Source of the DNA: Roseospira goensis
GTDB lineage: Bacteria; Pseudomonadota; Alphaproteobacteria; Rhodospirillales; Rhodospirillaceae
Direction: 5' to 3'
Assembly (NCBI RefSeq): GCF_014197795.1
Contig: NZ_JACIGI010000003.1
Coordinates: 128,365 to 192,364 of the forward strand
DNA length: 64,000 nt
Within the stretch, counting starts at the first letter, position 1. Each line of letters begins with the position of its first letter. A program made the position numbers and the translations under genes. Positions 1 through 64,000 of the stretch are shown here, one piece after another. The notes below the pieces were generated by a model. The model saw only the letters and a program-made list of their open reading frames with translations. It searched no databases and was not told the origin of the DNA.

Positions 1-2988
1 GCCGCGCCGGTGTTCCACGACCTGGGCGGCGAGGGCGTCTCGGTCTCCTATACCCCGGGCGGTGATGCGGTGATCCTGGACGCCGACGTCACCGTCACCG
101 ACGCCGAGCTGGATGCCCTGGAAGGCGGTGCCGGCCGCTACGACGGCGCGCGTCTGAGCATCTTCCGCAGTGGCGAGTCCGTCGCGGGCGATGAGTTCTC
201 TGTTCAGCTTCCGGACACTTACACGGTCGAGTACGGCAACTCTGACGCGTGGTGGATTCGCAAAGGCGGAGACGCCGTCGCAAATTACACCGTATCGGGG
301 GGCTTGTTTTACCTCCTTTTCAATGCGGCCGCCACAACGGCGGAGGTCAACACGATCCTCCAAGCCATCGAGTATTCCAACAGCGGGGAGACGCCGCCCG
401 ACAGCGTTGACCTGACCTGGACCTTCAACGACGGCAGCGACGCGGACAACGCCACCACCACCGGCACCACCACGGTCACCATGCTCGACCCCACGCCGGC
501 GATCACCCTGCCGGCCGTGGCGGCGGTGGACGAGGACCCCGCCGAGGCGGTCGCCCTCAAGGGCGCGGAGGGCGCGGTCATCACCATCGCCGACGGCGAC
601 GGCACCGACCAGCAGGTCAGCATTGAGACCGAGGACGGCGCGCTGGGGATCACCGGCGCGACCGGAAGTGATATCGACGGCAGCGACGGCACGCTGGCCT
701 TCACCGGCACCCTGGATCAGGTCAACGCCGCCCTGGCCAGCCTGACCTTCGCGCCGGACGAGAACTTCAACGGCGACGCCGAGATCACGATCACGACCCA
801 GGACGCGGACCACGAGCCGGTCAGCGACACCCTGACCGTGACCGTCGATCCCGTGAACGACGCCCCGGAGTTCGCCAACCTGGGCGGCGAGGGCGTGTCG
901 GTCTCCTACACCCCGGGCGGGGACCCGGTGGTCCTGGACGACGATGTCACCGTCGCCGACGTCGAACTGGATGCCGGGGCCGACGGTGCCGGGAGCTACG
1001 ACGGCGCCACCCTGACCATTACCCGCAAGGACGGCGCGAACGAGGACGATGAGTTCGCGGTTCAGATTCCGGACCCTTACGAGGTCAAATCCGGCGAATA
1101 CCCTGACAGTGGGTTGGTTTCCAAAGGCGACTCTCTCATAGCATATCACGTCACATCGGGGGGCGTGTTTAGCCTCCATTTCTATCCGGCCGCCACAACG
1201 GCGGACGTGAATGCGATCCTCCAGGCCATCCAGTATTCCAACAGCGGGGAGACGCCGCCCGACAGCGTTGACCTGACCTGGACCTTCGACGACGACAGCG
1301 GCGCGGACAACGCCACCACCACCGGCACCACCACGGTGACCCTGGGCGCCGAGCCCGAACCGGATCCGGACCCCCAGCCCGATCCGGACCCGCAGCCCGA
1401 TCCGGACCCCGAGCCCGAGCCCGAGCCCAAGCCGGACCCCGACCCCGAGCCGGACCCCGAGGACGAGCCGGACCCCGAGGACGAGCCCGAGTCCGAGGAC
1501 GACGACCTGTTCACCGGCGACGACCGATCGACCGTCGACGAGGGGCTAAACAGCGGCCTGACCCCGACCGGCGACTTCGAGGAAAGCACCCTGGACGGCG
1601 CCCCGGTGACCCGGGGCAGCACCACCGACAGCCGCACCGGCGAGAGGGTGCAGGTCCTGCTGAGCGATCCGACCGGCGACGAGCGCCAGGACGAGGACCC
1701 GACCACCCCGGACGTGGACATCCCGGTCACCGATACGGTGGCGGTGCACAAGCCGGACGCGCTGGGCCTGCTGGCGACATCGCGCACCACCACGGACCGC
1801 GATGCGCTCGACCTGCTGGCCGGCGGCGGCGACGACGACGGCGAGACCGATCCCGAGCAGGCGGCCGGCCGTCAGGCGTTCGTGGATGACATCATGGCCC
1901 GCGCCGACACCGGCCCGGGCGGCGTCTCGGTGGTGCAGGTGCGGCCGATCTGGCCCAGCGACGGCGGCGACCCCGACGGTCCGTTGACCCTGACCCTGGA
2001 CCTGAGCGGCGCCGGCGTGGACGACGAGGGCCGGCCGGTCGTGGTCGTCATCGACACCAGCAACCTGTGCGGCCCGGACGGCCAGCCGCTGGGCGACGTG
2101 GACATCGTCGTGAACGGCGCCGGTCCGGTCGTGGTGCGTGGCCCCGGCACCTTCACCGGCGGCGACGGTGATTCCGGCCCCGACATCGACATCATCCAGG
2201 GCGATGGCGCCTCACAGGTGCTGTTCTTCGGCCCCGGCGACGACATCATCCGCGCCGGCGGCGGCGACGATGAGGTCTCGTCCTCGGGCGGCGACGACCG
2301 CCTGTTCGGCGACGGCGGCGACGACACCCTGGACGGCGGCGACGGCAACGACATCCTGGTCGGCGGCGCCGGCAGCGACGTGCTCCACGGCGGCGCCGGC
2401 CTCGACGTCGCCCAGATCGCCGCCACCCCCGCCGGCCTGGCCCTGACCCGCGGACACGACGGCGGCGCCGTCCTGCGCCTGGGTGAGGACACGGACACCA
2501 TCGGGGCCGATGTCGAGTTGATCGTCGCCGCCGGCGACGGCGCCATGACCCTCACGGCGCCCGGCGGGGCGACGCTGGTCGACGGCCTGGCCTTCGACGC
2601 CGCGTTCTACCTGGAGCACAACCCGGACGTGGCGGCGGTGGTGGCGGCCGGCGCCCTGCCCGACGCGGCGGCGCACTTCGTCCAGTGGGGCCTGGCGGAG
2701 GGCCGGGCGCCGCACCTGCTGTGGGACGAGGGGGCCTACCTGGACGCCTACACGGACGTCGCGGCGGCGGTCGCCACGGGTGCCCTCGCCTCCGGCCTGC
2801 AGCACTACGCGATGTTCGGCGCCGCCGAGGGCCGCGCCCCCAGCCCGTGGTTCGACGCCCGCGCCTACCTCGACGCCAACCCGGACGTCGCCGCCGCCGG
2901 CCTGGACGCGCTGGCCCACTTCGTCCTGTGGGGCGCCGCCGAGGGCCGCCTGGGCACGGTCGCCGACGACGGCCTGCTGATCGCCTAG
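1..2988 (+). CDS. Large RTX/cadherin-like surface protein (5' end missing)
   Basis: The reading frame is open from base 1, and the first residues fall inside a repeat that recurs later, so the true start lies upstream. The visible 995 or so residues hold two copies of a domain of about 160 residues (near 1-160 and 290-447) beginning LGGEGVSVSYTPGG, separated by a cadherin/VCBS-like domain with the typical VNDAP junction. An acidic Pro-Asp linker follows (about 450-500), then RTX nonapeptide repeats of the GGDGND type (about 745-800). The end (about 864-990) has three repeats of the form YLxxNPDVAAxxxxG, each closing with WGxAEGR or FGAAEGR. RTX repeats bind calcium and usually mark substrates of type I secretion; no secretion genes are in the window. 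The role is probably adhesion or a surface layer (inferred). The stop codon lies within a dispersed repeat. Confidence 0.85.
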   Translation, partial: AAPVFHDLGGEGVSVSYTPGGDAVILDADVTVTDAELDALEGGAGRYDGARLSIFRSGESVAGDEFSVQLPDTYTVEYGNSDAWWIRKGGDAVANYTVSGGLFYLLFNAAATTAEVNTILQAIEYSNSGETPPDSVDLTWTFNDGSDADNATTTGTTTVTMLDPTPAITLPAVAAVDEDPAEAVALKGAEGAVITIADGDGTDQQVSIETEDGALGITGATGSDIDGSDGTLAFTGTLDQVNAALASLTFAPDENFNGDAEITITTQDADHEPVSDTLTVTVDPVNDAPEFANLGGEGVSVSYTPGGDPVVLDDDVTVADVELDAGADGAGSYDGATLTITRKDGANEDDEFAVQIPDPYEVKSGEYPDSGLVSKGDSLIAYHVTSGGVFSLHFYPAATTADVNAILQAIQYSNSGETPPDSVDLTWTFDDDSGADNATTTGTTTVTLGAEPEPDPDPQPDPDPQPDPDPEPEPEPKPDPDPEPDPEDEPDPEDEPESEDDDLFTGDDRSTVDEGLNSGLTPTGDFEESTLDGAPVTRGSTTDSRTGERVQVLLSDPTGDERQDEDPTTPDVDIPVTDTVAVHKPDALGLLATSRTTTDRDALDLLAGGGDDDGETDPEQAAGRQAFVDDIMARADTGPGGVSVVQVRPIWPSDGGDPDGPLTLTLDLSGAGVDDEGRPVVVVIDTSNLCGPDGQPLGDVDIVVNGAGPVVVRGPGTFTGGDGDSGPDIDIIQGDGASQVLFFGPGDDIIRAGGGDDEVSSSGGDDRLFGDGGDDTLDGGDGNDILVGGAGSDVLHGGAGLDVAQIAATPAGLALTRGHDGGAVLRLGEDTDTIGADVELIVAAGDGAMTLTAPGGATLVDGLAFDAAFYLEHNPDVAAVVAAGALPDAAAHFVQWGLAEGRAPHLLWDEGAYLDAYTDVAAAVATGALASGLQHYAMFGAAEGRAPSPWFDARAYLDANPDVAAAGLDALAHFVLWGAAEGRLGTVADDGLLIA

Positions 2989-3108
2989 CGCCGATCGCTC
3001 GAAATCGGAACCACCGGGGTGGGGCCGATTTCGAGCGTGACTCGGCCCGATCTTTTGGTTTCAGGGTGGATCGCACGGCATTGGACCCGCGCCCGGGCTC
3101 CAATGCCG
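2985..3108. repeat. Two-hairpin dispersed repeat, copy 1
   Basis: The copy begins with CTAGCGCCGAT, as do copies 2 and 3. The TAG in it is the stop codon of the RTX gene. The left hairpin has the same perfect 12-bp arms (GCTCGAAATCGG and its complement) as the other copies. The right hairpin differs in sequence, with 10-bp arms at 3076-3085 and 3099-3108, but keeps the same position and shape. The rest of the gap up to 3279 shows nothing recognisable. Confidence 0.85.
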
Positions 3109-3278
3109 CGCGTGACTCCGCCCTCATGCGGGCCGGCCTCATACGGGCCGTCCTGACGCTCGGCGATGGCCTGCGCCAGCGCCTCGAACCGGAACTGGCG
3201 CCCGTCCGGCGTCGGGCGCTCGGGGACGGGCGACCGGACAGCACGTGCCGCCGTGGCGTGTCCAGGGCCCCCAGCCTG

Positions 3279-6200
3279 TCAGGCCAGCAGGAGGGTGTCG
3301 TCGGCGACGGTGCCCAGGCGGCCCTCGGCGGCCCCCCAGAGGACGAAGTGGGTCAGCGCGTCGAGGCCGGTGGCGGCGACATCCGGATAGGCGTCGAGGT
3401 AGGCGCTGGCATCGAACCACGGGCCGGGGTCGCGGCGCTCGGCGGCGCCGAACAGGGCGTAGTGCTGGAGGCCGGAGGCGAACGTGCCGGCGGCCACCGC
3501 GGCGGCCACGTCGGGATAGGCGTCGCGGTAGGCGGCCTCGTCCCACAGGGCGTTGGGCGCGCGGCCCTCGGCCAGGCCCCAGGCGGCAAAGTGGTCGGCC
3601 GCGCTGGCCAGCGCGCCGGCCGCGACGGCGGCGGCCACGTCCGGATTGTGCTCCAGGTAGAACGCGGGATCGAAGGCGAGACCGGCGACCGGCACGGCCC
3701 CGCCCGGATTGCTCAGCGTCATGGCGCCGTCGCCGGCGGCCACCAGGATCTCCACGTCGGGCTCGATCGTGTCGACGTCCGTGCCGTGGCGCAGCAGCAG
3801 GCTGCCGTCGGCGGCACGGGTCAGGGCCAGCACGTCGGCCGTGGCGGCGATCTGGGCCACGTCGACGCCGGCGCCGCCGCCCAGGGTGTCGCTGCCGGAA
3901 CCGCCGATCAGGATGTCGTCGCCCTCGCGCGAGCGCACGATGTCGTCACCGCCGCCGCCGTCCAGGGTGTCGTCGCCGACGCCCAGGTTGACGTCCTGGG
4001 CACCGTCGTCGCCGACGAAGAACGTGGTCCCGGCGCCGCCGGTCACCGTGACGTCGCCGATGACAATGGCGAGCCCGATGTTGTCCAGGGCCAGCGTCGC
4101 GCCGGGCGGCAGATCGCGGGCGTCGATGATGACCGCCGTGGTGGCGTCTCCGCCGTCGCCGCCGTCGATGGTGATCGGCTGGTCCGGGGTCCCGTCGCCC
4201 ACGAAGGTGGGGGTGAGGGTCGAGACCCAGCGCGGCGAGCCGCCGCCCTCCTGGCCGGCGAAGAAGCTCTGCACGGCCTGGTCGAGGTCCTCCGAGGGCA
4301 GGTCGCCCAGCAGCACCCGCAGGCCGTTCTGCAACTCGATGACGCCGGCGGCGGCGTCCAGCCTGACCGACGGGCCGCTGGCGGTCAGCCCCACGCCCAG
4401 GGGCAGCGTGGCGCGCAGGCCCGGGTCGTCGTCCGCCCCGGCGACCACATGGTCGGAGAGGCCGTTGCCGAAGTCGTCCGGGTCCTCGCCCTCCTGGAAG
4501 CCGTCGAAGGGGTCGATGGTGATGGTCTCGACCACGGTGCCGTCGTCGCGGGTCTCGGTGGTGGTGGTGACCGTGGTGCCCTCGACGGTCTCGGTGGTGC
4601 CGTCGCCATCGCCGCCATTCCCGCCGTCGCTATCCCCGCCATCACCAGTCCCACCGTCGCCATCGCCGCCCTCGTCCCCGTCGCCCGGTCCGGCCGGCGG
4701 ATCCGGCGGGTCGGCGGGCGGTGCCGGCGCGACGACGGTGACGGCGATCGTATCGGTATCGGTCTGGTCGCCGTCGGTGGTGGTCATGGTGATGGTCTGG
4801 GTCCCGGGGGCCCCGGGCGTTGCGGCATCGGTCGCGGCCGTGTAGGTGACGGTCGCCAGGGTGGCGTTGACGTCGGCCAGCGCGCCCGTGATGGTCAGCG
4901 TGGCGGAGCCGCCCCCGGCCACGGCCGCAGGTCCGGTGGCGCCGAAGACCCCGGCCCCTGCCGCCACGGACAGGGTGGTGGTCACCGTCGCGCTATCAGG
5001 GTCGGCCACCGCCAGGCCGCGCAGCGGCAGCCCGTTACCCGTGAGCGCGGTCCAGGTCGCCGGCGCGGTGTTCTCTGGCGGGTCGCCCCCGGCGACGGTG
5101 ACACGGGCGGCCTCGGAGGGGGTGCCAGCGGCGCCGTCGGTCACGGTGACATCGAAGACGTGGTCGCCGCTCTGACCCGGGGCGTACAGCAGCGCGTTCA
5201 GGAGCATCCCGACGCGCGCCGGGGTGGCGTCGGCGCTGCTGAAGGTGATGACCAGGTCATCGGTGCCCTGGCCGGCTGTGGTCACGGTGCCGATGTCGGT
5301 GCCGCCCACGGCCACCGTCTCCCCGGCGCCCAGCATGCCGTCGCCGCCGGCGGTGGCCTGGCCGGCATCCAGGCTGAAGCCGCCGGTCAGCGTGGTCGAG
5401 ACCCGGGTCACGGTCAGGGTGCCGCCGTCGAAGTCCGCCGAGTCCCCGTCGGTGACCGTGGCCGCGGTGCCGCGGTCGATGGCCACGGTGCCCCCGAGCC
5501 CGGCCTTGACGGTGTCACCGTCGAGGTCGAGCAGGGTCGGCCGGTCCTGCACCGTGACGGCGATGGTGTCGGTGTCGGTGTTGGTGCCGTCGCTGCTGAG
5601 CACCGTGACGGTCTGCGCGCCGGTGCTGTCGACCGCGGGGGTGTAGACCAGGGTGCCCAGGGTGGCGTTGACGTCGGCGAGGGTGCCGGCGATCTGGAGG
5701 CTCTCGGTGCCGTCGCCGGTGATGGTGGCCGCGCCGGTGGCGCTGAAGGTGCCGTCGCCGCCGGGCACCGAGACCGTGGTGGTCACCGTGGCGCTGTCGG
5801 CATCGGCGACCGAAATGCCGCCCAGCGCCAGGGCGGTGCCGTCGACGGCGGTCTGTGCACCGGGGACCGTGTTGACGGGCGGCGCCTCGACCGTGACCGT
5901 GAAGGCGGCCGGCGTCGAGGTTGCCGCGTTGGCGCCGGCGTCGGTGATGGTGGCCGCGAAGGGATGCGCGCCGGCCTGGCTGCCGGCGTACTCAAGGGCG
6001 CGCAGGAGCGTCTGCACCGCCGCCGGGGTGGCGTCCGTGCTGGTGAAGGTGATGACCAGATCGTTGGTGCCCTGGCCGTCGGTGGTGACGGTGCCGATGT
6101 TTGTGCCGCCCACGGCCACGGTCTCGCCGGCCGCGATGGTGCCGTCGCCGCCGGACGTCACGCCCGTGCCGAGACCGAAGTCGCCGGACAGCCCGCCGGT

Positions 6201-9200
6201 GCGAGTGACGGTCAGGGTGCCGCCGTCGAAATCGGCGGAATCGGCGTCGGTCACCGTGGCGTCGCCGCCGGCGTCGACCGCCACGGTGGCGCCGCTGGCC
6301 GCGGTCACGCTGTCGCCGTCCAGGTTGCCGATCACCGGCGGGTTGGGGGTGACGGTGAGGGTGAAGGCGCCGCCGTCGTCCTGGTCGCCGCCGGTCGCGG
6401 TGCCATCGGCGTCGTTCAGGGTCAGCGTGAACTGGCGCGCCCCCAGCCCGGACGGCGCGTCGTAGGTCAGGGCCTGGATCAGGGTCTCGATGCGGGCCGA
6501 GGTCGCATTGGCATTGAAGGCGATCTCAAGCGTGTTGCCGCCCTGGCCGTCGTTGGTAGCGTCGACGGTGCCGATCGAGACCCCGCCGACCGCCACGGTC
6601 TCGCCCGCCGCGATCGTGCCGTCGCCGCCGGCGGTCGTGGTGGTGCCGTCCAGGCCCCAGGACCCGTTGGTCGTGCCGCTGTCCTGCGCGAGGGTCAGGG
6701 ACCCGCCGTCGTAGTCGGCGGAATCGGGGTTCGCGACCGTGGCGTCGTTCAGGTCGGTGACGTCCTGCGCTCCGGCCCCGGCCGTGACCTGCGACGCGCT
6801 GTCGCCGAAGACGTTGCCGACCACGGGCGGGTCGTTGACGGCCGTCAGGCCGACGGTGGAGGTCAGGGTCAGGGCGGCCGTGTCGGTACCGCCGCCGGTG
6901 TCCACCAGTTCGGTCAGGGTGACGACCCGGTTCGCCCCCGTGGTGGGGTCTTCGCTGGTGTTGCGATAGGCCAGCGCGTCCACCAGGGTTTGCACCTGGG
7001 CCGCGGTCAGGCTCGCCCCAGTGAAGGACACGGTGGCCGTCGATCCCGTCACCGAGACATCCAAGGTCAGGCCGTTGGTGGCCGTGGGGGTCACGGTGTT
7101 GCCGTCGGTCAGGGCCACGTCGGAGCCGTCAACGCGCAGGATTTCGCTGGCGCCGTCGCTGACGTTGGTCACGGTCAGGGTCAGGCTGCTGATCCGGTCC
7201 GCCGCTTCCACCGTCGAGGCCGTCACGCCGCTGAACAGGTCCGATCCGGGCGCCCCCGTGCCCTCGACGAAGGTCGGGTCCTGACCGGTCGCGGTCAGGG
7301 TGGGCGGATCGTTGACGCTGGTGATCGAGACCGTGGTGGATCCGGTGTCGGTGCCGGGGTTGTCGCCGCTGCCCTGGGCGTCGCCGCTGTTGCCGTCGCT
7401 GACGGTCCAGTCGAGTTGCACGCTGGCCGGCGGATCGTCGCTGGCGTTGGCGTATTGGATCGCCTGCAGCACCTCGTTCACGAGGGCCGTGGTCGGCGTC
7501 GTGCCGTTGTCGGCGAAGGTGAGTTGGAGCTGGCCGTTGCCGGTGTTCGCGATGGTGGCGATGACGTTACCGCCCGCACTCACCGTGCCGCCACCATCCG
7601 GGCCGCCGGCGACCGTGAGGTTGCCGCCCGAGGCGACCGACAGGCGGTCGTCGGCGTTGGCCCCGCCGGTGCGGGCGATGGTCAGGCCGGCGCCGCTATA
7701 GTCGCCGTTGCCGCCGTTGCGGGCGTCCAGTTCGACGTCCGCGACGGTGACGTTGGCGTCGAGCGTGACCGCGGCGCCGTCCTCGGCGTACGTCGGCGTC
7801 CCGTCCAGCCCGGCGAAGGCGGGCGGGTCGTTCTGGGCGGTGACATCGACGGTCATGGTCGATGCCGACGCGGCGAAGGCCGTCCCGTCGCCGACCGAGA
7901 AGGTGAACGTGGACAGCGCAGTCCCGGCCTGGTTCGTCGGCGGGGTGTACTGCAGGTTGCCGGCGGTGATGTCGGCGACGGCGACGGTGTCACCGTTGGC
8001 CAGGATCTCGCCGCCCTGGGCCATGTCGTCGTTGTTGGCATCCACGAACAGCGTGCCGGTGGCGGGGATCCCGTCGATGCGAACCGACTGTAGAGTGTCG
8101 CCGGTGTCGGCGTCGTTGAAGTTGAACTCGCCGGCGGCGAAGACGTGGTTCGTGTCCTCGTTGGTCGTCACCGTGTTGTCGGTGGCGGTGGGGGCGTCGT
8201 TCTGGGCGGTGACGTTGACGGTCATGGTCGACGCCGACGCGGCGAAGGCCGTCCCGTCGCCGACCGAGAAGGTGAACGTGGTCAGCGGGGTCCCGGCCTG
8301 GTCCGTCGGTGGGGTGTACTGCAGGTTGCCGGCGGTGATGTCGGCGACGGCAACGGTGTCACCGTTGGCCAGGATCTCGCCGCCCTGGGCCGTGTCGTCG
8401 TTGTTGGCATCCACGAACAGCGTGCCGGTGGCGGGGATACCGTCGATGCGCACCGACTGCAGGGTGTCGGCGCTGTCCACGTCATTGAAGTTGAACTCGC
8501 CGGCGGCGAAGACGTGGTTGGTGTCCTCGGCGGTCGTTACCGTGTTGTCGGTGGCGGTGGGGGCGTCGTTCTGGGCGGTGACGTTGACGGTCATGGTCGA
8601 CGCCGACGCGGCGAAGGCCGTCCCGTCGCCGACCGAGAAGGTGAACGTGGTCAGCGGGGTCCCGGCCTGGTCCGTCGGTGGGGTGTACTGCAGGTTGCCG
8701 GCGGTGATGTCGGCGACGGCGACGGTGTCACCGTTGGCCAGGATCTCGCCGCCCTGGGCCGTGTCGTCGTTGTTGGCATCCACGAACAGCGTGCCGGTGG
8801 CGGGGATACTGTCGATGCGCACCGCCTGAAGGGTGTCGGCGCTGTCCACGTCATTGAAGTTGAACTCGCCGGCGGCGAAGACGTGGTTGGTGTCCTCGTT
8901 GGTCGTCACCGCGTTGTCGGTGGCGGTGGGGTCGTCGTTGAGCCCCGTCAGGGTGATCGTCGCGGTGTCACTGCCACTGTCGCCCGGGCCGTCGGTGGCC
9001 GTCGCGGTGAGGGTGCGCGTGCCGGCGGTCCCGGTGGGGTCCTCGGAGGTTGTGCGGTACTGGATCGACTGCGCCAGCTCCTGGACGATGGCGTTGGTCG
9101 CGCTGGCGTTGAACGTGATGGTGAGCAGGGCGCCCCCGGTGACCACGCCGTCGTTGGCGGTGCCGCTGGACTCGGTGACCGTGCCGACCGCGCCCGTGCC

Positions 9201-10529
9201 GGCCCGGCTCAGGGTGCCGCCGGCGATGGAGAAATTGCCGGACTGGTCGATGCTGATCTCGTCGCCGGCGTCCGCGTTGGCGGTGATCTGGAGCGTCAGT
9301 GCGCCACCATTCCAGTCCGCGTCGCCGTCCGTGTCATTGACCGTGGCGGCGGAGTCGACGTCGGCCGCCGCGTCGCCCTCGCTGGCCGCCATGTCCCCGA
9401 TGCTGATCGTCGGCGGTGCGTTCCCGCCGGTGACGTTGTCGACCGTGAAGGAGTCGATGTTCATGTAGACGACGGCGTCCCGCGAGGATGTCGTGTCGGC
9501 CGTGAAGCTCACCGTGAAGCTGGTGATCTGCTGACCGGCAATGCCACCCAGGGTAACGTCGATGTCGTAGTTCCCGGCAGGATCGGTGACCGTACCGGTG
9601 AGGTTCGGGCCACCGCCCGCCGGAACGGCCGAGAGCCCCAGGCTCGACCAGTTGTGATCGGCGCCGCCCAGGAAATATTCGAACAGCGACAGGTCTGTCA
9701 GTTCGAAGGAGCTGACCGTCGTACCGTCGGCGGAGACGGTCAGCGTCGCCGACTTGCCCAGGGGATCCGTCAAAGGCGCGGTCGCATACACGCCGGTGTA
9801 GCCGCCATCGGTGTACTGTTTAATATTGGTCGCGCTACCTTCGTATGTCGCGGTAACGGTGAATCCGTCGCCGCTGGTCAGCGTCTGGGTTCCGAGCCCG
9901 GCGAAGTTCTCCGGCTGATAGGTCTGGGGCGCCAGCACGTGCGTGAAGTCGGCCAGTGCGGCGGCGCTGAAGGGTTCGTCATGCTCGACCGCGCCGTCGC
10001 CGGCGGCGATCTCCAGTGTCCAGTCGCCGCCACGGTCGGCGGCGCCCGTGAGGTCGTCGGAGGCCGCCACGTCGGCGCCGGTGGCGACGGCGAGGCGGTC
10101 GAGGAAGGCCGACCCCGCGGCGCCCGCGCCGACGCGGCAGCCGTACAGCAGCAGGTCGCCGTCGTCCGCCAGGCGCTCGGCCACCTGGCCCAGGGCGGAA
10201 GCGTGATCGTCCAGGCTGTCCGACGACAGCACCGCGTCTCCCAGATGGACCCGCCCGCTGTCCCCGTGCGACAGGATGTGCAGCGCGTCGATATCGTCGA
10301 AGCCGGACAGGGCCGCCGCCATCTCCGCCACGCCGTCGCCGCGGCCGGACAGCCGCACCACATGCAGGCCGGCGGCCTCGGCCGCGGCGGCCAGGGCCTC
10401 GTGTCCGGCCACCGCCGTGTCGACCACGGCGACCTGGCGGCCAGCCGTGGGCGCAGCGTCGGGGCCGTCGGGGACGCCGCCGCCGCTGCGCAGGAACAGG
10501 TCTGGGGTGTCGATCGTCTGATCGGTCAT
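3279..10529 (-). CDS. Giant DUF4347/cadherin-like/RTX protein
   Basis: 2416 residues with no Sec signal peptide. Residues about 30-175 match DUF4347; they contain LHILSHG (His88) and LLLYGCRVG (Cys131), the layout of a clan CD (caspase-like) His/Cys dyad. A probable lectin-like or PEP-CTERM-like segment follows (200-370), then many cadherin-like and VCBS-like repeats. Three of these (about 531-897) are nearly identical 123-residue units encoded by 369-bp direct repeats. A Gly/Asp/Pro linker lies at about 1930-1976, RTX calcium repeats at about 2176-2220, and three YLxxNPDVAA repeats at about 2283-2413. The last 200 residues closely resemble the end of the convergent gene at 1-2988. It is probably a type I secreted adhesin. 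The sulfotransferase gene ends 16 bp upstream, so the two are likely co-transcribed. Confidence 0.9.
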   Translation of the reverse strand: MTDQTIDTPDLFLRSGGGVPDGPDAAPTAGRQVAVVDTAVAGHEALAAAAEAAGLHVVRLSGRGDGVAEMAAALSGFDDIDALHILSHGDSGRVHLGDAVLSSDSLDDHASALGQVAERLADDGDLLLYGCRVGAGAAGSAFLDRLAVATGADVAASDDLTGAADRGGDWTLEIAAGDGAVEHDEPFSAAALADFTHVLAPQTYQPENFAGLGTQTLTSGDGFTVTATYEGSATNIKQYTDGGYTGVYATAPLTDPLGKSATLTVSADGTTVSSFELTDLSLFEYFLGGADHNWSSLGLSAVPAGGGPNLTGTVTDPAGNYDIDVTLGGIAGQQITSFTVSFTADTTSSRDAVVYMNIDSFTVDNVTGGNAPPTISIGDMAASEGDAAADVDSAATVNDTDGDADWNGGALTLQITANADAGDEISIDQSGNFSIAGGTLSRAGTGAVGTVTESSGTANDGVVTGGALLTITFNASATNAIVQELAQSIQYRTTSEDPTGTAGTRTLTATATDGPGDSGSDTATITLTGLNDDPTATDNAVTTNEDTNHVFAAGEFNFNDVDSADTLQAVRIDSIPATGTLFVDANNDDTAQGGEILANGDTVAVADITAGNLQYTPPTDQAGTPLTTFTFSVGDGTAFAASASTMTVNVTAQNDAPTATDNTVTTAEDTNHVFAAGEFNFNDVDSADTLQSVRIDGIPATGTLFVDANNDDTAQGGEILANGDTVAVADITAGNLQYTPPTDQAGTPLTTFTFSVGDGTAFAASASTMTVNVTAQNDAPTATDNTVTTNEDTNHVFAAGEFNFNDADTGDTLQSVRIDGIPATGTLFVDANNDDMAQGGEILANGDTVAVADITAGNLQYTPPTNQAGTALSTFTFSVGDGTAFAASASTMTVDVTAQNDPPAFAGLDGTPTYAEDGAAVTLDANVTVADVELDARNGGNGDYSGAGLTIARTGGANADDRLSVASGGNLTVAGGPDGGGTVSAGGNVIATIANTGNGQLQLTFADNGTTPTTALVNEVLQAIQYANASDDPPASVQLDWTVSDGNSGDAQGSGDNPGTDTGSTTVSITSVNDPPTLTATGQDPTFVEGTGAPGSDLFSGVTASTVEAADRISSLTLTVTNVSDGASEILRVDGSDVALTDGNTVTPTATNGLTLDVSVTGSTATVSFTGASLTAAQVQTLVDALAYRNTSEDPTTGANRVVTLTELVDTGGGTDTAALTLTSTVGLTAVNDPPVVGNVFGDSASQVTAGAGAQDVTDLNDATVANPDSADYDGGSLTLAQDSGTTNGSWGLDGTTTTAGGDGTIAAGETVAVGGVSIGTVDATNDGQGGNTLEIAFNANATSARIETLIQALTYDAPSGLGARQFTLTLNDADGTATGGDQDDGGAFTLTVTPNPPVIGNLDGDSVTAASGATVAVDAGGDATVTDADSADFDGGTLTVTRTGGLSGDFGLGTGVTSGGDGTIAAGETVAVGGTNIGTVTTDGQGTNDLVITFTSTDATPAAVQTLLRALEYAGSQAGAHPFAATITDAGANAATSTPAAFTVTVEAPPVNTVPGAQTAVDGTALALGGISVADADSATVTTTVSVPGGDGTFSATGAATITGDGTESLQIAGTLADVNATLGTLVYTPAVDSTGAQTVTVLSSDGTNTDTDTIAVTVQDRPTLLDLDGDTVKAGLGGTVAIDRGTAATVTDGDSADFDGGTLTVTRVSTTLTGGFSLDAGQATAGGDGMLGAGETVAVGGTDIGTVTTAGQGTDDLVITFSSADATPARVGMLLNALLYAPGQSGDHVFDVTVTDGAAGTPSEAARVTVAGGDPPENTAPATWTALTGNGLPLRGLAVADPDSATVTTTLSVAAGAGVFGATGPAAVAGGGSATLTITGALADVNATLATVTYTAATDAATPGAPGTQTITMTTTDGDQTDTDTIAVTVVAPAPPADPPDPPAGPGDGDEGGDGDGGTGDGGDSDGGNGGDGDGTTETVEGTTVTTTTETRDDGTVVETITIDPFDGFQEGEDPDDFGNGLSDHVVAGADDDPGLRATLPLGVGLTASGPSVRLDAAAGVIELQNGLRVLLGDLPSEDLDQAVQSFFAGQEGGGSPRWVSTLTPTFVGDGTPDQPITIDGGDGGDATTAVIIDARDLPPGATLALDNIGLAIVIGDVTVTGGAGTTFFVGDDGAQDVNLGVGDDTLDGGGGDDIVRSREGDDILIGGSGSDTLGGGAGVDVAQIAATADVLALTRAADGSLLLRHGTDVDTIEPDVEILVAAGDGAMTLSNPGGAVPVAGLAFDPAFYLEHNPDVAAAVAAGALASAADHFAAWGLAEGRAPNALWDEAAYRDAYPDVAAAVAAGTFASGLQHYALFGAAERRDPGPWFDASAYLDAYPDVAATGLDALTHFVLWGAAEGRLGTVADDTLLLA
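7838..8940 (-). repeat. Three 369-bp tandem repeats within the giant gene
   Basis: The same block, recognisable by gcggcgaaggccgtcccgtc, starts near 7871, 8240 and 8609, a spacing of exactly 369 bp (123 codons). The copies differ at only scattered positions. They encode cadherin-like modules starting TNEDTNHVFAAGEF. Such near-identity suggests recent duplication or ongoing recombination between units. Confidence 0.9.
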
Positions 10530-10545
10530 GGCGCGGTGTCCTGTG

Positions 10546-11421
10546 TCACACGGGCGTCACGCTGTCGGGATGCTCCGCGCGTGCGGTCGGAGGCTCGGTC
10601 GGGTGGGCGGTGATGACGTTGGCGCGGCTGGCGGTCAGGTCGCGCCAGAAGTCCATGCCCTGGAACTTGTTGAACAGATCGGGCGGCAGCACGGTGCGCC
10701 GCGGGACGTATTCCACCTTGGGCCGCACCCGGTGCAGACCGTCGATGCCCAGGGCGGCATCGAACGTCGGGGCGTCGAAGGCGACGTTGTTCACGTCATG
10801 GCCGTCGAACCAGGGTTCGCCGATGAACGCGTAGATCAGGCGCAGCACCTGCTCCGGCGCCCGGCACAGGAACTCGTACTCGACGATCAGCAGGGACTCG
10901 GCATCCTCGCCGTAGAACGCCTCCTTGAGCGCGGCCCAGGGGAAGCCGACCAGGCGGTCGGCGCGGGCCAGGGACTCCACGCGGCTGTAGACGGTGGCCG
11001 CGTCGCCGGGGCCGCTGAACAGGCGGGTCGGCTGGAACGGCTGCTTGCGGATCAGGCGCTCGATGGAATCCATGATCCAGGAGACGTCGCGCACGCAGGC
11101 GATCACCTTCGCGCCGGGGAACAGCGCCCGCAGCAGCGGCATGCGGGCGCACCACTGGCGGTTGGTGTCGAAGACAACGTCCGCCCGGGTCTCGGCGTAG
11201 TACGCGTCGAACAGGCCCCGCAGGATGCGCGGTTTCTGACTCTCCTCGACCAGCAGGCCGACCTCGCCGCCCGGCCCCATCAGGGTCAGGTTGGCGGAGA
11301 CGAGCGCGCCCATGGGGCTGGTCATGGACGCGGTAAAGCGCGGGTTCTGCCGCAACAGGGCACTGAGAAGGGTGGAGCCCGAGCGGGGCAGACCGGAGAT
11401 GAAATGCATGGCGCGCGGCAT
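10546..11421 (-). CDS. Sulfotransferase family protein
   Basis: 291 residues. The N-terminus has the PAPS 5'-phosphosulfate loop GLPRSGST (residues 10-17), and a VRDVSW segment corresponds to the 3'-phosphate-binding region, as expected for the sulfotransferase family that transfers sulfate from PAPS. The ATG at 11421 has GGAG about 6 bases upstream. The acceptor is unknown. Because the giant surface protein gene follows after 16 bp, the enzyme may sulfate that protein or a surface glycan attached to it; this is inference from position only. Confidence 0.85.
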   Translation of the reverse strand: MPRAMHFISGLPRSGSTLLSALLRQNPRFTASMTSPMGALVSANLTLMGPGGEVGLLVEESQKPRILRGLFDAYYAETRADVVFDTNRQWCARMPLLRALFPGAKVIACVRDVSWIMDSIERLIRKQPFQPTRLFSGPGDAATVYSRVESLARADRLVGFPWAALKEAFYGEDAESLLIVEYEFLCRAPEQVLRLIYAFIGEPWFDGHDVNNVAFDAPTFDAALGIDGLHRVRPKVEYVPRRTVLPPDLFNKFQGMDFWRDLTASRANVITAHPTEPPTARAEHPDSVTPV

Positions 11422-11938
11422 ACAGACTCCAAGTCATGGCGACGCGGGCGCGTCCCCACCTCGCACGATCCGAATAGGCTGGCGTCAAGACCAACTTTAG
11501 TAGAAGTGTATATCAGGGCAGAAGGTGATTCCACCTAAACGGAGAAATAGTGCCCCTATCATTTCAAGGGTCGCATTGTTCTCGTAAAGTATATCTTAGA
11601 GCGAAGACATAATTTAAGGTTCCTATTCTAAACCTCTGGGTTGACTAGGCACCATCGCAAATGCGCTTCATGCGCGATTGCGCCGGGACGACCGACCGGG
11701 CGGTGGTGTGGCGCAGCAATCACAACCTGCGCCGCCCGCATGCCGGCCGGGCCCGGACCGGCCCGCCACAACGGGCCGCAAGGCCGTGCACAGGCCACCG
11801 CCGGGCCCGGCGTGGGGGGCGGCCGTGTCCGAGTCGGGGCGGTGGCCGCCGCCCTGGGTGCGGCCATCGGGCCGCGCCGGCGGGCGTCGCGGACAGGCGT
11901 GAGAGCCCACGCGATCGCCGGCCGTCAGTCCCCTACCG
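11422..11938. other. Intergenic region with AT-rich stretch
   Basis: About 180 bases (11480-11660) are much richer in A+T than anything nearby, consistent with the control region of the sulfotransferase/giant protein operon. The remainder (11660-11938) is GC-rich and has no convincing gene on either strand. Confidence 0.6.
11588..11617 (-). promoter_or_regulatory. Candidate sigma-70-type promoter of the sulfotransferase operon
   Basis: On the minus strand TTAAAT (11617-11612) is followed after 18 bases by TATACT (11593-11588), five of six matches to the -10 consensus. It lies in the AT-rich island 167 bases upstream of the sulfotransferase start. The -35 match is weak. Confidence 0.35.
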
Positions 11939-12550
11939 TCAGTCCCTGGCCAGCAGACCGAAGCGGGCCATGTCGCGGTGAACCCGCGCCGTGTTCCCGC
12001 TCCACACCGGCCCGGCCGCCGGGCGCACGGTGGCGGCGTGGGACACCACCGACAGCAGGTCGCGCGCCTCGGGCGCGCTGGCCGGCCAGCCCGGCAGGGT
12101 CGCGAGGTCGACCACCGCACCCGCCGCCAGGTCCCGCACCAGGGTCAGCGTCAGCGTCCGAATCGGGCGATCGAACACATCGAACAGCGCGAACACCAGC
12201 CGCACCGCCCGCACCGGCTGGACCGCGGTCAGGGTTCCCTCGGGGTGCAGCACGAAGCGGTCCCTGTCGGCGTCGTGCCGGGTGTCGATGCCGACCCTCT
12301 CCAGACGAACCGGCGCCTGCGCCTCGTTGACCACCAGGTAGGTGCGCCGCAGTGTCGAGCCTTCGTTAAGCGTCTCGGCGCCGCTCACCTCGGTCAGGAT
12401 GTCGCCGTCGTCGACCGGGGTGAACACGATCTCGCCGGCCCGGGCGGGCGCGGCCCCCGGTCCCGGCAGCACGCCCAGCCCGGCCAGCCCGAGCAACCCG
12501 GCCAGCCCGGCGACAGCGGCCAGCGTCCCGCGCAGCGACCCCGTTGGCAT
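11939..12550 (-). CDS. Exported protein of unknown function
   Basis: 203 residues. The N-terminus has a positively charged start, a hydrophobic Leu/Ala/Gly core and a cleavage-like PARAGE site near residue 40, indicating Sec export to the periplasm. The mature part (GEIVFTPVDDGDILTEVSG onward) looks like a beta-rich domain; no enzyme motif was recognised. It stands alone: the next gene upstream is divergent and the next downstream on this strand is 500 bp away. The frame has the strong third-position GC bias of real genes here. Confidence 0.7.
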   Translation of the reverse strand: MPTGSLRGTLAAVAGLAGLLGLAGLGVLPGPGAAPARAGEIVFTPVDDGDILTEVSGAETLNEGSTLRRTYLVVNEAQAPVRLERVGIDTRHDADRDRFVLHPEGTLTAVQPVRAVRLVFALFDVFDRPIRTLTLTLVRDLAAGAVVDLATLPGWPASAPEARDLLSVVSHAATVRPAAGPVWSGNTARVHRDMARFGLLARD

Positions 12551-12607
12551 GGTCCCGGCCTCCCCTGGTCGCGGATCCTCACGGCGCGTCGCGGCCCCAT
12601 GATCGCG

Positions 12608-12646
12608 CCGGTATCAGACCCCGGTATCAGACCCCGGTATCAGACC
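12608..12646. repeat. 13-bp tandem repeat, three units
   Basis: Three perfect consecutive copies of ccggtatcagacc lie between the divergent genes at 12550 and 12823. Two other unrelated 13-bp tandem repeats occur near the glycogen genes. Confidence 0.9.
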
Positions 12647-12822
12647 ATAGCACACGCCCGCCCTGGCGACGCCTGTCGGCGCACGGATCGCCGCATCGCG
12701 CCCCCGACCGCGCTCCAACGCGGCCCTGTCAGAAAGATTGACGGACGCCTGTCGCACAACTTACTCTGACGGCTCGCACAGCGTGCGCGGCGGCTTGGGC
12801 AGTCCGGTTTGGGGGAAGCGGC

Positions 12823-13983
12823 ATGACGGCAGCAGCGGCAAGGACGGCCAGGACAGCAAGGCCGGCCGGAACGGCAAGGCCGGCCAGGACAGCAAGGCCG
12901 GCCAGGACAGCAAGGACGGCCAGGACAGCAAGGACGGCCAGGACAGCAAGGACGGCCAGGACAGCAAAGACGGCCAGGGGCGTCCGACGGCACCGCCTGA
13001 TCGGGGGCGCGGTCCGGGCCGTCGTCGGACTGGCCCTGCTGCTGGCGGCGGGGCTGGCCGCGCCGGTCACGGGGCCGGCCCACGCCGGGGACGCCTGGCC
13101 GACCCGTCCGGTCACCCTGATCGTTCCGTCCGGCGCCGGCGGCGGCACCGACCAGACCGGGCGCCTGCTGGCGCATCGCCTGGAGGCCCGCTTCGGCCAG
13201 CCGTTCACGGTGATCAACCAGGGCCAGGGCGGCGGCGTGGTGGGCCTCGGCACCCTGAAGGACGCCGCGCCGGACGGCTACACCCTCGGCATCCTGTACA
13301 ACTTCGCCCACTACGCCCCGATGGGGCAGGCCGATTTCCAGGTCGACGACTTCACCCCCATCGCCCAGTACAACGCCGATCCGGCCGCGATCCACGTCCG
13401 CGCCGACAGCCCGTGGCCCGACCTGACCACCGCCCTGGAGGCCCTCAAGGGCGCCCCGGACGGCTATACCATCGCCTGCGCCGGCGGCTGCGGCGGCTCC
13501 TGGCCGATGGCCATCGCCACCCTGCTGGAGGCCCGGGCCGTCGACCTCGCCCGCGTGCGCATGATCCCCAGCCAGGGCGCGGCGGCGTCGCTCCAGGATC
13601 TCGCGGCCGGCGGCGTCGACGTCGTGCCCTGCTCTCTGCCGGAGGCCGCCGCGCTGCGACAGGCCGGCGTGGTGCGCACCCTGGCCGTGTTCGGCCGTGA
13701 GCGGCTGGCGGCGTTTCCGGACGTGCCCACACTGGCCGAGCAACTCGGCGTGACGCTGGACCTGGGCGCATGGCGCGGCCTGGTAGGACCGGCCGGGCTG
13801 CCCGGGCCGGTGGCCGACCGCCTGGAGGCGGCGATGCGGGATATCGTGCACGATCCCGGCTTCCGCGCCGAGATGACGGCCCGGGGCTTCGGCCTGGCCT
13901 GGCGCGATGCCACCGCCTTCGCGCGCTTCATGCGCGCCCAGGAGACCCAGGTCCGCGCCGTGATCCCGAGACTGGGCCTGTGA
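12823..13983 (+). CDS. tctC: Tripartite tricarboxylate transporter, periplasmic binding protein (system 1)
   Basis: 386 residues of the Bug/TctC family. Residues 1-50 are an unusual Ala-Arg-Thr repeat, followed by RRHRLIGG, a hydrophobic core and an AHAGD cleavage site, then the family start WPTRPVTLIVPSGAGGGTD. TctC captures a carboxylate in the periplasm and delivers it to TctAB. No alternative in-frame start exists between the repeat and the hydrophobic core, so the ATG at 12823 is the best choice, which gives an atypically long n-region. The gene is first in tctCBA and overlaps tctB by 4 bases. Confidence 0.88.
   Translation: MTAAAARTARTARPAGTARPARTARPARTARTARTARTARTARTARTAKTARGVRRHRLIGGAVRAVVGLALLLAAGLAAPVTGPAHAGDAWPTRPVTLIVPSGAGGGTDQTGRLLAHRLEARFGQPFTVINQGQGGGVVGLGTLKDAAPDGYTLGILYNFAHYAPMGQADFQVDDFTPIAQYNADPAAIHVRADSPWPDLTTALEALKGAPDGYTIACAGGCGGSWPMAIATLLEARAVDLARVRMIPSQGAAASLQDLAAGGVDVVPCSLPEAAALRQAGVVRTLAVFGRERLAAFPDVPTLAEQLGVTLDLGAWRGLVGPAGLPGPVADRLEAAMRDIVHDPGFRAEMTARGFGLAWRDATAFARFMRAQETQVRAVIPRLGL
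12838..12977 (+). repeat. 18-bp tandem repeats at the start of tctC
   Basis: Repeats of aaggacggccaggacagc and close variants (aaggccggccaggacagc) run through the first 50 codons of tctC and encode Ala-Arg-Thr units. Because the unit is a multiple of three, copy number change would alter the length but not the frame of the leader. Confidence 0.85.
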
Positions 13984-14429
13984 GCCTGCCAAGCCTGGGG
14001 GCCTTGCTGGCCGGGCTGGGCCTGCTGCTGGTGGCGGCCGGCACACCCCCCTCGCCTCACCTGAGCCTCGGGCCGGGGCTGGCACCCGCCCTCGTCGGCG
14101 CCGGGTTCCTGGGAGTCGCGCCGGTGCTGGCGCGGGCGCGGGCGCGGGCGCCCCAGCCGACGCGCGCCCGGGCGACGCCGGGCCGGCGCACCGGTCTGGC
14201 CCTGACCGCAACGCTGCCGCTGCTGTTCGCCCTGCTGCTGCCGACCCTGGGGATGGCGCTGGCGCTGCCGCTGGTGCTGGTGCCGCTGCTGGCCTGGCAG
14301 ACCCGCCGACCGCTGCGCGCGGTGGCGCTCGCCTTCGGCGTGACGGCCGGCCTCGTGGGCCTGATCCATGGCCTGTTGCGGGTACCGGTGCCGATGGGAC
14401 CGCTGAGCGGCCTGACGGCATGGCTGTGA
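13980..14429 (+). CDS. tctB: Tripartite tricarboxylate transporter, small membrane subunit (system 1)
   Basis: 149 residues from the GTG at 13980, which overlaps the tctC stop codon (GTGA). It has about four hydrophobic segments and an Arg-rich loop in the middle, the size and shape of TctB. The sequence is poorly conserved in this family, so the call rests mainly on size, membrane character and its place between tctC and tctA. Its 3' end overlaps tctA by 10 bases, suggesting translational coupling. Confidence 0.75.
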   Translation: MSLPSLGALLAGLGLLLVAAGTPPSPHLSLGPGLAPALVGAGFLGVAPVLARARARAPQPTRARATPGRRTGLALTATLPLLFALLLPTLGMALALPLVLVPLLAWQTRRPLRAVALAFGVTAGLVGLIHGLLRVPVPMGPLSGLTAWL

Positions 14430-15931
14430 TCGCGGCCGCCGCCGCCCTGCTGCTGACCCCCACCGTGCTGATCGTCATGGCGGGGGCGGCGTTGCTCGGG
14501 CTGCTGGTCGGCGCCCTGCCCGGCCTGACGGCCACCCTGGGGGTGGCCCTGCTGATCCCCTTCGCGGTGCTGCTCGATCCGGTGCCGGCGCTGGCCGGCG
14601 TGGTCACGCTGGCGGCGGTCGCGATCGCCGCCGGCGATCTGCCCGGCGCGCTGCTGCGCATTCCCGGCACGCCGGCCTCGGCCGCCTACGCCGACGCCGC
14701 ACACCGCTTGGCCCAGCGCGGCAAGGCGGGGCTGGCGCTCACGACCGGTCTGGTGTGCGCGGCCCTGGGCGGCCTGTTCGGCGCCCTGGTGCTGCTGATG
14801 GCGGCGCCCGGGCTGGCCCGGCTGGCGCTGCACGTCAGCACCGTGGAGCGCTTCTGGCTGGCCGTGCTGGGCCTGAGCGCGGCCGTGGCGGTGGCCGGCC
14901 CCTCGCCGGCCCGCGGCGCGCTGGCGCTGCTGATCGGATTGACCCTGGCGCTGGTCGGACTCGACCCGGTCTCGGGTCAGCCGCGCCTGACCTTCGGCCT
15001 CACCGACCTGAGCGGCGGCGTCGGGCTGATCCCGGTGCTGATCGGGCTGTTCGCCGTCTCGCGGGTGTTGCGCCATGCCGCCGGGGTCGACGCCGACCCC
15101 GCGGCGCCGCCCCGCCCCGGGCCGCTGCTGCGGGACCTCGGACCGGCGCTGCGGCAGCGCGCCGGCCGCATCGCCATCGGCAGCGGCGTCGGCACCGTGG
15201 TGGGCGCGGTGCCGGGGGCCGGCGCCGACATCGCCGCCTACGTCGCCCAGGCCGTCACCCGACGGCGTCTCCCCAGGGGGGCCCCCGAGGCGACGCCGGA
15301 CGCCGCCGATGCGGCCGACCTGGACGCCATCGCGCCCGCCGGTGCGGCCAACAACGCGGCCATCGGCGGTGCCCTGGTGCCGGCCACCGTGCTCGGCATC
15401 CCGGGCGACTCGCTGACGGCGGTGGTGATCGGGGTGTTGATGCTGAAGGGCCTGACCCCGGGACCCACGGTGTTCCTGACCCAGCCAACCACGATGACCG
15501 CCGTCCTGCTGGCCTTCCTGGTGGCCAACCTGCTGCTGGTGCCGGCCGGCCTGGTGGCAATCGCCCTGGCGCGGCCGCTGCTGCGGGTGCCGCGCGCCGT
15601 GCTGATGCCGGTGATCCTGGGCGTGTGTCTGGTCGGCACCTATGCGGCGGCCGGCACGGTCACGGCGCTGGTCGTCATGATGCTGGCCGGCGGGCTCGGC
15701 CTGGCGATGGAGGCCCACCGCATCCCCCTGGCGCCGGCGGTGCTGGGTCTGGTCCTGGGACCGATGGTCGAGGAGATGGCGTTGACCTCGCTGATGAAGA
15801 GCGGCGGCGATCCCCTGGTGCTGCTGTCGCGGCCGCCGGCCATCGCGCTGGCCGTGCTCTGCGCGCTGGTGTGGCTGGCCCCGGTGGCGGTGCGCCGGAT
15901 GAGCCCGCAGCGGGCGCGCACCCAGCCGTGA
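14420..15931 (+). CDS. tctA: Tripartite tricarboxylate transporter, large membrane subunit (system 1)
   Basis: 503 residues, the usual TctA length, with about 12 hydrophobic segments. The family signatures LLVGALPGLTATLG (near residue 30), GTPASAAYADAAHRLAQRGKAG (near 85-106; pieces shown are continuous in the protein) and the central PAGAANNAAIGGALVPA region are visible. It forms the inner-membrane channel that uses the ion gradient to take up carboxylates. No specificity can be read from sequence. The gap after it (15932-16103) shows no clear terminator. Confidence 0.9.
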   Translation: MAVIAAAAALLLTPTVLIVMAGAALLGLLVGALPGLTATLGVALLIPFAVLLDPVPALAGVVTLAAVAIAAGDLPGALLRIPGTPASAAYADAAHRLAQRGKAGLALTTGLVCAALGGLFGALVLLMAAPGLARLALHVSTVERFWLAVLGLSAAVAVAGPSPARGALALLIGLTLALVGLDPVSGQPRLTFGLTDLSGGVGLIPVLIGLFAVSRVLRHAAGVDADPAAPPRPGPLLRDLGPALRQRAGRIAIGSGVGTVVGAVPGAGADIAAYVAQAVTRRRLPRGAPEATPDAADAADLDAIAPAGAANNAAIGGALVPATVLGIPGDSLTAVVIGVLMLKGLTPGPTVFLTQPTTMTAVLLAFLVANLLLVPAGLVAIALARPLLRVPRAVLMPVILGVCLVGTYAAAGTVTALVVMMLAGGLGLAMEAHRIPLAPAVLGLVLGPMVEEMALTSLMKSGGDPLVLLSRPPAIALAVLCALVWLAPVAVRRMSPQRARTQP

Positions 15932-16103
15932 GACGGGCCGCGGGTCGCCCGTTGCGCACCCGACATTTGAGGCCGGCCGCCGAAGGTCGTATGAGGGACC
16001 GGTACGAACGCCCCGCCTCCCTTCACAGGACCGGTCATCGCGGTCGGGACCGGGACCGCGTCCGGCATTGAAGTGACGGCCATTCTGTATCAAATGGTCC
16101 GAT

Positions 16104-16913
16104 ATGAGCCCTTCGGTCTCCACATCCGACGACGGCCCCCGGATGGGGCCGGACGCCCCGGCGGAGGACCCCGCCGAGACCCCGACGGCGCCCGCCGCGG
16201 TGGATCGGCGCCGCCGGGCGTGGCCCCGGCGGCTGGCGCTGCTGGCGGCGTTCGCGCTCGTCCTTGGCCTGGTGGTCGCCTTCGACGGTCACCGGCTGCT
16301 GTCGTTCGAGACCCTCGGCCGGCACCACGAGGCCATCGCCGCCTGGGTCGACGCCCACCGCGCCCTGGCCGCGGGCGTGTTCGTGGCGGCCTATTTCATG
16401 GCCGTGACGTTCAGTGTTCCCGGCGCGGTCTGGATGAGCATCACGGGCGGTTACCTGTTCGGGCCGGTCGCCGGGACGGCGCTGATCGTGCTGGCCGCGA
16501 CGCTGGGGGCAACGGCGGTGTTCCTGGCGGCCCGCTACATCCTCGGTGACACCTGGCGGGACCGGGTGCGCGGTCCCATGGCCCGGCTCGAACGCGGCTT
16601 CCGGGACAACGCCTTCACCAGCCTGCTGGTGCTGCGGCTGATTCCGCTGTTTCCGTTCTGGCTGATCAATCTGGTGCCGGCCTTTCTCGGCGTGCCCACC
16701 CGCACCTATGCGGGTGCCACGGTCCTGGGCATCATCCCCGGGGCCGCCGTCTACGCCAGCGTGGGCAACGGGCTCGATGCGCTGTTGGCGTCCGGCGACC
16801 GCCCCGACCTCGGCCTCATCTACGATCCCGAAATCCTGGGGCCGCTGCTCGGTCTGGCCGTGCTGGCGATGCTGCCGTCCCTGTACCGATGGTGGAAGGG
16901 GCGGCGGCGATGA
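16104..16913 (+). CDS. TVP38/TMEM64 (DedA-like) membrane protein
   Basis: 269 residues. After a 40-residue Pro/Ala-rich cytoplasmic lead there is a hydrophobic segment, then the SNARE-associated/VTT domain with GAVWMSITGGYLFGPVAG, FLAARYILGD and LRLIPLFPFWLINLVPAFLG. Members of this superfamily are inner-membrane proteins linked to lipid scrambling or envelope integrity. The last bases overlap the start of the flavoprotein gene (ATGA), a pairing seen often enough in bacteria to suggest a shared, still undefined, redox-linked role. Confidence 0.88.
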   Translation: MSPSVSTSDDGPRMGPDAPAEDPAETPTAPAAVDRRRRAWPRRLALLAAFALVLGLVVAFDGHRLLSFETLGRHHEAIAAWVDAHRALAAGVFVAAYFMAVTFSVPGAVWMSITGGYLFGPVAGTALIVLAATLGATAVFLAARYILGDTWRDRVRGPMARLERGFRDNAFTSLLVLRLIPLFPFWLINLVPAFLGVPTRTYAGATVLGIIPGAAVYASVGNGLDALLASGDRPDLGLIYDPEILGPLLGLAVLAMLPSLYRWWKGRRR

Positions 16914-18346
16914 CCCGGGCGCGGCCGCTGATGCCCGATCTGTGCGTGATCGGAGCCGGCGCCGGGGGCCTGACCGTGGCGGCGGGCGCGGCGCAGATGG
17001 GCGCGTCGGTGGTGCTGGTCGAGCAGGGCGAGATGGGGGGCGACTGCCTGAACGTCGGCTGCGTGCCCTCCAAGGCCCTGCTCGCCGCCGGGGCCGCCGC
17101 CCAGGCCGTGCGTGATGCCGACCGCTTCGGCATTGGGGTGCCCGACCCGGAGATCGACTTCGCCGCCGTGATGCGCCACGTCCACGGCGTGATCGCGGAG
17201 ATCGCCCCGGTGGACTCCCAGGAGCGGTTCGAGGGCCTGGGGGTCACGGTGCTGCGGGCGCCGGCGCGCTTCCTGGACGCCCGAACGGTCGAGGCCGGCG
17301 GCCAGCGCATCCGCGCCCGCCGGGTCGTGGTCGCCACCGGCTCGCGTCCCCTGGTGCCGCCGATTCCGGGGCTGGAGACGGTCCCCGTCCACACCAACGA
17401 AACCATCTTCGGGCTGACCGAGCGGCCGCCGCATCTGCTGATCCTGGGCGGCGGACCGATCGGCTGCGAGTTGGCGCAGGGGTTCCGGCGCCTGGGCAGC
17501 CGGGTGACGGTGGTCGAGATGGGCGTCCTGCTGGGCCGCGACGACCCCGAGCTGACCGCGGTGGTCCGTGCCCGTCTCGCGGCGGAGGGGGTCGACCTGC
17601 GCGAGGGCCGGCGCGCCGACGCCGTCTCCGGACAAGCCGGCGCGATCCGCCTGCGCCTCGCCGGACCGGACGATCGGACGGAGACGGTCGCGGGCTCCCA
17701 CCTGCTGGTGGCGGTCGGCCGCCGGCCGGTGCTGGAGGGCCTGGACCTGGACGCCGCCGGCATCGCCCACACCGCGCGCGGCATCACCGTGGACGACGGC
17801 CTGCGCACGACCAACCGGCGGGTCTATGCCATCGGCGACGTCACCGGCGGCCCGCAGTTCACCCACGTGGCAGGCTTCCACGGCGCCTCGGTGCTGAAGT
17901 CGGCGCTGTTCCGGCTGCCGGTGAAGATCTCCGCGACCCCGATCCCGCACGTCACCTACACCGACCCCGAACTGGCCTGGGTCGGGCGCAGCGAGGCCGA
18001 GGTGCGCGCCATGCACGGCGACGGCATGCGGGTGCTGCGCTGGCCGTACCGGGACAACGACCGCGCCCGCACCGACCGCACCACAGAGGGCCTGGTGAAG
18101 GTGGTCACGGATCGGCGTGGGCGCGTGCTGGGCGCCGGCGTCGTGGGGCGTCACGGCGGCGAGGTGCTGGCGCCCTGGATCGTGGCCGTGCACCGGCGCC
18201 TCAAGGTGGCGGCGCTGGCGACCATGGTCGCCCCCTACCCGACCCTGAGCGAGACCACCAAGCGGGCCGCCGGCAGCGCCTTCACGCCCGGCCTGTTCTC
18301 GCCCCGAACGCGCCGGCTGGTGCGGCTGCTGGCCCGGCTCGGCTGA
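16910..18346 (+). CDS. Pyridine nucleotide-disulfide oxidoreductase (MerA/Lpd-like)
   Basis: 478 residues from the ATG that overlaps the upstream stop; an upstream GTG in frame at 16889 is less likely. FAD-binding CVIGAGAGGLTVAAGAAQMG lies at the N-terminus, followed by the redox-active disulfide GGDCLNVGCVPSK. The NAD(P)-binding LILGGGPIGCELAQGF and the second FAD motif YAIGDV are also present. The C-terminal dimerisation domain lacks the His-Pro-Glu signature of dihydrolipoamide dehydrogenase (PYPTLSETTKRAAG instead), like other MerA-like reductases. No mercury-binding Cys pair is present at the C-terminus. The substrate is unknown. Confidence 0.87.
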   Translation: MTRARPLMPDLCVIGAGAGGLTVAAGAAQMGASVVLVEQGEMGGDCLNVGCVPSKALLAAGAAAQAVRDADRFGIGVPDPEIDFAAVMRHVHGVIAEIAPVDSQERFEGLGVTVLRAPARFLDARTVEAGGQRIRARRVVVATGSRPLVPPIPGLETVPVHTNETIFGLTERPPHLLILGGGPIGCELAQGFRRLGSRVTVVEMGVLLGRDDPELTAVVRARLAAEGVDLREGRRADAVSGQAGAIRLRLAGPDDRTETVAGSHLLVAVGRRPVLEGLDLDAAGIAHTARGITVDDGLRTTNRRVYAIGDVTGGPQFTHVAGFHGASVLKSALFRLPVKISATPIPHVTYTDPELAWVGRSEAEVRAMHGDGMRVLRWPYRDNDRARTDRTTEGLVKVVTDRRGRVLGAGVVGRHGGEVLAPWIVAVHRRLKVAALATMVAPYPTLSETTKRAAGSAFTPGLFSPRTRRLVRLLARLG

Positions 18347-18761
18347 TCCGCACCAGCGATGGAACAGCCCGGCCGCCGTTTCCGCGATACGGAATACCGC
18401 GACCCCGCGCCACCACGCCGCCAAGCCATCGCGGTCCCCCGGCGTGGGTCTGCCGACATGCGATTTATAGTGACTAGCCAATCGGTTACGGCGAACCAGC
18501 GCGGTCGCGGTGGGCCCTGCCCCGCGCACAACAAGTGGTCTCTCCGCCCCACTTGGGCGCAACAATCTTGTTGACGGTCCTTCCCCGTTTTCGCACTTCT
18601 TTCTTTAGCCTGCGTGCTCACACGACCGGCCCGCCCCGGCAACGACGCCCACAACCGGTCTCCGGACGGCGCACGGCGGGGCGGCGGAGACGCCCCGCTC
18701 GCCCCGGCGGCGGACCACGGCGTCCAACAGCAAATCATCAACGCAGAAGGGAGGAGGTACC
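18347..18761 (+). other. Intergenic region upstream of the second TTT system
   Basis: No convincing gene. A TTGACG hexamer at 18571-18576 resembles a -35 element but no good -10 follows at 16-18 bases. The end (18749-18757) carries the strong ribosome binding site ggaggag of the next gene, which decides its GTG start. Confidence 0.5.
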
Positions 18762-19736
18762 GTGCTGAATTCGACCCTGAGACGGGCCGTGGCCGCCGCC
18801 TGCGTGCTGGGCGCCGCCGCGGTGGTGCCGCCGGCGCAGGCCGCGGACTGGTCCCCGAACAAGCCGATCGAGATGGTCATCATGGCCGGCCAGGGCGGCG
18901 GCGCCGATCGCCTGGCCCGCCTGTTCCAATCCATCATCCAGAAGAACGACCTGGCCGACATGCCGGTGCTGCCGGTCAACAAGGGCGGCGGTTCCGGCGC
19001 CGAGGCACTGCGCTACATGAAGGACAACGCCGGCGACGCCCACAAGGTCATGGCGACCCTCAACAGCTACTACACGACGCCCCTGCGCACCGACATCGGC
19101 GTCGACATCGCCAACTTCACCCCGCTGGCCCGCATGGCGGTCGACACCTTCGTGCTGTGGGTCAACGCCGACTCCGGCATCACCACGCTCGACGAGTACG
19201 TCGCTGCGGTGAAGGAGGCCGGCGGCGCCTGGAAGATGGGCGGCACGGGCACCGGCCAGGAAGACTCCCTCGTCACGGCCATGCTCGAGAAAGAGTTCGG
19301 CCTCACGTTCACCTATGTGCCCTTCAAGGGCGGCGGCACGGTGGCCAAGAATCTGGTCGGCGGCCACATCGACTCCACGGTGAACAACCCGTCCGAGCAG
19401 CTCGCCTTCTTCAAGGCCGGCGAGGTCACGCCCATCGCCACCTTCACCGAGGAGCGCCTGGAGCCGTTGCCCGACGTGCCGACCATGCGCGAGCTGGGGC
19501 ATGACCTGACCTACGGCATGCAGCGCAGCTTTGTCGGCGCCCCGGGCATGCCGGCCGACGCCCAGGCCTACTACATCGACCTGTTCCAGCGGCTGAGCGA
19601 CACCGAGGAATGGCAGAACTACGCCGCCGAGCAGGCCCTGGAGACGGACTTCCTCGCCGGCGACGCCCTTCAGGAGTACTTCCTCAAGGAGCGGGCGGTG
19701 CATGCCGAGCTGCTGGAGGCGACCGAGGGCGGGTGA
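18762..19736 (+). CDS. tctC: Tripartite tricarboxylate transporter, periplasmic binding protein (system 2)
   Basis: 324 residues, starting at a GTG preceded by gggaggaggt. A classic signal peptide (RRAVAAACVLGAAAVVPPAQA) ends near residue 26, followed by WSPNKPIEMVIMAGQGGGAD, the first ligand-binding loop of the Bug/TctC family. It is only distantly similar to the TctC at 12.8 kb, so the ligands probably differ. The family binds carboxylates in the periplasm. It heads a tctC-tctB-tctA operon, with 177 bases before tctB. Confidence 0.9.
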   Translation: MLNSTLRRAVAAACVLGAAAVVPPAQAADWSPNKPIEMVIMAGQGGGADRLARLFQSIIQKNDLADMPVLPVNKGGGSGAEALRYMKDNAGDAHKVMATLNSYYTTPLRTDIGVDIANFTPLARMAVDTFVLWVNADSGITTLDEYVAAVKEAGGAWKMGGTGTGQEDSLVTAMLEKEFGLTFTYVPFKGGGTVAKNLVGGHIDSTVNNPSEQLAFFKAGEVTPIATFTEERLEPLPDVPTMRELGHDLTYGMQRSFVGAPGMPADAQAYYIDLFQRLSDTEEWQNYAAEQALETDFLAGDALQEYFLKERAVHAELLEATEGG

Positions 19737-19913
19737 GCCGGCGCCGGCTGACCTATCCAGCACCCGAGGCCCGAGCGGGAGCCGGACCCCGGTCCGGCGT
19801 CGCGGGGCGGCTGCCACACCGGCGCCGCCCCGTGCCCCGCCCGCGCCCGCGCCACGCGCCGGCCGCCGTGCTCCACGCCTCCCCCGACACCGCCCGAGCC
19901 GGACCGACCACCG

Positions 19914-20411
19914 ATGCATCGCGCTGAACTCCTCATGGCCGTCGCGATGATGGCCTTGTCCGTCGTCTTCATGGTGATGGCCACCGATCTGCCCATCGGC
20001 TGGGTGCCGGGATCCGGCCCCGGGGGCGGCGCGTTTCCGTTCTGGCTGTCGCTGATTATGCTGGTCGCCGGCGCCGTGATCCTGGTGCGCGAGCTGCGCG
20101 CCCGTCAGACCGGGCGCGCGGTCCGCAAGCCGTTCATCAACCGCGTCGCCCTGCTGGACATCGGCCTGGTGTGCGCGGCCGTGGTGGCGACCATCGGGCT
20201 GATGCACGTCGTCGGCACCTATGTGGCGATCCCGCTGTTCCTGGTGTTCTACCTGCGGGTCATCGGCCGGCACGGCTGGTCATTGATCGCGGCCTTTGCC
20301 GTGGTCACGCCGATCGTCCTGTTCCTGTTCTTCGAGGTGACGTTGCGGATCCTGCTGCCCAAAGGCATCACCGAGCCCCTGTTCTTTCCGCTGTACGCGT
20401 TCTTCTTCTAG
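19914..20411 (+). CDS. tctB: Tripartite tricarboxylate transporter, small membrane subunit (system 2)
   Basis: 165 residues with four transmembrane segments and a charged loop after the second (RELRARQTGRAVRKP). The N-terminal WVPGSGPGGGAFPFWLSL is characteristic of TctB. It lies 9 bases upstream of tctA. Confidence 0.85.
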   Translation: MHRAELLMAVAMMALSVVFMVMATDLPIGWVPGSGPGGGAFPFWLSLIMLVAGAVILVRELRARQTGRAVRKPFINRVALLDIGLVCAAVVATIGLMHVVGTYVAIPLFLVFYLRVIGRHGWSLIAAFAVVTPIVLFLFFEVTLRILLPKGITEPLFFPLYAFFF

Positions 20412-20420
20412 GAGCCGGCC

Positions 20421-21938
20421 ATGGAAACGCTTGCGCTGCTGGCCGATGGCTTCGCGCTCTCCCTCAGTCCCCTGAATCTTTTTGTGGTCGTGCTCGGCGT
20501 CACCATCGGCCTGTTCGTCGGCGCCATGCCGGGCCTGGGCTCCGTCAACGGGGTCGCGATCCTGCTGCCGATGACCTTCCTGGTGCCGCCGGCCTCGGCG
20601 ATCATCTTCCTGGGGGCGCTGTACTACGGCGCCATGTACGGCGGCGCCATCAGTTCCATCCTGCTCGGTATTCCCGGCGCCTCGACCGCCGTCGCTACCA
20701 CCTTCGACGGCCGCCCGATGGCCCAACAGGGCAAGGCCGGCCTGGCCCTGATCGCCGCCGCGGTGGGCTCGTTCGTGGGCGGCACGCTCTCGGTCATCCT
20801 ATTCACGATCTTCGCGCAGCCGCTGGCGGACGTGGCGCTGGCCTTCGGGCCGGCGGAGGAGTTCGCGCTGGTCCTGCTGGCCTTCACGACCTTTGTCGGC
20901 CTGGGCGGGGACGACATCCCCAAGACGATCCTGATGATCGTCTTCGGCCTGGTGCTCAGCACGGTCGGTCTGGACCTGATCTCCGGGCAGCCGCGCCTGA
21001 TCTTCTTCGACCTGCCGGGCTTCTATAGCGGCATCAGTTTCCTGGTCCTCGCCATCGGCGTCTACGGCATCGGCGAGATCCTGTGGACCCTGGAGACCAC
21101 CCGCGGCAAGGCCCCGGTGACCACCGCGCGCATCGGCCTGCGCGACCTGTGGGCCGGCGTGCGCCAGCTCTCCCATTCGGTGCGGACCATGACCTTCGGC
21201 TCCGTGCTGGGCTTCTTCGTCGGCCTGCTGCCGGCGGCCGGTGCCACGCCCGCCTCGCTGATGGCCTACGGCATGGCCAAGACCCTGTCGCGCAAGCCCG
21301 AAACCTTCGGCAAGGGCGCCGTCGACGGCGTCGTCGCCCCGGAGACGGCAAACAACGCCGCCAGCACCGGCTCGCTCATGCCCATGCTGACGCTCGGCAT
21401 TCCCGGCTCCCCCACCACCGCGCTGCTGCTGGGCGGCATGGTGATGTGGGGGCTGATGCCCGGCCCGATGCTGTTCATCGAGGAGCCCGGCTTCGTCTGG
21501 GGCCTGATCTCCAGCCTCTACACGGCCAACGCCTTCGCGGTCATCATCAACCTGGCGCTGATCCCGATGTTCGTGTGGGCGCTGCGCATGCCGCTGACCA
21601 TCCTGTGCGCCATGGTGATCGTGCTGTGCATCGTGGGCGGCTACGCGCCCGACCAGCGCCTTCATGACGTGTGGCTGATCGCCGTGTTCGGCGTCGGCGG
21701 TTATCTGCTGCGCAAGCTGAACTACCCGCTGGCCCCACTGGTGCTGGCGCTGGTGCTGGGACCGCTGATGGAAAAGGCCTTCCGTCAGGCCCTCATCTCG
21801 GCCCAGGGTGACCCGATGACCTTCCTGGAGCGGCCGCTGTCGGCGTCCTTCCTGGTGCTGGCGGCGGTGTTCTTCCTGTTGCCGCTGCTCAAGGGGCTGC
21901 GTCGGCGCCCGGCGGACGCGCCCGGCCGCACCCCGTGA
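20421..21938 (+). CDS. tctA: Tripartite tricarboxylate transporter, large membrane subunit (system 2)
   Basis: 505 residues, full length for TctA. Clear signatures are GLFVGAMPGLGSVNGVAILL (near 30-50), YGGAISSILLGIPGAST and GVVAPETANNAASTGSLMP; about 12 membrane segments. It is the ion-coupled permease of the second system. A gap of 87 bases separates it from an acyl-CoA synthetase, and there is no evident terminator between them, so the CoA ligase could act on the imported acid (inference). Confidence 0.92.
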   Translation: METLALLADGFALSLSPLNLFVVVLGVTIGLFVGAMPGLGSVNGVAILLPMTFLVPPASAIIFLGALYYGAMYGGAISSILLGIPGASTAVATTFDGRPMAQQGKAGLALIAAAVGSFVGGTLSVILFTIFAQPLADVALAFGPAEEFALVLLAFTTFVGLGGDDIPKTILMIVFGLVLSTVGLDLISGQPRLIFFDLPGFYSGISFLVLAIGVYGIGEILWTLETTRGKAPVTTARIGLRDLWAGVRQLSHSVRTMTFGSVLGFFVGLLPAAGATPASLMAYGMAKTLSRKPETFGKGAVDGVVAPETANNAASTGSLMPMLTLGIPGSPTTALLLGGMVMWGLMPGPMLFIEEPGFVWGLISSLYTANAFAVIINLALIPMFVWALRMPLTILCAMVIVLCIVGGYAPDQRLHDVWLIAVFGVGGYLLRKLNYPLAPLVLALVLGPLMEKAFRQALISAQGDPMTFLERPLSASFLVLAAVFFLLPLLKGLRRRPADAPGRTP

Positions 21939-22025
21939 TCCGACCGACTCCGCCCCGACGAGACGCGCCCCGGGACCCGAGTCTTGCCCCCCGACACGAC
22001 TTGAAAACACGATAGGACTGGAGAG

Positions 22026-23573
22026 ATGGCAGATACCGTTCGCGACCTGTTGCAGGGTCATCCCACTGACGCCCCGGCGATCGGCGCGCCGGGCCGGGAC
22101 TGGCTGACCTTCGGGGGCCTCGCCGGGCTGGCCGACGCCACCCTGGCGACGCTGAACGGCTGGGGTGTCGGGCGCGGCGACCGCGTCGCCATCGTGCTGC
22201 CGAACGGGCCGGAGATGGCCGCGGCGTTCGTCACGCTCGCCTGCTGCTGCGACACGGCACCGCTCAACCCGGCCTACAAGGAAGACGAGTTCGATTTCTA
22301 CCTGAGCGACCTGAAGGCGAAACTTCTGGTGGTATCGGCCGACGAGACCGGCCCGGCCGTCGCCGCCGCCCGCACGGCCGGCCTGCCGATCGCCCGGCTG
22401 GCGACGGGCGCGACCGATCCGGCCGGCCATTTCACCCTGCACCTGGAGGGCGACGCGCCGGCCCCGGAGGCCGCGCGCCCTGGCTTCTCCGGTCCGGACG
22501 ACGGCGCGCTGGTCCTGCATACCTCGGGGACGACGTCGCGCCCCAAGATCGTGCCGCTGCTGAACCGCAACGTGGCCGCCTCGGCGCGCCACATCGGGGC
22601 CAGCCTCGCGCTCACGCCGGCGGACCGCTGCCTGAACATCATGCCGCTGTTCCACATCCACGGGCTGATCGCGGCGGTCACGACATCGCTGGCGCACGGC
22701 GCCTCGGTGTGGTGCTCGCCCGGGTTCAACGCCTTGCAGGTGTTCGCCTGGATGGATGCCGCCGCGCCGACCTGGTACACGGCGGTGCCGACCATGCACC
22801 AGGCCATCCTGAGCCGCGCCCCGCGCAACCCCGAGAGCGTGGCCCGCGCGCGGCTGCGGCTGATCCGGTCGTCGTCGTCCTCGCTGCCACCGCAGGTGAT
22901 GGGCGCGCTGGAGGAGACCTTCGGCTGCCCGGTCGTCGAGAGCTACGGCATGACCGAAGCCTGCCACCAGATGACCGCGAACCCGCTGCCGCCGGCGCCG
23001 CGCAAGCCCGGCTCGGTGGGCATCGCGGCCGGCCCGCAGGTGCGGGTCGCCGACGAGGCCGAGAACCGCCTTCTCGACGGCACCGCCCCGGGCGAGGTGG
23101 TCATCAGCGGCCCCAACATCACCCCGGGCTACGAGGCCAACCCGGAGGCCAACGCGAAATCCTTCTTCGACGCCGACGGGCAGCGCTGGTTCCGCACCGG
23201 CGACCAGGGCGTGTTCGACGCCGACGGCTATCTGACCATCACCGGCCGGCTCAAGGAGATCATCAACAGGGGCGGCGAGAAGATCAGCCCGCGCGAGGTC
23301 GACGACGTGCTGATGGACCACCCGGCGGTGCAGCAGGTGGTCACCTTCGCCATGCCTCACCCCAAGCTGGGCGAGGAGGTGGCGGCCGCGGTGGTGCTGC
23401 GCGACGGCCAGAGCGCCGGCGAGCAGGACCTGCGCAGCTTCGCCGCGGGCCGGCTGGCGGACTTCAAGGTGCCGCGCAAAGTCCTGATCCTGGAGGAGAT
23501 TCCGAAGGGCGCCACCGGCAAGCTGCAACGCATCGGGCTGGCCGCCAAGCTGGGCCTGGGGGTCGACGCATGA
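22026..23573 (+). CDS. Acyl-CoA synthetase (AMP-forming), oxalate-CoA ligase-like
   Basis: 515 residues of the ANL superfamily. The P-loop-like LHTSGTTSRPKIVPL, the YGMTE motif near 310, the TGDQG motif and GRLKEIINRGGEKISP are all present, and the C-terminal catalytic Lys lies in KGATGKLQR. Overall it looks most like the Pcs60/AAE3 group, which includes oxalyl-CoA synthetase, but specificity cannot be read reliably. ATP activates the acid to an acyl-AMP that is passed to CoA. It lies downstream of a carboxylate uptake system and overlaps the ketopantoate reductase by 4 bases. The start has gga gag 5 bases upstream. Confidence 0.88.
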   Translation: MADTVRDLLQGHPTDAPAIGAPGRDWLTFGGLAGLADATLATLNGWGVGRGDRVAIVLPNGPEMAAAFVTLACCCDTAPLNPAYKEDEFDFYLSDLKAKLLVVSADETGPAVAAARTAGLPIARLATGATDPAGHFTLHLEGDAPAPEAARPGFSGPDDGALVLHTSGTTSRPKIVPLLNRNVAASARHIGASLALTPADRCLNIMPLFHIHGLIAAVTTSLAHGASVWCSPGFNALQVFAWMDAAAPTWYTAVPTMHQAILSRAPRNPESVARARLRLIRSSSSSLPPQVMGALEETFGCPVVESYGMTEACHQMTANPLPPAPRKPGSVGIAAGPQVRVADEAENRLLDGTAPGEVVISGPNITPGYEANPEANAKSFFDADGQRWFRTGDQGVFDADGYLTITGRLKEIINRGGEKISPREVDDVLMDHPAVQQVVTFAMPHPKLGEEVAAAVVLRDGQSAGEQDLRSFAAGRLADFKVPRKVLILEEIPKGATGKLQRIGLAAKLGLGVDA

Positions 23574-24550
23574 GGATCTGTATCTACGGGGCCGGCGCCA
23601 TCGGCGGCTACATGGGCGCCAAGCTGGCCATGGCCGGCGCGGACGTGTCGCTGGTGGCGCGCGGCCCGCACCTCGCCGCCATGCAGGCCCACGGCCTCAC
23701 GCTGATCGAGGGCGACACGCGCCAGACAGTGCCGGTGCGCGCCGCCGAGGACCCGGCCGAGCTGGGTGTGCAGGACTACGTCATCATCACCCTGAAGGCC
23801 CATTCCGTGCCCGGCGTGGTCGACCGCATGCAGGCCCTGCTCGGCCCCGAGACCACCGTGGTGATGGGCGTCAACGGGGTGCCCTGGTGGTACTTCTACA
23901 AGCTGCCCGGGCCGTACGAGAACCACCGCCTGCCCAGCGTCGATCCCGGCGACGTGCAGTGGCGCGGCATCGGTCCGGAGCGGGTCCTGGGCTGCGTCGT
24001 CTACCCGGCCGCAGAGGTGCCCGAGCCCGGCGTGATCCAGCACATCGAGGGCAACCGGTTCAGCCTCGGCGAGCCTTCGGGCGAGAAGACGACGCGCGCC
24101 GAGCGGCTGTCCAAGGCGCTGGGCGCGGTCGGCCTCAAGGCGCCGGTGCGCCCGGCCATCCGCAACGAGATCTGGGTCAAGCTGTGGGGCAACCTGTCGT
24201 TCAACCCCATCAGCGCCCTGACCGGGGCCACCCTCGACGTGCTGTGCACCGACCCCGGCACCCGGGCCGTGGCCCGCGGGATGATGGTCGAGGCCCAGCA
24301 GATCGCCGAAGCCGTGGGGGTCAAGTTCCCGATCGACGTGGACCGCCGCATCCAGGGTGGCGCCGAGGTGGGCGCGCACAAGACCTCCATGCTCCAGGAT
24401 CTGGAGCGCGGCCGGCCGATGGAAATCGACGCCCTGGTCACCGCGGTGCAGGAAATGGGACGGCTGGTCGGGGTGCCGACGCCGACCATCGACACGGTGC
24501 TGGCCCTGATCCAGTTGCGCGGGCGCACCGCCGGTTGTTACGGGGCGTGA
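23570..24550 (+). CDS. panE: 2-dehydropantoate 2-reductase family protein
   Basis: 326 residues from the ATG overlapping the upstream stop. The N-terminal Rossmann motif is IYGAGAIGGYMGAKLA; the central part contains TLKAHSVPGV, and the C-terminal ApbA domain contains the catalytic-Lys region EIWVKLWGNLSFNPISAL. PanE reduces ketopantoate with NADPH in pantothenate and thus CoA synthesis. However, many paralogues act on other 2-oxoacids, and co-occurrence with a CoA ligase and a TTT system here leaves open such a role. The symbol is therefore tentative. Confidence 0.8.
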   Translation: MRICIYGAGAIGGYMGAKLAMAGADVSLVARGPHLAAMQAHGLTLIEGDTRQTVPVRAAEDPAELGVQDYVIITLKAHSVPGVVDRMQALLGPETTVVMGVNGVPWWYFYKLPGPYENHRLPSVDPGDVQWRGIGPERVLGCVVYPAAEVPEPGVIQHIEGNRFSLGEPSGEKTTRAERLSKALGAVGLKAPVRPAIRNEIWVKLWGNLSFNPISALTGATLDVLCTDPGTRAVARGMMVEAQQIAEAVGVKFPIDVDRRIQGGAEVGAHKTSMLQDLERGRPMEIDALVTAVQEMGRLVGVPTPTIDTVLALIQLRGRTAGCYGA

Positions 24551-24957
24551 TCGCCGCACCCGAGCGCCGCGCTGGGGTCGATCGCCCGCAGGAGCAGGGC
24601 GCCGGCGGGGGGCCGCCATCATCCCGCGAGACGGCCCTTTTCTCCGGGGCCGAAAGCCCGTTAGACTGGCGCCCACGGATCGCATGGGGAGAGGTGATCC
24701 GGCCCTGGACGACCGGGCGGACCCGCGTCCGACGGGTCGCATCCGGTCCGGACGGTCGGCGCGATCCTGGCTGCCGTCCCGCGCCGCTCCCCGGCACGCA
24801 TGTACGACACCCCTGTCACCGTTCGCCTTGCACGGTCGGAGTTCGGGCGCGGAATACTTCTTCACATCGAGGGCACCACGCCGCCTGGATGCAGCGGTTG
24901 CGATCCGGGGCGTGTCGGCCGACCCAACCACCACCATCCTGAACGGGGAAATGATCC
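24551..24957 (+). other. Intergenic region upstream of phaB
   Basis: No gene supported. It should hold the phaB promoter; a TTGCAC at about 24826 followed after 18 bases by GAATAC is a weak candidate. A ggggaa ribosome binding site precedes the phaB ATG. Confidence 0.4.
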
Positions 24958-25686
24958 ATGGCTGAAGGACGCGTTGCACTCGTCACCGGCGGCACCCGCG
25001 GTATCGGCGCCCAGATCAGCATCGAACTGAAGGAGGCCGGCTACCGCGTGGCGGCGAATTACGGCGGTAACGACGCCGCCGCCCAGAAGTTCAACGAGGA
25101 AACCGGCATCCCGGTCTACAAGTTCGACGTCGCGGACTTCGAGTCGGTCAAGGCCGCCCTCGACCAGATCGCGGCCGACCTCGGCCCCATCGAGGTTCTG
25201 GTCAACAACGCCGGGATCACCCGCGACAGCACCCTGCACCGCATGACCTTCGAGCAGTGGAACGCGGTCATCCAGACCAACCTGTCCTCTGTGTTCAACA
25301 CCACCCGATGTGTGATCGAGGGCATGCGCGAACGCCAGTTCGGCCGCATCATCAACGTCACCTCGATGAACGGCCAGGCCGGCCAGATCGGCCAGGCCAA
25401 CTACGCGGCCGCCAAGTCCGGCATGAAGGGCTTCACCAAGTCCGTGGCCCTGGAAGGCGCCGCCAAGAACATCACGGTCAACAACGTGGCGCCCGGCTAC
25501 ACCGACACCGAGATGGTGCGCGCGGTGCCGTCCAACGTGCTGGAGAAGATCATCGCCGGCATCCCGGTGAAGCGCCTGGGCTCGGTCCACGACATCGCCC
25601 GCGCCGTGCTGTTCCTGGCGGCGGACGAGGCCGGGTTCATCACCGGCTCGACGCTGTCGATCAACGGCGGCCAGCACATGTATTGA
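24958..25686 (+). CDS. phaB: Acetoacetyl-CoA reductase
   Basis: 242 residues, the usual PhaB size. The short-chain dehydrogenase features are TGGTRGIG (residues 10-17), NNAG (83-86) and the catalytic Ser136, Tyr149 and Lys153 (NYAAAKSG). The overall sequence follows PhaB closely, including the NYGGND segment and the C-terminal STLSINGGQHMY. It reduces acetoacetyl-CoA to (R)-3-hydroxybutyryl-CoA with NADPH for polyhydroxybutyrate storage. phaA and phaC are not in the window. A strong hairpin follows at 25769, so it appears monocistronic. Confidence 0.92.
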   Translation: MAEGRVALVTGGTRGIGAQISIELKEAGYRVAANYGGNDAAAQKFNEETGIPVYKFDVADFESVKAALDQIAADLGPIEVLVNNAGITRDSTLHRMTFEQWNAVIQTNLSSVFNTTRCVIEGMRERQFGRIINVTSMNGQAGQIGQANYAAAKSGMKGFTKSVALEGAAKNITVNNVAPGYTDTEMVRAVPSNVLEKIIAGIPVKRLGSVHDIARAVLFLAADEAGFITGSTLSINGGQHMY

Positions 25687-25768
25687 TCGGACCGCGGCGC
25701 CGCGCGGGAGCGCGTCGCGGCGCCGGCCGGACCGGGCCGGCGGTCGGACATGCTTCCGCCCGATCACA

Positions 25769-25802
25769 GACAGCGGCCGCGGCCACAACCGCGGCCGCTG
25801 TC
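25769..25802 (+). terminator. Strong hairpin after phaB
   Basis: Perfect 14-bp inverted repeat: gacagcggccgcgg at 25769-25782, loop ccacaa, complement at 25789-25802. It lies 82 bases past the phaB stop. There is no T-run, as is common for terminators in GC-rich genomes. Confidence 0.75.
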
Positions 25803-26009
25803 GCCGTTCCACGGGCCGGGGTGCGGCCGCCGCCGTCCGGCATCCGATCAGCCCGGACATAGCGCGGATCGCGGTCAATCGGAACCGCAACGTGGTTCGG
25901 ATTGACGGCGTGAATCTGGAGGCTTCTCTGAGGTCCGTTGCGTGAGCGGCTTGACGGGGCCGGCGGACGCCAGCAAAGCAATCCCGGGCTTGCTCATGAT
26001 GTCTTCGCC

Positions 26010-26044
26010 CTGGATTGCTTCGTCACGTCGGTCTGCGCAATGAC
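26010..26044 (-). repeat. REP-like imperfect palindrome
   Basis: Read on the minus strand it runs GTCATTGCGCAGACC then GAAGCAATCCAG at its end. This resembles the widespread dispersed repeat with CATTGCGAG...GAAGCAATC ends found in many proteobacteria. Only one clear copy is seen here. Confidence 0.45.
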
Positions 26045-26078
26045 GGATTGCGTGGTCGTGACCCGGAACAGACCTCGC

Positions 26079-26153
26079 ATACCGGCCGACGCATGAACGG
26101 ACCTCTCCGTCGGCCGGCCGACATATGAAGTCCGTTCATGCGTCGGCTGGTAT
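26079..26153. repeat. 23-bp inverted repeat (palindromic repeat family 2)
   Basis: ataccggccgacgcatgaac continues to gga at 26101, and its complement lies at 26131-26153 with a single mismatch. The 29-base loop contains cgtcggccggccgac, itself palindromic. Related sequences occur at 35914-35940 and 36304-36326. Confidence 0.8.
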
Positions 26154-26229
26154 CATGCGGATTTTCGCTCCCACAGGACTCGTTCACCCGACGGCCCTGA
26201 GGCCGGTTGTTCTATTGCAGCAAAGACCA

Positions 26230-26238
26230 TGTTATACT
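26230..26238 (+). promoter_or_regulatory. Candidate extended -10 promoter
   Basis: TGTTATACT fits the extended -10 form TGnTATAAT with one mismatch in the hexamer. The nearest gene start is about 340 bases downstream (26579), so it would produce a long leader or a separate small RNA. Confidence 0.3.
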
Positions 26239-26578
26239 GTTCTGATTGATCCGCTTGCGACAAAAGGATCATCCCCATCGAAACCTTGCCGGTGGCCCCG
26301 CGTCCATTATCCGATGACTTGCAGGATCCGGCCGGGTGCATGCATAGGGCCGCATGAACCGTGCCAATCGTTTCTATTCTGCTGTTACAGCATCCCCGTC
26401 GGGTTGCGCGCGGTCCGGACCGGGTGTCATGGCGCAGCGCCGCCGCAGTCCCCGCCATCCGCGGTCCCGATCAGCGATGCGGTGAGTCGGATCTGGACCG
26501 GGGCCGGCTCTTGCCCCACAGTTGAAGCAATGGTCGCGAGTATTGCCTCGCGTATGCATACGAAAAGGCGCCGAGTCG

Positions 26579-29254
26579 ATGGACACCCGGGGGACGGAAG
26601 CGGGGCATACGGGCGGGCGCGCGGCAGCCACCTGGCGCCGCCCCCTCGCGGCCGGGCTCTGGGCCGCGGGAGGCGCCACGGCGGCTCTCGCTCAGACTGC
26701 CGCCGCAAGTCCGGCCGCCGCCGCCGAGGCACCCACGGCCGGCGTGTGGCCCGGCCTTGTCTGGTCTGTCCTGACACAGCCCTGGGCCGCCGCCCTCGCG
26801 GAACTCCTGGTGTTGCTCCCGGTGTTCGGCCTGCTGCTGTGGTGGCAGGCGCGACGACGCCAGGGCGCCGAGCAGGAGGCGGAGACCCTGGCCGAACAGG
26901 CCCGGGTGCTGCGGGCGACGCTGGAGTCGAGCCGCGACGGGTACGTCCTGTGGCTCGACCCGGCCGGCGAGACGACCTGCTCACGGCGGCTCTCCGTCAT
27001 GCTCGACCTGACGAACGGCACCGCGTCGACCCTGGCGGACGTGCTTGACAGCATCACCCCCGAAACGCGCCCGCCACTCGCCCACGCCATCGACCGGCTG
27101 CGCGGCGAAGGCCAGCCGTTCACGCTCGAAGCCCTGCACGCCGGCGGTCGGCGCCGCTTGGCGGTCCGCGGCCTGCGCGTGCCAGGGGTCGACGAGGAGC
27201 GGTGTTCGGCCGACGTGCTTTGGGTTCAGGACCTCACCGACGGAGGCGCCCTGTCGGACGCGGATCGCGATGCGGCGGCGCAGCGCCAGGCCGCCTTCGC
27301 CCGCCTGGAGGCGACGCTGGACGCCCTGCCCACCCCGGTCTGGGTGCGCGACGACGACCTGAACGTGACCCTGTGCAACGAGGCCTATGCCCGCGCCGTC
27401 GAGGCCCCCGACCGGGCCGCGGCCGTGCGGCAAGGGCGCGATCTGGCCGGCGGCGATCTGGGGCGCGAACTGCGCGCCCTGGCGGCGCGGTGCCGGGCGG
27501 CGGGCACACCGCTGACCGACCGCTTCCACCTGGCGATCGACGGCACCCGCCGCCTCATGGAGATCACCGAGGCGCCGTTCACCGTCGACCTGGCAAGCGA
27601 GGCGGTGCGCCTGACGGCCGGGACGGCGCGCGACATCTCCGCCCTGGAGGAGATCGAGAACCGGCTGGCGCGGGAACAGGCCAATCAGGCCGTCGTCCTC
27701 GAACACCTGTCGACGGCCATTGCCATCTTCGGCCCGGCCACCCGCCTGTCTTACCACAACCCGGCCTTCGCCCGACTGTGGCGACTCGACTCCACGTGGC
27801 TGCGCGAGACCCAGCCGCCCTACGGCGACCTGCTCGACATGCTGCGCGACCGACGCACCCTGCCCGAGGTCGCCGACTACCCCGCTTTCAAGGCCGCCGA
27901 GGTGGGCCGATTCACGTCGCTGATCGAGCCCATGGAGGACCTGGTTCACCTTCCCGATGGCAAGACTCTGCGGCGGGTCATCGCCCCCCAGCCCATCGGC
28001 GGGCTGCTGGTGACCTACGAGGACGTCACCGACAAGCTCAGCCTGGAGCGCTCGTACAACACCCTGACCGCGGTGCAACGCGAGACGCTGGACCACCTGC
28101 ACGAGGCGGTCGGCGTGTTCGGGGCCGACGGCCGCCTGAAGCTCGCCAACCCGGCGTTCGCCGCGCTGTGGGGCGAGACCGCGGCCAGCGTGGAGGCGCC
28201 GCCGCAGCTCGCCGAGTTCCTGGACCTGCTGCGCGACCATTTCACGGACGAGAGCAGCTGGCGCCACCACCGCTTCGCCGTGCTGACGCCGCCGTCGCTG
28301 CGCACCCCGCATCGCGGGCGCGTGTCCCTGGTCGACGGCCCGGTTCTGGACTACGCCTGTGTGCCGTTGCCGGACGGCGGCATCCTGCTCAGCTACAACG
28401 ACGTCTCCGACACGGCGCGGGTCGAGCAGGCCCTGCGCGAGCGCGCCCAGACACTGAGCGCGGCCAGCATGCTGCGGGCCGACTTCATCGCCAGCCTGTC
28501 CTACGAACTGCGCACCCCACTGACCACCATCGCCGGCTTCTCGGAGATGCTGTGCGCCGAATACCACGGCAACCTCAATGCCCAGCAGATCGACTACTCG
28601 CAGTCGATCGCCGAGACCGCCCGCGATCTGGTCTCCATCCTCGACGACATCGCCGACCTGGTGACCATCGAGGCCGGACGGGCCGCCCTCGACGTCGACG
28701 TGTTCGACGTCCACGCCGCCGTCTCGGCGGTCCTCGCCCTCTGCCGCGAGGCCACCCGGCGCCGCGCCGTCGCCCTGGAACTGAACTGCCCGCCCGAGAT
28801 CGGCTGGATGGTCGGCGACGAGGCCCGCATCAAGCAGATCCTGTTCCACATGACCGGTAACGCCATCAAGATCAGCCCCGCCGGCAGCCGGGTGCGCATC
28901 GGCGTCACCCGTGACCGGGCCCCGTCCGGGGCCGAGACCGTCACGCTGTCGGTCGCCGATGAGGCCGGTGACGCCGCCGGCCGCAGCCTGTCCACCGGGC
29001 GGGGGTTGATGAAGGGCGGGAGCCTCGCCATGCTGCTGGTGCGGCGGTTCGCGGAGATGCATGGCGGTTCGATCGTCGTCAGCGCGGAACCCGGGGTCGG
29101 CACGACGGTTCTGTGCCGGCTGCCGTCGGGCCGGATCGAGTCGTTGCATCCGGATGGCCCCGAGAGCCCCGAGAACCCCGATGGCCCGGCGGACTCGGAG
29201 ACCGACTCACCGGAGGCCGGGCGCCGCGGCGGGTCCGTCGATGAAACCGTGTGA
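26579..29254 (+). CDS. divL: DivL-like four-PAS pseudo-histidine kinase
   Basis: 891 residues from the ATG at 26579; a TTG 57 bases upstream is in frame. Near the N-terminus are a hydrophobic stretch and a transmembrane segment (LAELLVLLPVFGLLLWW, about 70-88). Four PAS-type domains follow, at roughly 97, 245, 370 and 500. The dimerisation helix reads FIASLSYELRTPLTTIAGFS: Tyr642 stands where histidine kinases have the phosphorylated His. The ATP-binding region is degenerate (ILFHMTGNAIKIS; DEAGDAAG instead of DxGxG). Membrane anchor, four PAS domains and Tyr in the H-box are the features of Caulobacter DivL, which controls the CckA kinase in response to DivK. By analogy it would sit at the inner membrane in cell-cycle or motility control. 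Identity as DivL is an inference from architecture. Confidence 0.8.
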   Translation: MDTRGTEAGHTGGRAAATWRRPLAAGLWAAGGATAALAQTAAASPAAAAEAPTAGVWPGLVWSVLTQPWAAALAELLVLLPVFGLLLWWQARRRQGAEQEAETLAEQARVLRATLESSRDGYVLWLDPAGETTCSRRLSVMLDLTNGTASTLADVLDSITPETRPPLAHAIDRLRGEGQPFTLEALHAGGRRRLAVRGLRVPGVDEERCSADVLWVQDLTDGGALSDADRDAAAQRQAAFARLEATLDALPTPVWVRDDDLNVTLCNEAYARAVEAPDRAAAVRQGRDLAGGDLGRELRALAARCRAAGTPLTDRFHLAIDGTRRLMEITEAPFTVDLASEAVRLTAGTARDISALEEIENRLAREQANQAVVLEHLSTAIAIFGPATRLSYHNPAFARLWRLDSTWLRETQPPYGDLLDMLRDRRTLPEVADYPAFKAAEVGRFTSLIEPMEDLVHLPDGKTLRRVIAPQPIGGLLVTYEDVTDKLSLERSYNTLTAVQRETLDHLHEAVGVFGADGRLKLANPAFAALWGETAASVEAPPQLAEFLDLLRDHFTDESSWRHHRFAVLTPPSLRTPHRGRVSLVDGPVLDYACVPLPDGGILLSYNDVSDTARVEQALRERAQTLSAASMLRADFIASLSYELRTPLTTIAGFSEMLCAEYHGNLNAQQIDYSQSIAETARDLVSILDDIADLVTIEAGRAALDVDVFDVHAAVSAVLALCREATRRRAVALELNCPPEIGWMVGDEARIKQILFHMTGNAIKISPAGSRVRIGVTRDRAPSGAETVTLSVADEAGDAAGRSLSTGRGLMKGGSLAMLLVRRFAEMHGGSIVVSAEPGVGTTVLCRLPSGRIESLHPDGPESPENPDGPADSETDSPEAGRRGGSVDETV

Positions 29255-29324
29255 GGCCGGCCCCGCGTGCCATGGCCTTGCCTCCCTCCGGCCCCAGGTC
29301 CGATGATCCGTCCATGATCCGCCC

Positions 29325-30500
29325 ATGATTCGCCATGCTCCCCTCGTGCTCGCCGCGCTGCCGCTGCTCGCGGCGGCGGTTGCCGGCGCCTTTGCCTCCG
29401 GCGTCATCGCTGTCGTGCTGCTGGCCGGCCTCTGGATCGCCGGGCAGGACCGCAACACCCCGGTCCTGGCCGCCATGCTGGGGCTCCTCCTGGCGGCCGG
29501 GCTCGCCAGCGTCACGGTCAAGAGCACGGTCGCGGAGGCGCTGTTGTTCGCCGCCGCCGTGATCGGCGCGGTGCAGTGCCACCGCTTGCCGGACCTGGTG
29601 CCCGCCCGCGCGCTGGACCGCGCGGCGACGGTCTTCCTGGCCGCGGCGATCCTGCTGCCGGTGCTGGTGCTGGCCCATGGCCTGCTGCTGCACCGCGCCC
29701 TGATCCCGCCGTGGTCGCTGGCGCCGGACCTGCTGGCCAAGCCGACCTTCGTCGCCATGACGCTGGTGGCACCGGCCACGGTGCTGCTGTGGCGCCGTGG
29801 CGCCCGCCTGGGTGCGGCCCTGTTCGTGGCCTTCATGGCCGTGATGGCGCTCGGCAGCGCCTCCTCCACCGCCACGCTGGCGTTCGGGGTCGCGGCCCTC
29901 ACCCTGCTGCTGGCGCGCTGGCGCCCCGGCCTCGGGCTGGCCCTCATCGCGGCGGTGCTGCTCGGCCCCCTGGTCCTGTCTGTCGGCATCCAGGCGGCCG
30001 GCGTGTCGGACTGGACCGAGATCGGCCTGCGCCTGAGCTGGACCTACCGGCTGGAACTGTGGCAGCGCGCCTTGATCCTGTTCCAGGAGGCCCCGCTCAC
30101 CGGCCACGGCTTCGACAGCTTCGCGGACGCGGCACTGGCGGTCGACCTCGGCCCATTGGGCCTGGACATGGGCCGCAACCATCCGCATGCGGCCGTGATG
30201 CAGCTCCTCGCCGAGGGCGGCGTGCCGGCCGCCCTGGCGTTCGCGCTGCTGGTGTGGCTCGCGGCATCCCGTCCCCGCCTTGCCGACGCCACCGATACGG
30301 CGGCGCGCTTGGCCGCCGTGGCCGCCGGCCTGACCCCCCTGGCCATCGGCCTCAACCTGTGGGCCGACATCTCGGTGGCCCTGGTGCTTTATCCCTGGCT
30401 TGCCTGCGGGCTGTTCCTGGCGCCGGCGCCGGATAGACCGGCGGGGTCGGGATGGAACCGCACGGGATCGCGGCGCAGTCCCAGCACCAGCGCGGTGTAG
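29325..30500 (+). CDS. O-antigen ligase/polymerase family membrane protein
   Basis: 391 residues with 10-12 hydrophobic segments. The large periplasmic loop has the Wzy_C/WaaL-type pattern: RLELWQRALILFQEAPLTGHGFDSF and, about 30 residues later, GRNHPHAAVMQLLAEGG, where Arg and His residues are the usual functional positions. The family joins or polymerises surface glycans at the periplasmic face. Three near-copies of catgatccgcc surround the start, leaving the exact start slightly uncertain. The last 112 bases overlap the end of the convergent Nudix gene. Confidence 0.78.
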   Translation: MIRHAPLVLAALPLLAAAVAGAFASGVIAVVLLAGLWIAGQDRNTPVLAAMLGLLLAAGLASVTVKSTVAEALLFAAAVIGAVQCHRLPDLVPARALDRAATVFLAAAILLPVLVLAHGLLLHRALIPPWSLAPDLLAKPTFVAMTLVAPATVLLWRRGARLGAALFVAFMAVMALGSASSTATLAFGVAALTLLLARWRPGLGLALIAAVLLGPLVLSVGIQAAGVSDWTEIGLRLSWTYRLELWQRALILFQEAPLTGHGFDSFADAALAVDLGPLGLDMGRNHPHAAVMQLLAEGGVPAALAFALLVWLAASRPRLADATDTAARLAAVAAGLTPLAIGLNLWADISVALVLYPWLACGLFLAPAPDRPAGSGWNRTGSRRSPSTSAV

Positions 30501-31333
30501 TCGGGATCGGCCTCCGGCGTCAGCACGCCGTGCCGGATGGCAAAATCCAGGATCACCAGGGGCACGTTGAACTTGAAGGCGTCGGTGTCGCGCACCGTCT
30601 CCAGCACCCGGTCGACCGGCCAGAGCGTGAAGCGGGCGATCTCGCCGTCGGTGTTGACCGGCCGGAAGTCGGCCGGCACCTCCAGGTCGTAGACGAACAG
30701 GGTGTCCGGCTTCAGGCCGGCCTCGGTCTCCAGGCAGTAGGACACCAGGCCGGCCGGCCGCGCCCGCCGCGCCAGTTCGTCCGGCATGCCGGCCTCCTCG
30801 GCGCACTCCTTGACCAGATTCTCCATCAGGCCGAGCCCGGCCGGCTGCCCGCCGGCCACCATGTTGTCGAGCTTGCCCGGCGCCACTGCGCGGTCGGTCG
30901 CCCGCTCCGCGACCCAGAGCCGGAGCCCGGTCTCGTCCACAACGTAGCCATTGAGGTGCACGCCGAACGCCGGCACGCCCAGCACCGGCACGTGGGCGCG
31001 GTCCAGTTCGAACAACGGTGCCTCGCCCCAGCCGGCCGTGACGGCGTAGCGTTCGCCGCGCCGCGGCGGGGCGAGGTTGGCCGCCTCCAACTCCTCGAAC
31101 GCCGCCGCCACCGCCGCGGTGCGGGCCGCCGGCGTCGTCAGCGACGAGCGCAGGGCCACACCGAAGGGACCGACCTCGAAGGCCCCCGGAGCGCCCGGGG
31201 TGCCCGGGCTGCGCGCCAGCCGCTCGGCCACGGCGTGGCGGACCCAGCCCACCTCCCGGCCCGCCACGAAGAGGGGGCGGAATCCGCTCATGTCGTGCCG
31301 GTTCACGGCCCGGATCCGGTCCAGATACCCCAT
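30389..31333 (-). CDS. Nudix hydrolase with N-terminal DUF4743 domain
   Basis: 314 residues. The first 120 or so residues match the DUF4743 domain; the Nudix box lies near residue 165 as GGQPAGLGLMENLVKECAEE, with KECAEEAG matching the metal-binding REUXEEXG and the upstream Glu of the classical box replaced. This is the arrangement of the Tnr3-like group related to thiamine pyrophosphokinase proteins, which hydrolyse oxidised or damaged thiamine diphosphate derivatives. The substrate here is inferred from family only. Convergent with the O-antigen ligase gene. Confidence 0.85.
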   Translation of the reverse strand: MGYLDRIRAVNRHDMSGFRPLFVAGREVGWVRHAVAERLARSPGTPGAPGAFEVGPFGVALRSSLTTPAARTAAVAAAFEELEAANLAPPRRGERYAVTAGWGEAPLFELDRAHVPVLGVPAFGVHLNGYVVDETGLRLWVAERATDRAVAPGKLDNMVAGGQPAGLGLMENLVKECAEEAGMPDELARRARPAGLVSYCLETEAGLKPDTLFVYDLEVPADFRPVNTDGEIARFTLWPVDRVLETVRDTDAFKFNVPLVILDFAIRHGVLTPEADPDYTALVLGLRRDPVRFHPDPAGLSGAGARNSPQASQG

Positions 31334-31523
31334 GCGTCCCTCCTGTGGTCGTGTATCATCGTGGCGGGTCGCAGGCCGCCCCGGGGTGCGTCAACGCACC
31401 GCCGCGCCGCATCCCTCCGCAGATCTCGCCCGCACCACTATGACCGCTGTCTATGACCCATGGTATAGTGTGGCACCGGCCCGGGCGATGACCGTCCGCC
31501 TGACCGCTACGGGATTCCTGACC

Positions 31524-32342
31524 ATGCGCGCGCGCACCTGGAAGAATCTGGTTGCCTATGGCGTCGGCGCCGCTCTCGTGGCGCCCATGGTCGTGCCCGT
31601 GCTGGAGAACATCGAGGCCGGCCGCCGGTTGCTCGAACTCGGGCTGCTGACGCCGCAGGACCGCCTTCGGCCCCAGGGGCTCGGGCCGGTGTCGGGCCTG
31701 ATGCTGTACGTCTTCTCCACGCCAATCCTGGTCGCGATCGCCGACACGCTGCGGGGCAAGATGGCCGCCATCGCCGGCATGCTGGGCCTGTCGCTGCTGC
31801 TGTCGTACATCACCACCGTATTCGAACGCGGCGAAACGATGCTCGGCCTCAGCCTGACGTGGCTGTCCCTGGCCGGGCTCGGCATCCTGGCGCTGTTGGC
31901 CTGGTGGCGCCACCGCAGCCGCAAGGCGGCGGTCACCCGTCTGGCGCAGTCCATCGCCGGGATCGCGCGCGACGTGGCCGAGGCGGCACGCCGCCGCCCG
32001 GTCGCCGCCCTCACCGATGAGCCCGAGAAGGCCGCCGGTGTCGTCGACGTGGTGGAGACGATGGTCCTCAGTGCCATCTGGCAGGCCAGCGTCAGCGGCG
32101 CCCCCGCCACCTTCGATCGCCGGCTGTTGCGAGACCTGTCCGACATCCGGCGCGACCTGGTGCTCAACGGGACGCTCGACCCCGCCGGGCAGGGTCTGGC
32201 CATGATGGACCATCTGCTCACCCGGGTCCGGCACCGGCTTCGCCTGGCCCAGCGCACGCGCGGCGCCCGGCCCCCGCAGGCGGCGGACGATGACGGGGAC
32301 GACCCGGGTGGCCCGGGGCGACGCCGCCCCTTGACCGCCTGA
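31524..32342 (+). CDS. Membrane protein of unknown function
   Basis: 272 residues from ATG 31524 (MRARTWKNLVAYG); ATG 31488 is an in-frame alternative. Three to four hydrophobic segments lie in residues 8-125, including LIYxxx-free stretches such as LGLSLLLSYITTVF and LTWLSLAGLGILALLAWW. The C-terminal 140 residues are soluble and mainly helical, ending in a charged tail. TATAGT at 31464-31469 might be a -10 element. No family recognised. Two further uncharacterised genes and cheZ follow on the same strand. Confidence 0.65.
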   Translation: MRARTWKNLVAYGVGAALVAPMVVPVLENIEAGRRLLELGLLTPQDRLRPQGLGPVSGLMLYVFSTPILVAIADTLRGKMAAIAGMLGLSLLLSYITTVFERGETMLGLSLTWLSLAGLGILALLAWWRHRSRKAAVTRLAQSIAGIARDVAEAARRRPVAALTDEPEKAAGVVDVVETMVLSAIWQASVSGAPATFDRRLLRDLSDIRRDLVLNGTLDPAGQGLAMMDHLLTRVRHRLRLAQRTRGARPPQAADDDGDDPGGPGRRRPLTA

Positions 32343-32429
32343 CACCTGCCCCCCGACATCGCGCCCTTGCCCCCTGGACAGGACGACACCCCCGCAGGAC
32401 CATGTTAGAGTCGCCGGGTCGGGTTGAGG

Positions 32430-33689
32430 ATGACCGCGCCCGGGTCGCGGCGTCGGCCGGCTTCACCCTCACCGGCATCACCATCAAGACGACGAGGCAT
32501 CGTGAGACGCAGGGATCTCCCGGACACCCGCCCGCGCCGACTGGCGGGCACCGCGACTCTCGCCGTGGCCACGGGGCTATCGCTCATGTGGCTGCTGCTC
32601 GTGCGCGCCTATGTGGCGGCCGGACCGGGCTGGGCCAATCTACTGGACTCCCACCCGACCGACTTCGCCCTGTTCCTGGCCTCCGCGACCGCGCCCCTGG
32701 CCGCGGTATGGCTGGTCGCCGCCTTCATCCTGAACGGGGTGGCGTTGGCCCGGACCCAGGACGCCGTGCGTGCCATGCAGCGGCAGGCGCTGCGGACGTC
32801 CGGCGAGATTGAGGCCCTGGTGCGGACCAGCATCGAGATGCAGGAGCAGGCCCGCCGACAGTCCTTCCTCAACGGCGCCGAACTGGCCCTGAAGGACCTG
32901 AACAGTCAGGCCGGCATGATCACCGGCCGGCTCGGTGTCCTCAGCGCCGACGAGACCGAATACCTGTGGGCGCTCAACGCGGCCGGCGATCCCTGGGCGT
33001 TCTGCCACGCCTTGCTGGAGCGCTCCGAACTGGAGGATGACTTCATCGAGCTGGTGGCGCACCGGGTTGCCGGCGACGAGGTGGCCTCGGCCGGACTGCA
33101 ACGCTTCCTGCGCCGCTACGAGCGCCTGCTGGCCCTCGCCAAGGAATACGACGCCGACAAGCTGGTGCGCGAGGTGCTGGAGGACGGCCCGCTGGACCGC
33201 CTGCACGCCCTGTTCCAGGCGGTCTCCGCCCGGGTCCAGGCGCTGGTGGGTCCGCCTCCGCCGACGTCCGGCCCGTACCCCGAGCCGTCCGGGTTCCCGG
33301 ATGATTTCGATGACCGGGCGGGCGACCAGAACGCCTACCTGGACGCCGACGATCCGTCGGCGGCGCCGTGGCCCGACCGCCCGGCCCCGCCGGCCTATGG
33401 CCTGGAGGGCGCCCGCATGACGGCCGTCCCACCGCACCAGGACACCCGGCGGGGCGGCGTCGGCTTGGCCGATGTCCTGGGACCGGCGGCCGGGATGCTG
33501 CGCCTGTTCGCGGATATCCGCGCCCGCCTGCTGCCGGCGGATCACGGTCCGATGGCCCGCCACGACCCCCGCCTGACCGAACCGGCCGTGGCGTTTGCCG
33601 GCTACGGCCACGGCACGACGGACGCCCCGGACGACGCCCCCCTGCCCGGCCCTGGCGCGGAGTCTCCGCGCCGTGCCCCCGATACCTGA
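32430..33689 (+). CDS. Membrane-anchored protein of unknown function
   Basis: 419 residues from ATG 32430; a GTG at 32502 with gacgagg upstream is a good alternative. After an Arg/Pro-rich lead come two transmembrane segments (VATGLSLMWLLLVRAYVAAG and, after a loop, LAAVWLVAAFILNGVALA). A coiled coil follows (QDAVRAMQRQALRTSGEIEAL and onward), then a helical domain of about 150 residues containing NAAGDPWAFCHALLERSELE. The Pro/Asp-rich tail is probably disordered. The layout resembles membrane proteins with a cytoplasmic DUF4760-like domain, but the family is not certain. Confidence 0.65.
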   Translation: MTAPGSRRRPASPSPASPSRRRGIVRRRDLPDTRPRRLAGTATLAVATGLSLMWLLLVRAYVAAGPGWANLLDSHPTDFALFLASATAPLAAVWLVAAFILNGVALARTQDAVRAMQRQALRTSGEIEALVRTSIEMQEQARRQSFLNGAELALKDLNSQAGMITGRLGVLSADETEYLWALNAAGDPWAFCHALLERSELEDDFIELVAHRVAGDEVASAGLQRFLRRYERLLALAKEYDADKLVREVLEDGPLDRLHALFQAVSARVQALVGPPPPTSGPYPEPSGFPDDFDDRAGDQNAYLDADDPSAAPWPDRPAPPAYGLEGARMTAVPPHQDTRRGGVGLADVLGPAAGMLRLFADIRARLLPADHGPMARHDPRLTEPAVAFAGYGHGTTDAPDDAPLPGPGAESPRRAPDT

Positions 33690-33716
33690 GGGCCCGATGC
33701 CTGAAAGCCCGATCTC

Positions 33717-34130
33717 ATGCCGGCGCCCCTGAGATGGCTCGGCGACACCCTGCGGGCGCTGTTCGGCGCTCACCGGGCCGCCGCACCACCCCGCGGTGGT
33801 CGCGGCCGGGGCCGGGGCGCGACGCGCACGCGCGCCGGCGGAGCCGCGCCGCCCCGGCGCGCCGACGCCAACCGCACCCAAGGCACCACCCCGAGCCCGG
33901 AGCGGACCGCCCTGCTCGAAGAGGCCCTGCGCATCCATCGCCGCAAGCGCGTCCTGTTGGACCACCTTGAGGAGGAGGACCAGTTCCTTCTCAGAGTCAT
34001 GGCGCATCAGCTGCTGGTGGAAGGATCCCCGGCTCAGGCGGACCGCTCCGGCGCACCGAAGACTTCGGGCCCCCGGCCCCCCCGACCGACGCCGCCTCCG
34101 CCGGCCCGGCGCCACGGGGCGCCGGACTGA
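33717..34130 (+). CDS. Small protein of unknown function
   Basis: 137 residues: an amphipathic start (MPAPLRWLGDTLRALFG), an Arg/Gly/Pro-rich low-complexity part, a conserved-looking helical core ALLEEALRIHRRKRVLLDHL continuing to EEEDQFLLRVMAHQLLVEG, and a Pro-rich tail. It lies 27 bases after the previous gene and 115 before cheZ, so it may belong to the same transcript. The helical core supports a real gene; the flanks could be artefactual. Confidence 0.5.
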   Translation: MPAPLRWLGDTLRALFGAHRAAAPPRGGRGRGRGATRTRAGGAAPPRRADANRTQGTTPSPERTALLEEALRIHRRKRVLLDHLEEEDQFLLRVMAHQLLVEGSPAQADRSGAPKTSGPRPPRPTPPPPARRHGAPD

Positions 34131-34245
34131 GCCGCTCCGCCGTGACCTGATCTGCGGCATCGTCTATTGACGCCCCGAGCCGGCCGCCACAAGGTGACGG
34201 GAGCACGGGGCACGGTGTGCACACCTATCGGGACCATCTTCCGTC

Positions 34246-35079
34246 ATGAACGATCTTGACGACGTCCGTATCCTCAAAGACGAACTGCTGGGTCTTTTCG
34301 ACCGGATTCAAAGAATCCGCCGGGAAATCGCGTCGATCCGCAAGCCGGGGGAGACGCATGACCGGTTCGCGACCATGTCGGACGAACTCGATGCCATCGT
34401 GGAGTCCACAGAGGGCGCCACGAACAGCATCATGGAGAACGCCGAGGCCATCGACGAGATTGTCACCGCCCTGCGCCCCACGCTCGCCGACGATGCCGCC
34501 GCCGCGCGGCTGGATACCATTCCGGATCACATCGGCGCGATCTTCGAGGCCTGCAGCTTCCAGGACATCACCGGCCAGCGCATCACAAAGGTCGTCAAGA
34601 CGCTCCAGTACATTGAAAAACGGGTCAACGCCCTGATCTCGGTATGGGGCGAGGCGGCCCTGTCGTCGGTGGAGCCGCGCGACGAGGACGAGGCCCTGTC
34701 CGTGGACGACGAGCGCCGGCTGCTGCACGGACCGCAGCTCCGGGGTCAAGGTGTCTCCCAGACCGACGTGGACGCGATCCTGGGCGAGACGCTGCCCCAG
34801 CACGCGGAGGCGCCCGGGGCCTCGCCGGCGGATGGCCAGGGCGAGGCGTCACCGCGCAGCGAAGGCGGGTCCGATCCGGACACCGCCAGGGACGGCGCCG
34901 AGCCGGCCCGTTCGGACGCGGCCGACGGCACGCCTGACGAAGGCGGGGCGGGCAAGGAGGCCGCCAAGCCGGCGGGTGCGCCGCGCCGGGAGCCCGCCAA
35001 GCCGCAGACCCGGCCGGACGACGCCGGCGAGGTCGGTCCCGGCCTCGACCAGACGGATATCGACAAGCTGTTCGGATGA
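34246..35079 (+). CDS. cheZ: CheZ-type protein phosphatase
   Basis: 277 residues. The CheZ signature SFQDITGQRITKVVKTLQYI spans residues 104-123; Asp107 and Gln111 correspond to catalytic Asp143 and Gln147 of E. coli CheZ, which dephosphorylates CheY-P. A long helical N-terminal half (residues 1-100) would form the four-helix bundle. The acidic Pro/Ala-rich tail is unusual: it contains SQTDVDAILG (171-180) and ends DQTDIDKLFG (268-277), both like the FliM N-terminal CheY-binding peptide. In place of the single C-terminal CheY-binding helix of enteric CheZ this protein may dock CheY at two points. No other chemotaxis gene is in the window. Confidence 0.82.
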   Translation: MNDLDDVRILKDELLGLFDRIQRIRREIASIRKPGETHDRFATMSDELDAIVESTEGATNSIMENAEAIDEIVTALRPTLADDAAAARLDTIPDHIGAIFEACSFQDITGQRITKVVKTLQYIEKRVNALISVWGEAALSSVEPRDEDEALSVDDERRLLHGPQLRGQGVSQTDVDAILGETLPQHAEAPGASPADGQGEASPRSEGGSDPDTARDGAEPARSDAADGTPDEGGAGKEAAKPAGAPRREPAKPQTRPDDAGEVGPGLDQTDIDKLFG

Positions 35080-35148
35080 CGCCGCGGCCGTGCAGTCGGG
35101 CACCCTCCCCCGTCTGCGGGAAATCCGGGAGTCCGCCGCGACACACCC

Positions 35149-35177
35149 TTGACGCCCCGGGGTGGAGTGGCTAGACA
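35149..35177 (+). promoter_or_regulatory. Candidate rpmB promoter
   Basis: TTGACG (35149-35154, five of six) is followed after 17 bases by TAGACA (35172-35177). The -10 match is modest. It lies 49 bases upstream of the rpmB start. Confidence 0.45.
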
Positions 35178-35225
35178 CCTGCCTTCCATTCACCCACCAC
35201 GCTGCCACCGAGGAAGGAACAGACC

Positions 35226-35519
35226 ATGGCCCGACGTTGCGCCGTGACGGGCAAGGGCGTGCAGACTGGCAACAACGTCAGCCACTCCAACATCAAGAGC
35301 AAGCGCCGCTTCCTGCCCAATCTCCAGGTCACCTCGCTGATGAGCGAGGCCCTGAACCGCACCGTGCGCGTGCGCCTGTCGACGCACGGGCTGCGCACCG
35401 TGGAGCACATGGGCGGCATCGACGCGTTCCTGATGCAGACCCCGAACACCAAGCTTCCGCCCGAGCTGCGCAAGATCAAGCGGCTCGTGGTCAAGGCCGG
35501 CGACTCCGTCGCGGCCTGA
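35226..35519 (+). CDS. rpmB: 50S ribosomal protein L28
   Basis: 97 residues, standard for alphaproteobacterial L28 (bL28). It starts [20 protein letters not shown] and carries [14 protein letters not shown], both diagnostic. L28 is a structural protein of the large ribosomal subunit. Ribosome binding site gaggaagga lies 7 bases before the ATG, with its own candidate promoter and a following hairpin, so it is probably transcribed alone. Confidence 0.97.
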
Positions 35520-35572
35520 CGGGGCGGCGGCGCGCGTCCCCCGGATCGACGGGACGCCACGGCACGCATGCG

Positions 35573-35602
35573 CGGGGGCGGTCACGCTGGTGGCCGCCCC
35601 CG
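35573..35602 (+). terminator. Hairpin after rpmB
   Basis: Perfect 9-bp arms cgggggcgg (35573-35581) and ccgcccccg (35594-35602) with a 12-base loop, 53 bases after the rpmB stop; followed by tcgtctgt, only weakly T-rich. Confidence 0.6.
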
Positions 35603-35835
35603 TCGTCTGTGCGGACGGTCTCCATGGCCGGTGCCACCCTGGTCGTGCTTGAGCCGAATTCGCTTGCAATGCCTTGGGTTTCGTTTTTTCCTGAGGGTCC
35701 TTGAGAGGTCTCTGGACGGGCCGGCCCGGGCTGTCGGGGACCGGTATGACGTTGGGTCCGGGATGCCGGATCCGGGATACCCGATCGCGAGGCGGGCACG
35801 GGACCCGGACACCGCAGCCCCCTCATACTGGCCAC

Positions 35836-35863
35836 CCTTGATCCTGACGGGTCAGGATCAAGG
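35836..35863. repeat. Perfect 12-bp hairpin
   Basis: ccttgatcctga (35836-35847), loop cggg, and its exact complement (35852-35863). It is not next to the end of a gene on either strand, so it is more likely part of a palindromic repeat array than a terminator. Confidence 0.8.
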
Positions 35864-35913
35864 CCATACGCGGCGTCGCCGCGCCGGCGCGGTCGCGCCG
35901 GCCGACCGACGGG

Positions 35914-35940
35914 GAGGTCCGTCCTTCCGTCGGCCGGTAT
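35914..35940 (-). repeat. Palindromic repeat family 2, second copy
   Basis: Read on the minus strand it is ataccggccgacggaaggac followed by ggacctc, matching the arm at 26079-26105 at 24 of 27 positions. On the other side, gaccgacgg forms a short stem with it. Confidence 0.6.
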
Positions 35941-35967
35941 CACACCGCAACAGGGATTGTCGCCGCC

Positions 35968-36102
35968 ATGATCTATGCGCTGCTCGCGATCTTCGTCGTC
36001 TGCTGGCTGTTCGTCCTGTTTCGGTTCTATCAGGCCGCCGAGTACTTCTCGGAACGCAGCCTGGACCGTGCCCTGAAGGCCCGTCAGCAGCAGGACCAGT
36101 AG
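35968..36102 (+). CDS. 44-residue single-pass membrane protein
   Basis: Begins MIYALLAIFVVCWLFVLFRF, a clear transmembrane helix, followed by a soluble amphipathic part YQAAEYFSERSLDRALKARQ ending QQDQ. Codon use has the usual strong third-position GC preference, and the sequence makes a coherent protein, unlike the surrounding DNA. No ribosome binding site is strong (agggatt about 12 bases upstream). It has no recognised family. It sits alone in a hairpin-rich gap between rpmB and the next small gene. Confidence 0.6.
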   Translation: MIYALLAIFVVCWLFVLFRFYQAAEYFSERSLDRALKARQQQDQ

Positions 36103-36303
36103 GGTCCGACAGGCAGACGGGCATACCGGCAGTGGCGTGTCCGTCGCGATCCCGAACGATACGGCGGCCGCCAGGCGCCGCCCCCGTGGACATGGCGGCG
36201 GGATGCCGGTGCACAGGTGTCCGGGTACCGGGTCCGGAAGACGGATACCGGGGAGGCCCCGGGGAGGCCATCGACACCCACCCGCCCCGATCCCGAGCGG
36301 GTC

Positions 36304-36347
36304 ATACCGGCCGACGAGTGAACGGACGTCACGAGTGACCAGACGTC
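36304..36347 (+). repeat. Palindromic repeat family 2, third copy
   Basis: ataccggccgacgagtgaac with gga to 36326 matches the 26079 arm at 21 of 23 positions. Within the copy, acggacgtc pairs with gacgtccgt about 11 bases later, so this copy also folds. Confidence 0.65.
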
Positions 36348-36371
36348 CGTCGTCGACCGACCGGTGCGCCC

Positions 36372-36394
36372 CTGGCATCGCTTCGCGATGCCAG
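36372..36394. repeat. Perfect 10-bp hairpin
   Basis: ctggcatcgc, loop ttc, gcgatgccag: a tight stem-loop of the REP type. Confidence 0.8.
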
Positions 36395-36432
36395 CTTGAC
36401 AAGACTGGGACCGGCGCCGCGACGCGGCGTCG

Positions 36433-36464
36433 GGCTCTTGTGCCGACGAGTCAGGACAAGAGCC
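36433..36464. repeat. 9-bp hairpin
   Basis: ggctcttgt (36433-36441) pairs exactly with acaagagcc (36456-36464) across a 14-base loop. Confidence 0.65.
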
Positions 36465-36564
36465 GGCCCATATCAGGGGCCTCGTTATCAGGGACCTCGT
36501 GCCGGGGCACCGTTGGCCGAGGTCGGCGGTCGGGGCAGGGGTCGCAGCGGTCGGGGCAAGGGTC

Positions 36565-36843
36565 ATGAGCTTTCTGCGACGTCTGATGGAATCCTTGGCC
36601 GGCGGCGGCGCCAACCGGCACGGCATCCAGGTCGGGGACCGGTACGTCAAGACCGACGGTCAGTACCAGTCGATGTGGACCGTCCATCAGATCGTCCACT
36701 TCGAGGGCATTCCGCCGCATGCCCGGCTCGTGCCCGATCAGGAATACCATCTCGGGTACCGCACCATTTCCGTGACCGCGCTCGACGACCCGGACTTCTA
36801 CCGCCGGGTCGCACCCGGCCCACGTCCCAACGCGCCGCGCTGA
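36565..36843 (+). CDS. Small conserved-looking protein of unknown function
   Basis: 92 residues from ATG 36565 (MSFLRRLMESLAGGG), preceded by a purine-rich ggggcaaggg. The core reads IQVGDRYVKTDGQYQSMWTV, then HQIVHFEGIPPHARLVPDQE and YHLGYRTISVTALDDPDFYR, a compact mixed alpha/beta domain that looks like a short SH3-like or YozE-like fold. An upstream ATG at 36499 would add a low-complexity lead and is less likely. No function recognised. Convergent with the solute-binding protein gene, 30 bases away. Confidence 0.7.
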   Translation: MSFLRRLMESLAGGGANRHGIQVGDRYVKTDGQYQSMWTVHQIVHFEGIPPHARLVPDQEYHLGYRTISVTALDDPDFYRRVAPGPRPNAPR

Positions 36844-36873
36844 CCCGCGCCCATCGCGTCACGCAACCGCGAC

Positions 36874-38184
36874 TCACGGGTACTCGAACCGGTCGCGGCT
36901 GTCGGCGAAGCGTTGCGCCGCCGGGCCGTGCAGCGCCGGCCGGAACATCAGCCGGCCCAGACCGCCGTCGGCCACCAGCACCCGCTCGGCCCAGGCCCGC
37001 TCCGACGCCGCCATCAGCGACCACGCCGCCCGGTCGGCGGGGATGGCGTCGGCGGCGGAGGCCCAGGCGGCCTGCATCGGCGGCGCCGCCATCACGGCGA
37101 TCAACCGTCGCGCGGCCACCGGATGCGGCGCCCCCTGCGGCATCGCCAGCCCATCCATCCAGGCCGGCGCGCCCTCGCGTGGCACGCGGGCGACCGCCGC
37201 CGGCGCGCTAGCGCCGATCGCTCGAAATCGGAACCACCGGGGTGGGGCCGATTTCGAGCGTGACTCGGCGCGATCTGTTGGGTTCAGAGCGGAACGCCCG
37301 AATTCGAAATCACCATGCGAGTCCATATTCGGGCGTTCCGCTCTAGGGTGGCGGGCCAGCCGGCGGATCAGCACGTCCCAGGCCGCCCCGGCGACCACCC
37401 CGTCGCGGGCGACCGCCGTCAGGAAGGTGGCCGTGTCAGTCCACAGCGCGGCCACCTCGCGACGCCAGGCCGCCAGGGTTTCGTCCACGGCGCGGAACAG
37501 GCTGCGGGCCGCGTCCGCGTCGCCCTCCGCCCGGGCCAGGCGGCTGCCGTCCGGATCGACGAGACGCAGCGCGATCCACACCGCCGCGTCCGGCTCCAGG
37601 GTCAATCCGCCCTGCACCGCCGGGTCCCCCAGGACGGACCACGACGGGACCGCCGCCTCCGGCGCCGGGCGCCCTAGCAGCGCCGCCCCCGGCGCCCCCA
37701 GCCCGAAGGCCACGTCGAAGCCCAGGGTCATCGGCGCCAGCCACAGCGGTCCGCCGCGCTCGGCACCCCCATGCGCCACCACGGCCTCGGCCACCGCAGC
37801 CGGCGGCGAGAGCGGCAGCGGCGCGAGCAGACCCTCCGCCCGCCAGGCCGCGACCTCCTCCAGGCCGACCGTCACCACATCCACGGCCGATGCCCGCCCG
37901 CCGTCGCCCGCCGGGCCGCGCAGGCTCGCGCGCCGAACCCGCTCGCGGGCCTCGTCCGGGGTCGCCACCACGGTGACCTCCAGCGCAAGCCCATAGGCGC
38001 GCCGGAGGTAGGCACACAGCACGCGCGGCCACTGTCCCTCGTAGGCGAGCACGGCCACGCGTGCCGCGGCCGGCGCGTCGGCCGCGGCGCCCCCGGCCGG
38101 TCCCGGCAGGGCGCCGACCGCGGCGGCGCCCAGGCCGGCCCCCATCATCCGTCGACGCGAGACCCCGGCGCGGGCCGGCCCCAC
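36874..38184 (-). CDS. Solute-binding protein with in-frame repeat insertion
   Basis: 436 residues from a GTG start two bases after the preceding stop. The N-terminus MGPARAGVSRRRMMGAGLGA has a twin-Arg motif (SRRRM) and hydrophobic core, suggesting Tat export. The rest resembles extracellular solute-binding proteins of the polyamine/iron ABC type (VAVLAYEGQWPRVLCAYLRR; VDVVTVGLEEVAAWRAEGLL; WDVLIRRLARHP). A 45-residue segment starting at AERPNMDSHGDFEFG and ending RFRAIGA is encoded by the dispersed two-hairpin element and interrupts the C-terminal lobe. No permease or ATPase gene is adjacent; it is last in the operon with exbB, exbD and the TonB-like gene. Confidence 0.75.
   Translation of the reverse strand: MGPARAGVSRRRMMGAGLGAAAVGALPGPAGGAAADAPAAARVAVLAYEGQWPRVLCAYLRRAYGLALEVTVVATPDEARERVRRASLRGPAGDGGRASAVDVVTVGLEEVAAWRAEGLLAPLPLSPPAAVAEAVVAHGGAERGGPLWLAPMTLGFDVAFGLGAPGAALLGRPAPEAAVPSWSVLGDPAVQGGLTLEPDAAVWIALRLVDPDGSRLARAEGDADAARSLFRAVDETLAAWRREVAALWTDTATFLTAVARDGVVAGAAWDVLIRRLARHPRAERPNMDSHGDFEFGRSALNPTDRAESRSKSAPPRWFRFRAIGASAPAAVARVPREGAPAWMDGLAMPQGAPHPVAARRLIAVMAAPPMQAAWASAADAIPADRAAWSLMAASERAWAERVLVADGGLGRLMFRPALHGPAAQRFADSRDRFEYP
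37208..37346. repeat. Two-hairpin dispersed repeat, copy 2 (inside a gene)
   Basis: Starts CTAGCGCCGATCGCTCGAAA and ends TTCCGCTCTAG, with CTAG at 37208-37211 and again at 37343-37346. Left hairpin arms GCTCGAAATCGG/CCGATTTCGAGC are perfect over 12 bp. Right hairpin arms AGCGGAACGCCCGAAT/ATTCGGGCGTTCCGCT are perfect over 16 bp. Counting one CTAG as a target duplication, the insertion is 135 bp, exactly 45 codons, with no stop in the host frame. Confidence 0.92.
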
Positions 38185-38186
38185 CG

Positions 38187-38537
38187 CTACACCGGCTCCC
38201 ACTTGAAGGCGCGCAACAGGCCGCGGGCGGCGCGGAACGCCAACAGGACGATACCCGCCACGATCGGGATGAACCCGATGCCGAACACGAACACCAGCGG
38301 CCCGCCGATCAGCATGAGCAGCACGTAGATCCAGAAGGTGCGGATGGCCTCGTCGAAGTGGGTCTGCCAGCGCGGCGGCGCGTCGGCCCGCGAGGCGTAG
38401 GCCATCACCACCCCGATCACCAGGGTCAGCACCGGCAGCGGAATCGACACCAGATAAAGCCCATGCATGATCATCACCAGGGTCCGGGCGACACGGTCCC
38501 GGTCCGACGGCGTGTCCTGTCTGGCAAGCGGTTGCAT
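38187..38537 (-). CDS. DUF4870-like membrane protein
   Basis: 116 residues from ATG 38537 (MQPLARQDTPSDRDRVARTL). It has about three hydrophobic segments: IMHGLYLVSIPLPVLTLVIG, FWIYVLLMLIGGPLVFVFG and FIPIVAGIVLLAFRA, the second and third separated by only a few residues. A charged loop of about 30 residues (ASRADAPPRWQTHFDEAIRT) sits between the first two. This matches the DUF4870/Tic20-like group of small membrane proteins; no biochemical role is established. It lies between the TonB-like gene and the solute-binding gene in the same operon. Confidence 0.78.
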   Translation of the reverse strand: MQPLARQDTPSDRDRVARTLVMIMHGLYLVSIPLPVLTLVIGVVMAYASRADAPPRWQTHFDEAIRTFWIYVLLMLIGGPLVFVFGIGFIPIVAGIVLLAFRAARGLLRAFKWEPV

Positions 38538-38638
38538 GGGACTCCTCAGCGATTGTGGGACGAGGTCCTGGGGGGCCTCGGATCGTAGACCATGGCCGCC
38601 GGCGGCGCCCACCGTTTTCCGTCCGCCCGCCGCCTCGG

Positions 38639-40363
38639 TCACGGCCGGGTCTCGACGAACACATAGGCCCACTCGCCCCGGAACCCGGGCCGGGTGCGGG
38701 TCAGGGTGCGCAGGCGCTGGTCCAGCCAGCGCAGATACACCGCCGCGTCCTCGACCGGGGGACGCGGGACGTCCTGGATCGGATGGGTGGTCCCGAACAC
38801 GACCGCGATCTCCTGGCCGAACGGCGGCACCACGCGCATCACCGGGCCACCGCCCCCAGGCGTGCGGCCGCCGAAGGTGAAGCGGTCGCCCGCGGGCACG
38901 AAGCGCACCGGGGCATGGCGGCTCGGGGTCAGATGGATGACGCGACCCTCGCCGTCGAAGTAGTCCAGGTGGATCCAGGCATCGAACGCCGGCGCCTCGA
39001 CCTGAAGCTGAAGTAGGTCGCCGGCCCGGAAGCGCGCGATCCCCGCCTGGGCCGCCCGCCCCACCGCCAGCGGATCGTCCGCCTGGTCGCGCGACTGCGG
39101 CAGGGCGAGCCCGTCCAGCGCCCGCAGCACCCCGCATTGCGGCGGCGGCAGCACCAGCAGGTTGGTCCGGATCGGCAGGGCGCCGCCGACGGCGGCCTCC
39201 AGGCGGCGCCGGACCTGTTCCCGCAGCGCCGCGGCCGGCACGTGACCGCGCACCTCGATCCCCCCGCTCTCGGGCACCAGCGCGGCCTGGAGCCGACTGC
39301 AAGGCACGCCGGCGAGGGTCTCACCCAGGCGGTCGCGCACCGACCCGCCCCCCGCCCGGGCGGCGGCGGCCGGGCTGGGCGCCGTGAAGGTCTGGATCGC
39401 GGCGATGGACTGCGGGTCCAGGGCACCGGCGTCCCCACCGCTCCAGGCCAGCGCCGCCGTCGCGGTGTGCGCCAGGCTGGCCGGGTTCGCGGCCGAGGCC
39501 CGCGCCGCCAGCGCGCCCGCCGGCCGCGACGGAACCGCGAGTCCGCTCGGGCGCGGCCGGGGCGCCGGCACCCCGGCGGGCGGGCGCACCGGCGCCGCCG
39601 TCGCCTGCGCGGCGAGGTCGGCCGGCAGCGGGGCGGCATCGGCCACCGCATCCGCGCCGCTGACGACGGGACCGCCCGGTGCGGTGGCGGAGACGACCAC
39701 CGCCGCGCCGTCCGCCGGGGGGGCGGCGGTCGATGTCGCCAGCACCGGCGCGGCCTCCGCGGCCCGGTCTGTCGCCGAAGCAGCGACCACGGCCACGCCC
39801 CCCGGACGGCGGACGGGCACCGGGTCCGCCAGCGGCGATCCGGCGGCCAGGGCTGCGCCGTCGGGCGGGCGGCGCGCGACAACCGACGGCGCGGCCGGCG
39901 GATCGGCCGCCGGGAGCGGGTCCGCCCGTGGGGCCGCGGCAGAGATCCGACCAGGGGGCGGCGCCGGGGCCAGGGCCGGTGCCGGAGACGGCGTCACCGC
40001 CGCCGCCCGGTCCGCCGGCGCGGTGGCGACCACAGGCGGCGTCGCGACCGGCTGCGGCGCCACGGCAGAGGCGGCGGGCGTGGCCGCCGTCACGGTCTCG
40101 GCCCGCTGCACGGGAACGGCGCCCTGCCCGACCGTCCGCCCCGCCGCCGCCTCGGCCGCCGCCGCGCCCGCCGGCTCGGCCTGCGCCGCGGTGTCGCGGC
40201 GAACGCTTTCGGTCGACAGCCGCAACCGCGCCTCGACCGGCCGGGTCTCGACCGTCGGGTCCGGCGCCAGCGCAGCCGCGACGATCCCCAGTACGGCGGC
40301 GTGCACGGCCAGCGACAGCGCGCCGGCCCCGAGCCACGCCATGGGGCGGGGCACGCGGGTCAT
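38639..40363 (-). CDS. TonB-like protein with DUF4384-like C-terminal domain
   Basis: 574 residues. One N-terminal transmembrane helix (AWLGAGALSLAVHAAVLGIV) resembles the TonB anchor including the SxxxH pattern (SLAVH). A Pro/Ala-rich spacer of about 250 residues would cross the periplasm. The C-terminus is not a classical TonB domain: it has a BON/OmpA-like stretch (GIEVRGHVPAAALREQVRRR) and then a domain like DUF4384 (DLLQLQVEAPAFDAWIHLDY, followed by GRVIHLTPS), otherwise found at the ends of some protein kinases. Presumably energised by the ExbB/ExbD encoded just upstream; the target is unknown. Overlaps exbD by 4 bases. Confidence 0.72.
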   Translation of the reverse strand: MTRVPRPMAWLGAGALSLAVHAAVLGIVAAALAPDPTVETRPVEARLRLSTESVRRDTAAQAEPAGAAAAEAAAGRTVGQGAVPVQRAETVTAATPAASAVAPQPVATPPVVATAPADRAAAVTPSPAPALAPAPPPGRISAAAPRADPLPAADPPAAPSVVARRPPDGAALAAGSPLADPVPVRRPGGVAVVAASATDRAAEAAPVLATSTAAPPADGAAVVVSATAPGGPVVSGADAVADAAPLPADLAAQATAAPVRPPAGVPAPRPRPSGLAVPSRPAGALAARASAANPASLAHTATAALAWSGGDAGALDPQSIAAIQTFTAPSPAAAARAGGGSVRDRLGETLAGVPCSRLQAALVPESGGIEVRGHVPAAALREQVRRRLEAAVGGALPIRTNLLVLPPPQCGVLRALDGLALPQSRDQADDPLAVGRAAQAGIARFRAGDLLQLQVEAPAFDAWIHLDYFDGEGRVIHLTPSRHAPVRFVPAGDRFTFGGRTPGGGGPVMRVVPPFGQEIAVVFGTTHPIQDVPRPPVEDAAVYLRWLDQRLRTLTRTRPGFRGEWAYVFVETRP

Positions 40364-40767
40364 GCGGCGTTCGGCGTCACGACCAGCACCACGGTCGTCA
40401 TGCCGATCCCCTCCAGGGCCGTGACCAACGGCAGCAGCACGCGCAGCGCCACCGCCGCATGGGCGTTGATGCGCACCAGCGGTGGCCCGTCGGCCGCGTC
40501 GGCGCGCGGACGCAGCGCCGCCAGCAGGGCGGCCCGCGACACCGGCCGGCCGTCGAGCGCCAACGCCCCGGTCTCGGACACGCTCACGGTCACCCCGCCG
40601 GCCGGCAGGTCGGTGCCGACGGTCGCCAGCGGCGGCGTCACCTCGAACGGCGCCGTCGCGTCAAGCCGGCCCACCAGCATGAAGAACACGAGCAGGAAGA
40701 AAACCACGTCGATCAGGGCGACGATGGTCTCCGGCGCGCGGCGGCGGGGGGATCGGCGCAGGCGCAT
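40360..40767 (-). CDS. exbD: ExbD/TolR-type proton channel subunit (second copy)
   Basis: 135 residues. The single transmembrane helix ALIDVVFFLLVFFMLVGRL carries the proton-path Asp (LIDVVFFLLVFF) typical of ExbD and TolR; a periplasmic domain follows with LVRINAHAAVALRVLLPLV. Its start overlaps the first exbD stop (TGATG) and its end overlaps the TonB-like gene. With two different ExbD proteins the complex may contain a heterodimer in the ExbB pore. Confidence 0.88.
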   Translation of the reverse strand: MRLRRSPRRRAPETIVALIDVVFFLLVFFMLVGRLDATAPFEVTPPLATVGTDLPAGGVTVSVSETGALALDGRPVSRAALLAALRPRADAADGPPLVRINAHAAVALRVLLPLVTALEGIGMTTVVLVVTPNAA

Positions 40768-41183
40768 CACCGGTCCTCCAGGCGCACCACGCGGACGTCG
40801 GCGATTCCCGCGCGGGTCGCCCGTTCCAGCAGCGAAACCAGCGCCTGGGCATCGGCATCGCCCGCCGGCAGCACCAGCACGCGGGTCTCCGGGTGCGCCG
40901 CCACCCGTGCCGTCAGCGCCGCGGTCAGCGCCGCCGGTCCCAGCGCCTCGCCGCGCCACACCACGCCCCCGTCGGCCGCCAGCCGCAGCAGCAGGGGGCG
41001 GGCCTCGGGCGCGGCCGCCGGTCCCGGTGCCCCCGGCGCCGTTCCACGCTCGACCATCGGGATCATATCCAGGTTCAGGTAGCGCGACGTCACCATGAAG
41101 AACACGAGCAGGATCAGCAGCACGTCCACCAGCGGCGTCAGGGTGATGACGGCCCCGGTGGGCCGCGATCGCCGCAGCCGCAT
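40767..41183 (-). CDS. exbD: ExbD/TolR-type proton channel subunit (first copy)
   Basis: 138 residues. Transmembrane helix TPLVDVLLILLVFFMVTSRY with the conserved Asp; the periplasmic half ends RATRAGIADVRVVRLEDR, the usual ExbD strand. Located 5 bases after exbB. Together with ExbB it forms a proton-motive-force-driven motor that energises a periplasmic partner. Confidence 0.9.
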   Translation of the reverse strand: MRLRRSRPTGAVITLTPLVDVLLILLVFFMVTSRYLNLDMIPMVERGTAPGAPGPAAAPEARPLLLRLAADGGVVWRGEALGPAALTAALTARVAAHPETRVLVLPAGDADAQALVSLLERATRAGIADVRVVRLEDR

Positions 41184-41188
41184 GCCCC

Positions 41189-41827
41189 CTACCCCGCCGG
41201 ATGCACCGGCACCGCCGCCAGGATGCGGCCGGCGTCGTGCTCGATGGCATGGCCGACACGATCCACACGCGCCGCCATCAGGTTGGCGGCGATGGCCGCC
41301 GGGATGGCCACCGACAGTCCCGCGGCGGTGGTCAGCAGCGCCTGCCAGATGCCGCCGGCCAGCACGGCGGCATTGGCCGATCCGCCGGCCAGTTCGAGTT
41401 CCTGGAACGACTGGATCATGCCGAGAACGGTGCCCAGCAGGCCGAGCAGCGGGCTGACCATGGCGATGACCTCCAGCATGCGCAGGTTGCGGCCCAGCCG
41501 GTCCAGTTCGGCGTTGCCCAGGCGCTCCACCTCGGCGGTCAGGGCGACGCGATCCAGACCGGCCGCACGGCCGCGCATGGCCGCCAGCACCACGCGGTCC
41601 ATGGGCGTGCGCCCCTCGGACAGGGCGCGCTCCGCCGTCTCGCGCTCGCCGCGGCCCCAGGAGACGATGGCGGCCTCGCGCGCCCGGCGCCCGCCCAACA
41701 CCCCGGCCAACTGAACCGCCTTGAGGATGACCAGCGCGAGCGCGTACACCGACAGCCCGCCCAGGATCACGACGATCGGGCCGCCGGCCTCCACCCCCTC
41801 GCGCAACAGGTCGACCACAGCGGTCAT
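41189..41827 (-). CDS. exbB: ExbB/TolQ/MotA-type proton channel protein
   Basis: 212 residues, with three transmembrane segments. The first is near residue 20 (GPIVVILGGLSVYALALVIL). The family signature is AMVSPLLGLLGTVLGMIQSF, about residue 125. The third is ALLTTAAGLSVAIPAAIAAN. Function: inner-membrane proton channel working with ExbD. It is the second gene of the operon, 21 bases after the small periplasmic protein gene. Confidence 0.92.
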   Translation of the reverse strand: MTAVVDLLREGVEAGGPIVVILGGLSVYALALVILKAVQLAGVLGGRRAREAAIVSWGRGERETAERALSEGRTPMDRVVLAAMRGRAAGLDRVALTAEVERLGNAELDRLGRNLRMLEVIAMVSPLLGLLGTVLGMIQSFQELELAGGSANAAVLAGGIWQALLTTAAGLSVAIPAAIAANLMAARVDRVGHAIEHDAGRILAAVPVHPAG

Positions 41828-41848
41828 GGCGCCCGTCCCTCCCCGCCG

Positions 41849-42316
41849 CTACAGCACGAAGGGCACGTCGGCGCGCGACGACAGGTCCAGGATGGCGAAG
41901 CAGTCCGCGACGCCGCCGCCCTCGGCCTCGCAGGTGGCGATGTCGTGCAGGATCACCTCGCCGATATCGGCGCAGGGCATGTCCGGGATATCGAACAGCT
42001 TCAGGGTGGTACGGCGCGACGGCAAGGGCGCGGCGTCGATGGTCAGCAGCCGGTCGATGACGCCGTCGCGGTCGAGGACGGCCAGCGACATCTCGAACCC
42101 GGCCAGGGTGACGTCGGTGTCGTTGCGGAACAGGAAGAAGCTGCGGCAGCCGGCCTCGACGCCCTCCAGCTTGTTCAGCTCGGCCAGCAGGCGCCCGGTG
42201 TCCGCGCCGTCGCCGCCCGCGTCGCCCGCCTCCTGCGCCGCCCCCGGCGTGCCCCCGATCATCGCTGCCAGCGCCAGCAGCAGCGCCGCCGTTCCCGTCC
42301 GGACCGCCGTTCGCAT
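41849..42316 (-). CDS. Small periplasmic protein of the ExbBD operon
   Basis: 155 residues from ATG 42316. Signal peptide MRTAVRTGTAALLLALAAMI ends near GAAQE. The mature part contains LEGVEAGCRSFFLFRNDTDV and, further on, FDIPDMPCADIGEVILHDIA, TCEAEGGG and ADCFAILDLSSRADVPFVL; four Cys residues suggest two disulfides. No known domain recognised, but conserved position directly ahead of exbB would suggest it is an accessory of the complex. Confidence 0.75.
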   Translation of the reverse strand: MRTAVRTGTAALLLALAAMIGGTPGAAQEAGDAGGDGADTGRLLAELNKLEGVEAGCRSFFLFRNDTDVTLAGFEMSLAVLDRDGVIDRLLTIDAAPLPSRRTTLKLFDIPDMPCADIGEVILHDIATCEAEGGGVADCFAILDLSSRADVPFVL

Positions 42317-42519
42317 GACCGTCGTCCTCCCCCGCCGCTCCTGGATACGCACCGCGCCGGTCTGCGCCAGCGCCCGGCCCAATGGTCCGGCCCAGTCATC
42401 CGGCCCAATCGTCCGTCACAGTGTAGCGAAGGCACCAAGCCGGCCGCAGGCGAAAATGATCCGACCGCGGAAAAACCGGGCCGATCCCACCCGTGACCGG
42501 GGCGAGACGGGACCCAGGC

Positions 42520-43599
42520 TCAGACGTTCAGGTCGGCGAAGGGGCCGCGGTTCAGGGGAGCGAGGATGCTCTTGTAGCGCGCGATATCGCCCGACGATTG
42601 CTTCAGGCTGTTCTCGACGGCCGTGAACTGGCGCCGGGTCTCGTTCTCGATCGCCGCGATCTCCTGCTCCTCGGTGCCGCGGAGGGTGGCGATCTCGCCG
42701 GTGACCTGCTCCTTCTCACGCGTCAGCCGGTCGACGATCGGGGTGATGCGACTGCCAATGTTGGCGAGATTGAGCGAGACCTCCTCCAGCGCCGACTCGG
42801 CCTCCGCCACCGCCGCACTGGCGGCGTCGAGGTCGGTGAAGCCGTCGTAGAACCATGCCGGCATCAGGCCGATGCCGCCCTGTTCCAGCGTACCGGTGAA
42901 GCTGTCGGTGCCGTCCAGCGTGAACGAGATCGACTCGCCATTCACCGCCACGGCGCTGATGCGGTCGCTGTCGTGTCCGATCGTACCCTCCAGTTCCTCG
43001 CCGCCGGGGTCGGTGACCGCCTGCATGAGATTGACCGTGGGTTCGTTCTGGTAGGTCGTGCCGTCCGAGTCGCCGGTGCCGACGAGGTTGAACGAGGACC
43101 CCGCGTAGAGCCCCTGGAACTCCAGATCGACCCCGAAGTCCTCCACCTGGAGCGTTTTGACGGCCGGCGCCAGGGTCTCGGGATCCGGCCGGCCGAGCAG
43201 GTTGTAGGCGTCGGCATAGCGGTCCGCGACCTTGTTGATCTCGGTCAGCGTCCCATTGAACTGCGCGGCGTAGAAGTCCTTGTGGTCCGGGTTGCGCTCG
43301 GCGCTCGACAGGATCACGCGCAGGTCCAACAGGAGCTGGCGGATCTCCTTGACCTGGGTCTCGCCGTTCTCCACCGCCACCTGGATATCCTCGGCGTCGC
43401 TGAGGCGCCCGGCCACCGATCCCAGGCGGGCGTTGAGCGGATCGAGGTCCGATTGGTAGGCGAGCTGAACCGCATCCGTCTTCTTGCGCATGTCGGTATA
43501 CATGCGCTCGGCGATGCGAGTCGTCGACAGGCTGGAGGTGGAGGTGGGGAGCAGCGAGCCGCCTCCGAGCAGCGAGCCGCCTGCAAGCGCGGTGACCAT
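42520..43599 (-). CDS. Coiled-coil protein resembling flagellin/FliD ends
   Basis: 359 residues from ATG 43599 (MVTALAGGSLLGGGSLLPTS). The N-terminal 110 residues are helical (SSLSTTRIAERMYTDMRKKT; LNARLGSVAGRLSDAEDIQV), the middle (about 150-260) is beta-rich, and the last 100 are again helical coiled coil ending ETRRQFTAVENSLKQSSGDI. That layout, and the end in particular, resembles flagellin or the FliD cap, in which N- and C-terminal coils pack together. No signal peptide, as in flagellar export substrates. It is shorter than usual FliD, and no flagellar gene is adjacent, so this is tentative. Confidence 0.6.
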   Translation of the reverse strand: MVTALAGGSLLGGGSLLPTSTSSLSTTRIAERMYTDMRKKTDAVQLAYQSDLDPLNARLGSVAGRLSDAEDIQVAVENGETQVKEIRQLLLDLRVILSSAERNPDHKDFYAAQFNGTLTEINKVADRYADAYNLLGRPDPETLAPAVKTLQVEDFGVDLEFQGLYAGSSFNLVGTGDSDGTTYQNEPTVNLMQAVTDPGGEELEGTIGHDSDRISAVAVNGESISFTLDGTDSFTGTLEQGGIGLMPAWFYDGFTDLDAASAAVAEAESALEEVSLNLANIGSRITPIVDRLTREKEQVTGEIATLRGTEEQEIAAIENETRRQFTAVENSLKQSSGDIARYKSILAPLNRGPFADLNV

Positions 43600-43731
43600 G
43601 GGTCTTCTTCCCAATCCCTCGGCGTCAGGATCCGGCCCCGCCCCGGTCCTGGGACGGTAGATCGGACTGGCCAGATTGTACCATGGCCGCGGCGCGCTGG
43701 GGACTCGATTCGGGACGCCGCGCCGGCCGGC

Positions 43732-44670
43732 TCAGGCGGCCTCGGCGGCCGGCGCGATGGCGCCCGCGATGAAGTCCGGCCACAGCCCGCTTTCCGCCAG
43801 CCGGCGCGCCGTGTCCTGGCCGTGCAGCAGGCCGCTTTCGACCAGCAGGCACCGCAGCCCCGCCCCGCGGGCGCCCAGGATATCGGTGTGCGGGCTGTCG
43901 CCGACCATCAGGACCCGGTCCGGGGCCACCCCGGGCAGGCGGGCCTTGAGCAGGGCGTAAAGATCCGGGAAGGGCTTGCCGAGGAAGTGGACGGACACGC
44001 CGTGATCGCGCGCGGCCGCCAGACCGAGGGCGCCCGGCTCCAGGGTCAGGGCGCCGTCGTAGGGACAGGTCACGTCCGGGTTGGGGATGATGAGGGGACG
44101 CGGCCGGCGCGCCATCAGCGCCCGGAACAACGCCAGGTCCGCTGGGTTCCAGTGGAAACAGTCCACCAACACGAAGCCGTCGAGGCCGTCCCAGTCCTCG
44201 GGGCGGCTGTCGGCCAGGGCCTCCACCACCGTCAGGGCGGGAAAGCGGGCGACCAGCTCGCGCGGGTGGATGGCGATCACGCCCCAGCCGGCGCCCCCGC
44301 CCACGGCCACCAGGGCCTGCGGCAGCAGGTCGCGGCCGGAGACCACCTCGTCGGGCCGGATGTCGAGGCCGCGGCGGTGCAGGCCGGTCGCCACCCCCGC
44401 CGGTTCGTGGGTGACGTCGTTGGTCAGGACGAACAGGGGCAGCCCGCGCCGTCGCACGTCGGCGATCGCCGCCGCGGCCCCCGGCAGCGTGTGCCCGCCG
44501 GTGTGCAGCACCCCGTAGGCATCCAGCACCACCGCCGCGATGTCGGTGCCGTCGAGCACGGCGGCGAGGCCGGAGACCCGGCGGGGCCGCACCGGCGGCG
44601 GCGGCGCCGGCAACCAGGCCCCGGCGCGAAGGTAGGTCTCCCAGGCGGCGTCGAAGCCTTGGGTGAGCAT
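43732..44670 (-). CDS. HAD superfamily phosphatase, subclass IIA (NagD-like)
   Basis: 312 residues. Motif I is VVLDAYGVLHTG (nucleophile Asp), motif II FVLTNDVTH, the Lys of motif III is in FLGKPFPD, and motif IV is LMVGDSPHTDILGA. The cap domain between motifs II and III is of the C2 type. It matches the group annotated TIGR01459, whose natural substrate is not established; related enzymes dephosphorylate nucleotides or sugar phosphates. Confidence 0.87.
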   Translation of the reverse strand: MLTQGFDAAWETYLRAGAWLPAPPPPVRPRRVSGLAAVLDGTDIAAVVLDAYGVLHTGGHTLPGAAAAIADVRRRGLPLFVLTNDVTHEPAGVATGLHRRGLDIRPDEVVSGRDLLPQALVAVGGGAGWGVIAIHPRELVARFPALTVVEALADSRPEDWDGLDGFVLVDCFHWNPADLALFRALMARRPRPLIIPNPDVTCPYDGALTLEPGALGLAAARDHGVSVHFLGKPFPDLYALLKARLPGVAPDRVLMVGDSPHTDILGARGAGLRCLLVESGLLHGQDTARRLAESGLWPDFIAGAIAPAAEAA

Positions 44671-44859
44671 GGCGCGGTCCGTTCGGTCGAGGATGGGTTC
44701 AGGGTGACGGGTCCAGGGCGTTGCCGCGGGGCACGCGGCGCCCTGGATAGCCGGCCGCCGGCGGACTGTCCAGCCGGCGCGGCGGCGGGGCCGTGGACGG
44801 TCGGCCCGACCGCCTGCTAGACAGAGCGAACCTCCGACTCACCAACCCGGACGCCCGCC

Positions 44860-46089
44860 GTGCCCACCGCCCCCGTCGCGCCCGCCCCCGCCGGGCTGGC
44901 GCGCAGCCTGCCCGTCATCGTCGGCGCCACCACCCTGGTGCAGGCCCTGGTCACCCTTGCCACCCTGTGCGTCGCGACGCTGGGGCCGGCCATCACCGGG
45001 GCGCTCGGCGTGCCGCCGGAGATGGTCGGCTACCAGATGAGCCTGGTCTACATCGCGGGCGCGGTCTCGGCGGTGCTGGCCGGGGGAACCGTGACCCGCC
45101 ACGGCGCCGGGCGCAGCAGCCAGCTCGCGCTGGCGCTCGGCGGGGCGGGCTGCGCCCTGGGGGCCGCGGTCGGCACCCTGTGGGCGCTGGTCCCGGCCTC
45201 GCTGCTGATCGGCTGGGGCTACGGTATGACCAACCCGGCGTCGTCGCACGTGCTGTTCCGCTTCGCCCCGGCCACCCGCCGCAACCTGATCTTCTCGCTC
45301 AAGCAGACCGGCGTCCCGCTGGGCGGCGTCCTCGCCGGCCTGATGCTGCCGGCGCTCAGCGTGGCCTTCGGCTGGCGCGCCGGCCTCGCGGTGATCGCGG
45401 CGCTGGCCCTCGGCGCGGCGGCGGCGCTCCAGGCGCTGCGGCCGGCCTGGGACGACGACCGCCGGCCGGATGCACGGCGCCGGGGCCGTGCCTTCGGCGG
45501 GCTGGGCCTGGTGTGGGCGCATCCGCCGCTGCGGGCGCTGGCCCTGATGACATTCTGCTTCGCCGCCGTGCAGCTCTCCCTCACCACCTTCCTGGTCACG
45601 CTGCTGGTCGAGGGGCTGGGCCGCTCCCTGGTGCTGGCCGGCATTGTGGCGTCGCTGGTGCAGGTCGCCGGCGCGCTCGGCCGCGTGTTCTGGGGCTGGC
45701 TGGCCGACCGGCTCGGCGGCGGTCTGCTGACGCTGGCCCTGATCGGTGGGCTGTCGCTGGGCTGCGCCGCGATCACCGGCCTGATGACGCCGACCTGGCC
45801 GACCTGGACGGTCACGGTGGTGCTGGCGCTGTTCGGCCTGTCGGCCATCGGCTGGAACGGCGTGTTCCTGGCCGAGGTGGCGCGGCTGTGTCCGCCCGGC
45901 CAGGTCGGCGCGGCCACCGGCGGGGCGCTGTTCTTCACCTTCGGCGGCGTCGGCGTCGGGCCGGCGCTGTTCTCCGCCCTGGTCCCGCTGCTGGGCGGCT
46001 ACGCCGTCACCTTCCCGGCCATCGGTCTGTTCGCGCTGACCGGCACGGTCCTGATCTGGCGGGCGCGCCGGCTCGCGGGCGGCCCGTGA
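44860..46089 (+). CDS. Major facilitator superfamily transporter
   Basis: 409 residues from a GTG start, with 12 hydrophobic segments in two halves and a central Arg-rich loop near residue 205 (DDDRRPDARRRGRAF). Motif-A-like sequences are weak (GTVTRHGAGRSS and GWLADRLGGG). FSLKQTGVPLGGVLAGLMLP is the pattern seen in the CynX/NimT-like and OxlT-like MFS groups. Substrate unknown. The stop overlaps the start of the TauE/SafE gene, so both permeases are probably made together. Confidence 0.85.
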   Translation: MPTAPVAPAPAGLARSLPVIVGATTLVQALVTLATLCVATLGPAITGALGVPPEMVGYQMSLVYIAGAVSAVLAGGTVTRHGAGRSSQLALALGGAGCALGAAVGTLWALVPASLLIGWGYGMTNPASSHVLFRFAPATRRNLIFSLKQTGVPLGGVLAGLMLPALSVAFGWRAGLAVIAALALGAAAALQALRPAWDDDRRPDARRRGRAFGGLGLVWAHPPLRALALMTFCFAAVQLSLTTFLVTLLVEGLGRSLVLAGIVASLVQVAGALGRVFWGWLADRLGGGLLTLALIGGLSLGCAAITGLMTPTWPTWTVTVVLALFGLSAIGWNGVFLAEVARLCPPGQVGAATGGALFFTFGGVGVGPALFSALVPLLGGYAVTFPAIGLFALTGTVLIWRARRLAGGP

Positions 46090-46868
46090 CCGGCTGGGAC
46101 CTGGCCCTGGACCTGGCCCTGCCGGACTACACCGCGCCGCAATGGGCGGTGATGACGGTCGCCTTCCTGCTCGCGGGTCTCATCAAGGGCGCCATTGGGT
46201 TCGGCGTGCCGATCGTCGTGATCTCCATACTGACCCTGGTGCTGCCGGTCAAGGACGCCATCGCCCTGTCGGTCCTGCCGGCGTTCGCCGGCAACCTGGC
46301 GATGATGCGCGAGGGCGGCCGGGTGCTGGAGATCCTGGGCCGGTTCTGGCCCCTGCTGCTGACCAAGGTGGCGGGCATCGCCCTCGGCGCCGCCATCCTG
46401 GCCAGCGTGCCCACGGACGCGCTCCTGCTGCTGCTGGGCGGGGTGATCGTGACCGCCTCGCTGCTGGGCGAACGCCTGCCCCGCCTGCGGTTGCGGCCAC
46501 GCCAGGAAAAGGTTGCTGGCGCCGTGCTGGGCGCGCTCACCGGACTGCTGGCCGGGACCACCACCATCTTCGGTCCGCCCATCATCCTCTACATGACCGC
46601 ATTGCGTCTGGACCGGGCCACCTACGTGGCGGCCATCGGGACTCTGTGGTCCCTGACCAACGTGCTGACGCTGGTGGCCTTCGGTGCCGCCGCGGTGCTC
46701 ACCCTACCGCTGGCGCTGGCCTCCCTGGCCATGGCGCCGGTGCTGCTGGCCGGCTACCCGCTCGGCCGGCGCATCCGCGAGGCCGTGGACGACCGCCTGT
46801 TCCGACGCCTTGTCATGGCCGGGCTGCTGGTCTCGGGCGGCCGCCTGATCCTGATGGCGCTGCTCTGA
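46086..46868 (+). CDS. TauE/SafE family membrane permease
   Basis: 260 residues from the GTG that overlaps the MFS stop (GTGA). About eight transmembrane segments in two similar halves; each half has the family's Gly-rich pattern (FLLAGLIKGAIGFGVPIVVI; LGALTGLLAGTTTIFGPPII). Members export or import small organosulfur or other anions such as sulfite and sulfoacetate. The 3' end lies 16 bases from the end of convergent glgP, with no clear terminator between. Confidence 0.87.
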   Translation: MTGWDLALDLALPDYTAPQWAVMTVAFLLAGLIKGAIGFGVPIVVISILTLVLPVKDAIALSVLPAFAGNLAMMREGGRVLEILGRFWPLLLTKVAGIALGAAILASVPTDALLLLLGGVIVTASLLGERLPRLRLRPRQEKVAGAVLGALTGLLAGTTTIFGPPIILYMTALRLDRATYVAAIGTLWSLTNVLTLVAFGAAAVLTLPLALASLAMAPVLLAGYPLGRRIREAVDDRLFRRLVMAGLLVSGGRLILMALL

Positions 46869-46884
46869 TCGGCGCCCGGCCCGG

Positions 46885-49374
46885 TCAGAGCGTGGCCGTC
46901 AGGTCCATCGGCTCGACGCCCCAGATGTCGCGTGCATAGGTGTGGATGGAGCGGTCCGACGAGAACGTCCCCATGCGGGCCACGTTCAGGATGGCCTTGC
47001 GGGCCCAGGCATCCGGATCCTGGAACAGCTCGTCCACCCGGTTCTGGGCCTCCACGTAGGCCGCGAAGTCGGCCAGCACCATGTACTGGTCGCCGCGTTC
47101 AAACAGGGTTTCCCCGATCGCGTGGTAACGGTTGACCTGCTGCGGGTTGAAGAACCCGGAGGTGATCATGTCGACCACCCGCTTCAGATCCGGATTGCCC
47201 TCGATCACCCTCCAGGGATTATAGCCGCGGCGCTTGGTCTCCATCACCTGCTCGGTGGTCAGGCCGAAGATGAAGATGTTGTCGTCGCCGACCTCTTCCT
47301 TGATCTCGATGTTGGCGCCGTCGAGGGTCCCGATGGTCAGCGCCCCATTGAGCGCGAACTTCATGTTGCCGGTGCCCGACGCCTCGGTGCCGGCGGTGGA
47401 GATCTGCTCGGACAGGTTGGCGCCCGGGATCGTGATCTCGGCACTTGAGACATTGTAGTTGGGCAGGAACACGACCTTGAGCAGGTCGCTCACGCTGCGG
47501 TCGTTGTTGATGGTCAGGGCGACGTCATTGATCAGGCGGATGATCTGCTTGGCCAGATAGTATCCGGGCGCCGCCTTGCCGCCGATGATGACCGTGCGCG
47601 GCACCGGGGCCGTCACCCGGCCCTCGCGCAGCAGCACGTAGCGGTGGACCACGTGCAGAACGTTGAGGAGCTGGCGCTTGTACTCGTGGATCCGCTTGAC
47701 CTGCACGTCGAACATGCTCGCCGGATCGACAACGAGTCCGGTCTGGCCGGCGATGTGCGCGCCCAGGCGTTCCTTGTTCGCCAGCTTGATGGCGTTGAAA
47801 CGCTCCCGGAAGGCGGCGTCCTCGGCCATCGGCTCCAGGTCGCGCAGCGCCATCAGGTCGGTCTTCCAGGCCTCCCCGATCGCCTGGGAGATCAGGGCCC
47901 CCAGCTCCGGGTTGCACTGGAGCAGCCAACGCCGCTGGGTCACCCCGTTGGTGACGTTGACGAACTTGCCCGGATACATCTCGTCGAACTCGGGAAACAC
48001 CTTCTCGCGCAGCAACCGCGTGTGCAGCGCGGCCACGCCGTTGACCCTCTTGCTGCCGACGATCGCCAGGTGGGCCATGCGGATGCGCTGGGTTTCCTCG
48101 TCCACCAGCGACATGCGCCGCAGCACGTCCATCTCGCCGGGGAAGCGGAACCGCACCTGCTGCAAGTGGTCGTGGTTGATCAGGTAGATGATCTCCAGGT
48201 GACGCGGCAGCACGTGCTCCAGCATGCCGATGGGCCAGGTCTCCAGCGCCTCCGGCAGCAGGGTGTGGTTGGTGTAGCAGAAGGTCTCGCGGGTCACGTG
48301 CCAGGCCTTGTCCCAGTCCAGCCCGTGCACGTCCACCAGCAGGCGCATCATCTCCGGCACCGCCAGGGCCGGGTGGGTGTCGTTGAGCTGGATGGCGATC
48401 TTCTTGTGCAGGGTCGACATGTCGCTGTGGACGCGCAGATACCGCGCGATGATGTCCTGCAGCGACGCCGAGACGAAAAAGTACTCCTGCTTGAGGCGCA
48501 GTTCCTGGCCCAGGACGGTGCTGTCCATGGGGTAGAGCACCTTGGACAGCGTCTCCGAGGTGGTCTTGTCCTTCACCGCTTCGATGTAGTTGCCCTCGTT
48601 GAAAAAGCGCAGGTCGAAATCGTTGGTCGCCCGCGCCGTCCACAGGCGCAGGTTGGAGATGATCGGGCTGTCGTAGCCGGTGATCTTCAGGTCGGAGGCC
48701 ACCGCGTTGATATCCTGGGTGTCCACCCATTCGCAGCGCTCGCGGCCCTGCTCGTCCCGGAAGCAGACGATGCGGCCGTGGAAGCGCACCGGATAGGCCA
48801 CGCTATGGCGCACGAACTCCCACGGATTGCCCCGGCGCAGCCAGTTGTCCGGGTGCTCCACCTGCTGGCCGTCCTCGATGGTCTGCGAGAACATGCCGAA
48901 CTCGTAGCGGATCCCGTAGCCGTGACCCGGATATTGATGGGTCGCCATGGAGTCCAGGAAGCACGCCGCCAGCCGGCCCAGGCCGCCGTTGCCGAGCGCC
49001 GGGTCCGGCTCCTCCTCGGCCACCGTGTCGAGATCCTGGCCGAGCGACTCGAGCGCCTCGCGCACCGTGTCGGTCAGGCCGAAGTCGACCAGGTGCTTCA
49101 TCAGGCGGCGGCCGGTCAGGAACTCCATCGACAGGTAGTAGATGCGCCGCGTGTCCTGGCCGTACTGGGCGCGACTGGTGCCCATGCCGCGCTCCGACAG
49201 GATGCCCTTGATCATGTGCGCCAGCGCCATGAACCACTGCCGCGTGCCGGCCGAGCGCGGGTCGTGTCCCACCACGCGCACCATGTACGAAATGAGGCCG
49301 CGCCGGATGCTGTCCGCATCGTGCATATTGACGCGGAACTCGCCCTCAAGGGCTTCCTTCACCAACTGATCCAT
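46885..49374 (-). CDS. glgP: Glycogen phosphorylase
   Basis: 829 residues from ATG 49374; upstream in-frame codons are low complexity. Clear family landmarks: NGGLGRLAACFLDSMATHQ near 110, FVSASLQDIIARY, LNDTHPALAVPEMMRLL near 320, HEYKRQLLNVLHVVHRY near 590, and the PLP-lysine motif EASGTGNMKFALNGALTIGT near 650-670. It releases glucose 1-phosphate from glycogen with phosphate. It is encoded next to glgA and divergently from glgC; glgB and glgX are not seen. Confidence 0.96.
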   Translation of the reverse strand: MDQLVKEALEGEFRVNMHDADSIRRGLISYMVRVVGHDPRSAGTRQWFMALAHMIKGILSERGMGTSRAQYGQDTRRIYYLSMEFLTGRRLMKHLVDFGLTDTVREALESLGQDLDTVAEEEPDPALGNGGLGRLAACFLDSMATHQYPGHGYGIRYEFGMFSQTIEDGQQVEHPDNWLRRGNPWEFVRHSVAYPVRFHGRIVCFRDEQGRERCEWVDTQDINAVASDLKITGYDSPIISNLRLWTARATNDFDLRFFNEGNYIEAVKDKTTSETLSKVLYPMDSTVLGQELRLKQEYFFVSASLQDIIARYLRVHSDMSTLHKKIAIQLNDTHPALAVPEMMRLLVDVHGLDWDKAWHVTRETFCYTNHTLLPEALETWPIGMLEHVLPRHLEIIYLINHDHLQQVRFRFPGEMDVLRRMSLVDEETQRIRMAHLAIVGSKRVNGVAALHTRLLREKVFPEFDEMYPGKFVNVTNGVTQRRWLLQCNPELGALISQAIGEAWKTDLMALRDLEPMAEDAAFRERFNAIKLANKERLGAHIAGQTGLVVDPASMFDVQVKRIHEYKRQLLNVLHVVHRYVLLREGRVTAPVPRTVIIGGKAAPGYYLAKQIIRLINDVALTINNDRSVSDLLKVVFLPNYNVSSAEITIPGANLSEQISTAGTEASGTGNMKFALNGALTIGTLDGANIEIKEEVGDDNIFIFGLTTEQVMETKRRGYNPWRVIEGNPDLKRVVDMITSGFFNPQQVNRYHAIGETLFERGDQYMVLADFAAYVEAQNRVDELFQDPDAWARKAILNVARMGTFSSDRSIHTYARDIWGVEPMDLTATL

Positions 49375-49453
49375 GGTCGCCCGCCTTCGTGTTCGTGGCT
49401 TGTGGTTCGTGGTCCGCGTCGTGGGCGCGGGCCGGACCCGTGCCCGCAGCACC

Positions 49454-49505
49454 GGTCACCCGTCTTGGTCGCCCGTCTCGGTCACCCGTCTTGGTCACCC
49501 GTCTC
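49454..49505. repeat. 13-bp tandem repeat, four units
   Basis: Four units of ggtcacccgtctt, with one or two changes in units 2 and 4, in the 161-base gap between glgA and glgP. Further short gtggttcgtggt repeats lie just upstream (49389-49420). Confidence 0.85.
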
Positions 49506-49535
49506 GCCCCTCGTCGGCGCGCCGCCGCCTGGCCG

Positions 49536-50978
49536 TCAGTCGGCGTGCAGCACTTCGCCGTACAAACCCAGGTACTCGCGCGCCACCCGGTCCCAGCTAT
49601 GGTCCAGCGCCATGCCGGCGCGCATCGCCGTTTGCCAGGCTTCGCCCTGGCGGTACAGCGCGATCGTTCTGCGCACCGCGCCGATCAGACTGCTCGGGTC
49701 CGGGTGATCGAACACGATGCCGGTCCCGGCGGAGGCCTCGTCGACGTCGATCACCGTATCCGCCAGACCGCCGGTGCGCCGCACCACCGGAACCGTCCCA
49801 TACCGCATGGCATATAGCTGCGTGAGGCCGCAGGGCTCGAACCGTGACGGCACCAGCAGCGCGTCCGCGCCGGCCTGGATGCGATGCGACAGCCCCTCGT
49901 CGTAGCCGATTCGCGCCGCCACGCTGTCCGGCATCGCCCCCGCCGCCCCGCGCACATGCCATTCCAGCCCCGGATCGCCCGATCCCAGAATGACGATCTG
50001 GCCCCCACTGTCCACGATCGTGGAGATCACCGCCAGAGCAAGATCAATGCCCTTCTGTTCCACGAACCGACTGACCACCCCGAACAGCGGCGCATCCGGC
50101 CGTTGGGCCAGACCCATTTCGCGCTGGAGCGCCGCCTTGCAGGCCGCCTTACCGCTCAGGTCGTCGTGATGGAACGGCGCCGCGATATGGGGGTCCGCCG
50201 CCGGATCCCAGTCCGCCTGATCGACTCCGTTGAGGATGCCCTGAAGGCGCGACGCCCGACTGGACAGGAGACCGTGCAACCCTTCGCCCCCCATCAGGGT
50301 TTGGATTTCGCGCGCATAGGTGGGACTGACGGTGGTCAGGAACTGGCTGTAGTACAGACCCGCTTTGAGATAGGAAACGTGGCCGTAGAATTCGAGACCC
50401 TCGACCGAGAACATCCAGTCGGGCAGGCCGATCATGGGCAGAATCTCGCGGCCGAAGATGCCCTGATAGTGCAGGTTGTGGACGGTGAACACCGTGGCCG
50501 GGCGCTTCACACCCCAGAGCCACAGATAGGCCGCCGTGAGGCCCGCCTGCCAGTCGCTGGCGTGCACGACGTCCGGCGCCCAGTCGGGCAACGCCCCCTG
50601 CGCGGCCACCATGGCCCCGATGCGACCCAGGAGGGCAAAGCGCAGGAAGTTGTCCGGCCAGTCGTGGCCGTACTCGTCGAGGTATGGCCCGCCCGGCCGC
50701 TCGAACAGGGCCGGGCAGTCGACGAGCAGAAGCTCGCGCTCACCGTCCGGCTCGCGCGCCGGCACCAGACGGGCGCGGATGTTGGGCAGGACCTCGCCCA
50801 GGCTGCGGGCCGGGCCGGTGACTTCGACGCGGTCGAGCAGGCCGCCATAGGCCGGCATCAGGATGCGCGCATCGACGCCAAGGCGGCCGAGAGCCACGGG
50901 CAACGCCCCGGTGACGTCGGCAAGGCCGCCGGTCTTGATGAGCGGATAGGCTTCCGAGGCCACGAACAGAACGCGCAT
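49536..50978 (-). CDS. glgA: Glycogen (starch) synthase
   Basis: 480 residues, GT5 family. N-terminal ADP-glucose loop is LIKTGGLADVTGALPVALGR; HASDWQAGLTAAYL and TVFTVHNLHYQGIFG follow; the C-terminal domain has SRFVEQKGIDLALAVI and the donor-binding SRFEPCGLTQLYAMRYGTVP. It transfers glucose from ADP-glucose to the growing glucan. Its direction suggests co-transcription with glgP, 161 bases downstream; the upstream region is shared with divergent glgC. Confidence 0.96.
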   Translation of the reverse strand: MRVLFVASEAYPLIKTGGLADVTGALPVALGRLGVDARILMPAYGGLLDRVEVTGPARSLGEVLPNIRARLVPAREPDGERELLLVDCPALFERPGGPYLDEYGHDWPDNFLRFALLGRIGAMVAAQGALPDWAPDVVHASDWQAGLTAAYLWLWGVKRPATVFTVHNLHYQGIFGREILPMIGLPDWMFSVEGLEFYGHVSYLKAGLYYSQFLTTVSPTYAREIQTLMGGEGLHGLLSSRASRLQGILNGVDQADWDPAADPHIAAPFHHDDLSGKAACKAALQREMGLAQRPDAPLFGVVSRFVEQKGIDLALAVISTIVDSGGQIVILGSGDPGLEWHVRGAAGAMPDSVAARIGYDEGLSHRIQAGADALLVPSRFEPCGLTQLYAMRYGTVPVVRRTGGLADTVIDVDEASAGTGIVFDHPDPSSLIGAVRRTIALYRQGEAWQTAMRAGMALDHSWDRVAREYLGLYGEVLHAD

Positions 50979-51133
50979 CGAGGGGTTCCCGCAAAGTGTG
51001 AGTCGGTGCGCGGGACCTTACCCGTCCGACGACGGGAAGCAAAGCCTTGGCTGCGGGCGCGACCCTCGCCGCCGACACAGCACCGCGGCTGTGTCGCGCC
51101 GCCCCCGCACGGCATCCGGCCCGTCATATTCCG

Positions 51134-51163
51134 TTGATTGATCGACCATCATGCTCATGTAAT
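51134..51163 (+). promoter_or_regulatory. Candidate glgC promoter
   Basis: TTGATT (51134-51139), 18 bases, TGTAAT (51158-51163; five of six matches to TATAAT), in a locally AT-richer stretch. Transcription from here would give a leader of about 125 bases containing the 13-bp repeats. Confidence 0.45.
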
Positions 51164-51206
51164 TGTCCGACCCGAATCGGCGCCGGCTCCCGCCGCCCCG
51201 CCGCGC

Positions 51207-51258
51207 CGCCCAGCCCCACCGCCCAGCCCTACCGCCCAGCCCTACCGCCCAGCCCTAC
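51207..51258. repeat. 13-bp tandem repeat, four units and a partial fifth
   Basis: Units of cgcccagccctac (first unit has cgcccagccccac) lie in the glgC leader, ending about 38 bases before the start codon. Confidence 0.9.
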
Positions 51259-51295
51259 CGCCAAGCCCCGCCGTCATCGCCAAGGAGCGCACGCA

Positions 51296-52621
51296 ATGGA
51301 CGACAAGACCCCCGGGCCGACCTCCCGCTACGGCCATGCCGTGGCCGACGAACTGGCCTTTGCCGCCGACGTCAATCGCGCGATGCGCGGCACCCTGGCA
51401 CTGGTTCTGGCGGGCGGACGGGGCAGCCGGCTGCGCGATCTGACGGACAAGGAGAGCAAGCCGGCGGTGCCGTTCGGCGGCAAGTACCGCATCGTCGACT
51501 TTCCCCTGTCCAACTGCATCAACTCCGGGCTTCGGCGGATCTGTGTCCTGACCCAGTACAAGGCGCATACCCTCATCCACCACATCCAGCGCGGTTGGGG
51601 GTTCCTGCGCTCGGAGGTGGGGGAGTTCGTCGAGCTGTGGCCGGCCCAGCAGCAGACCGCCGCCGGCTCCTGGTACCAGGGCACCGCCGATGCCGTATTC
51701 CAGAACATCGAGCGCATCCAGGCCCACGGGGCGGAGCACATCCTGGTGCTGGCCGGCGACCACGTCTACCGCCAGGACTACTCCAAGCTGATGGCCTCCC
51801 ACCTAAGGTCGCAAGCCGACGTCTCGGTGGCCTGTATCGAGGTCCCGCGCCTGGACGCCACCGCCTTCGGCGTGGTCGACGTGGATGATCACGACACCAT
51901 CACCGGCTTCCTGGAAAAGCCCGCCGATCCGCCCTGCATCCCGGGCCAGCCCGACCGGGCCTTCGCCAGCATGGGCATCTACCTGTTCCGGGCCGACTTC
52001 CTGCTGAAGGTGCTGGAGGAGGACGCGCGCGACCCCGCCTCCGCGCGCGACTTCGGCAAGAACATCCTGCCCAGCCTGCTGGGCAAGGCCCGCATGGTGG
52101 CGCACCGGTTCGAGGAGAGCTGCGTCTACCCGCCGCACTCGCGCGACGTGCCATACTGGCGCGACGTCGGCACCCTCGATGCCTATTGGGCCTCGAACCT
52201 GGACCTGGTGGCGGTCACCCCCGACCTCGATCTGTACGATCCGGCGTGGCCGATCTGGACCTGTCAGGTGCAGCGCCCCGGCGCCAAGTTCGTGTTCGAC
52301 GAACCGGACCGCCGCGGCATGGCCGTGGACTCGGTGCTGGCGGCGGGCTGCATTGTCTCCGGCGGCGCCGTCAGCCATTCCCTGCTGTTCCACGACGTGC
52401 GCGTGAACTCGTACTCCCGGGTCAAGGACAGCGTGCTGCTGCCCGAGGTCGACATCGGCCGCCACGCCCGCCTGACCAAATGCATCGTGGCGGCCCGCAC
52501 CCAGATTCCGAGCGGCCTGGTGGTGGGCGAGGATCCCGAGGAGGATGCCAAGCGCTTCCTGGTCACGGAGGGCGGCGTGACTCTCATCACCCAGGACATG
52601 CTGGACAGGCTGGACCTGTAG
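51296..52621 (+). CDS. glgC: Glucose-1-phosphate adenylyltransferase
   Basis: 441 residues from ATG 51296 with caaggagcg upstream. The nucleotidyltransferase loop LALVLAGGRGSRLRDLTDKE and the activator-site region KPAVPFGGKYRIVDFPLSNC are intact; WYQGTADAVFQNI and the sugar-phosphate-binding FLEKPADPP are present. The C-terminal left-handed beta-helix contains the GRHARLTKCIV repeat. It makes ADP-glucose from ATP and glucose 1-phosphate and is the regulated step of bacterial glycogen synthesis. Divergent from glgA. Confidence 0.96.
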   Translation: MDDKTPGPTSRYGHAVADELAFAADVNRAMRGTLALVLAGGRGSRLRDLTDKESKPAVPFGGKYRIVDFPLSNCINSGLRRICVLTQYKAHTLIHHIQRGWGFLRSEVGEFVELWPAQQQTAAGSWYQGTADAVFQNIERIQAHGAEHILVLAGDHVYRQDYSKLMASHLRSQADVSVACIEVPRLDATAFGVVDVDDHDTITGFLEKPADPPCIPGQPDRAFASMGIYLFRADFLLKVLEEDARDPASARDFGKNILPSLLGKARMVAHRFEESCVYPPHSRDVPYWRDVGTLDAYWASNLDLVAVTPDLDLYDPAWPIWTCQVQRPGAKFVFDEPDRRGMAVDSVLAAGCIVSGGAVSHSLLFHDVRVNSYSRVKDSVLLPEVDIGRHARLTKCIVAARTQIPSGLVVGEDPEEDAKRFLVTEGGVTLITQDMLDRLDL

Positions 52622-52640
52622 GCCCGCGCCGGCCGCGCAG

Positions 52641-52702
52641 GCGCCCACGCCGGAGCGTGGGCGCGAGACGGGGGTTTTCTCGGTCCCACGCTCCCGCGTG
52701 GG
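52641..52702. terminator. Double hairpin after glgC, convergent with threonine aldolase
   Basis: gcgcccacgc, loop cgga, gcgtgggcgc (52641-52664) is followed by gagacgggggttttct, giving a T-run on the glgC strand. A second hairpin, cccacgc tccc gcgtggg, lies at 52685-52702; its arms are the same sequence, so it can terminate the opposite strand or pair with the first. The sequence resembles common REP elements. Confidence 0.75.
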
Positions 52703-52730
52703 CGCCGGATGAAGGCAGATCGGGACGGCC

Positions 52731-53780
52731 TCACGCCCCGGCCGGTGCCACCGCCAGGTCGCGCGCCCGGGCCACCACGGCGTCGACGTCCTCGGGCCGG
52801 CTCTGGAAGCTGGTCACGAACCGCACCATGTCGGCGTGTTCGGACGGCCAGTCGCCGAACAGCACCCCGGCCGCGCGCAGCCCCTCGGCCAGCCCCGGCG
52901 GCAGCACCGGGAACACCATATTGGCCTCGACCGGATCGGGCACCGTCACCCCCGGCACGGCCGCCAGCCCCGCCCCCAGGCGGCGGGCCATGGCGTTGGC
53001 ATGGGCGCCATGGCGCAGCCACAGGTCATCGTCCAGCCAGGCCAGGAGCTGGGCCGAGACGAAGCGCATCTTGGACAGCAGGTGGCCGGCGCGCTTGCGC
53101 CGTTCCGCGATGTCGGTCGCCAACTCGGGCCGGAAGACCACCACCGCCTCGGCCGCCCAGGCCCCGCTCTTGGTCGCGCCCAGGCACAGCACGTCGACGC
53201 CGGCGCGCCAGGTCAGATCCGCCGGCGCGCAGCCCAGCGCGGCGACCGCGTTGGCGAAGCGCGCCCCGTCCATGTGCAGCGCCAGGCCATGGCGGCGGCA
53301 GACGTCGGCCACGGCCGCGACCTGTTCGACCGTGTAGACGGTGCCGCACTCGGTCGCCTGCGTGACGCTGACCGCCGCCGGGCGGACGCGATGCACCTTG
53401 CGGTAGCCGGTGCGGCGGATCGCCGCATCCACCGCAGCCGGGTCCAACCGTCCGGCGCCCCCGGGCACGGCGACCAGCTTGGCCCCGCCGGTGAACATCT
53501 CCGGCGCCCCGCACTCGTCGGTGTTGATGTGGCTGTCCTCGTGGCAGATCACGGCGCCGAACGGCGGCACGAGTTGCGCCAGGGCCAGCGCGTTGGCCGC
53601 GGTGCCGGTGACGACCGGAAACACGGCCACCTCGGTCTCGAACACCGCCGCGAGGCGGGCGGTCAGCCGGTCGGTCCAGGGGTCGGCGCCATAGGGCGCG
53701 GCCGTGCCGGCCGCGGCCGCCGCCAGGGCCGCGGTGATTGCGGGGGCGGCGCCGGTCACGTTGTCGCTGCGGAAATCCAT
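52731..53780 (-). CDS. ltaE: Low-specificity L-threonine aldolase
   Basis: 349 residues from ATG 53780 (MDFRSDNVTGAAPAITAALA); a GTG at 53798 overlapping the upstream stop is possible. PLP-binding Lys lies in VLCLGATKSGAWAAEAVV; the substrate-region motifs CHEDSHINTDECGAPE and LHMDGARFANAVAAL are typical of the beta-eliminating lyase family (fold type I). It cleaves L-threonine or allo-threonine to glycine and acetaldehyde. It is placed 14 bases after pmbA and may share its transcript. Confidence 0.92.
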   Translation of the reverse strand: MDFRSDNVTGAAPAITAALAAAAAGTAAPYGADPWTDRLTARLAAVFETEVAVFPVVTGTAANALALAQLVPPFGAVICHEDSHINTDECGAPEMFTGGAKLVAVPGGAGRLDPAAVDAAIRRTGYRKVHRVRPAAVSVTQATECGTVYTVEQVAAVADVCRRHGLALHMDGARFANAVAALGCAPADLTWRAGVDVLCLGATKSGAWAAEAVVVFRPELATDIAERRKRAGHLLSKMRFVSAQLLAWLDDDLWLRHGAHANAMARRLGAGLAAVPGVTVPDPVEANMVFPVLPPGLAEGLRAAGVLFGDWPSEHADMVRFVTSFQSRPEDVDAVVARARDLAVAPAGA

Positions 53781-53794
53781 GACCCGCCCGCCCG

Positions 53795-55138
53795 TCACTG
53801 GCCCGCGACGGTCATGCCGTCGACGCGCACCGTCGGGCTGTCGGTGCCGTAGCGCAGCACCAGGTCATCGGCCGGCGTCAGGGCGGCGAACATCTGCGGC
53901 AGGGTGCCGGCGATGGTGCATTCGCTGACCGGGTGGGTGATCTCGCCGTTCTCGATCCAGAAGCCGGCGGCGCCGCGCGAATAGTCGCCGGTGATCATGT
54001 TGACGCCCTGCCCCACCAGCTCGGTGACGTAGACCCCCTCCTTGATGTCCGCGATCAGGTCAGCCGGACTGGCATGACCGGGCTCCAGGTACACGTTCGA
54101 GGCCCCCGGGTGCGGCGCCGACCCGGGACTGCGGCTGGCGTGTCCGGTGCTGTCCAGGCCCAGTTGGCGGGCGGCGCGCAGGTCGAGCAGCCAGGTCGTC
54201 AGGCGACCGTCGTCGACGAGGGCGCGGCGCAGCGTCGGCAGCCCCTCGGCGTCGCAGGGCCGCGACTTCAGGCCGCGGTGGCGGTGCGGATCCTCAATGA
54301 TCGACAGGCCCGCCGGAAACAGGCGCTCTCCCATGCGATCCTTCAGGAAGCTGGTGCCGCGGGCGATGGCCGAGCCATTGATGGCGCCGAGCAGATGCCC
54401 GACCAGGGAGCGGGCCACGCGCGGGTCGAACACCACCGGCACCTTCACCGTGCGCGGCCGGCGCGCCCCCAGCCGGCGCACCGCACGCTCGCCCGCGCTG
54501 CGTCCGACCTCGGCCGGATCGCGCAGGTCCTCGCGGAACACGGCGGCGGTGTAGTCGTAGTCCCGCTCCATGCCGTCTCCGCCCGCGCCGGCGATGACGC
54601 TGGCCGCCAGCGAGCAGCCGGTGCGGGCATAGGAGCGGGCGAAGCCGTTGCTGGCCGCCAGCGCCACGGTGGTCAGGCTCCAGCCGGCCTCGGCGCCCTC
54701 GGAGTTGGTCACTCCGGGCACCGCGCGGGCGGCGTCCTCGGCGGCGCGCACCATCTCGGTGAGTGTTTCCGCCGACGGCTCGACCGGATCGCGGCTCTCG
54801 ATGTCCGGCAGATCGCGGGCGAGCTGGTCCGGGTCCGCCAGACCGCAGTACGGGTCCTCCGGCACGGTGCGGGCCAGGGCCACGGCCCGGTCGACCAGAT
54901 CCTGCAAGGCCTGCGGCGAGCGGTCGGCACTGGAGACGATGCCCTGGCGCCGGCCCACGAACACGCGCAGGCCGATGTCCCCCCCCTCGGCCCGCTCCAG
55001 GCGTTCCAAAGCGCCCAGGCGCCAGGCCACGGACACCGAGACCCCGTCCACCAACACGGCATCGGCGGCGTCGGCCCCGGCGGTGCGGGCGCGGGCGATC
55101 AGGTCTTCGAGCAGGGCAAGGGTGTCGGCCTCGGACAT
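53795..55138 (-). CDS. pmbA: TldD/PmbA family protein (TldE-like)
   Basis: 447 residues. It lacks the HExxxH zinc motif of TldD, as PmbA/TldE does. Recognisable parts are LERAEGGDIGLRVFVGRRQG in the N-terminal domain, RGTSFLKDRMGERLFP, and near the end GVYVTELVGQGVNMITGDYS followed by RGAAGFWIENGEI. TldD and TldE form a heterodimeric peptidase that processes small peptides. tldD is not in the window. The cluster pmbA-ltaE is one likely transcript; ubiD lies 104 bases upstream. Confidence 0.93.
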   Translation of the reverse strand: MSEADTLALLEDLIARARTAGADAADAVLVDGVSVSVAWRLGALERLERAEGGDIGLRVFVGRRQGIVSSADRSPQALQDLVDRAVALARTVPEDPYCGLADPDQLARDLPDIESRDPVEPSAETLTEMVRAAEDAARAVPGVTNSEGAEAGWSLTTVALAASNGFARSYARTGCSLAASVIAGAGGDGMERDYDYTAAVFREDLRDPAEVGRSAGERAVRRLGARRPRTVKVPVVFDPRVARSLVGHLLGAINGSAIARGTSFLKDRMGERLFPAGLSIIEDPHRHRGLKSRPCDAEGLPTLRRALVDDGRLTTWLLDLRAARQLGLDSTGHASRSPGSAPHPGASNVYLEPGHASPADLIADIKEGVYVTELVGQGVNMITGDYSRGAAGFWIENGEITHPVSECTIAGTLPQMFAALTPADDLVLRYGTDSPTVRVDGMTVAGQ

Positions 55139-55241
55139 GCGGCAGGTCTCCGGTTGGGCTGGGCGGGGCGGGAACGAACGGGCGGATGACGGGCGGGGTG
55201 GAACGACGGGACAGGACAGGACAGGACGGGACGGGACAGCG

Positions 55242-56765
55242 CTAGCGCCAGATCGGCGCGCCGGAGCCGGGCAGGCCCAGGCTGTCCCATTTCGCGGTCA
55301 CGCGGTCGATGATGGCATCGGTCATGCGGATCTTCTGGCCCCAGTCGCGATGGGTCTCGGGCGGCCACTTGTTGGTCGCATCCAGACCGATCTTGCCGCC
55401 CAGGCCGCTCTCGGGGCTGGCGAAATCCAGATAGTCGATGGGCGTGCCCTCCACCACGGTGATGTCGCGGGCCGGGTCCATGCGGGTCGAGATGGCCCAC
55501 ATGACGTCTTTCCAGTCGCGGGCGTCAACGTCGTCGTCCACCACGATCACGAACTTGGTGTACATGAACTGGCGCAGGAAGGACCACACCCCCATCATGA
55601 CCCGCTTGGCATGGCCGGGGTACGCCTTGCGCATGCTGACCACGGCGATGCGGTAGGAGCACCCTTCCGGCGGCAGCCAGAAATCCACGATCTCCGGGAA
55701 CTGCTGGACCAGGAGGGGAATGAACACCTCGTTCAGGGCCTCGCCCAGGACGCTGGGCTCGTCCGGCGGCCGGCCGGTGAAGGTGGACAGGTAGATGGGC
55801 TTGCGGCGCATGGTGATGGCCGAGATCCGGAACACCGGGAACGGCTCGACCGCGTTGTAGTAGCCGGTATGGTCGCCGTAGGGCCCCTCGTCGCCGAACT
55901 CGTCCAGCATGACGTGGCCCTCCAGCACGATCTCCGCCGTGGCCGGCACCTTCAAGGGGACCGTCTTGCAGTCCACCAGATCCACCTTGCGGCCGCGCAG
56001 CAGGCCGGCGAACTGGTACTCCGACAGCGTGTCCGGCACCGGCGTGACGGCGGCCAGGATGGTGCCCGGATCCGCCCCGAGCACCGCCGCGGCCGGCAGT
56101 GGCGCGCGCTTCTCGGCGGCCCAGCGGCGGTAGTGCTGGGCACCGCCGCGGTGCTTCAGCCAACGCATCAGGGTGGTATCGCGCCCGGTCACCTGCATGC
56201 GGTAGATGCCCAGGTTGAAGGCATCCTCACGCCGGCCGCCCTTCTGCGTCGCCTGCGGTCCCTGGGTCACCACCAGCGGCCAGGTGATGAGCGGCGCCGG
56301 CTCGCCCGGCCAGCAGCTCTGCACCGGCAGCCGGCCCAGGTCGATGTCGGCGCCCGTGAGCACCACCTCCTGGCACGGCGCCTTGGAGACGGCGCGCGGC
56401 TTCATCGCCATCACCGTCTTCAACAGCGGCATCATCTCCAGCGCCTCGCGCCAGCCGCCGGGCGGCTCCGGCTGCTTGAGGAACGCCAGGGTCTCGCCCA
56501 CCTCGCGCAACTGCGCCGGCGTGCGGTCCATGCCCCAGGCCACGCGCTCGACGGTGCCGAACAGGTTGACCAGCACCGGCATGTCGAAGCGCCGGCCGTC
56601 GTCGCCCACCACGGTTTCGAACAGCACCGCCGGTCCGCCCTCCGCCAGCAACCGGGTCTGGATCTCCGTCATCTCCAGAACCGGGGACACGGGCGCCTCA
56701 ACACGGAATAGGCGACCGTCCCGGGACAGACGATCCATGAAATCGCGCAGGGACTCAAAGGGCAT
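55242..56765 (-). CDS. ubiD: UbiD family decarboxylase
   Basis: 507 residues from ATG 56765 ([20 protein letters not shown]). Signatures include [20 protein letters not shown] and [11 protein letters not shown] in the prenylated-FMN pocket and the metal/catalytic Glu region [19 protein letters not shown]. UbiD decarboxylates 4-hydroxy-3-polyprenylbenzoate in ubiquinone synthesis, using prFMN made by UbiX (not seen here). Length and sequence fit the ubiquinone enzyme better than the aromatic degradation homologues. A short pentamer repeat (ggaca/ggacg) follows at 55208-55240. Confidence 0.93.
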
Positions 56766-56916
56766 GCACACTACTCCAGTCTGACGGAGATCGAACACGG
56801 CGGGACAAGCCACCCTGAACCGGGCGTTTTCCTTACCACTGGATCGGTCGCGCTGCTATCCTGTCTCCTGACACATGCGCCGGGGGCCGGGTGGTGTGTT
56901 CGGCAGCGGGGACGGT

Positions 56917-58740
56917 ATGAGGAGCACCGAACGGGTATCCACGCAGGCGATGGCGCCCGAGGCGACCGCCCCGGACGCGACGTCCGACGGCGGCCGCGCA
57001 GACAGCCGGGCGGACATCAGCGAAGACCACCTGCGGCGGCTGATTCGGACCGGCATCGCGCTGTCGGCGGAGCGGGACCACGCCACGCTGGTGGAACGCA
57101 TCCTGCTGGAGGCCAAGGCGATCGCCCGCGCCGACGGCGGCACGCTCTATCTGCGCGACCCCGACCGCAACACGCTTAGTTTCGACATCATCCGCAACGA
57201 CAGCCTGCGGGTGGCGATGGGCGGCACCACCGGACGGCCGATCGCCTTCCCGGTGCTGCATATGCGCGACCCCGACAGCGGCGCCCCCAACTACGGCAAC
57301 GTCTGCACCGCCGCCGCGCTGACCGGGCGCACGATCAACACCGCCGACGCCTACGAGCCCGGCGAGTTCGATTTCTCGGGTCCGCGGAAGTTCGACGCCA
57401 GCACCGGCTACCGCTCCAAGTCCTTCCTGACCATCCCGCTCAAGAACCACGACGACGAGGTGATGGGCGTCCTGCAACTCATCAACGCGCAGGACGAGCA
57501 GGGCCGTGTCATCCCCTTCTCGCCCCAGATCCAGAGCCTGGTGGAAGCGCTGGCCGCGCAGGCCGCCGTGGCGCTGGACAACCAGCACCTGATCGGTTCG
57601 CAGCGCGCCCTGCTGGATGCCCTGGTCCAGGTTCTGGCCGGCGCCATCGACGCCAAGTCCCCGTACACCGGCGGCCATTGCGAGCGCGTGCCGACCATCG
57701 TCAAGCTGCTGGCCGAGGCGGCCTGCACGACCGACAGCGGTCCCTACGCCGATTTCGGCCTGACCGAGGCCGAGTGGTACGAACTGCACGTGGCGGCCTA
57801 CCTGCACGACTGCGGCAAGGTCACCACGCCCGAATACGTGATGGACAAGGCCACCAAGCTGGAGATCATCCACAATCGCATTCACGAGATCCGCACCCGC
57901 TTCGAAGTCCTGCGCCGCGACGCCGAGGTCGCCTACTGGCGCGCCCGCGCAGAGGGCACCGATCCGGCCGCCGCCGAGGCCGCGTTCGCCGCCACCGTCC
58001 GGGAGCTGGACGACGACTACGCCTTCATCGCGCAATGCAACATCGGCGGCGAGTTCATGTCGGCCGAAGACATGGCCCGGGTCCGACGCATCGGCGAGCG
58101 CACCTGGGTGCGGCACTTCGACCGCACGATGGGGCTGTCCTGGCAGGAACGGGAGCGCGCCGCCGCCAGCCCGCCGCCGCCGGCCCCGGCGGTCGAACCG
58201 CTGCTGTCGGACCGCCCCGACCATCGGGTGGACGGCTACGACTTCGGCGAGGTCTACAATCTGTGCATCAGCCGCGGCACCATCTCCCCCGAGGAACGGG
58301 ACAAGATCAACGACCATATCGTGGTCACCCAGCGCATGCTGGCGCAGATGCCGTTCCCGCGCCACCTCGCCCGCGTGCCGGAGATCGCCGGCAATCATCA
58401 CGAGAAGATGGACGGGACCGGCTATCCGAACGGCCTGACCGGCGACCAGATGTCGCCGCTGGCCCGCATGATGGCGATCGCCGACGTGTTCGAGGCCCTG
58501 ACCGCGGCCGACCGCCCCTACAAGCGGCCCAAGACACTGAGCGAAAGCGTGCGCATCCTGGCGTTCATGGCGCGCGACAACCACGTCGATCGGGCGCTGT
58601 TCGAACTGTTCCTGACGTCGAGCGTCTACCTGGCCTACGCCGAGACGTTCCTGCGACCCGACCAGATGGACGCGGTGGACATCCCGGCCATGCTGGCCCT
58701 GGCCCGCGGCGACGGGCCGAACCGGCCGGGGTCCGGGTAA
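56917..58740 (+). CDS. GAF and HD-GYP domain protein (c-di-GMP phosphodiesterase-like)
   Basis: 607 residues from ATG 56917, preceded by gcgggga; an ATG 42 bases upstream is an alternative. A GAF domain spans about 45-225. The HD-GYP domain begins near HCERVPTIVKLL; the HDCGK metal motif is at LHDCGKVTTPEY, and HHEKMDGTGYPNGLTGDQMS carries the GYP signature. Between these, where HD-GYP proteins usually have about 60 residues, there are about 170, including helices ending in a Pro-rich linker. HD-GYP proteins hydrolyse cyclic di-GMP, affecting motility and biofilm. A strong bidirectional hairpin follows. Confidence 0.9.
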   Translation: MRSTERVSTQAMAPEATAPDATSDGGRADSRADISEDHLRRLIRTGIALSAERDHATLVERILLEAKAIARADGGTLYLRDPDRNTLSFDIIRNDSLRVAMGGTTGRPIAFPVLHMRDPDSGAPNYGNVCTAAALTGRTINTADAYEPGEFDFSGPRKFDASTGYRSKSFLTIPLKNHDDEVMGVLQLINAQDEQGRVIPFSPQIQSLVEALAAQAAVALDNQHLIGSQRALLDALVQVLAGAIDAKSPYTGGHCERVPTIVKLLAEAACTTDSGPYADFGLTEAEWYELHVAAYLHDCGKVTTPEYVMDKATKLEIIHNRIHEIRTRFEVLRRDAEVAYWRARAEGTDPAAAEAAFAATVRELDDDYAFIAQCNIGGEFMSAEDMARVRRIGERTWVRHFDRTMGLSWQERERAAASPPPPAPAVEPLLSDRPDHRVDGYDFGEVYNLCISRGTISPEERDKINDHIVVTQRMLAQMPFPRHLARVPEIAGNHHEKMDGTGYPNGLTGDQMSPLARMMAIADVFEALTAADRPYKRPKTLSESVRILAFMARDNHVDRALFELFLTSSVYLAYAETFLRPDQMDAVDIPAMLALARGDGPNRPGSG

Positions 58741-58765
58741 CGGACCCTGCACCGCGATCCGGCCC

Positions 58766-58802
58766 CCGTGGCATCCCGGGATGGCATCCCGGGATGCCAC
58801 GG
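58766..58802. terminator. Bidirectional hairpin between HD-GYP gene and bfr
   Basis: 18-bp perfect arms (ccgtggcatcccgggatg at 58766-58783 and complement at 58785-58802), with two internal copies of the palindrome catcccgggatg. It lies 26 bases after the HD-GYP stop and 29 before the bfr stop on the other strand. Confidence 0.75.
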
Positions 58803-58830
58803 GATGGCACCTCGGGATCGCACCGCCGGA

Positions 58831-59322
58831 TCAATCCTCGCTGTCGCCCTCGCCGCCGAACATCTGCTGCTGGAGATAGCCGCTGGCACCGACCTGCGCG
58901 ATCAGGTGCATCTGGCTTTCGAGCCAGTCGATGTGCTCTTCGGTGTCGGACAGGATGTGCCGCAGCAGGTCACGACTGACGAAGTCCTGCACCGCCTCGC
59001 AGTGGGCCACCCCCTCGACCAGGGTGGCGCGGGCGTCATATTCGAGCGTGAGATCGCTCTCCAGGCACTCCGGCACGGTCTCGCCGATGCGCAGAGTCTT
59101 CAGATCCTGAAGGTTGGGCAGTCCTTCGAGAAGCAGAATGCGCTCGATCACCATGTCGGCGTGCTGCATCTCCTCGATGGACTCGTGATAGACGGTGTCG
59201 GCCAGCCGCAGGAATCCCCAGTTCTTCATCATGCGGGCATGAAGGAAGTACTGGTTCACGGCGGTCAGTTCGTTGGTCAGGACGCTGTTGAGCCGATCAA
59301 TGACGGACTTGTCGCCCTTCAT
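58831..59322 (-). CDS. bfr: Bacterioferritin
   Basis: 163 residues from ATG 59322, with gggagaaggggatg as ribosome binding site and start. Ferroxidase-centre ligands Glu18, Glu51 and His54 and the haem-axial Met52 (EEMQHAD) are present, so both iron oxidation and haem binding should work. It stores iron as ferric mineral in a 24-mer. bfd lies upstream on the same strand, 112 bases away. Confidence 0.95.
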
Positions 59323-59434
59323 CCCCTTCTCCCCCACATGGTCATGATCCGGATACGGCGGAGCGCCCGCGGCCCTCGTCGGCCCGGGCGCCCCTTGCGT
59401 GACCCATGCCATGTGGGGCCGGTCGTCCCGCGTG

Positions 59435-59710
59435 TTAAGGGGACGACGTGACCTCCGAGGGGCCAGCTTCGAGCCGGTGATCCGGCCCGCCGACCTCGCC
59501 GACCCCGCCGGCATGGCCGGGCAGCGGACAGGCAACCGGTGGCCCCGCCCCCTTCTCCGCCCGGATCAGGGCCGCGATGCGCGGCACGCAGCGGGCGCAT
59601 TGGGGGCTCTCGCCACAGCTCTGGAACACCTTGGCGACATGGCGCGCGCCGCCCTGGATGGCCGTGCGCACGTGTCGTTCGTTCAGGCCCCTGCAATTGC
59701 AGATGTACAT
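59435..59710 (-). CDS. bfd: Bacterioferritin-associated ferredoxin
   Basis: 91 residues from ATG 59710. Cys4, Cys6, Cys38 and Cys41 give the C-x-C-x31-C-x2-C [2Fe-2S] pattern of Bfd. The C-terminal 35 residues ([20 protein letters not shown] and onward) extend past the usual end of 60-70 and look unstructured. Bfd passes electrons to bacterioferritin to release stored iron. An AT-rich upstream region with a dyad suggests iron-dependent control. Confidence 0.9.
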
Positions 59711-59746
59711 GGTCGGCGCCGTTCCGTCGGTCCCGTCGTCAGTGTT

Positions 59747-59763
59747 GCCCCATAGTATGGGGC
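59747..59763. promoter_or_regulatory. Dyad upstream of bfd
   Basis: gccccatagtatggggc: 8-bp arms around one base, 37-53 bases upstream of the bfd start. TACTAT on the minus strand inside the dyad could be the -10 element, so a protein binding here would block transcription. The AT-rich stretch tgcaaatgcaagtcagtatt (59778-59797) just upstream could hold an iron-regulator site. Neither site has been tested. Confidence 0.35.
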
Positions 59764-59823
59764 GTGCGCCCTCTTTCTGCAAATGCAAGTCAGTATTAAT
59801 TCCATGTTATCGAGTCCACGTCA

Positions 59824-60474
59824 TCACCGGCGGCGCACCAGCATGAGGCCATCGCGGATCGGCAGCAGGCACGAATCCACCCGCGCGTCGTCGCGGATCT
59901 TCAGCGTCAGGTCGCGCAAGGCCACCGTGTTGGCGGTCGTGTTCGCGGGGTCGGCCACCGTCCCCTTCCACAGCATGTTGTCGAGCGCGATCAGGCCGCC
60001 GGATCGGACGAGCTGGAGGGCCTGCTCGTAATAGCCGTCGTAGCCCTCCTTGTCGGCGTCGATGAAGGCCATGTCGAAGGTGCCGGCCTGACCCTCGGCG
60101 ATCAGCATCTCGACCCCATCGGCGGCGGGGCCCACGTGCAGGTGGATACGGTCGTTCATCCCCGCCCGGCCCCAATGCCGGCGGGCGATCTCGGCGAAGT
60201 CGGGGGAGTCGTCGAAGGCCCGCACCTCGCCGCCGGGCGGCAGCGCGTAGGCCACGGCGAGCGCGCTGTAGCCGGTGAAGGTGCCGATATCGAGCGCCCG
60301 TCGCGCCCCCACCAGCCGTGCCAGAAAGCCGAGCAATGCCGCCTGCTCCGGGCTGCTGGCCCAGTGCGCGGTCTCCATCGCCTCGGTCTCGGCCCGCAGC
60401 GCGGCGAGGGGCGCCGGCTCGTCGATCCCGACCCGGCGAACATAGTCGGTCACGGCATCGGACAGGTCCATCAT
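59824..60474 (-). CDS. SAM-dependent O-methyltransferase (caffeoyl-CoA family)
   Basis: 216 residues from ATG 60474, which overlaps the preceding gene's stop (ATGA). SAM-binding LDIGTFTGYSALAVAYALPP, then the catalytic metal region FDMAFIDADKEGYDGYYEQA and LIALDNMLWKGTVADPAN, match the Methyltransf_3 family of cation-dependent O-methyltransferases. The bacterial members methylate catechol-type compounds; the substrate here is unknown. It is last in a three-gene set with another methyltransferase and ytoQ. Confidence 0.9.
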   Translation of the reverse strand: MMDLSDAVTDYVRRVGIDEPAPLAALRAETEAMETAHWASSPEQAALLGFLARLVGARRALDIGTFTGYSALAVAYALPPGGEVRAFDDSPDFAEIARRHWGRAGMNDRIHLHVGPAADGVEMLIAEGQAGTFDMAFIDADKEGYDGYYEQALQLVRSGGLIALDNMLWKGTVADPANTTANTVALRDLTLKIRDDARVDSCLLPIRDGLMLVRRR

Positions 60475-61190
60475 CGGGCGTCTCCCTGGTTCGGGGGCGA
60501 AGGGGGCCGGACGCGGTAGACCGCGGTCTCGCGGACCAGGCGATCCTCCAGCTCCAGCGTGGTGGCAACGGCATAACGCGCCAGGAGTTCCAGCCCGTCC
60601 CGCGGCACATGCGCCCGCCCGGGGTCGGCCAACAGCACCACCGCGCCCGCGGCCGCCTGCGCGCGCAGGAAGCGCGCGGCGCGGTCGGCCATCGGCTGTT
60701 CGTAGCACACGTCGCCGGCCAGGATCACGGCCCAGCGACCGGGCGCGGCGCCACCGGCGGGCGCATCGGCGGCCGGAAGCAGGTCGACCACCGACGCCAC
60801 CACCCGATCCGCCACCCCGTTGAGCGTGGCGTTGAGGGTCAGCGCCTCGGCCGCCATCGGATCGGTATCGGCACCGGTCACGGCGTCCGCCCCGGCCCGC
60901 GCCGCGGCGATACCGGCGATGCCGCAGCCGGAGGCCAGGTCCAGGACCGAACGGCCGCGCACCAGTTCCGGGTCGTCGAGCACATGACGCGCCAGCGCCT
61001 GCCCCCCCGGCCAGGCGAAGGCCCAGAACGGCGGCGCGACGCCGCGCTCACGCAACAGCGCCTCGCTGGCCTGCCACAGCGGCGTGATCTCGGTCGCCAG
61101 GTGCAGGCGCAGGTCCGGCACGTGCGGTGGCGCGGCGACGGTGGTCCAGGTCCGGATGAAACGGCGCCGCGCCGCCGCGTCCAGGGTCAC
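60471..61190 (-). CDS. Class I SAM-dependent methyltransferase (Nnt1/ETFB-lysine type)
   Basis: 239 residues from the GTG at 61190, overlapping the ytoQ stop (GTGA). SAM site is VLDLASGCGIAGIAAARAGA; PFWAFAWPGGQALARHVL precedes it, and ILAGDVCYEQPMADRAARFL follows. That arrangement is shared with protein N-methyltransferases such as ETFB lysine methyltransferase and with proteins annotated nicotinamide N-methylase. The substrate cannot be assigned. It overlaps genes on both sides by four bases. Confidence 0.85.
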   Translation of the reverse strand: MTLDAAARRRFIRTWTTVAAPPHVPDLRLHLATEITPLWQASEALLRERGVAPPFWAFAWPGGQALARHVLDDPELVRGRSVLDLASGCGIAGIAAARAGADAVTGADTDPMAAEALTLNATLNGVADRVVASVVDLLPAADAPAGGAAPGRWAVILAGDVCYEQPMADRAARFLRAQAAAGAVVLLADPGRAHVPRDGLELLARYAVATTLELEDRLVRETAVYRVRPPSPPNQGDAR

Positions 61191-61657
61191 CGCCCGGGCA
61201 GCCGGCCGGTCTGCACGTAGGCCAGCACCTGTGCCACCTGGGCCGGCGTCTCGCACACCGCCAGGGCGGCAGCGTCGACCTCCTTGAGGGCATGGGTCAG
61301 CTCGGGCGGATGCATGACGATCACCGGCGTCCCGAGCGCCGCCGCGTAGCCGGCATCGAAGGCGGCGTTCCATTGCCGGTACTTGTCGCCGAAGCGGACC
61401 ACCACGATATCGGCCTGTTCGATCAGCACCGTGGTGCGGATGGCGTTGATCTTGGCGCCCTTGTGGTCGCGCCAGAACGGGAGGTCCTCCTCACCCAGCA
61501 ACACGACGCCGCAGTCATCCGAAGCGCCGTGGTCGGTGACCGGGCCGGAAAAGTCGATGCGCAGGCCGGCGGTCTCGCACGCCGCCATCACCTGGTCGCG
61601 CCAGTCGGTGTGGATCTCGCCCGACAGGTAGACGGACAGGTCGCTGGGTCCGAGCAT
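61187..61657 (-). CDS. ytoQ: YtoQ family protein
   Basis: 156 residues from ATG 61657, with ggaggggggtgcc as ribosome binding site. It follows Bacillus YtoQ over its length: SVYLSGEIHTDWRDQVMAAC, INAIRTTVLIEQADIVVVRF, FGDKYRQWNAAFDAGYAAAL, VIVMHPPELTHALKEVD. The fold is like nucleoside 2-deoxyribosyltransferase, but function is unknown. The frame stays open through the upstream dispersed repeat to 61849, a consequence of that element rather than a longer protein. First gene of a set of three overlapping genes. Confidence 0.85.
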   Translation of the reverse strand: MLGPSDLSVYLSGEIHTDWRDQVMAACETAGLRIDFSGPVTDHGASDDCGVVLLGEEDLPFWRDHKGAKINAIRTTVLIEQADIVVVRFGDKYRQWNAAFDAGYAAALGTPVIVMHPPELTHALKEVDAAALAVCETPAQVAQVLAYVQTGRLPGR

Positions 61658-61670
61658 GGCACCCCCCTCC

Positions 61671-61809
61671 CTAGCGCCGATAGCTCGAAATCGGAACCAC
61701 CGGGGTGGGGCCGATTTCGAGCGTGAATCGGCGCGATCTGTTGGTTTCAGAGCGGAACGCCCGAATTCGAAATCACCATGCGATTCCGTATTCGGGCGTT
61801 CCGCTCTAT
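61671..61809. repeat. Two-hairpin dispersed repeat, copy 3
   Basis: 139 bp, the same length as copy 2 and differing at only a few positions. It begins CTAGCGCCGATAGCTCGAAA and ends TTCCGCTCTAT, the terminal CTAG having one change. Both hairpins (12-bp and 16-bp arms) are intact. The left end lies 14 bases upstream of the ytoQ ATG, right against its ribosome binding site. Confidence 0.92.
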
Positions 61810-61920
61810 GGTTGGCCGGATCACGGTGCCCGCGAGCATGCCGGAACACCGCCCGTCCGGCAACCGCGTCAGGTCAGCCGCCGGTCGGCGGACACCGCGC
61901 CGGCGCCGCGCCGCACAGGA

Positions 61921-63555
61921 TCAGATGGCCAGGTCGTCGCCGGCGATCGCGCGGTCCAGCAGGGCCAGGGTCTCGTCGCGGCCGTACAGGGCGATGAACG
62001 AGCCCATGCGCGGCCCCTGATCCTGCCCCAGCAGGATCTGGTACAGCGCCTTGAACCAGCTCTTGAGGTCGCCCAGGGTGTCGGCGTGCGCCTTGCCCAC
62101 CTCGTAGACCAGGGTCTGGAGATCCTCCGCCCCCGCCTCCGGCGGCGCCTCGGCCAGGGCCGCGCGCAGATCCTCCAGCGCGCGCGCCTCGGCCGCCGTG
62201 GCGGTCCGGTAACGCTTCGCCGGCCGCACGAAATCCCGGTAGTAGGCGATGGCGTGCCCGACCAGACCGTCCAGGATCGGCGCCGTCTCCGGCGTCGCGC
62301 CCGGCGCATAGCGGCTGATGTAGTGCCACAGCACCGCCGGATCCTCGGAATGGCATACGTTGGCCAGGTTCAGCAGAATGCCGAACGAGAGGTGGGCCTC
62401 CTCACGCGGCGGCCGGCCGTTGTGAATGTGCCAGACCGGGTTGTTGAGGCGGTCGCGCGACGCCTGACCCTCGAACTTCTCCAGGTGGGCGAGGTAGTCG
62501 TCCACGTTGCGCGGAATGACGTCGAAGTACAGCTTCTTGGCCGCCCGCGGCTTCTGGTACATGAACAGGGCGAGGCTTTCGGCGTTGGCGTACTTCAACC
62601 AGTCCTCGACCGCGAGGCCGTTCCCCTTCGACTTCGAGATCTTCTGGCCCTTGTCGTCCAGGAACAGCTCGTACGTCAGGTTGACCGGCGGCTCGCTGCC
62701 GAGAATGCGGCAGATCCGGCTCGACAGGCGCACGCTGTCGATCAGATCCTTGCCCGACATCTCGTAATCGACGCCCAGCGCGTGCCAGCGCGTGCCCCAG
62801 TCGGCCTTCCATTGCAGCTTGCAGCGCCCGCCGGTCACCGGGGTCTCGACGGCGCGCCCATCCTCGTCCCGATAGACGATCGTGCCGGCGTCGGGGTCGG
62901 TCTCCAGCACGGGAACCTGGAGGACACGGCCCGTGTTCGGGCACACCGGCAGGAACGGCGCATAGGTGGCGCGGCGCTCCTCGCCCAGGGTGGGCAGAAC
63001 CACATCCCGGATGGCATCGTAGTGACGCAGCACGGCCCGCAGGGCCGCGTCGAACCGGCCCGAGGTGTAGCACTCGGTCGCCGACTGGAACTCGTACTCG
63101 AACCCGAAGGAGTCCAGGAACGCCCGCAGGCGGGCGTTGTTGTGGTGCCCGAAGCTCTCGTGAGTCCCGAAGGGGTCGGGGATGCGCGTCAGCGGCTTGC
63201 CCAGGTGGGCGGCCACCAGCTCCTTGTTGGGGATGTTGTCCGGGACCTTGCGCAGCCCGTCCATGTCGTCCGAGAACGCGAACAGCCGGGTCGGGATGTC
63301 CGGCGCCAGAAGCTGGAAGGCGCGCCGCACCATGGTGGTGCGCACCACCTCGCCGAAGGTGCCGATGTGCGGCAGCCCCGACGGCCCGTAGCCGGTCTCG
63401 AACAGCACGTAGCCCTTGGCGGGCGCCTGCCCTTTCAGGCGTTCGTCCAGGATGCGCCGGGCCTCCTGGAAGGGCCAGGCGTTGCTCTCGCGGGCGGCGG
63501 CACGCAGGGCCTCGTCCGCGGCGGGCACGGGATCGGACAGCGACGACTCGGGCAT
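61921..63555 (-). CDS. lysK: Lysyl-tRNA synthetase, class I
   Basis: 544 residues from ATG 63555 ([20 protein letters not shown]). The HIGH-like motif is [15 protein letters not shown] and the KMSKS-like motif is [15 protein letters not shown], defining a class I (archaeal and alphaproteobacterial) LysRS that charges tRNA-Lys. Cys residues in [11 protein letters not shown] and [20 protein letters not shown] belong to the zinc-containing insert region. No class II lysS is in the window. It stands between carD upstream and the dispersed repeat downstream. Confidence 0.96.
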
Positions 63556-63639
63556 TGCGACGGTTTCCTGAACAAGGGCAGGCGGACGGGGGGCGCTGGG
63601 GCGGACGGCAGCCTGCGACCCCCCGACCCCAAAAGACAA

Positions 63640-63665
63640 GCCGCGCCGTCGGCGGACGGCGCGGC
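63640..63665 (-). terminator. Intrinsic terminator of carD
   Basis: Perfect 11-bp arms gccgcgccgtc and gacggcgcggc with loop ggcg. On the minus strand the stem is followed by TTGTCTTTTGGGG, a T-rich tract. It lies 38 bases past the carD stop. Confidence 0.8.
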
Positions 63666-63702
63666 GACGCGCGGCGGACCGGACCCGGGCGGCAGGCCGG
63701 GG

Positions 63703-64000
63703 TCAGGCCGCCGAGAGCAGTTTCTCCACCTTCTGGGTGGCGGCGTCGGCGTCGATGGACTCGATGGCCGCCAACTCGCCCACCAGACGCTCCAGCGCCT
63801 GCTCGTAGATCTGACGCTCGGAGTAGGACTGCTCCGGCTGCGTGGCGCCCCGGAACAGATCGCGGACCACCTCGGCGATGGAGACCGGGTCGCCGGAGTT
63901 GATCTTCTGTTCGTATTCCTGCGCGCGCCGGCTCCACATCGTGCGCTTCACACGCGCCCGCCCCTTCAGGGTGCTGAGCGCGGTCTGCATCTCCTGCTTG
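63703..64000 (-). CDS. carD: CarD-family transcription regulator (5' end cut by window edge)
   Basis: Only the C-terminal 99 codons are inside the window; the frame is open to base 64000. KGRARVKRTMWSRRAQEYEQ and INSGDPVSIAEVVRDLFRGA are typical of the DNA-binding C-terminal half of CarD/CdnL. The Trp in RTMWSRR is the wedge residue that stabilises the open promoter complex in studied homologues. The N-terminal RNA-polymerase-interacting half lies outside. CarD binds RNA polymerase and stimulates rRNA and other housekeeping promoters. Confidence 0.93.
   Translation of the reverse strand, partial: KQEMQTALSTLKGRARVKRTMWSRRAQEYEQKINSGDPVSIAEVVRDLFRGATQPEQSYSERQIYEQALERLVGELAAIESIDADAATQKVEKLLSAA

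Follow-up and report, generated by a model that had tools for sequence, protein, structure and literature searches.

A CIR-like mosaic two-hairpin repeat family in Roseospira goensis, probably TA-duplicating, with one copy in frame in a protein gene

How does a palindromic sequence come to lie in frame inside a protein gene, and does it belong to a kind of element that is selected to live there? The question is raised by a locus in a 64,000-nucleotide stretch of the Roseospira goensis genome (assembly GCF_014197795.1, contig NZ_JACIGI010000003.1, positions 128,365 to 192,364; hereafter, the window). An initial annotation of this stretch had described a non-autonomous two-hairpin mobile repeat inserted in a solute-binding protein gene, with CTAG as the duplicated target, and had likened it to the Rickettsia palindromic elements (RPEs). 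The coordinates are collected in Table 1. CTAG is present at both ends, as annotated (37208-37211 and 37343-37346; period 135), and with one TA counted as duplicated target the net insertion is 135 bp. Both hairpins had also been called perfect, which holds for hairpin B (18-nt arms, 100%) but not for hairpin A, where 20-nt arms pair at 90% and an outer stem is separated from them by a bulge. Folding of the element gave z = -8.4 and -11.3 on the two strands (0/200 shuffles each). An Rfam scan of window positions 37100-37450 returned nothing at gathering score; its four matches were all to microRNA models below threshold, and an Rfam family was rejected for the element.

Table 1. Positions, within the window, of the host gene, the parts of the inserted element and the two further copies
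Feature	Position	Strand	Remarks
Predicted solute-binding-protein-like host gene	36877..38136	-	Start codon putative; 45 residues element-encoded
Full-length type I element (L001)	37209..37345	+	TAG...CTA, 137 bp including TA at each end
Hairpin A	37211..37271	+	GANTC copy GACTC (37262-37266) spans the bulge
Linker joining hairpins A and B	37272..37285	+	
Hairpin B, type B1	37286..37344	+	Perfect 18-nt stem; GANTC copy GAGTC at 37319-37323 in the loop
Second window copy (L027)	2986..3077	+	Hairpin A and truncated rest
Third window copy (L008)	61672..61808	+	Full-length type I; outside any continuing gene

The host frame is open across the element: a minus-strand ORF (36874-38664) reads through it with no stop, and the product matches SBP_bac_8 (PF13416) at 28.5 bits, above the cut-off of 27. 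We found orthologues of the host protein in five of six congeners (G001-G005; 46-51% identical) and none in the sixth, G006; a search of a wider contig collection with the host protein yielded 0 relatives. In the alignment, the residues lying between those that correspond to LAR and RVP number 54 in the host, 9 in three orthologues and 10 in the other two (hand count). The block is absent from 5/5 congener orthologues and a net 45 codons are extra in the host, in agreement with the annotated in-frame insertion of 135 bp, with the congener DNA of this gene too diverged for the exact empty target to be read there. Two of the six frames of the type I consensus are stop-free and four are closed, and the net lengths of 135 and 138 are both divisible by 3. 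The in-frame insertion is real, yet it is an exception within its family, and the open frame in the host gene looks like luck together with selection against the remaining insertions.

A BLAST search of the element against its own genome (G000; a draft assembly of 81 contigs with 72% GC) gave 101 matches, many of which were a hairpin matching itself, and 40 of 103 candidate matches were scored. Left-end patterns marked 68 type I and 76 type II sites, in overlapping sets, and a reversed control pattern had no matches. The 79 copies that we examined exclude L029, which consists of hairpin B alone, and L041, which shares its site with L025; both were dropped ahead of the counts. Four listed sites lie outside the set (C4:94, C5:211275 and C21:67207, near contig ends, and C5:136485), and each of the other listed sites left out is the second arm of a copy already counted or adjoins one. 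Type I joins hairpin A to hairpin B1, and type II joins a related hairpin A to B2 or B3; full copies measure mostly 137 bp (type I) or 140 bp (type II) from TAG to CTA. The build is mosaic, with different combinations of hairpins and arms among copies. With up to 3 mismatches allowed, the type II left-end pattern occurs 76 times in G000, once each in G002 and G004, and 0 times in the four other congeners; type I matches occur in 4/6 congeners, at 1-3 each with hairpin self-matches included. A pattern scan of the wider contig collection, from which records close to the window may be missing, gave 0 hits, and a weak match in another genus (G034, L047) was unrelated in appearance on inspection. 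The family is a burst within one lineage, and together with the empty gene in five congeners it bears out the annotated mobile, non-autonomous two-hairpin repeat.

Besides the copy in the host gene, the window holds two others. The TAG of L027 is the stop codon of an ORF ending at 2985. This copy lies between two stretches of 698 nt (2289-2986 and 3281-3978) that share inverted similarity (80%) and end two convergent ORFs. Further repetition in the window includes three 300-nt direct repeats with a spacing of 369 bp within a large repetitive ORF (7811-8848) and a series of short coding repeats spaced 9 bp apart (12802-12996; GGCCAGGACAGCAAG).

The terminal inverted repeats of the element are very short. 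Counts of ends and targets were drawn from the 59 copies first collected. The base preceding TAG in 55 copies was C in 24, T in 22, A in 5 and G in 4, that is, C or T before the TA in 46/55, and beyond the far TA it was A or G in 23/31. In the 31 copies that retain an intact TA at each end, the target was inferred to be CTAG in 7, TTAG in 7, TTAT in 5 and others in 12, and was mostly YTAR. Duplication was tested on 38 copies bounded by TA on either side. Three of these (L007, L010 and L015) are each nested in another palindrome, uninterrupted copies of which are L039 and L177; keeping one TA in the empty site gave a gapless alignment and keeping none left a 2-nt gap, in 3/3 cases, while the other 35 gave weak matches or none. 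The nested copies point to TA as the duplicated target, with which the net 135 bp of the window copy is consistent. The annotated CTAG duplication was rejected on these gapless single-TA alignments: the empty sites carry TTAT or ATAA in place of CTAG. The CTAG at both ends of the window copy would then be explained by insertion into CTAG, with the outermost G and C of the element itself completing the motif. As a separate observation, members of a different palindrome family (CTTTCGATCCAGACAAAAG) abut or lie near copies L002 and L004, and in L002 the element's TA is shared.

Where do the copies lie with respect to genes? Frames were called with a codon model that had 384 kb of the G000 genome as its training set. 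The element's own TAG terminates the neighbouring gene in 32 of the 79 copies, which makes a stop codon the most frequent site that could be recognised; one copy (L001) lies in a continuing gene, 2 are entered in another phase, and 44 are neither. Counted by ends, an open coding frame enters with the TAG as its stop at 25/79 left ends and 8/56 definable right ends, and L003 supplies the stop at both ends, so that 33 ends belong to 32 copies. The higher share at left ends (p 0.025) was set aside because left ends had served to collect the copies and 23 copies lack a defined right end. Of 37 ends entered by an open frame, 33 are in the phase in which TAG is the stop, compared to one third expected, and 4 are in other phases. 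Among 108 background YTAR sites, 28 fall inside continuing genes; the other 80 include 12 stop-type sites. The odds ratio for stop codons is 3.9 (p 0.0003) against YTAR sites outside continuing genes, 2.7 (p 0.04) against CTAG sites, and only 1.8 (p 0.017) in a looser context (Y before or R after TA), indicating that target choice accounts for much of the excess. A less strict tally of YTAR sites by predicted genes (23 at stop codons, 65 intergenic and 27 in genes) would make the excess smaller.

Where congener orthologues of the genes that end in an element were matched, they stop at nearly the same codon. In 33/34 rows, covering 8 upstream genes, the stop of the congeneric orthologue falls within -5 to +9 codons of the element TAG, and the lone outlying row has its stop 33 codons beyond it; after removal of three pairs from overlapping loci, the count was 30/31. 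This comparison took in 21 copies, with congener loci from a query on 13, matches for 8/21 and offsets taken by hand. The gene upstream of L006 stops at the identical codon in 5/5 congeners. The nine bases after the congener orthologue stops showed no match to the element start.

We then looked for a transposase that could move the family. The IS630-type DDE_3 domain (PF13358) had 0 matches in the 81-contig draft of G000, and an IS630 driver in this assembly was rejected. IS5-type genes (DUF4096 and DDE_Tnp_1) are present in 6/7 genomes of the genus, a few per genome, and none has the element ends beyond a few bases. A scan of loci L148-L170 for inverted ends revealed one congener IS (L148) with AGAGCCTGAC ends; in the own genome, an IS5 remnant (L156) starts near GAGAGCCTGATCGG, which resembles the type II start (AGAGCC, GAT) over about ten bases. 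Its broken IS5-type transposase (L156 1390-1891; G000 C4, about 55.4-55.9 kb) has a B2-type repeat at the broken end. Comparison of the element consensus with L148-L170 otherwise gave one chance-level match only, and we treat an IS5-type driver as a lead only. A RAYT gene (NF047646, 5.2e-57) lies at L058 (G000 C6:15266-15604) between GTAGGTTGGGG-type repeats, which form a family of their own; since these are unlike the element, RAYT was rejected as the driver. These searches for IS630-type, IS5-type and RAYT genes tied no transposase to the element.

The closest known kind of repeat, compared by description only, is the CIR, the Caulobacter CcrM-associated intergenic repeat, reportedly described by Chen and Shapiro in 2003. 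According to PMC2229807, a CIR has two arms, a linker, a GANTC conserved in the loop of one arm or close to it and a length of about 110 bp, with stops in all six frames and no occurrence in genes; PMC10969869 also covers these repeats. Our element likewise is alphaproteobacterial, has a linker between two hairpin arms and conserves GANTC within the repeat, if less completely in the hairpin types outside type I. It differs in its length of 137-140 bp, in carrying GANTC in both arms, in its two open frames, and in not being strictly intergenic, with one in-frame copy and many at stop codons. The family is CIR-like, a TA-duplicating mosaic repeat by the nested copies; it is not filed as CIR, as some of those traits differ. 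RIMEs (Rhizobium-specific intergenic mosaic elements) are likewise two palindromes of mosaic build in Alphaproteobacteria. Br-REP1 and Br-REP2 of Bradyrhizobium (PMC5082802) are alphaproteobacterial palindromes at 3' ends whose printed consensus contains GAATC or GATTC, by our own reading a fit to GANTC, but their cores are much shorter than the element.

Other kinds share single traits with the family. IS630-type elements duplicate TA, as do, by the alignments above, three nested copies of the 38 tested. The TA-ended MITEs (Correia/NEMIS, RUP; IS630-type), as outlined in PMC2229807, are also short, non-autonomous and bounded by TA; the element differs in having no long terminal inverted repeat, and its genome encodes no IS630-type transposase in the assembly searched. 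GTAG REPs and BIMEs with RAYT are, according to Di Nocera and colleagues (PMC3733652), mirrored hairpins at gene 3' ends whose termini often supply TAG stops, some of them inside ORFs; our element resembles them in these respects and differs by Y rather than G before TAG, larger hairpins, the apparent TA duplication and the GANTC sites. The unpaired GTAG tag is lacking (G before TAG in 4/55), and the RAYT gene, flanked by the same repeat in the GTAG REP systems, has a different one in G000. RPEs are of similar size and also insert in frame in protein genes (PMC2229807 and PMC10969869), and RPEs and other MITEs are described in frame in genes in PMC10969869 and PMC5896051; RPEs are often in genes, unlike this family (1/79), from which we set them apart by description, not by sequence. 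Our search of the literature, which took in few subscription papers, turned up neither a description of the family nor any mention of a hypervariable N in GANTC sites carried by repeats.

Both arms carry GANTC, the site of CcrM methylation, on which the initial annotation is silent. In the 21 full-length type I copies, the site is present in hairpin A in 20/21 and in hairpin B in 21/21, and the most variable columns are the two N positions (9/21 each; the next, 3/21), while the G, A, T and C stay. Random column order would place both N columns on top about 1 time in 9300, a figure to be read with caution as the copies are related; the N positions of the two arms are unlinked (7, 5, 5, 4; p 1.0). 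Alignments by hairpin, on filtered subsets of 27, 29, 21 and 11 rows, gave a variable N in 12/27 for type I hairpin A (next column, 3), 5/29 for type II hairpin A (tied first; GANTC intact in only 22/29), 8/21 for B2 (second to a loop column at 10; GANTC intact in 17/21), and 5 and 4 of 11 for B3 (the top two columns; GANTC intact in 9/11 and 8/11). GANTC sites are thus present in each of the five hairpin types examined, with the defining bases mostly kept. In type I, N takes only two bases, C/A in hairpin A and G/T in B1, and across hairpin types it is mainly two, C/A in hairpin A and G/T in the B types, with N = G also seen in type II and congener hairpin A copies. Related copies in congeners (L047 excluded) keep the hairpin A site in 6/8, with N = A, A, C, G, C and G. 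GANTC occurs at 14.2 per kb in elements, compared to 1.2 in genes and 3.0 in intergenic sequence, the two backgrounds being unmasked for repeat copies. The GcrA motif is given as YGAKTCK in PMC7987155, which for Brevundimonas notes that no extended motif preference was found. YGAKTC fits 121/131 element sites and 305/548 background sites; the strict motif was rejected for the element sites, only 9/131 of which also have the final K.

The methylation machinery itself is encoded: RAMA (CcrM) and GcrA domains occur in 7/7 genomes of the genus, and CcrM was named from its RAMA domain (over cut-off) and its best NCBIfam match, NF050803 (9e-188; 623 bits, below the cut-off of 830). In G000, ccrM (L202/L075, C15:45655) terminates at the TAG of a type II copy, L075 (...TLH-TAG), and has some 17 residues just before the stop that are absent from congeners. 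The congener proteins end in ...LQ (three), ...LH (one) or ...S (two), with TAG as the stop in three and TGA in three; two of these TAGs are followed by 5-6 bases like the element start (TAGGGCCGA, TAGCGCCG), where the likeness ends. The GANTC sites suggest a tie between the element and the CcrM/GcrA cell-cycle system.

We consider it likely that the window copy is one member of a non-autonomous, mosaic two-hairpin mobile repeat that inserts at TA, mostly in YTAR context, duplicates the TA, and would be served by a transposase acting in trans. As both ends read TAG inward, insertion into a TAG or TAA stop would restore a TAG whichever end faces the gene, and most copies would lie at stop codons or between genes because YTAR is rare inside genes at 72% GC. 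The window copy would be a rare in-gene insertion, retained because, in the orientation and phase in which it lies, the host gene reads one of the two frames free of stops. Counted against this account are the negative outcome of the transposase searches, the very short terminal inverted repeats and the odds ratio of only 1.8 in the looser context; the mosaic copies could also have spread by recombination rather than by transposition. The initial annotation had favoured an RPE-like element selected for tolerance in proteins, or for donating peptide to them, and the 45 extra residues in an uninterrupted ORF, the two stop-free type I frames and the net lengths in multiples of 3 are what such an element would show. 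Selection to live inside proteins is, however, largely refuted by the genome-wide count of copies by gene context (1/79 in a continuing gene vs. 28/108 background YTAR sites), and four of the six type I frames are closed; we hold this reading to be very improbable.

A GTAG-type REP or BIME mobilised by a RAYT tyrosine transposase would account for the mirrored hairpins and for TAG ends supplied as stops, as described for GTAG REPs in PMC3733652, and G000 does have a RAYT gene. Against it, G precedes TAG in only 4/55 copies and the GTAGGTTGGGG-type repeats around that gene are unlike the element. The element also appears to duplicate TA, which is not expected of the RAYT mechanism, and we think such an origin improbable. 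Somewhat less doubtful, though still unlikely in our view, is a chromosomal element that is kept for a function, either control of 3' ends or translation at stops or provision of CcrM/GcrA sites, and is mobile only incidentally. The GANTC enrichment over genes and intergenic sequence, the keeping of GANTC while N varies, the position of copies at stop codons and the encoded CcrM and GcrA speak for it, and in E. coli, REPs lying no more than 15 nt from a stop codon reportedly cause ribosomes to stall (PMC12306157). However, nearly all the copies found are confined to a single species within the genus, and three are nested in another repeat, as a parasite's would be.

Dam sites gate the transposition of IS10 or Tn5, and in a mobile repeat family coupled to CcrM/GcrA methylation, the GANTC sites might likewise gate transposition or serve as dispersed methylation or GcrA sites; we regard this coupling as a tentative proposal that is more doubtful than the mobile repeat itself. 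If it were true, mutation or selection would make N a hot spot. For CIRs, PMC2229807 leaves the role of GANTC undetermined. For a mobile repeat of the kind that we prefer, a TA target in a GC-rich genome, sites that are largely stop codons or intergenic, and a stop codon in both ends would together provide a route to harmless spread. With GANTC kept and its N hypervariable, a young burst of copies would offer dozens of natural replicates for the question of CcrM control.
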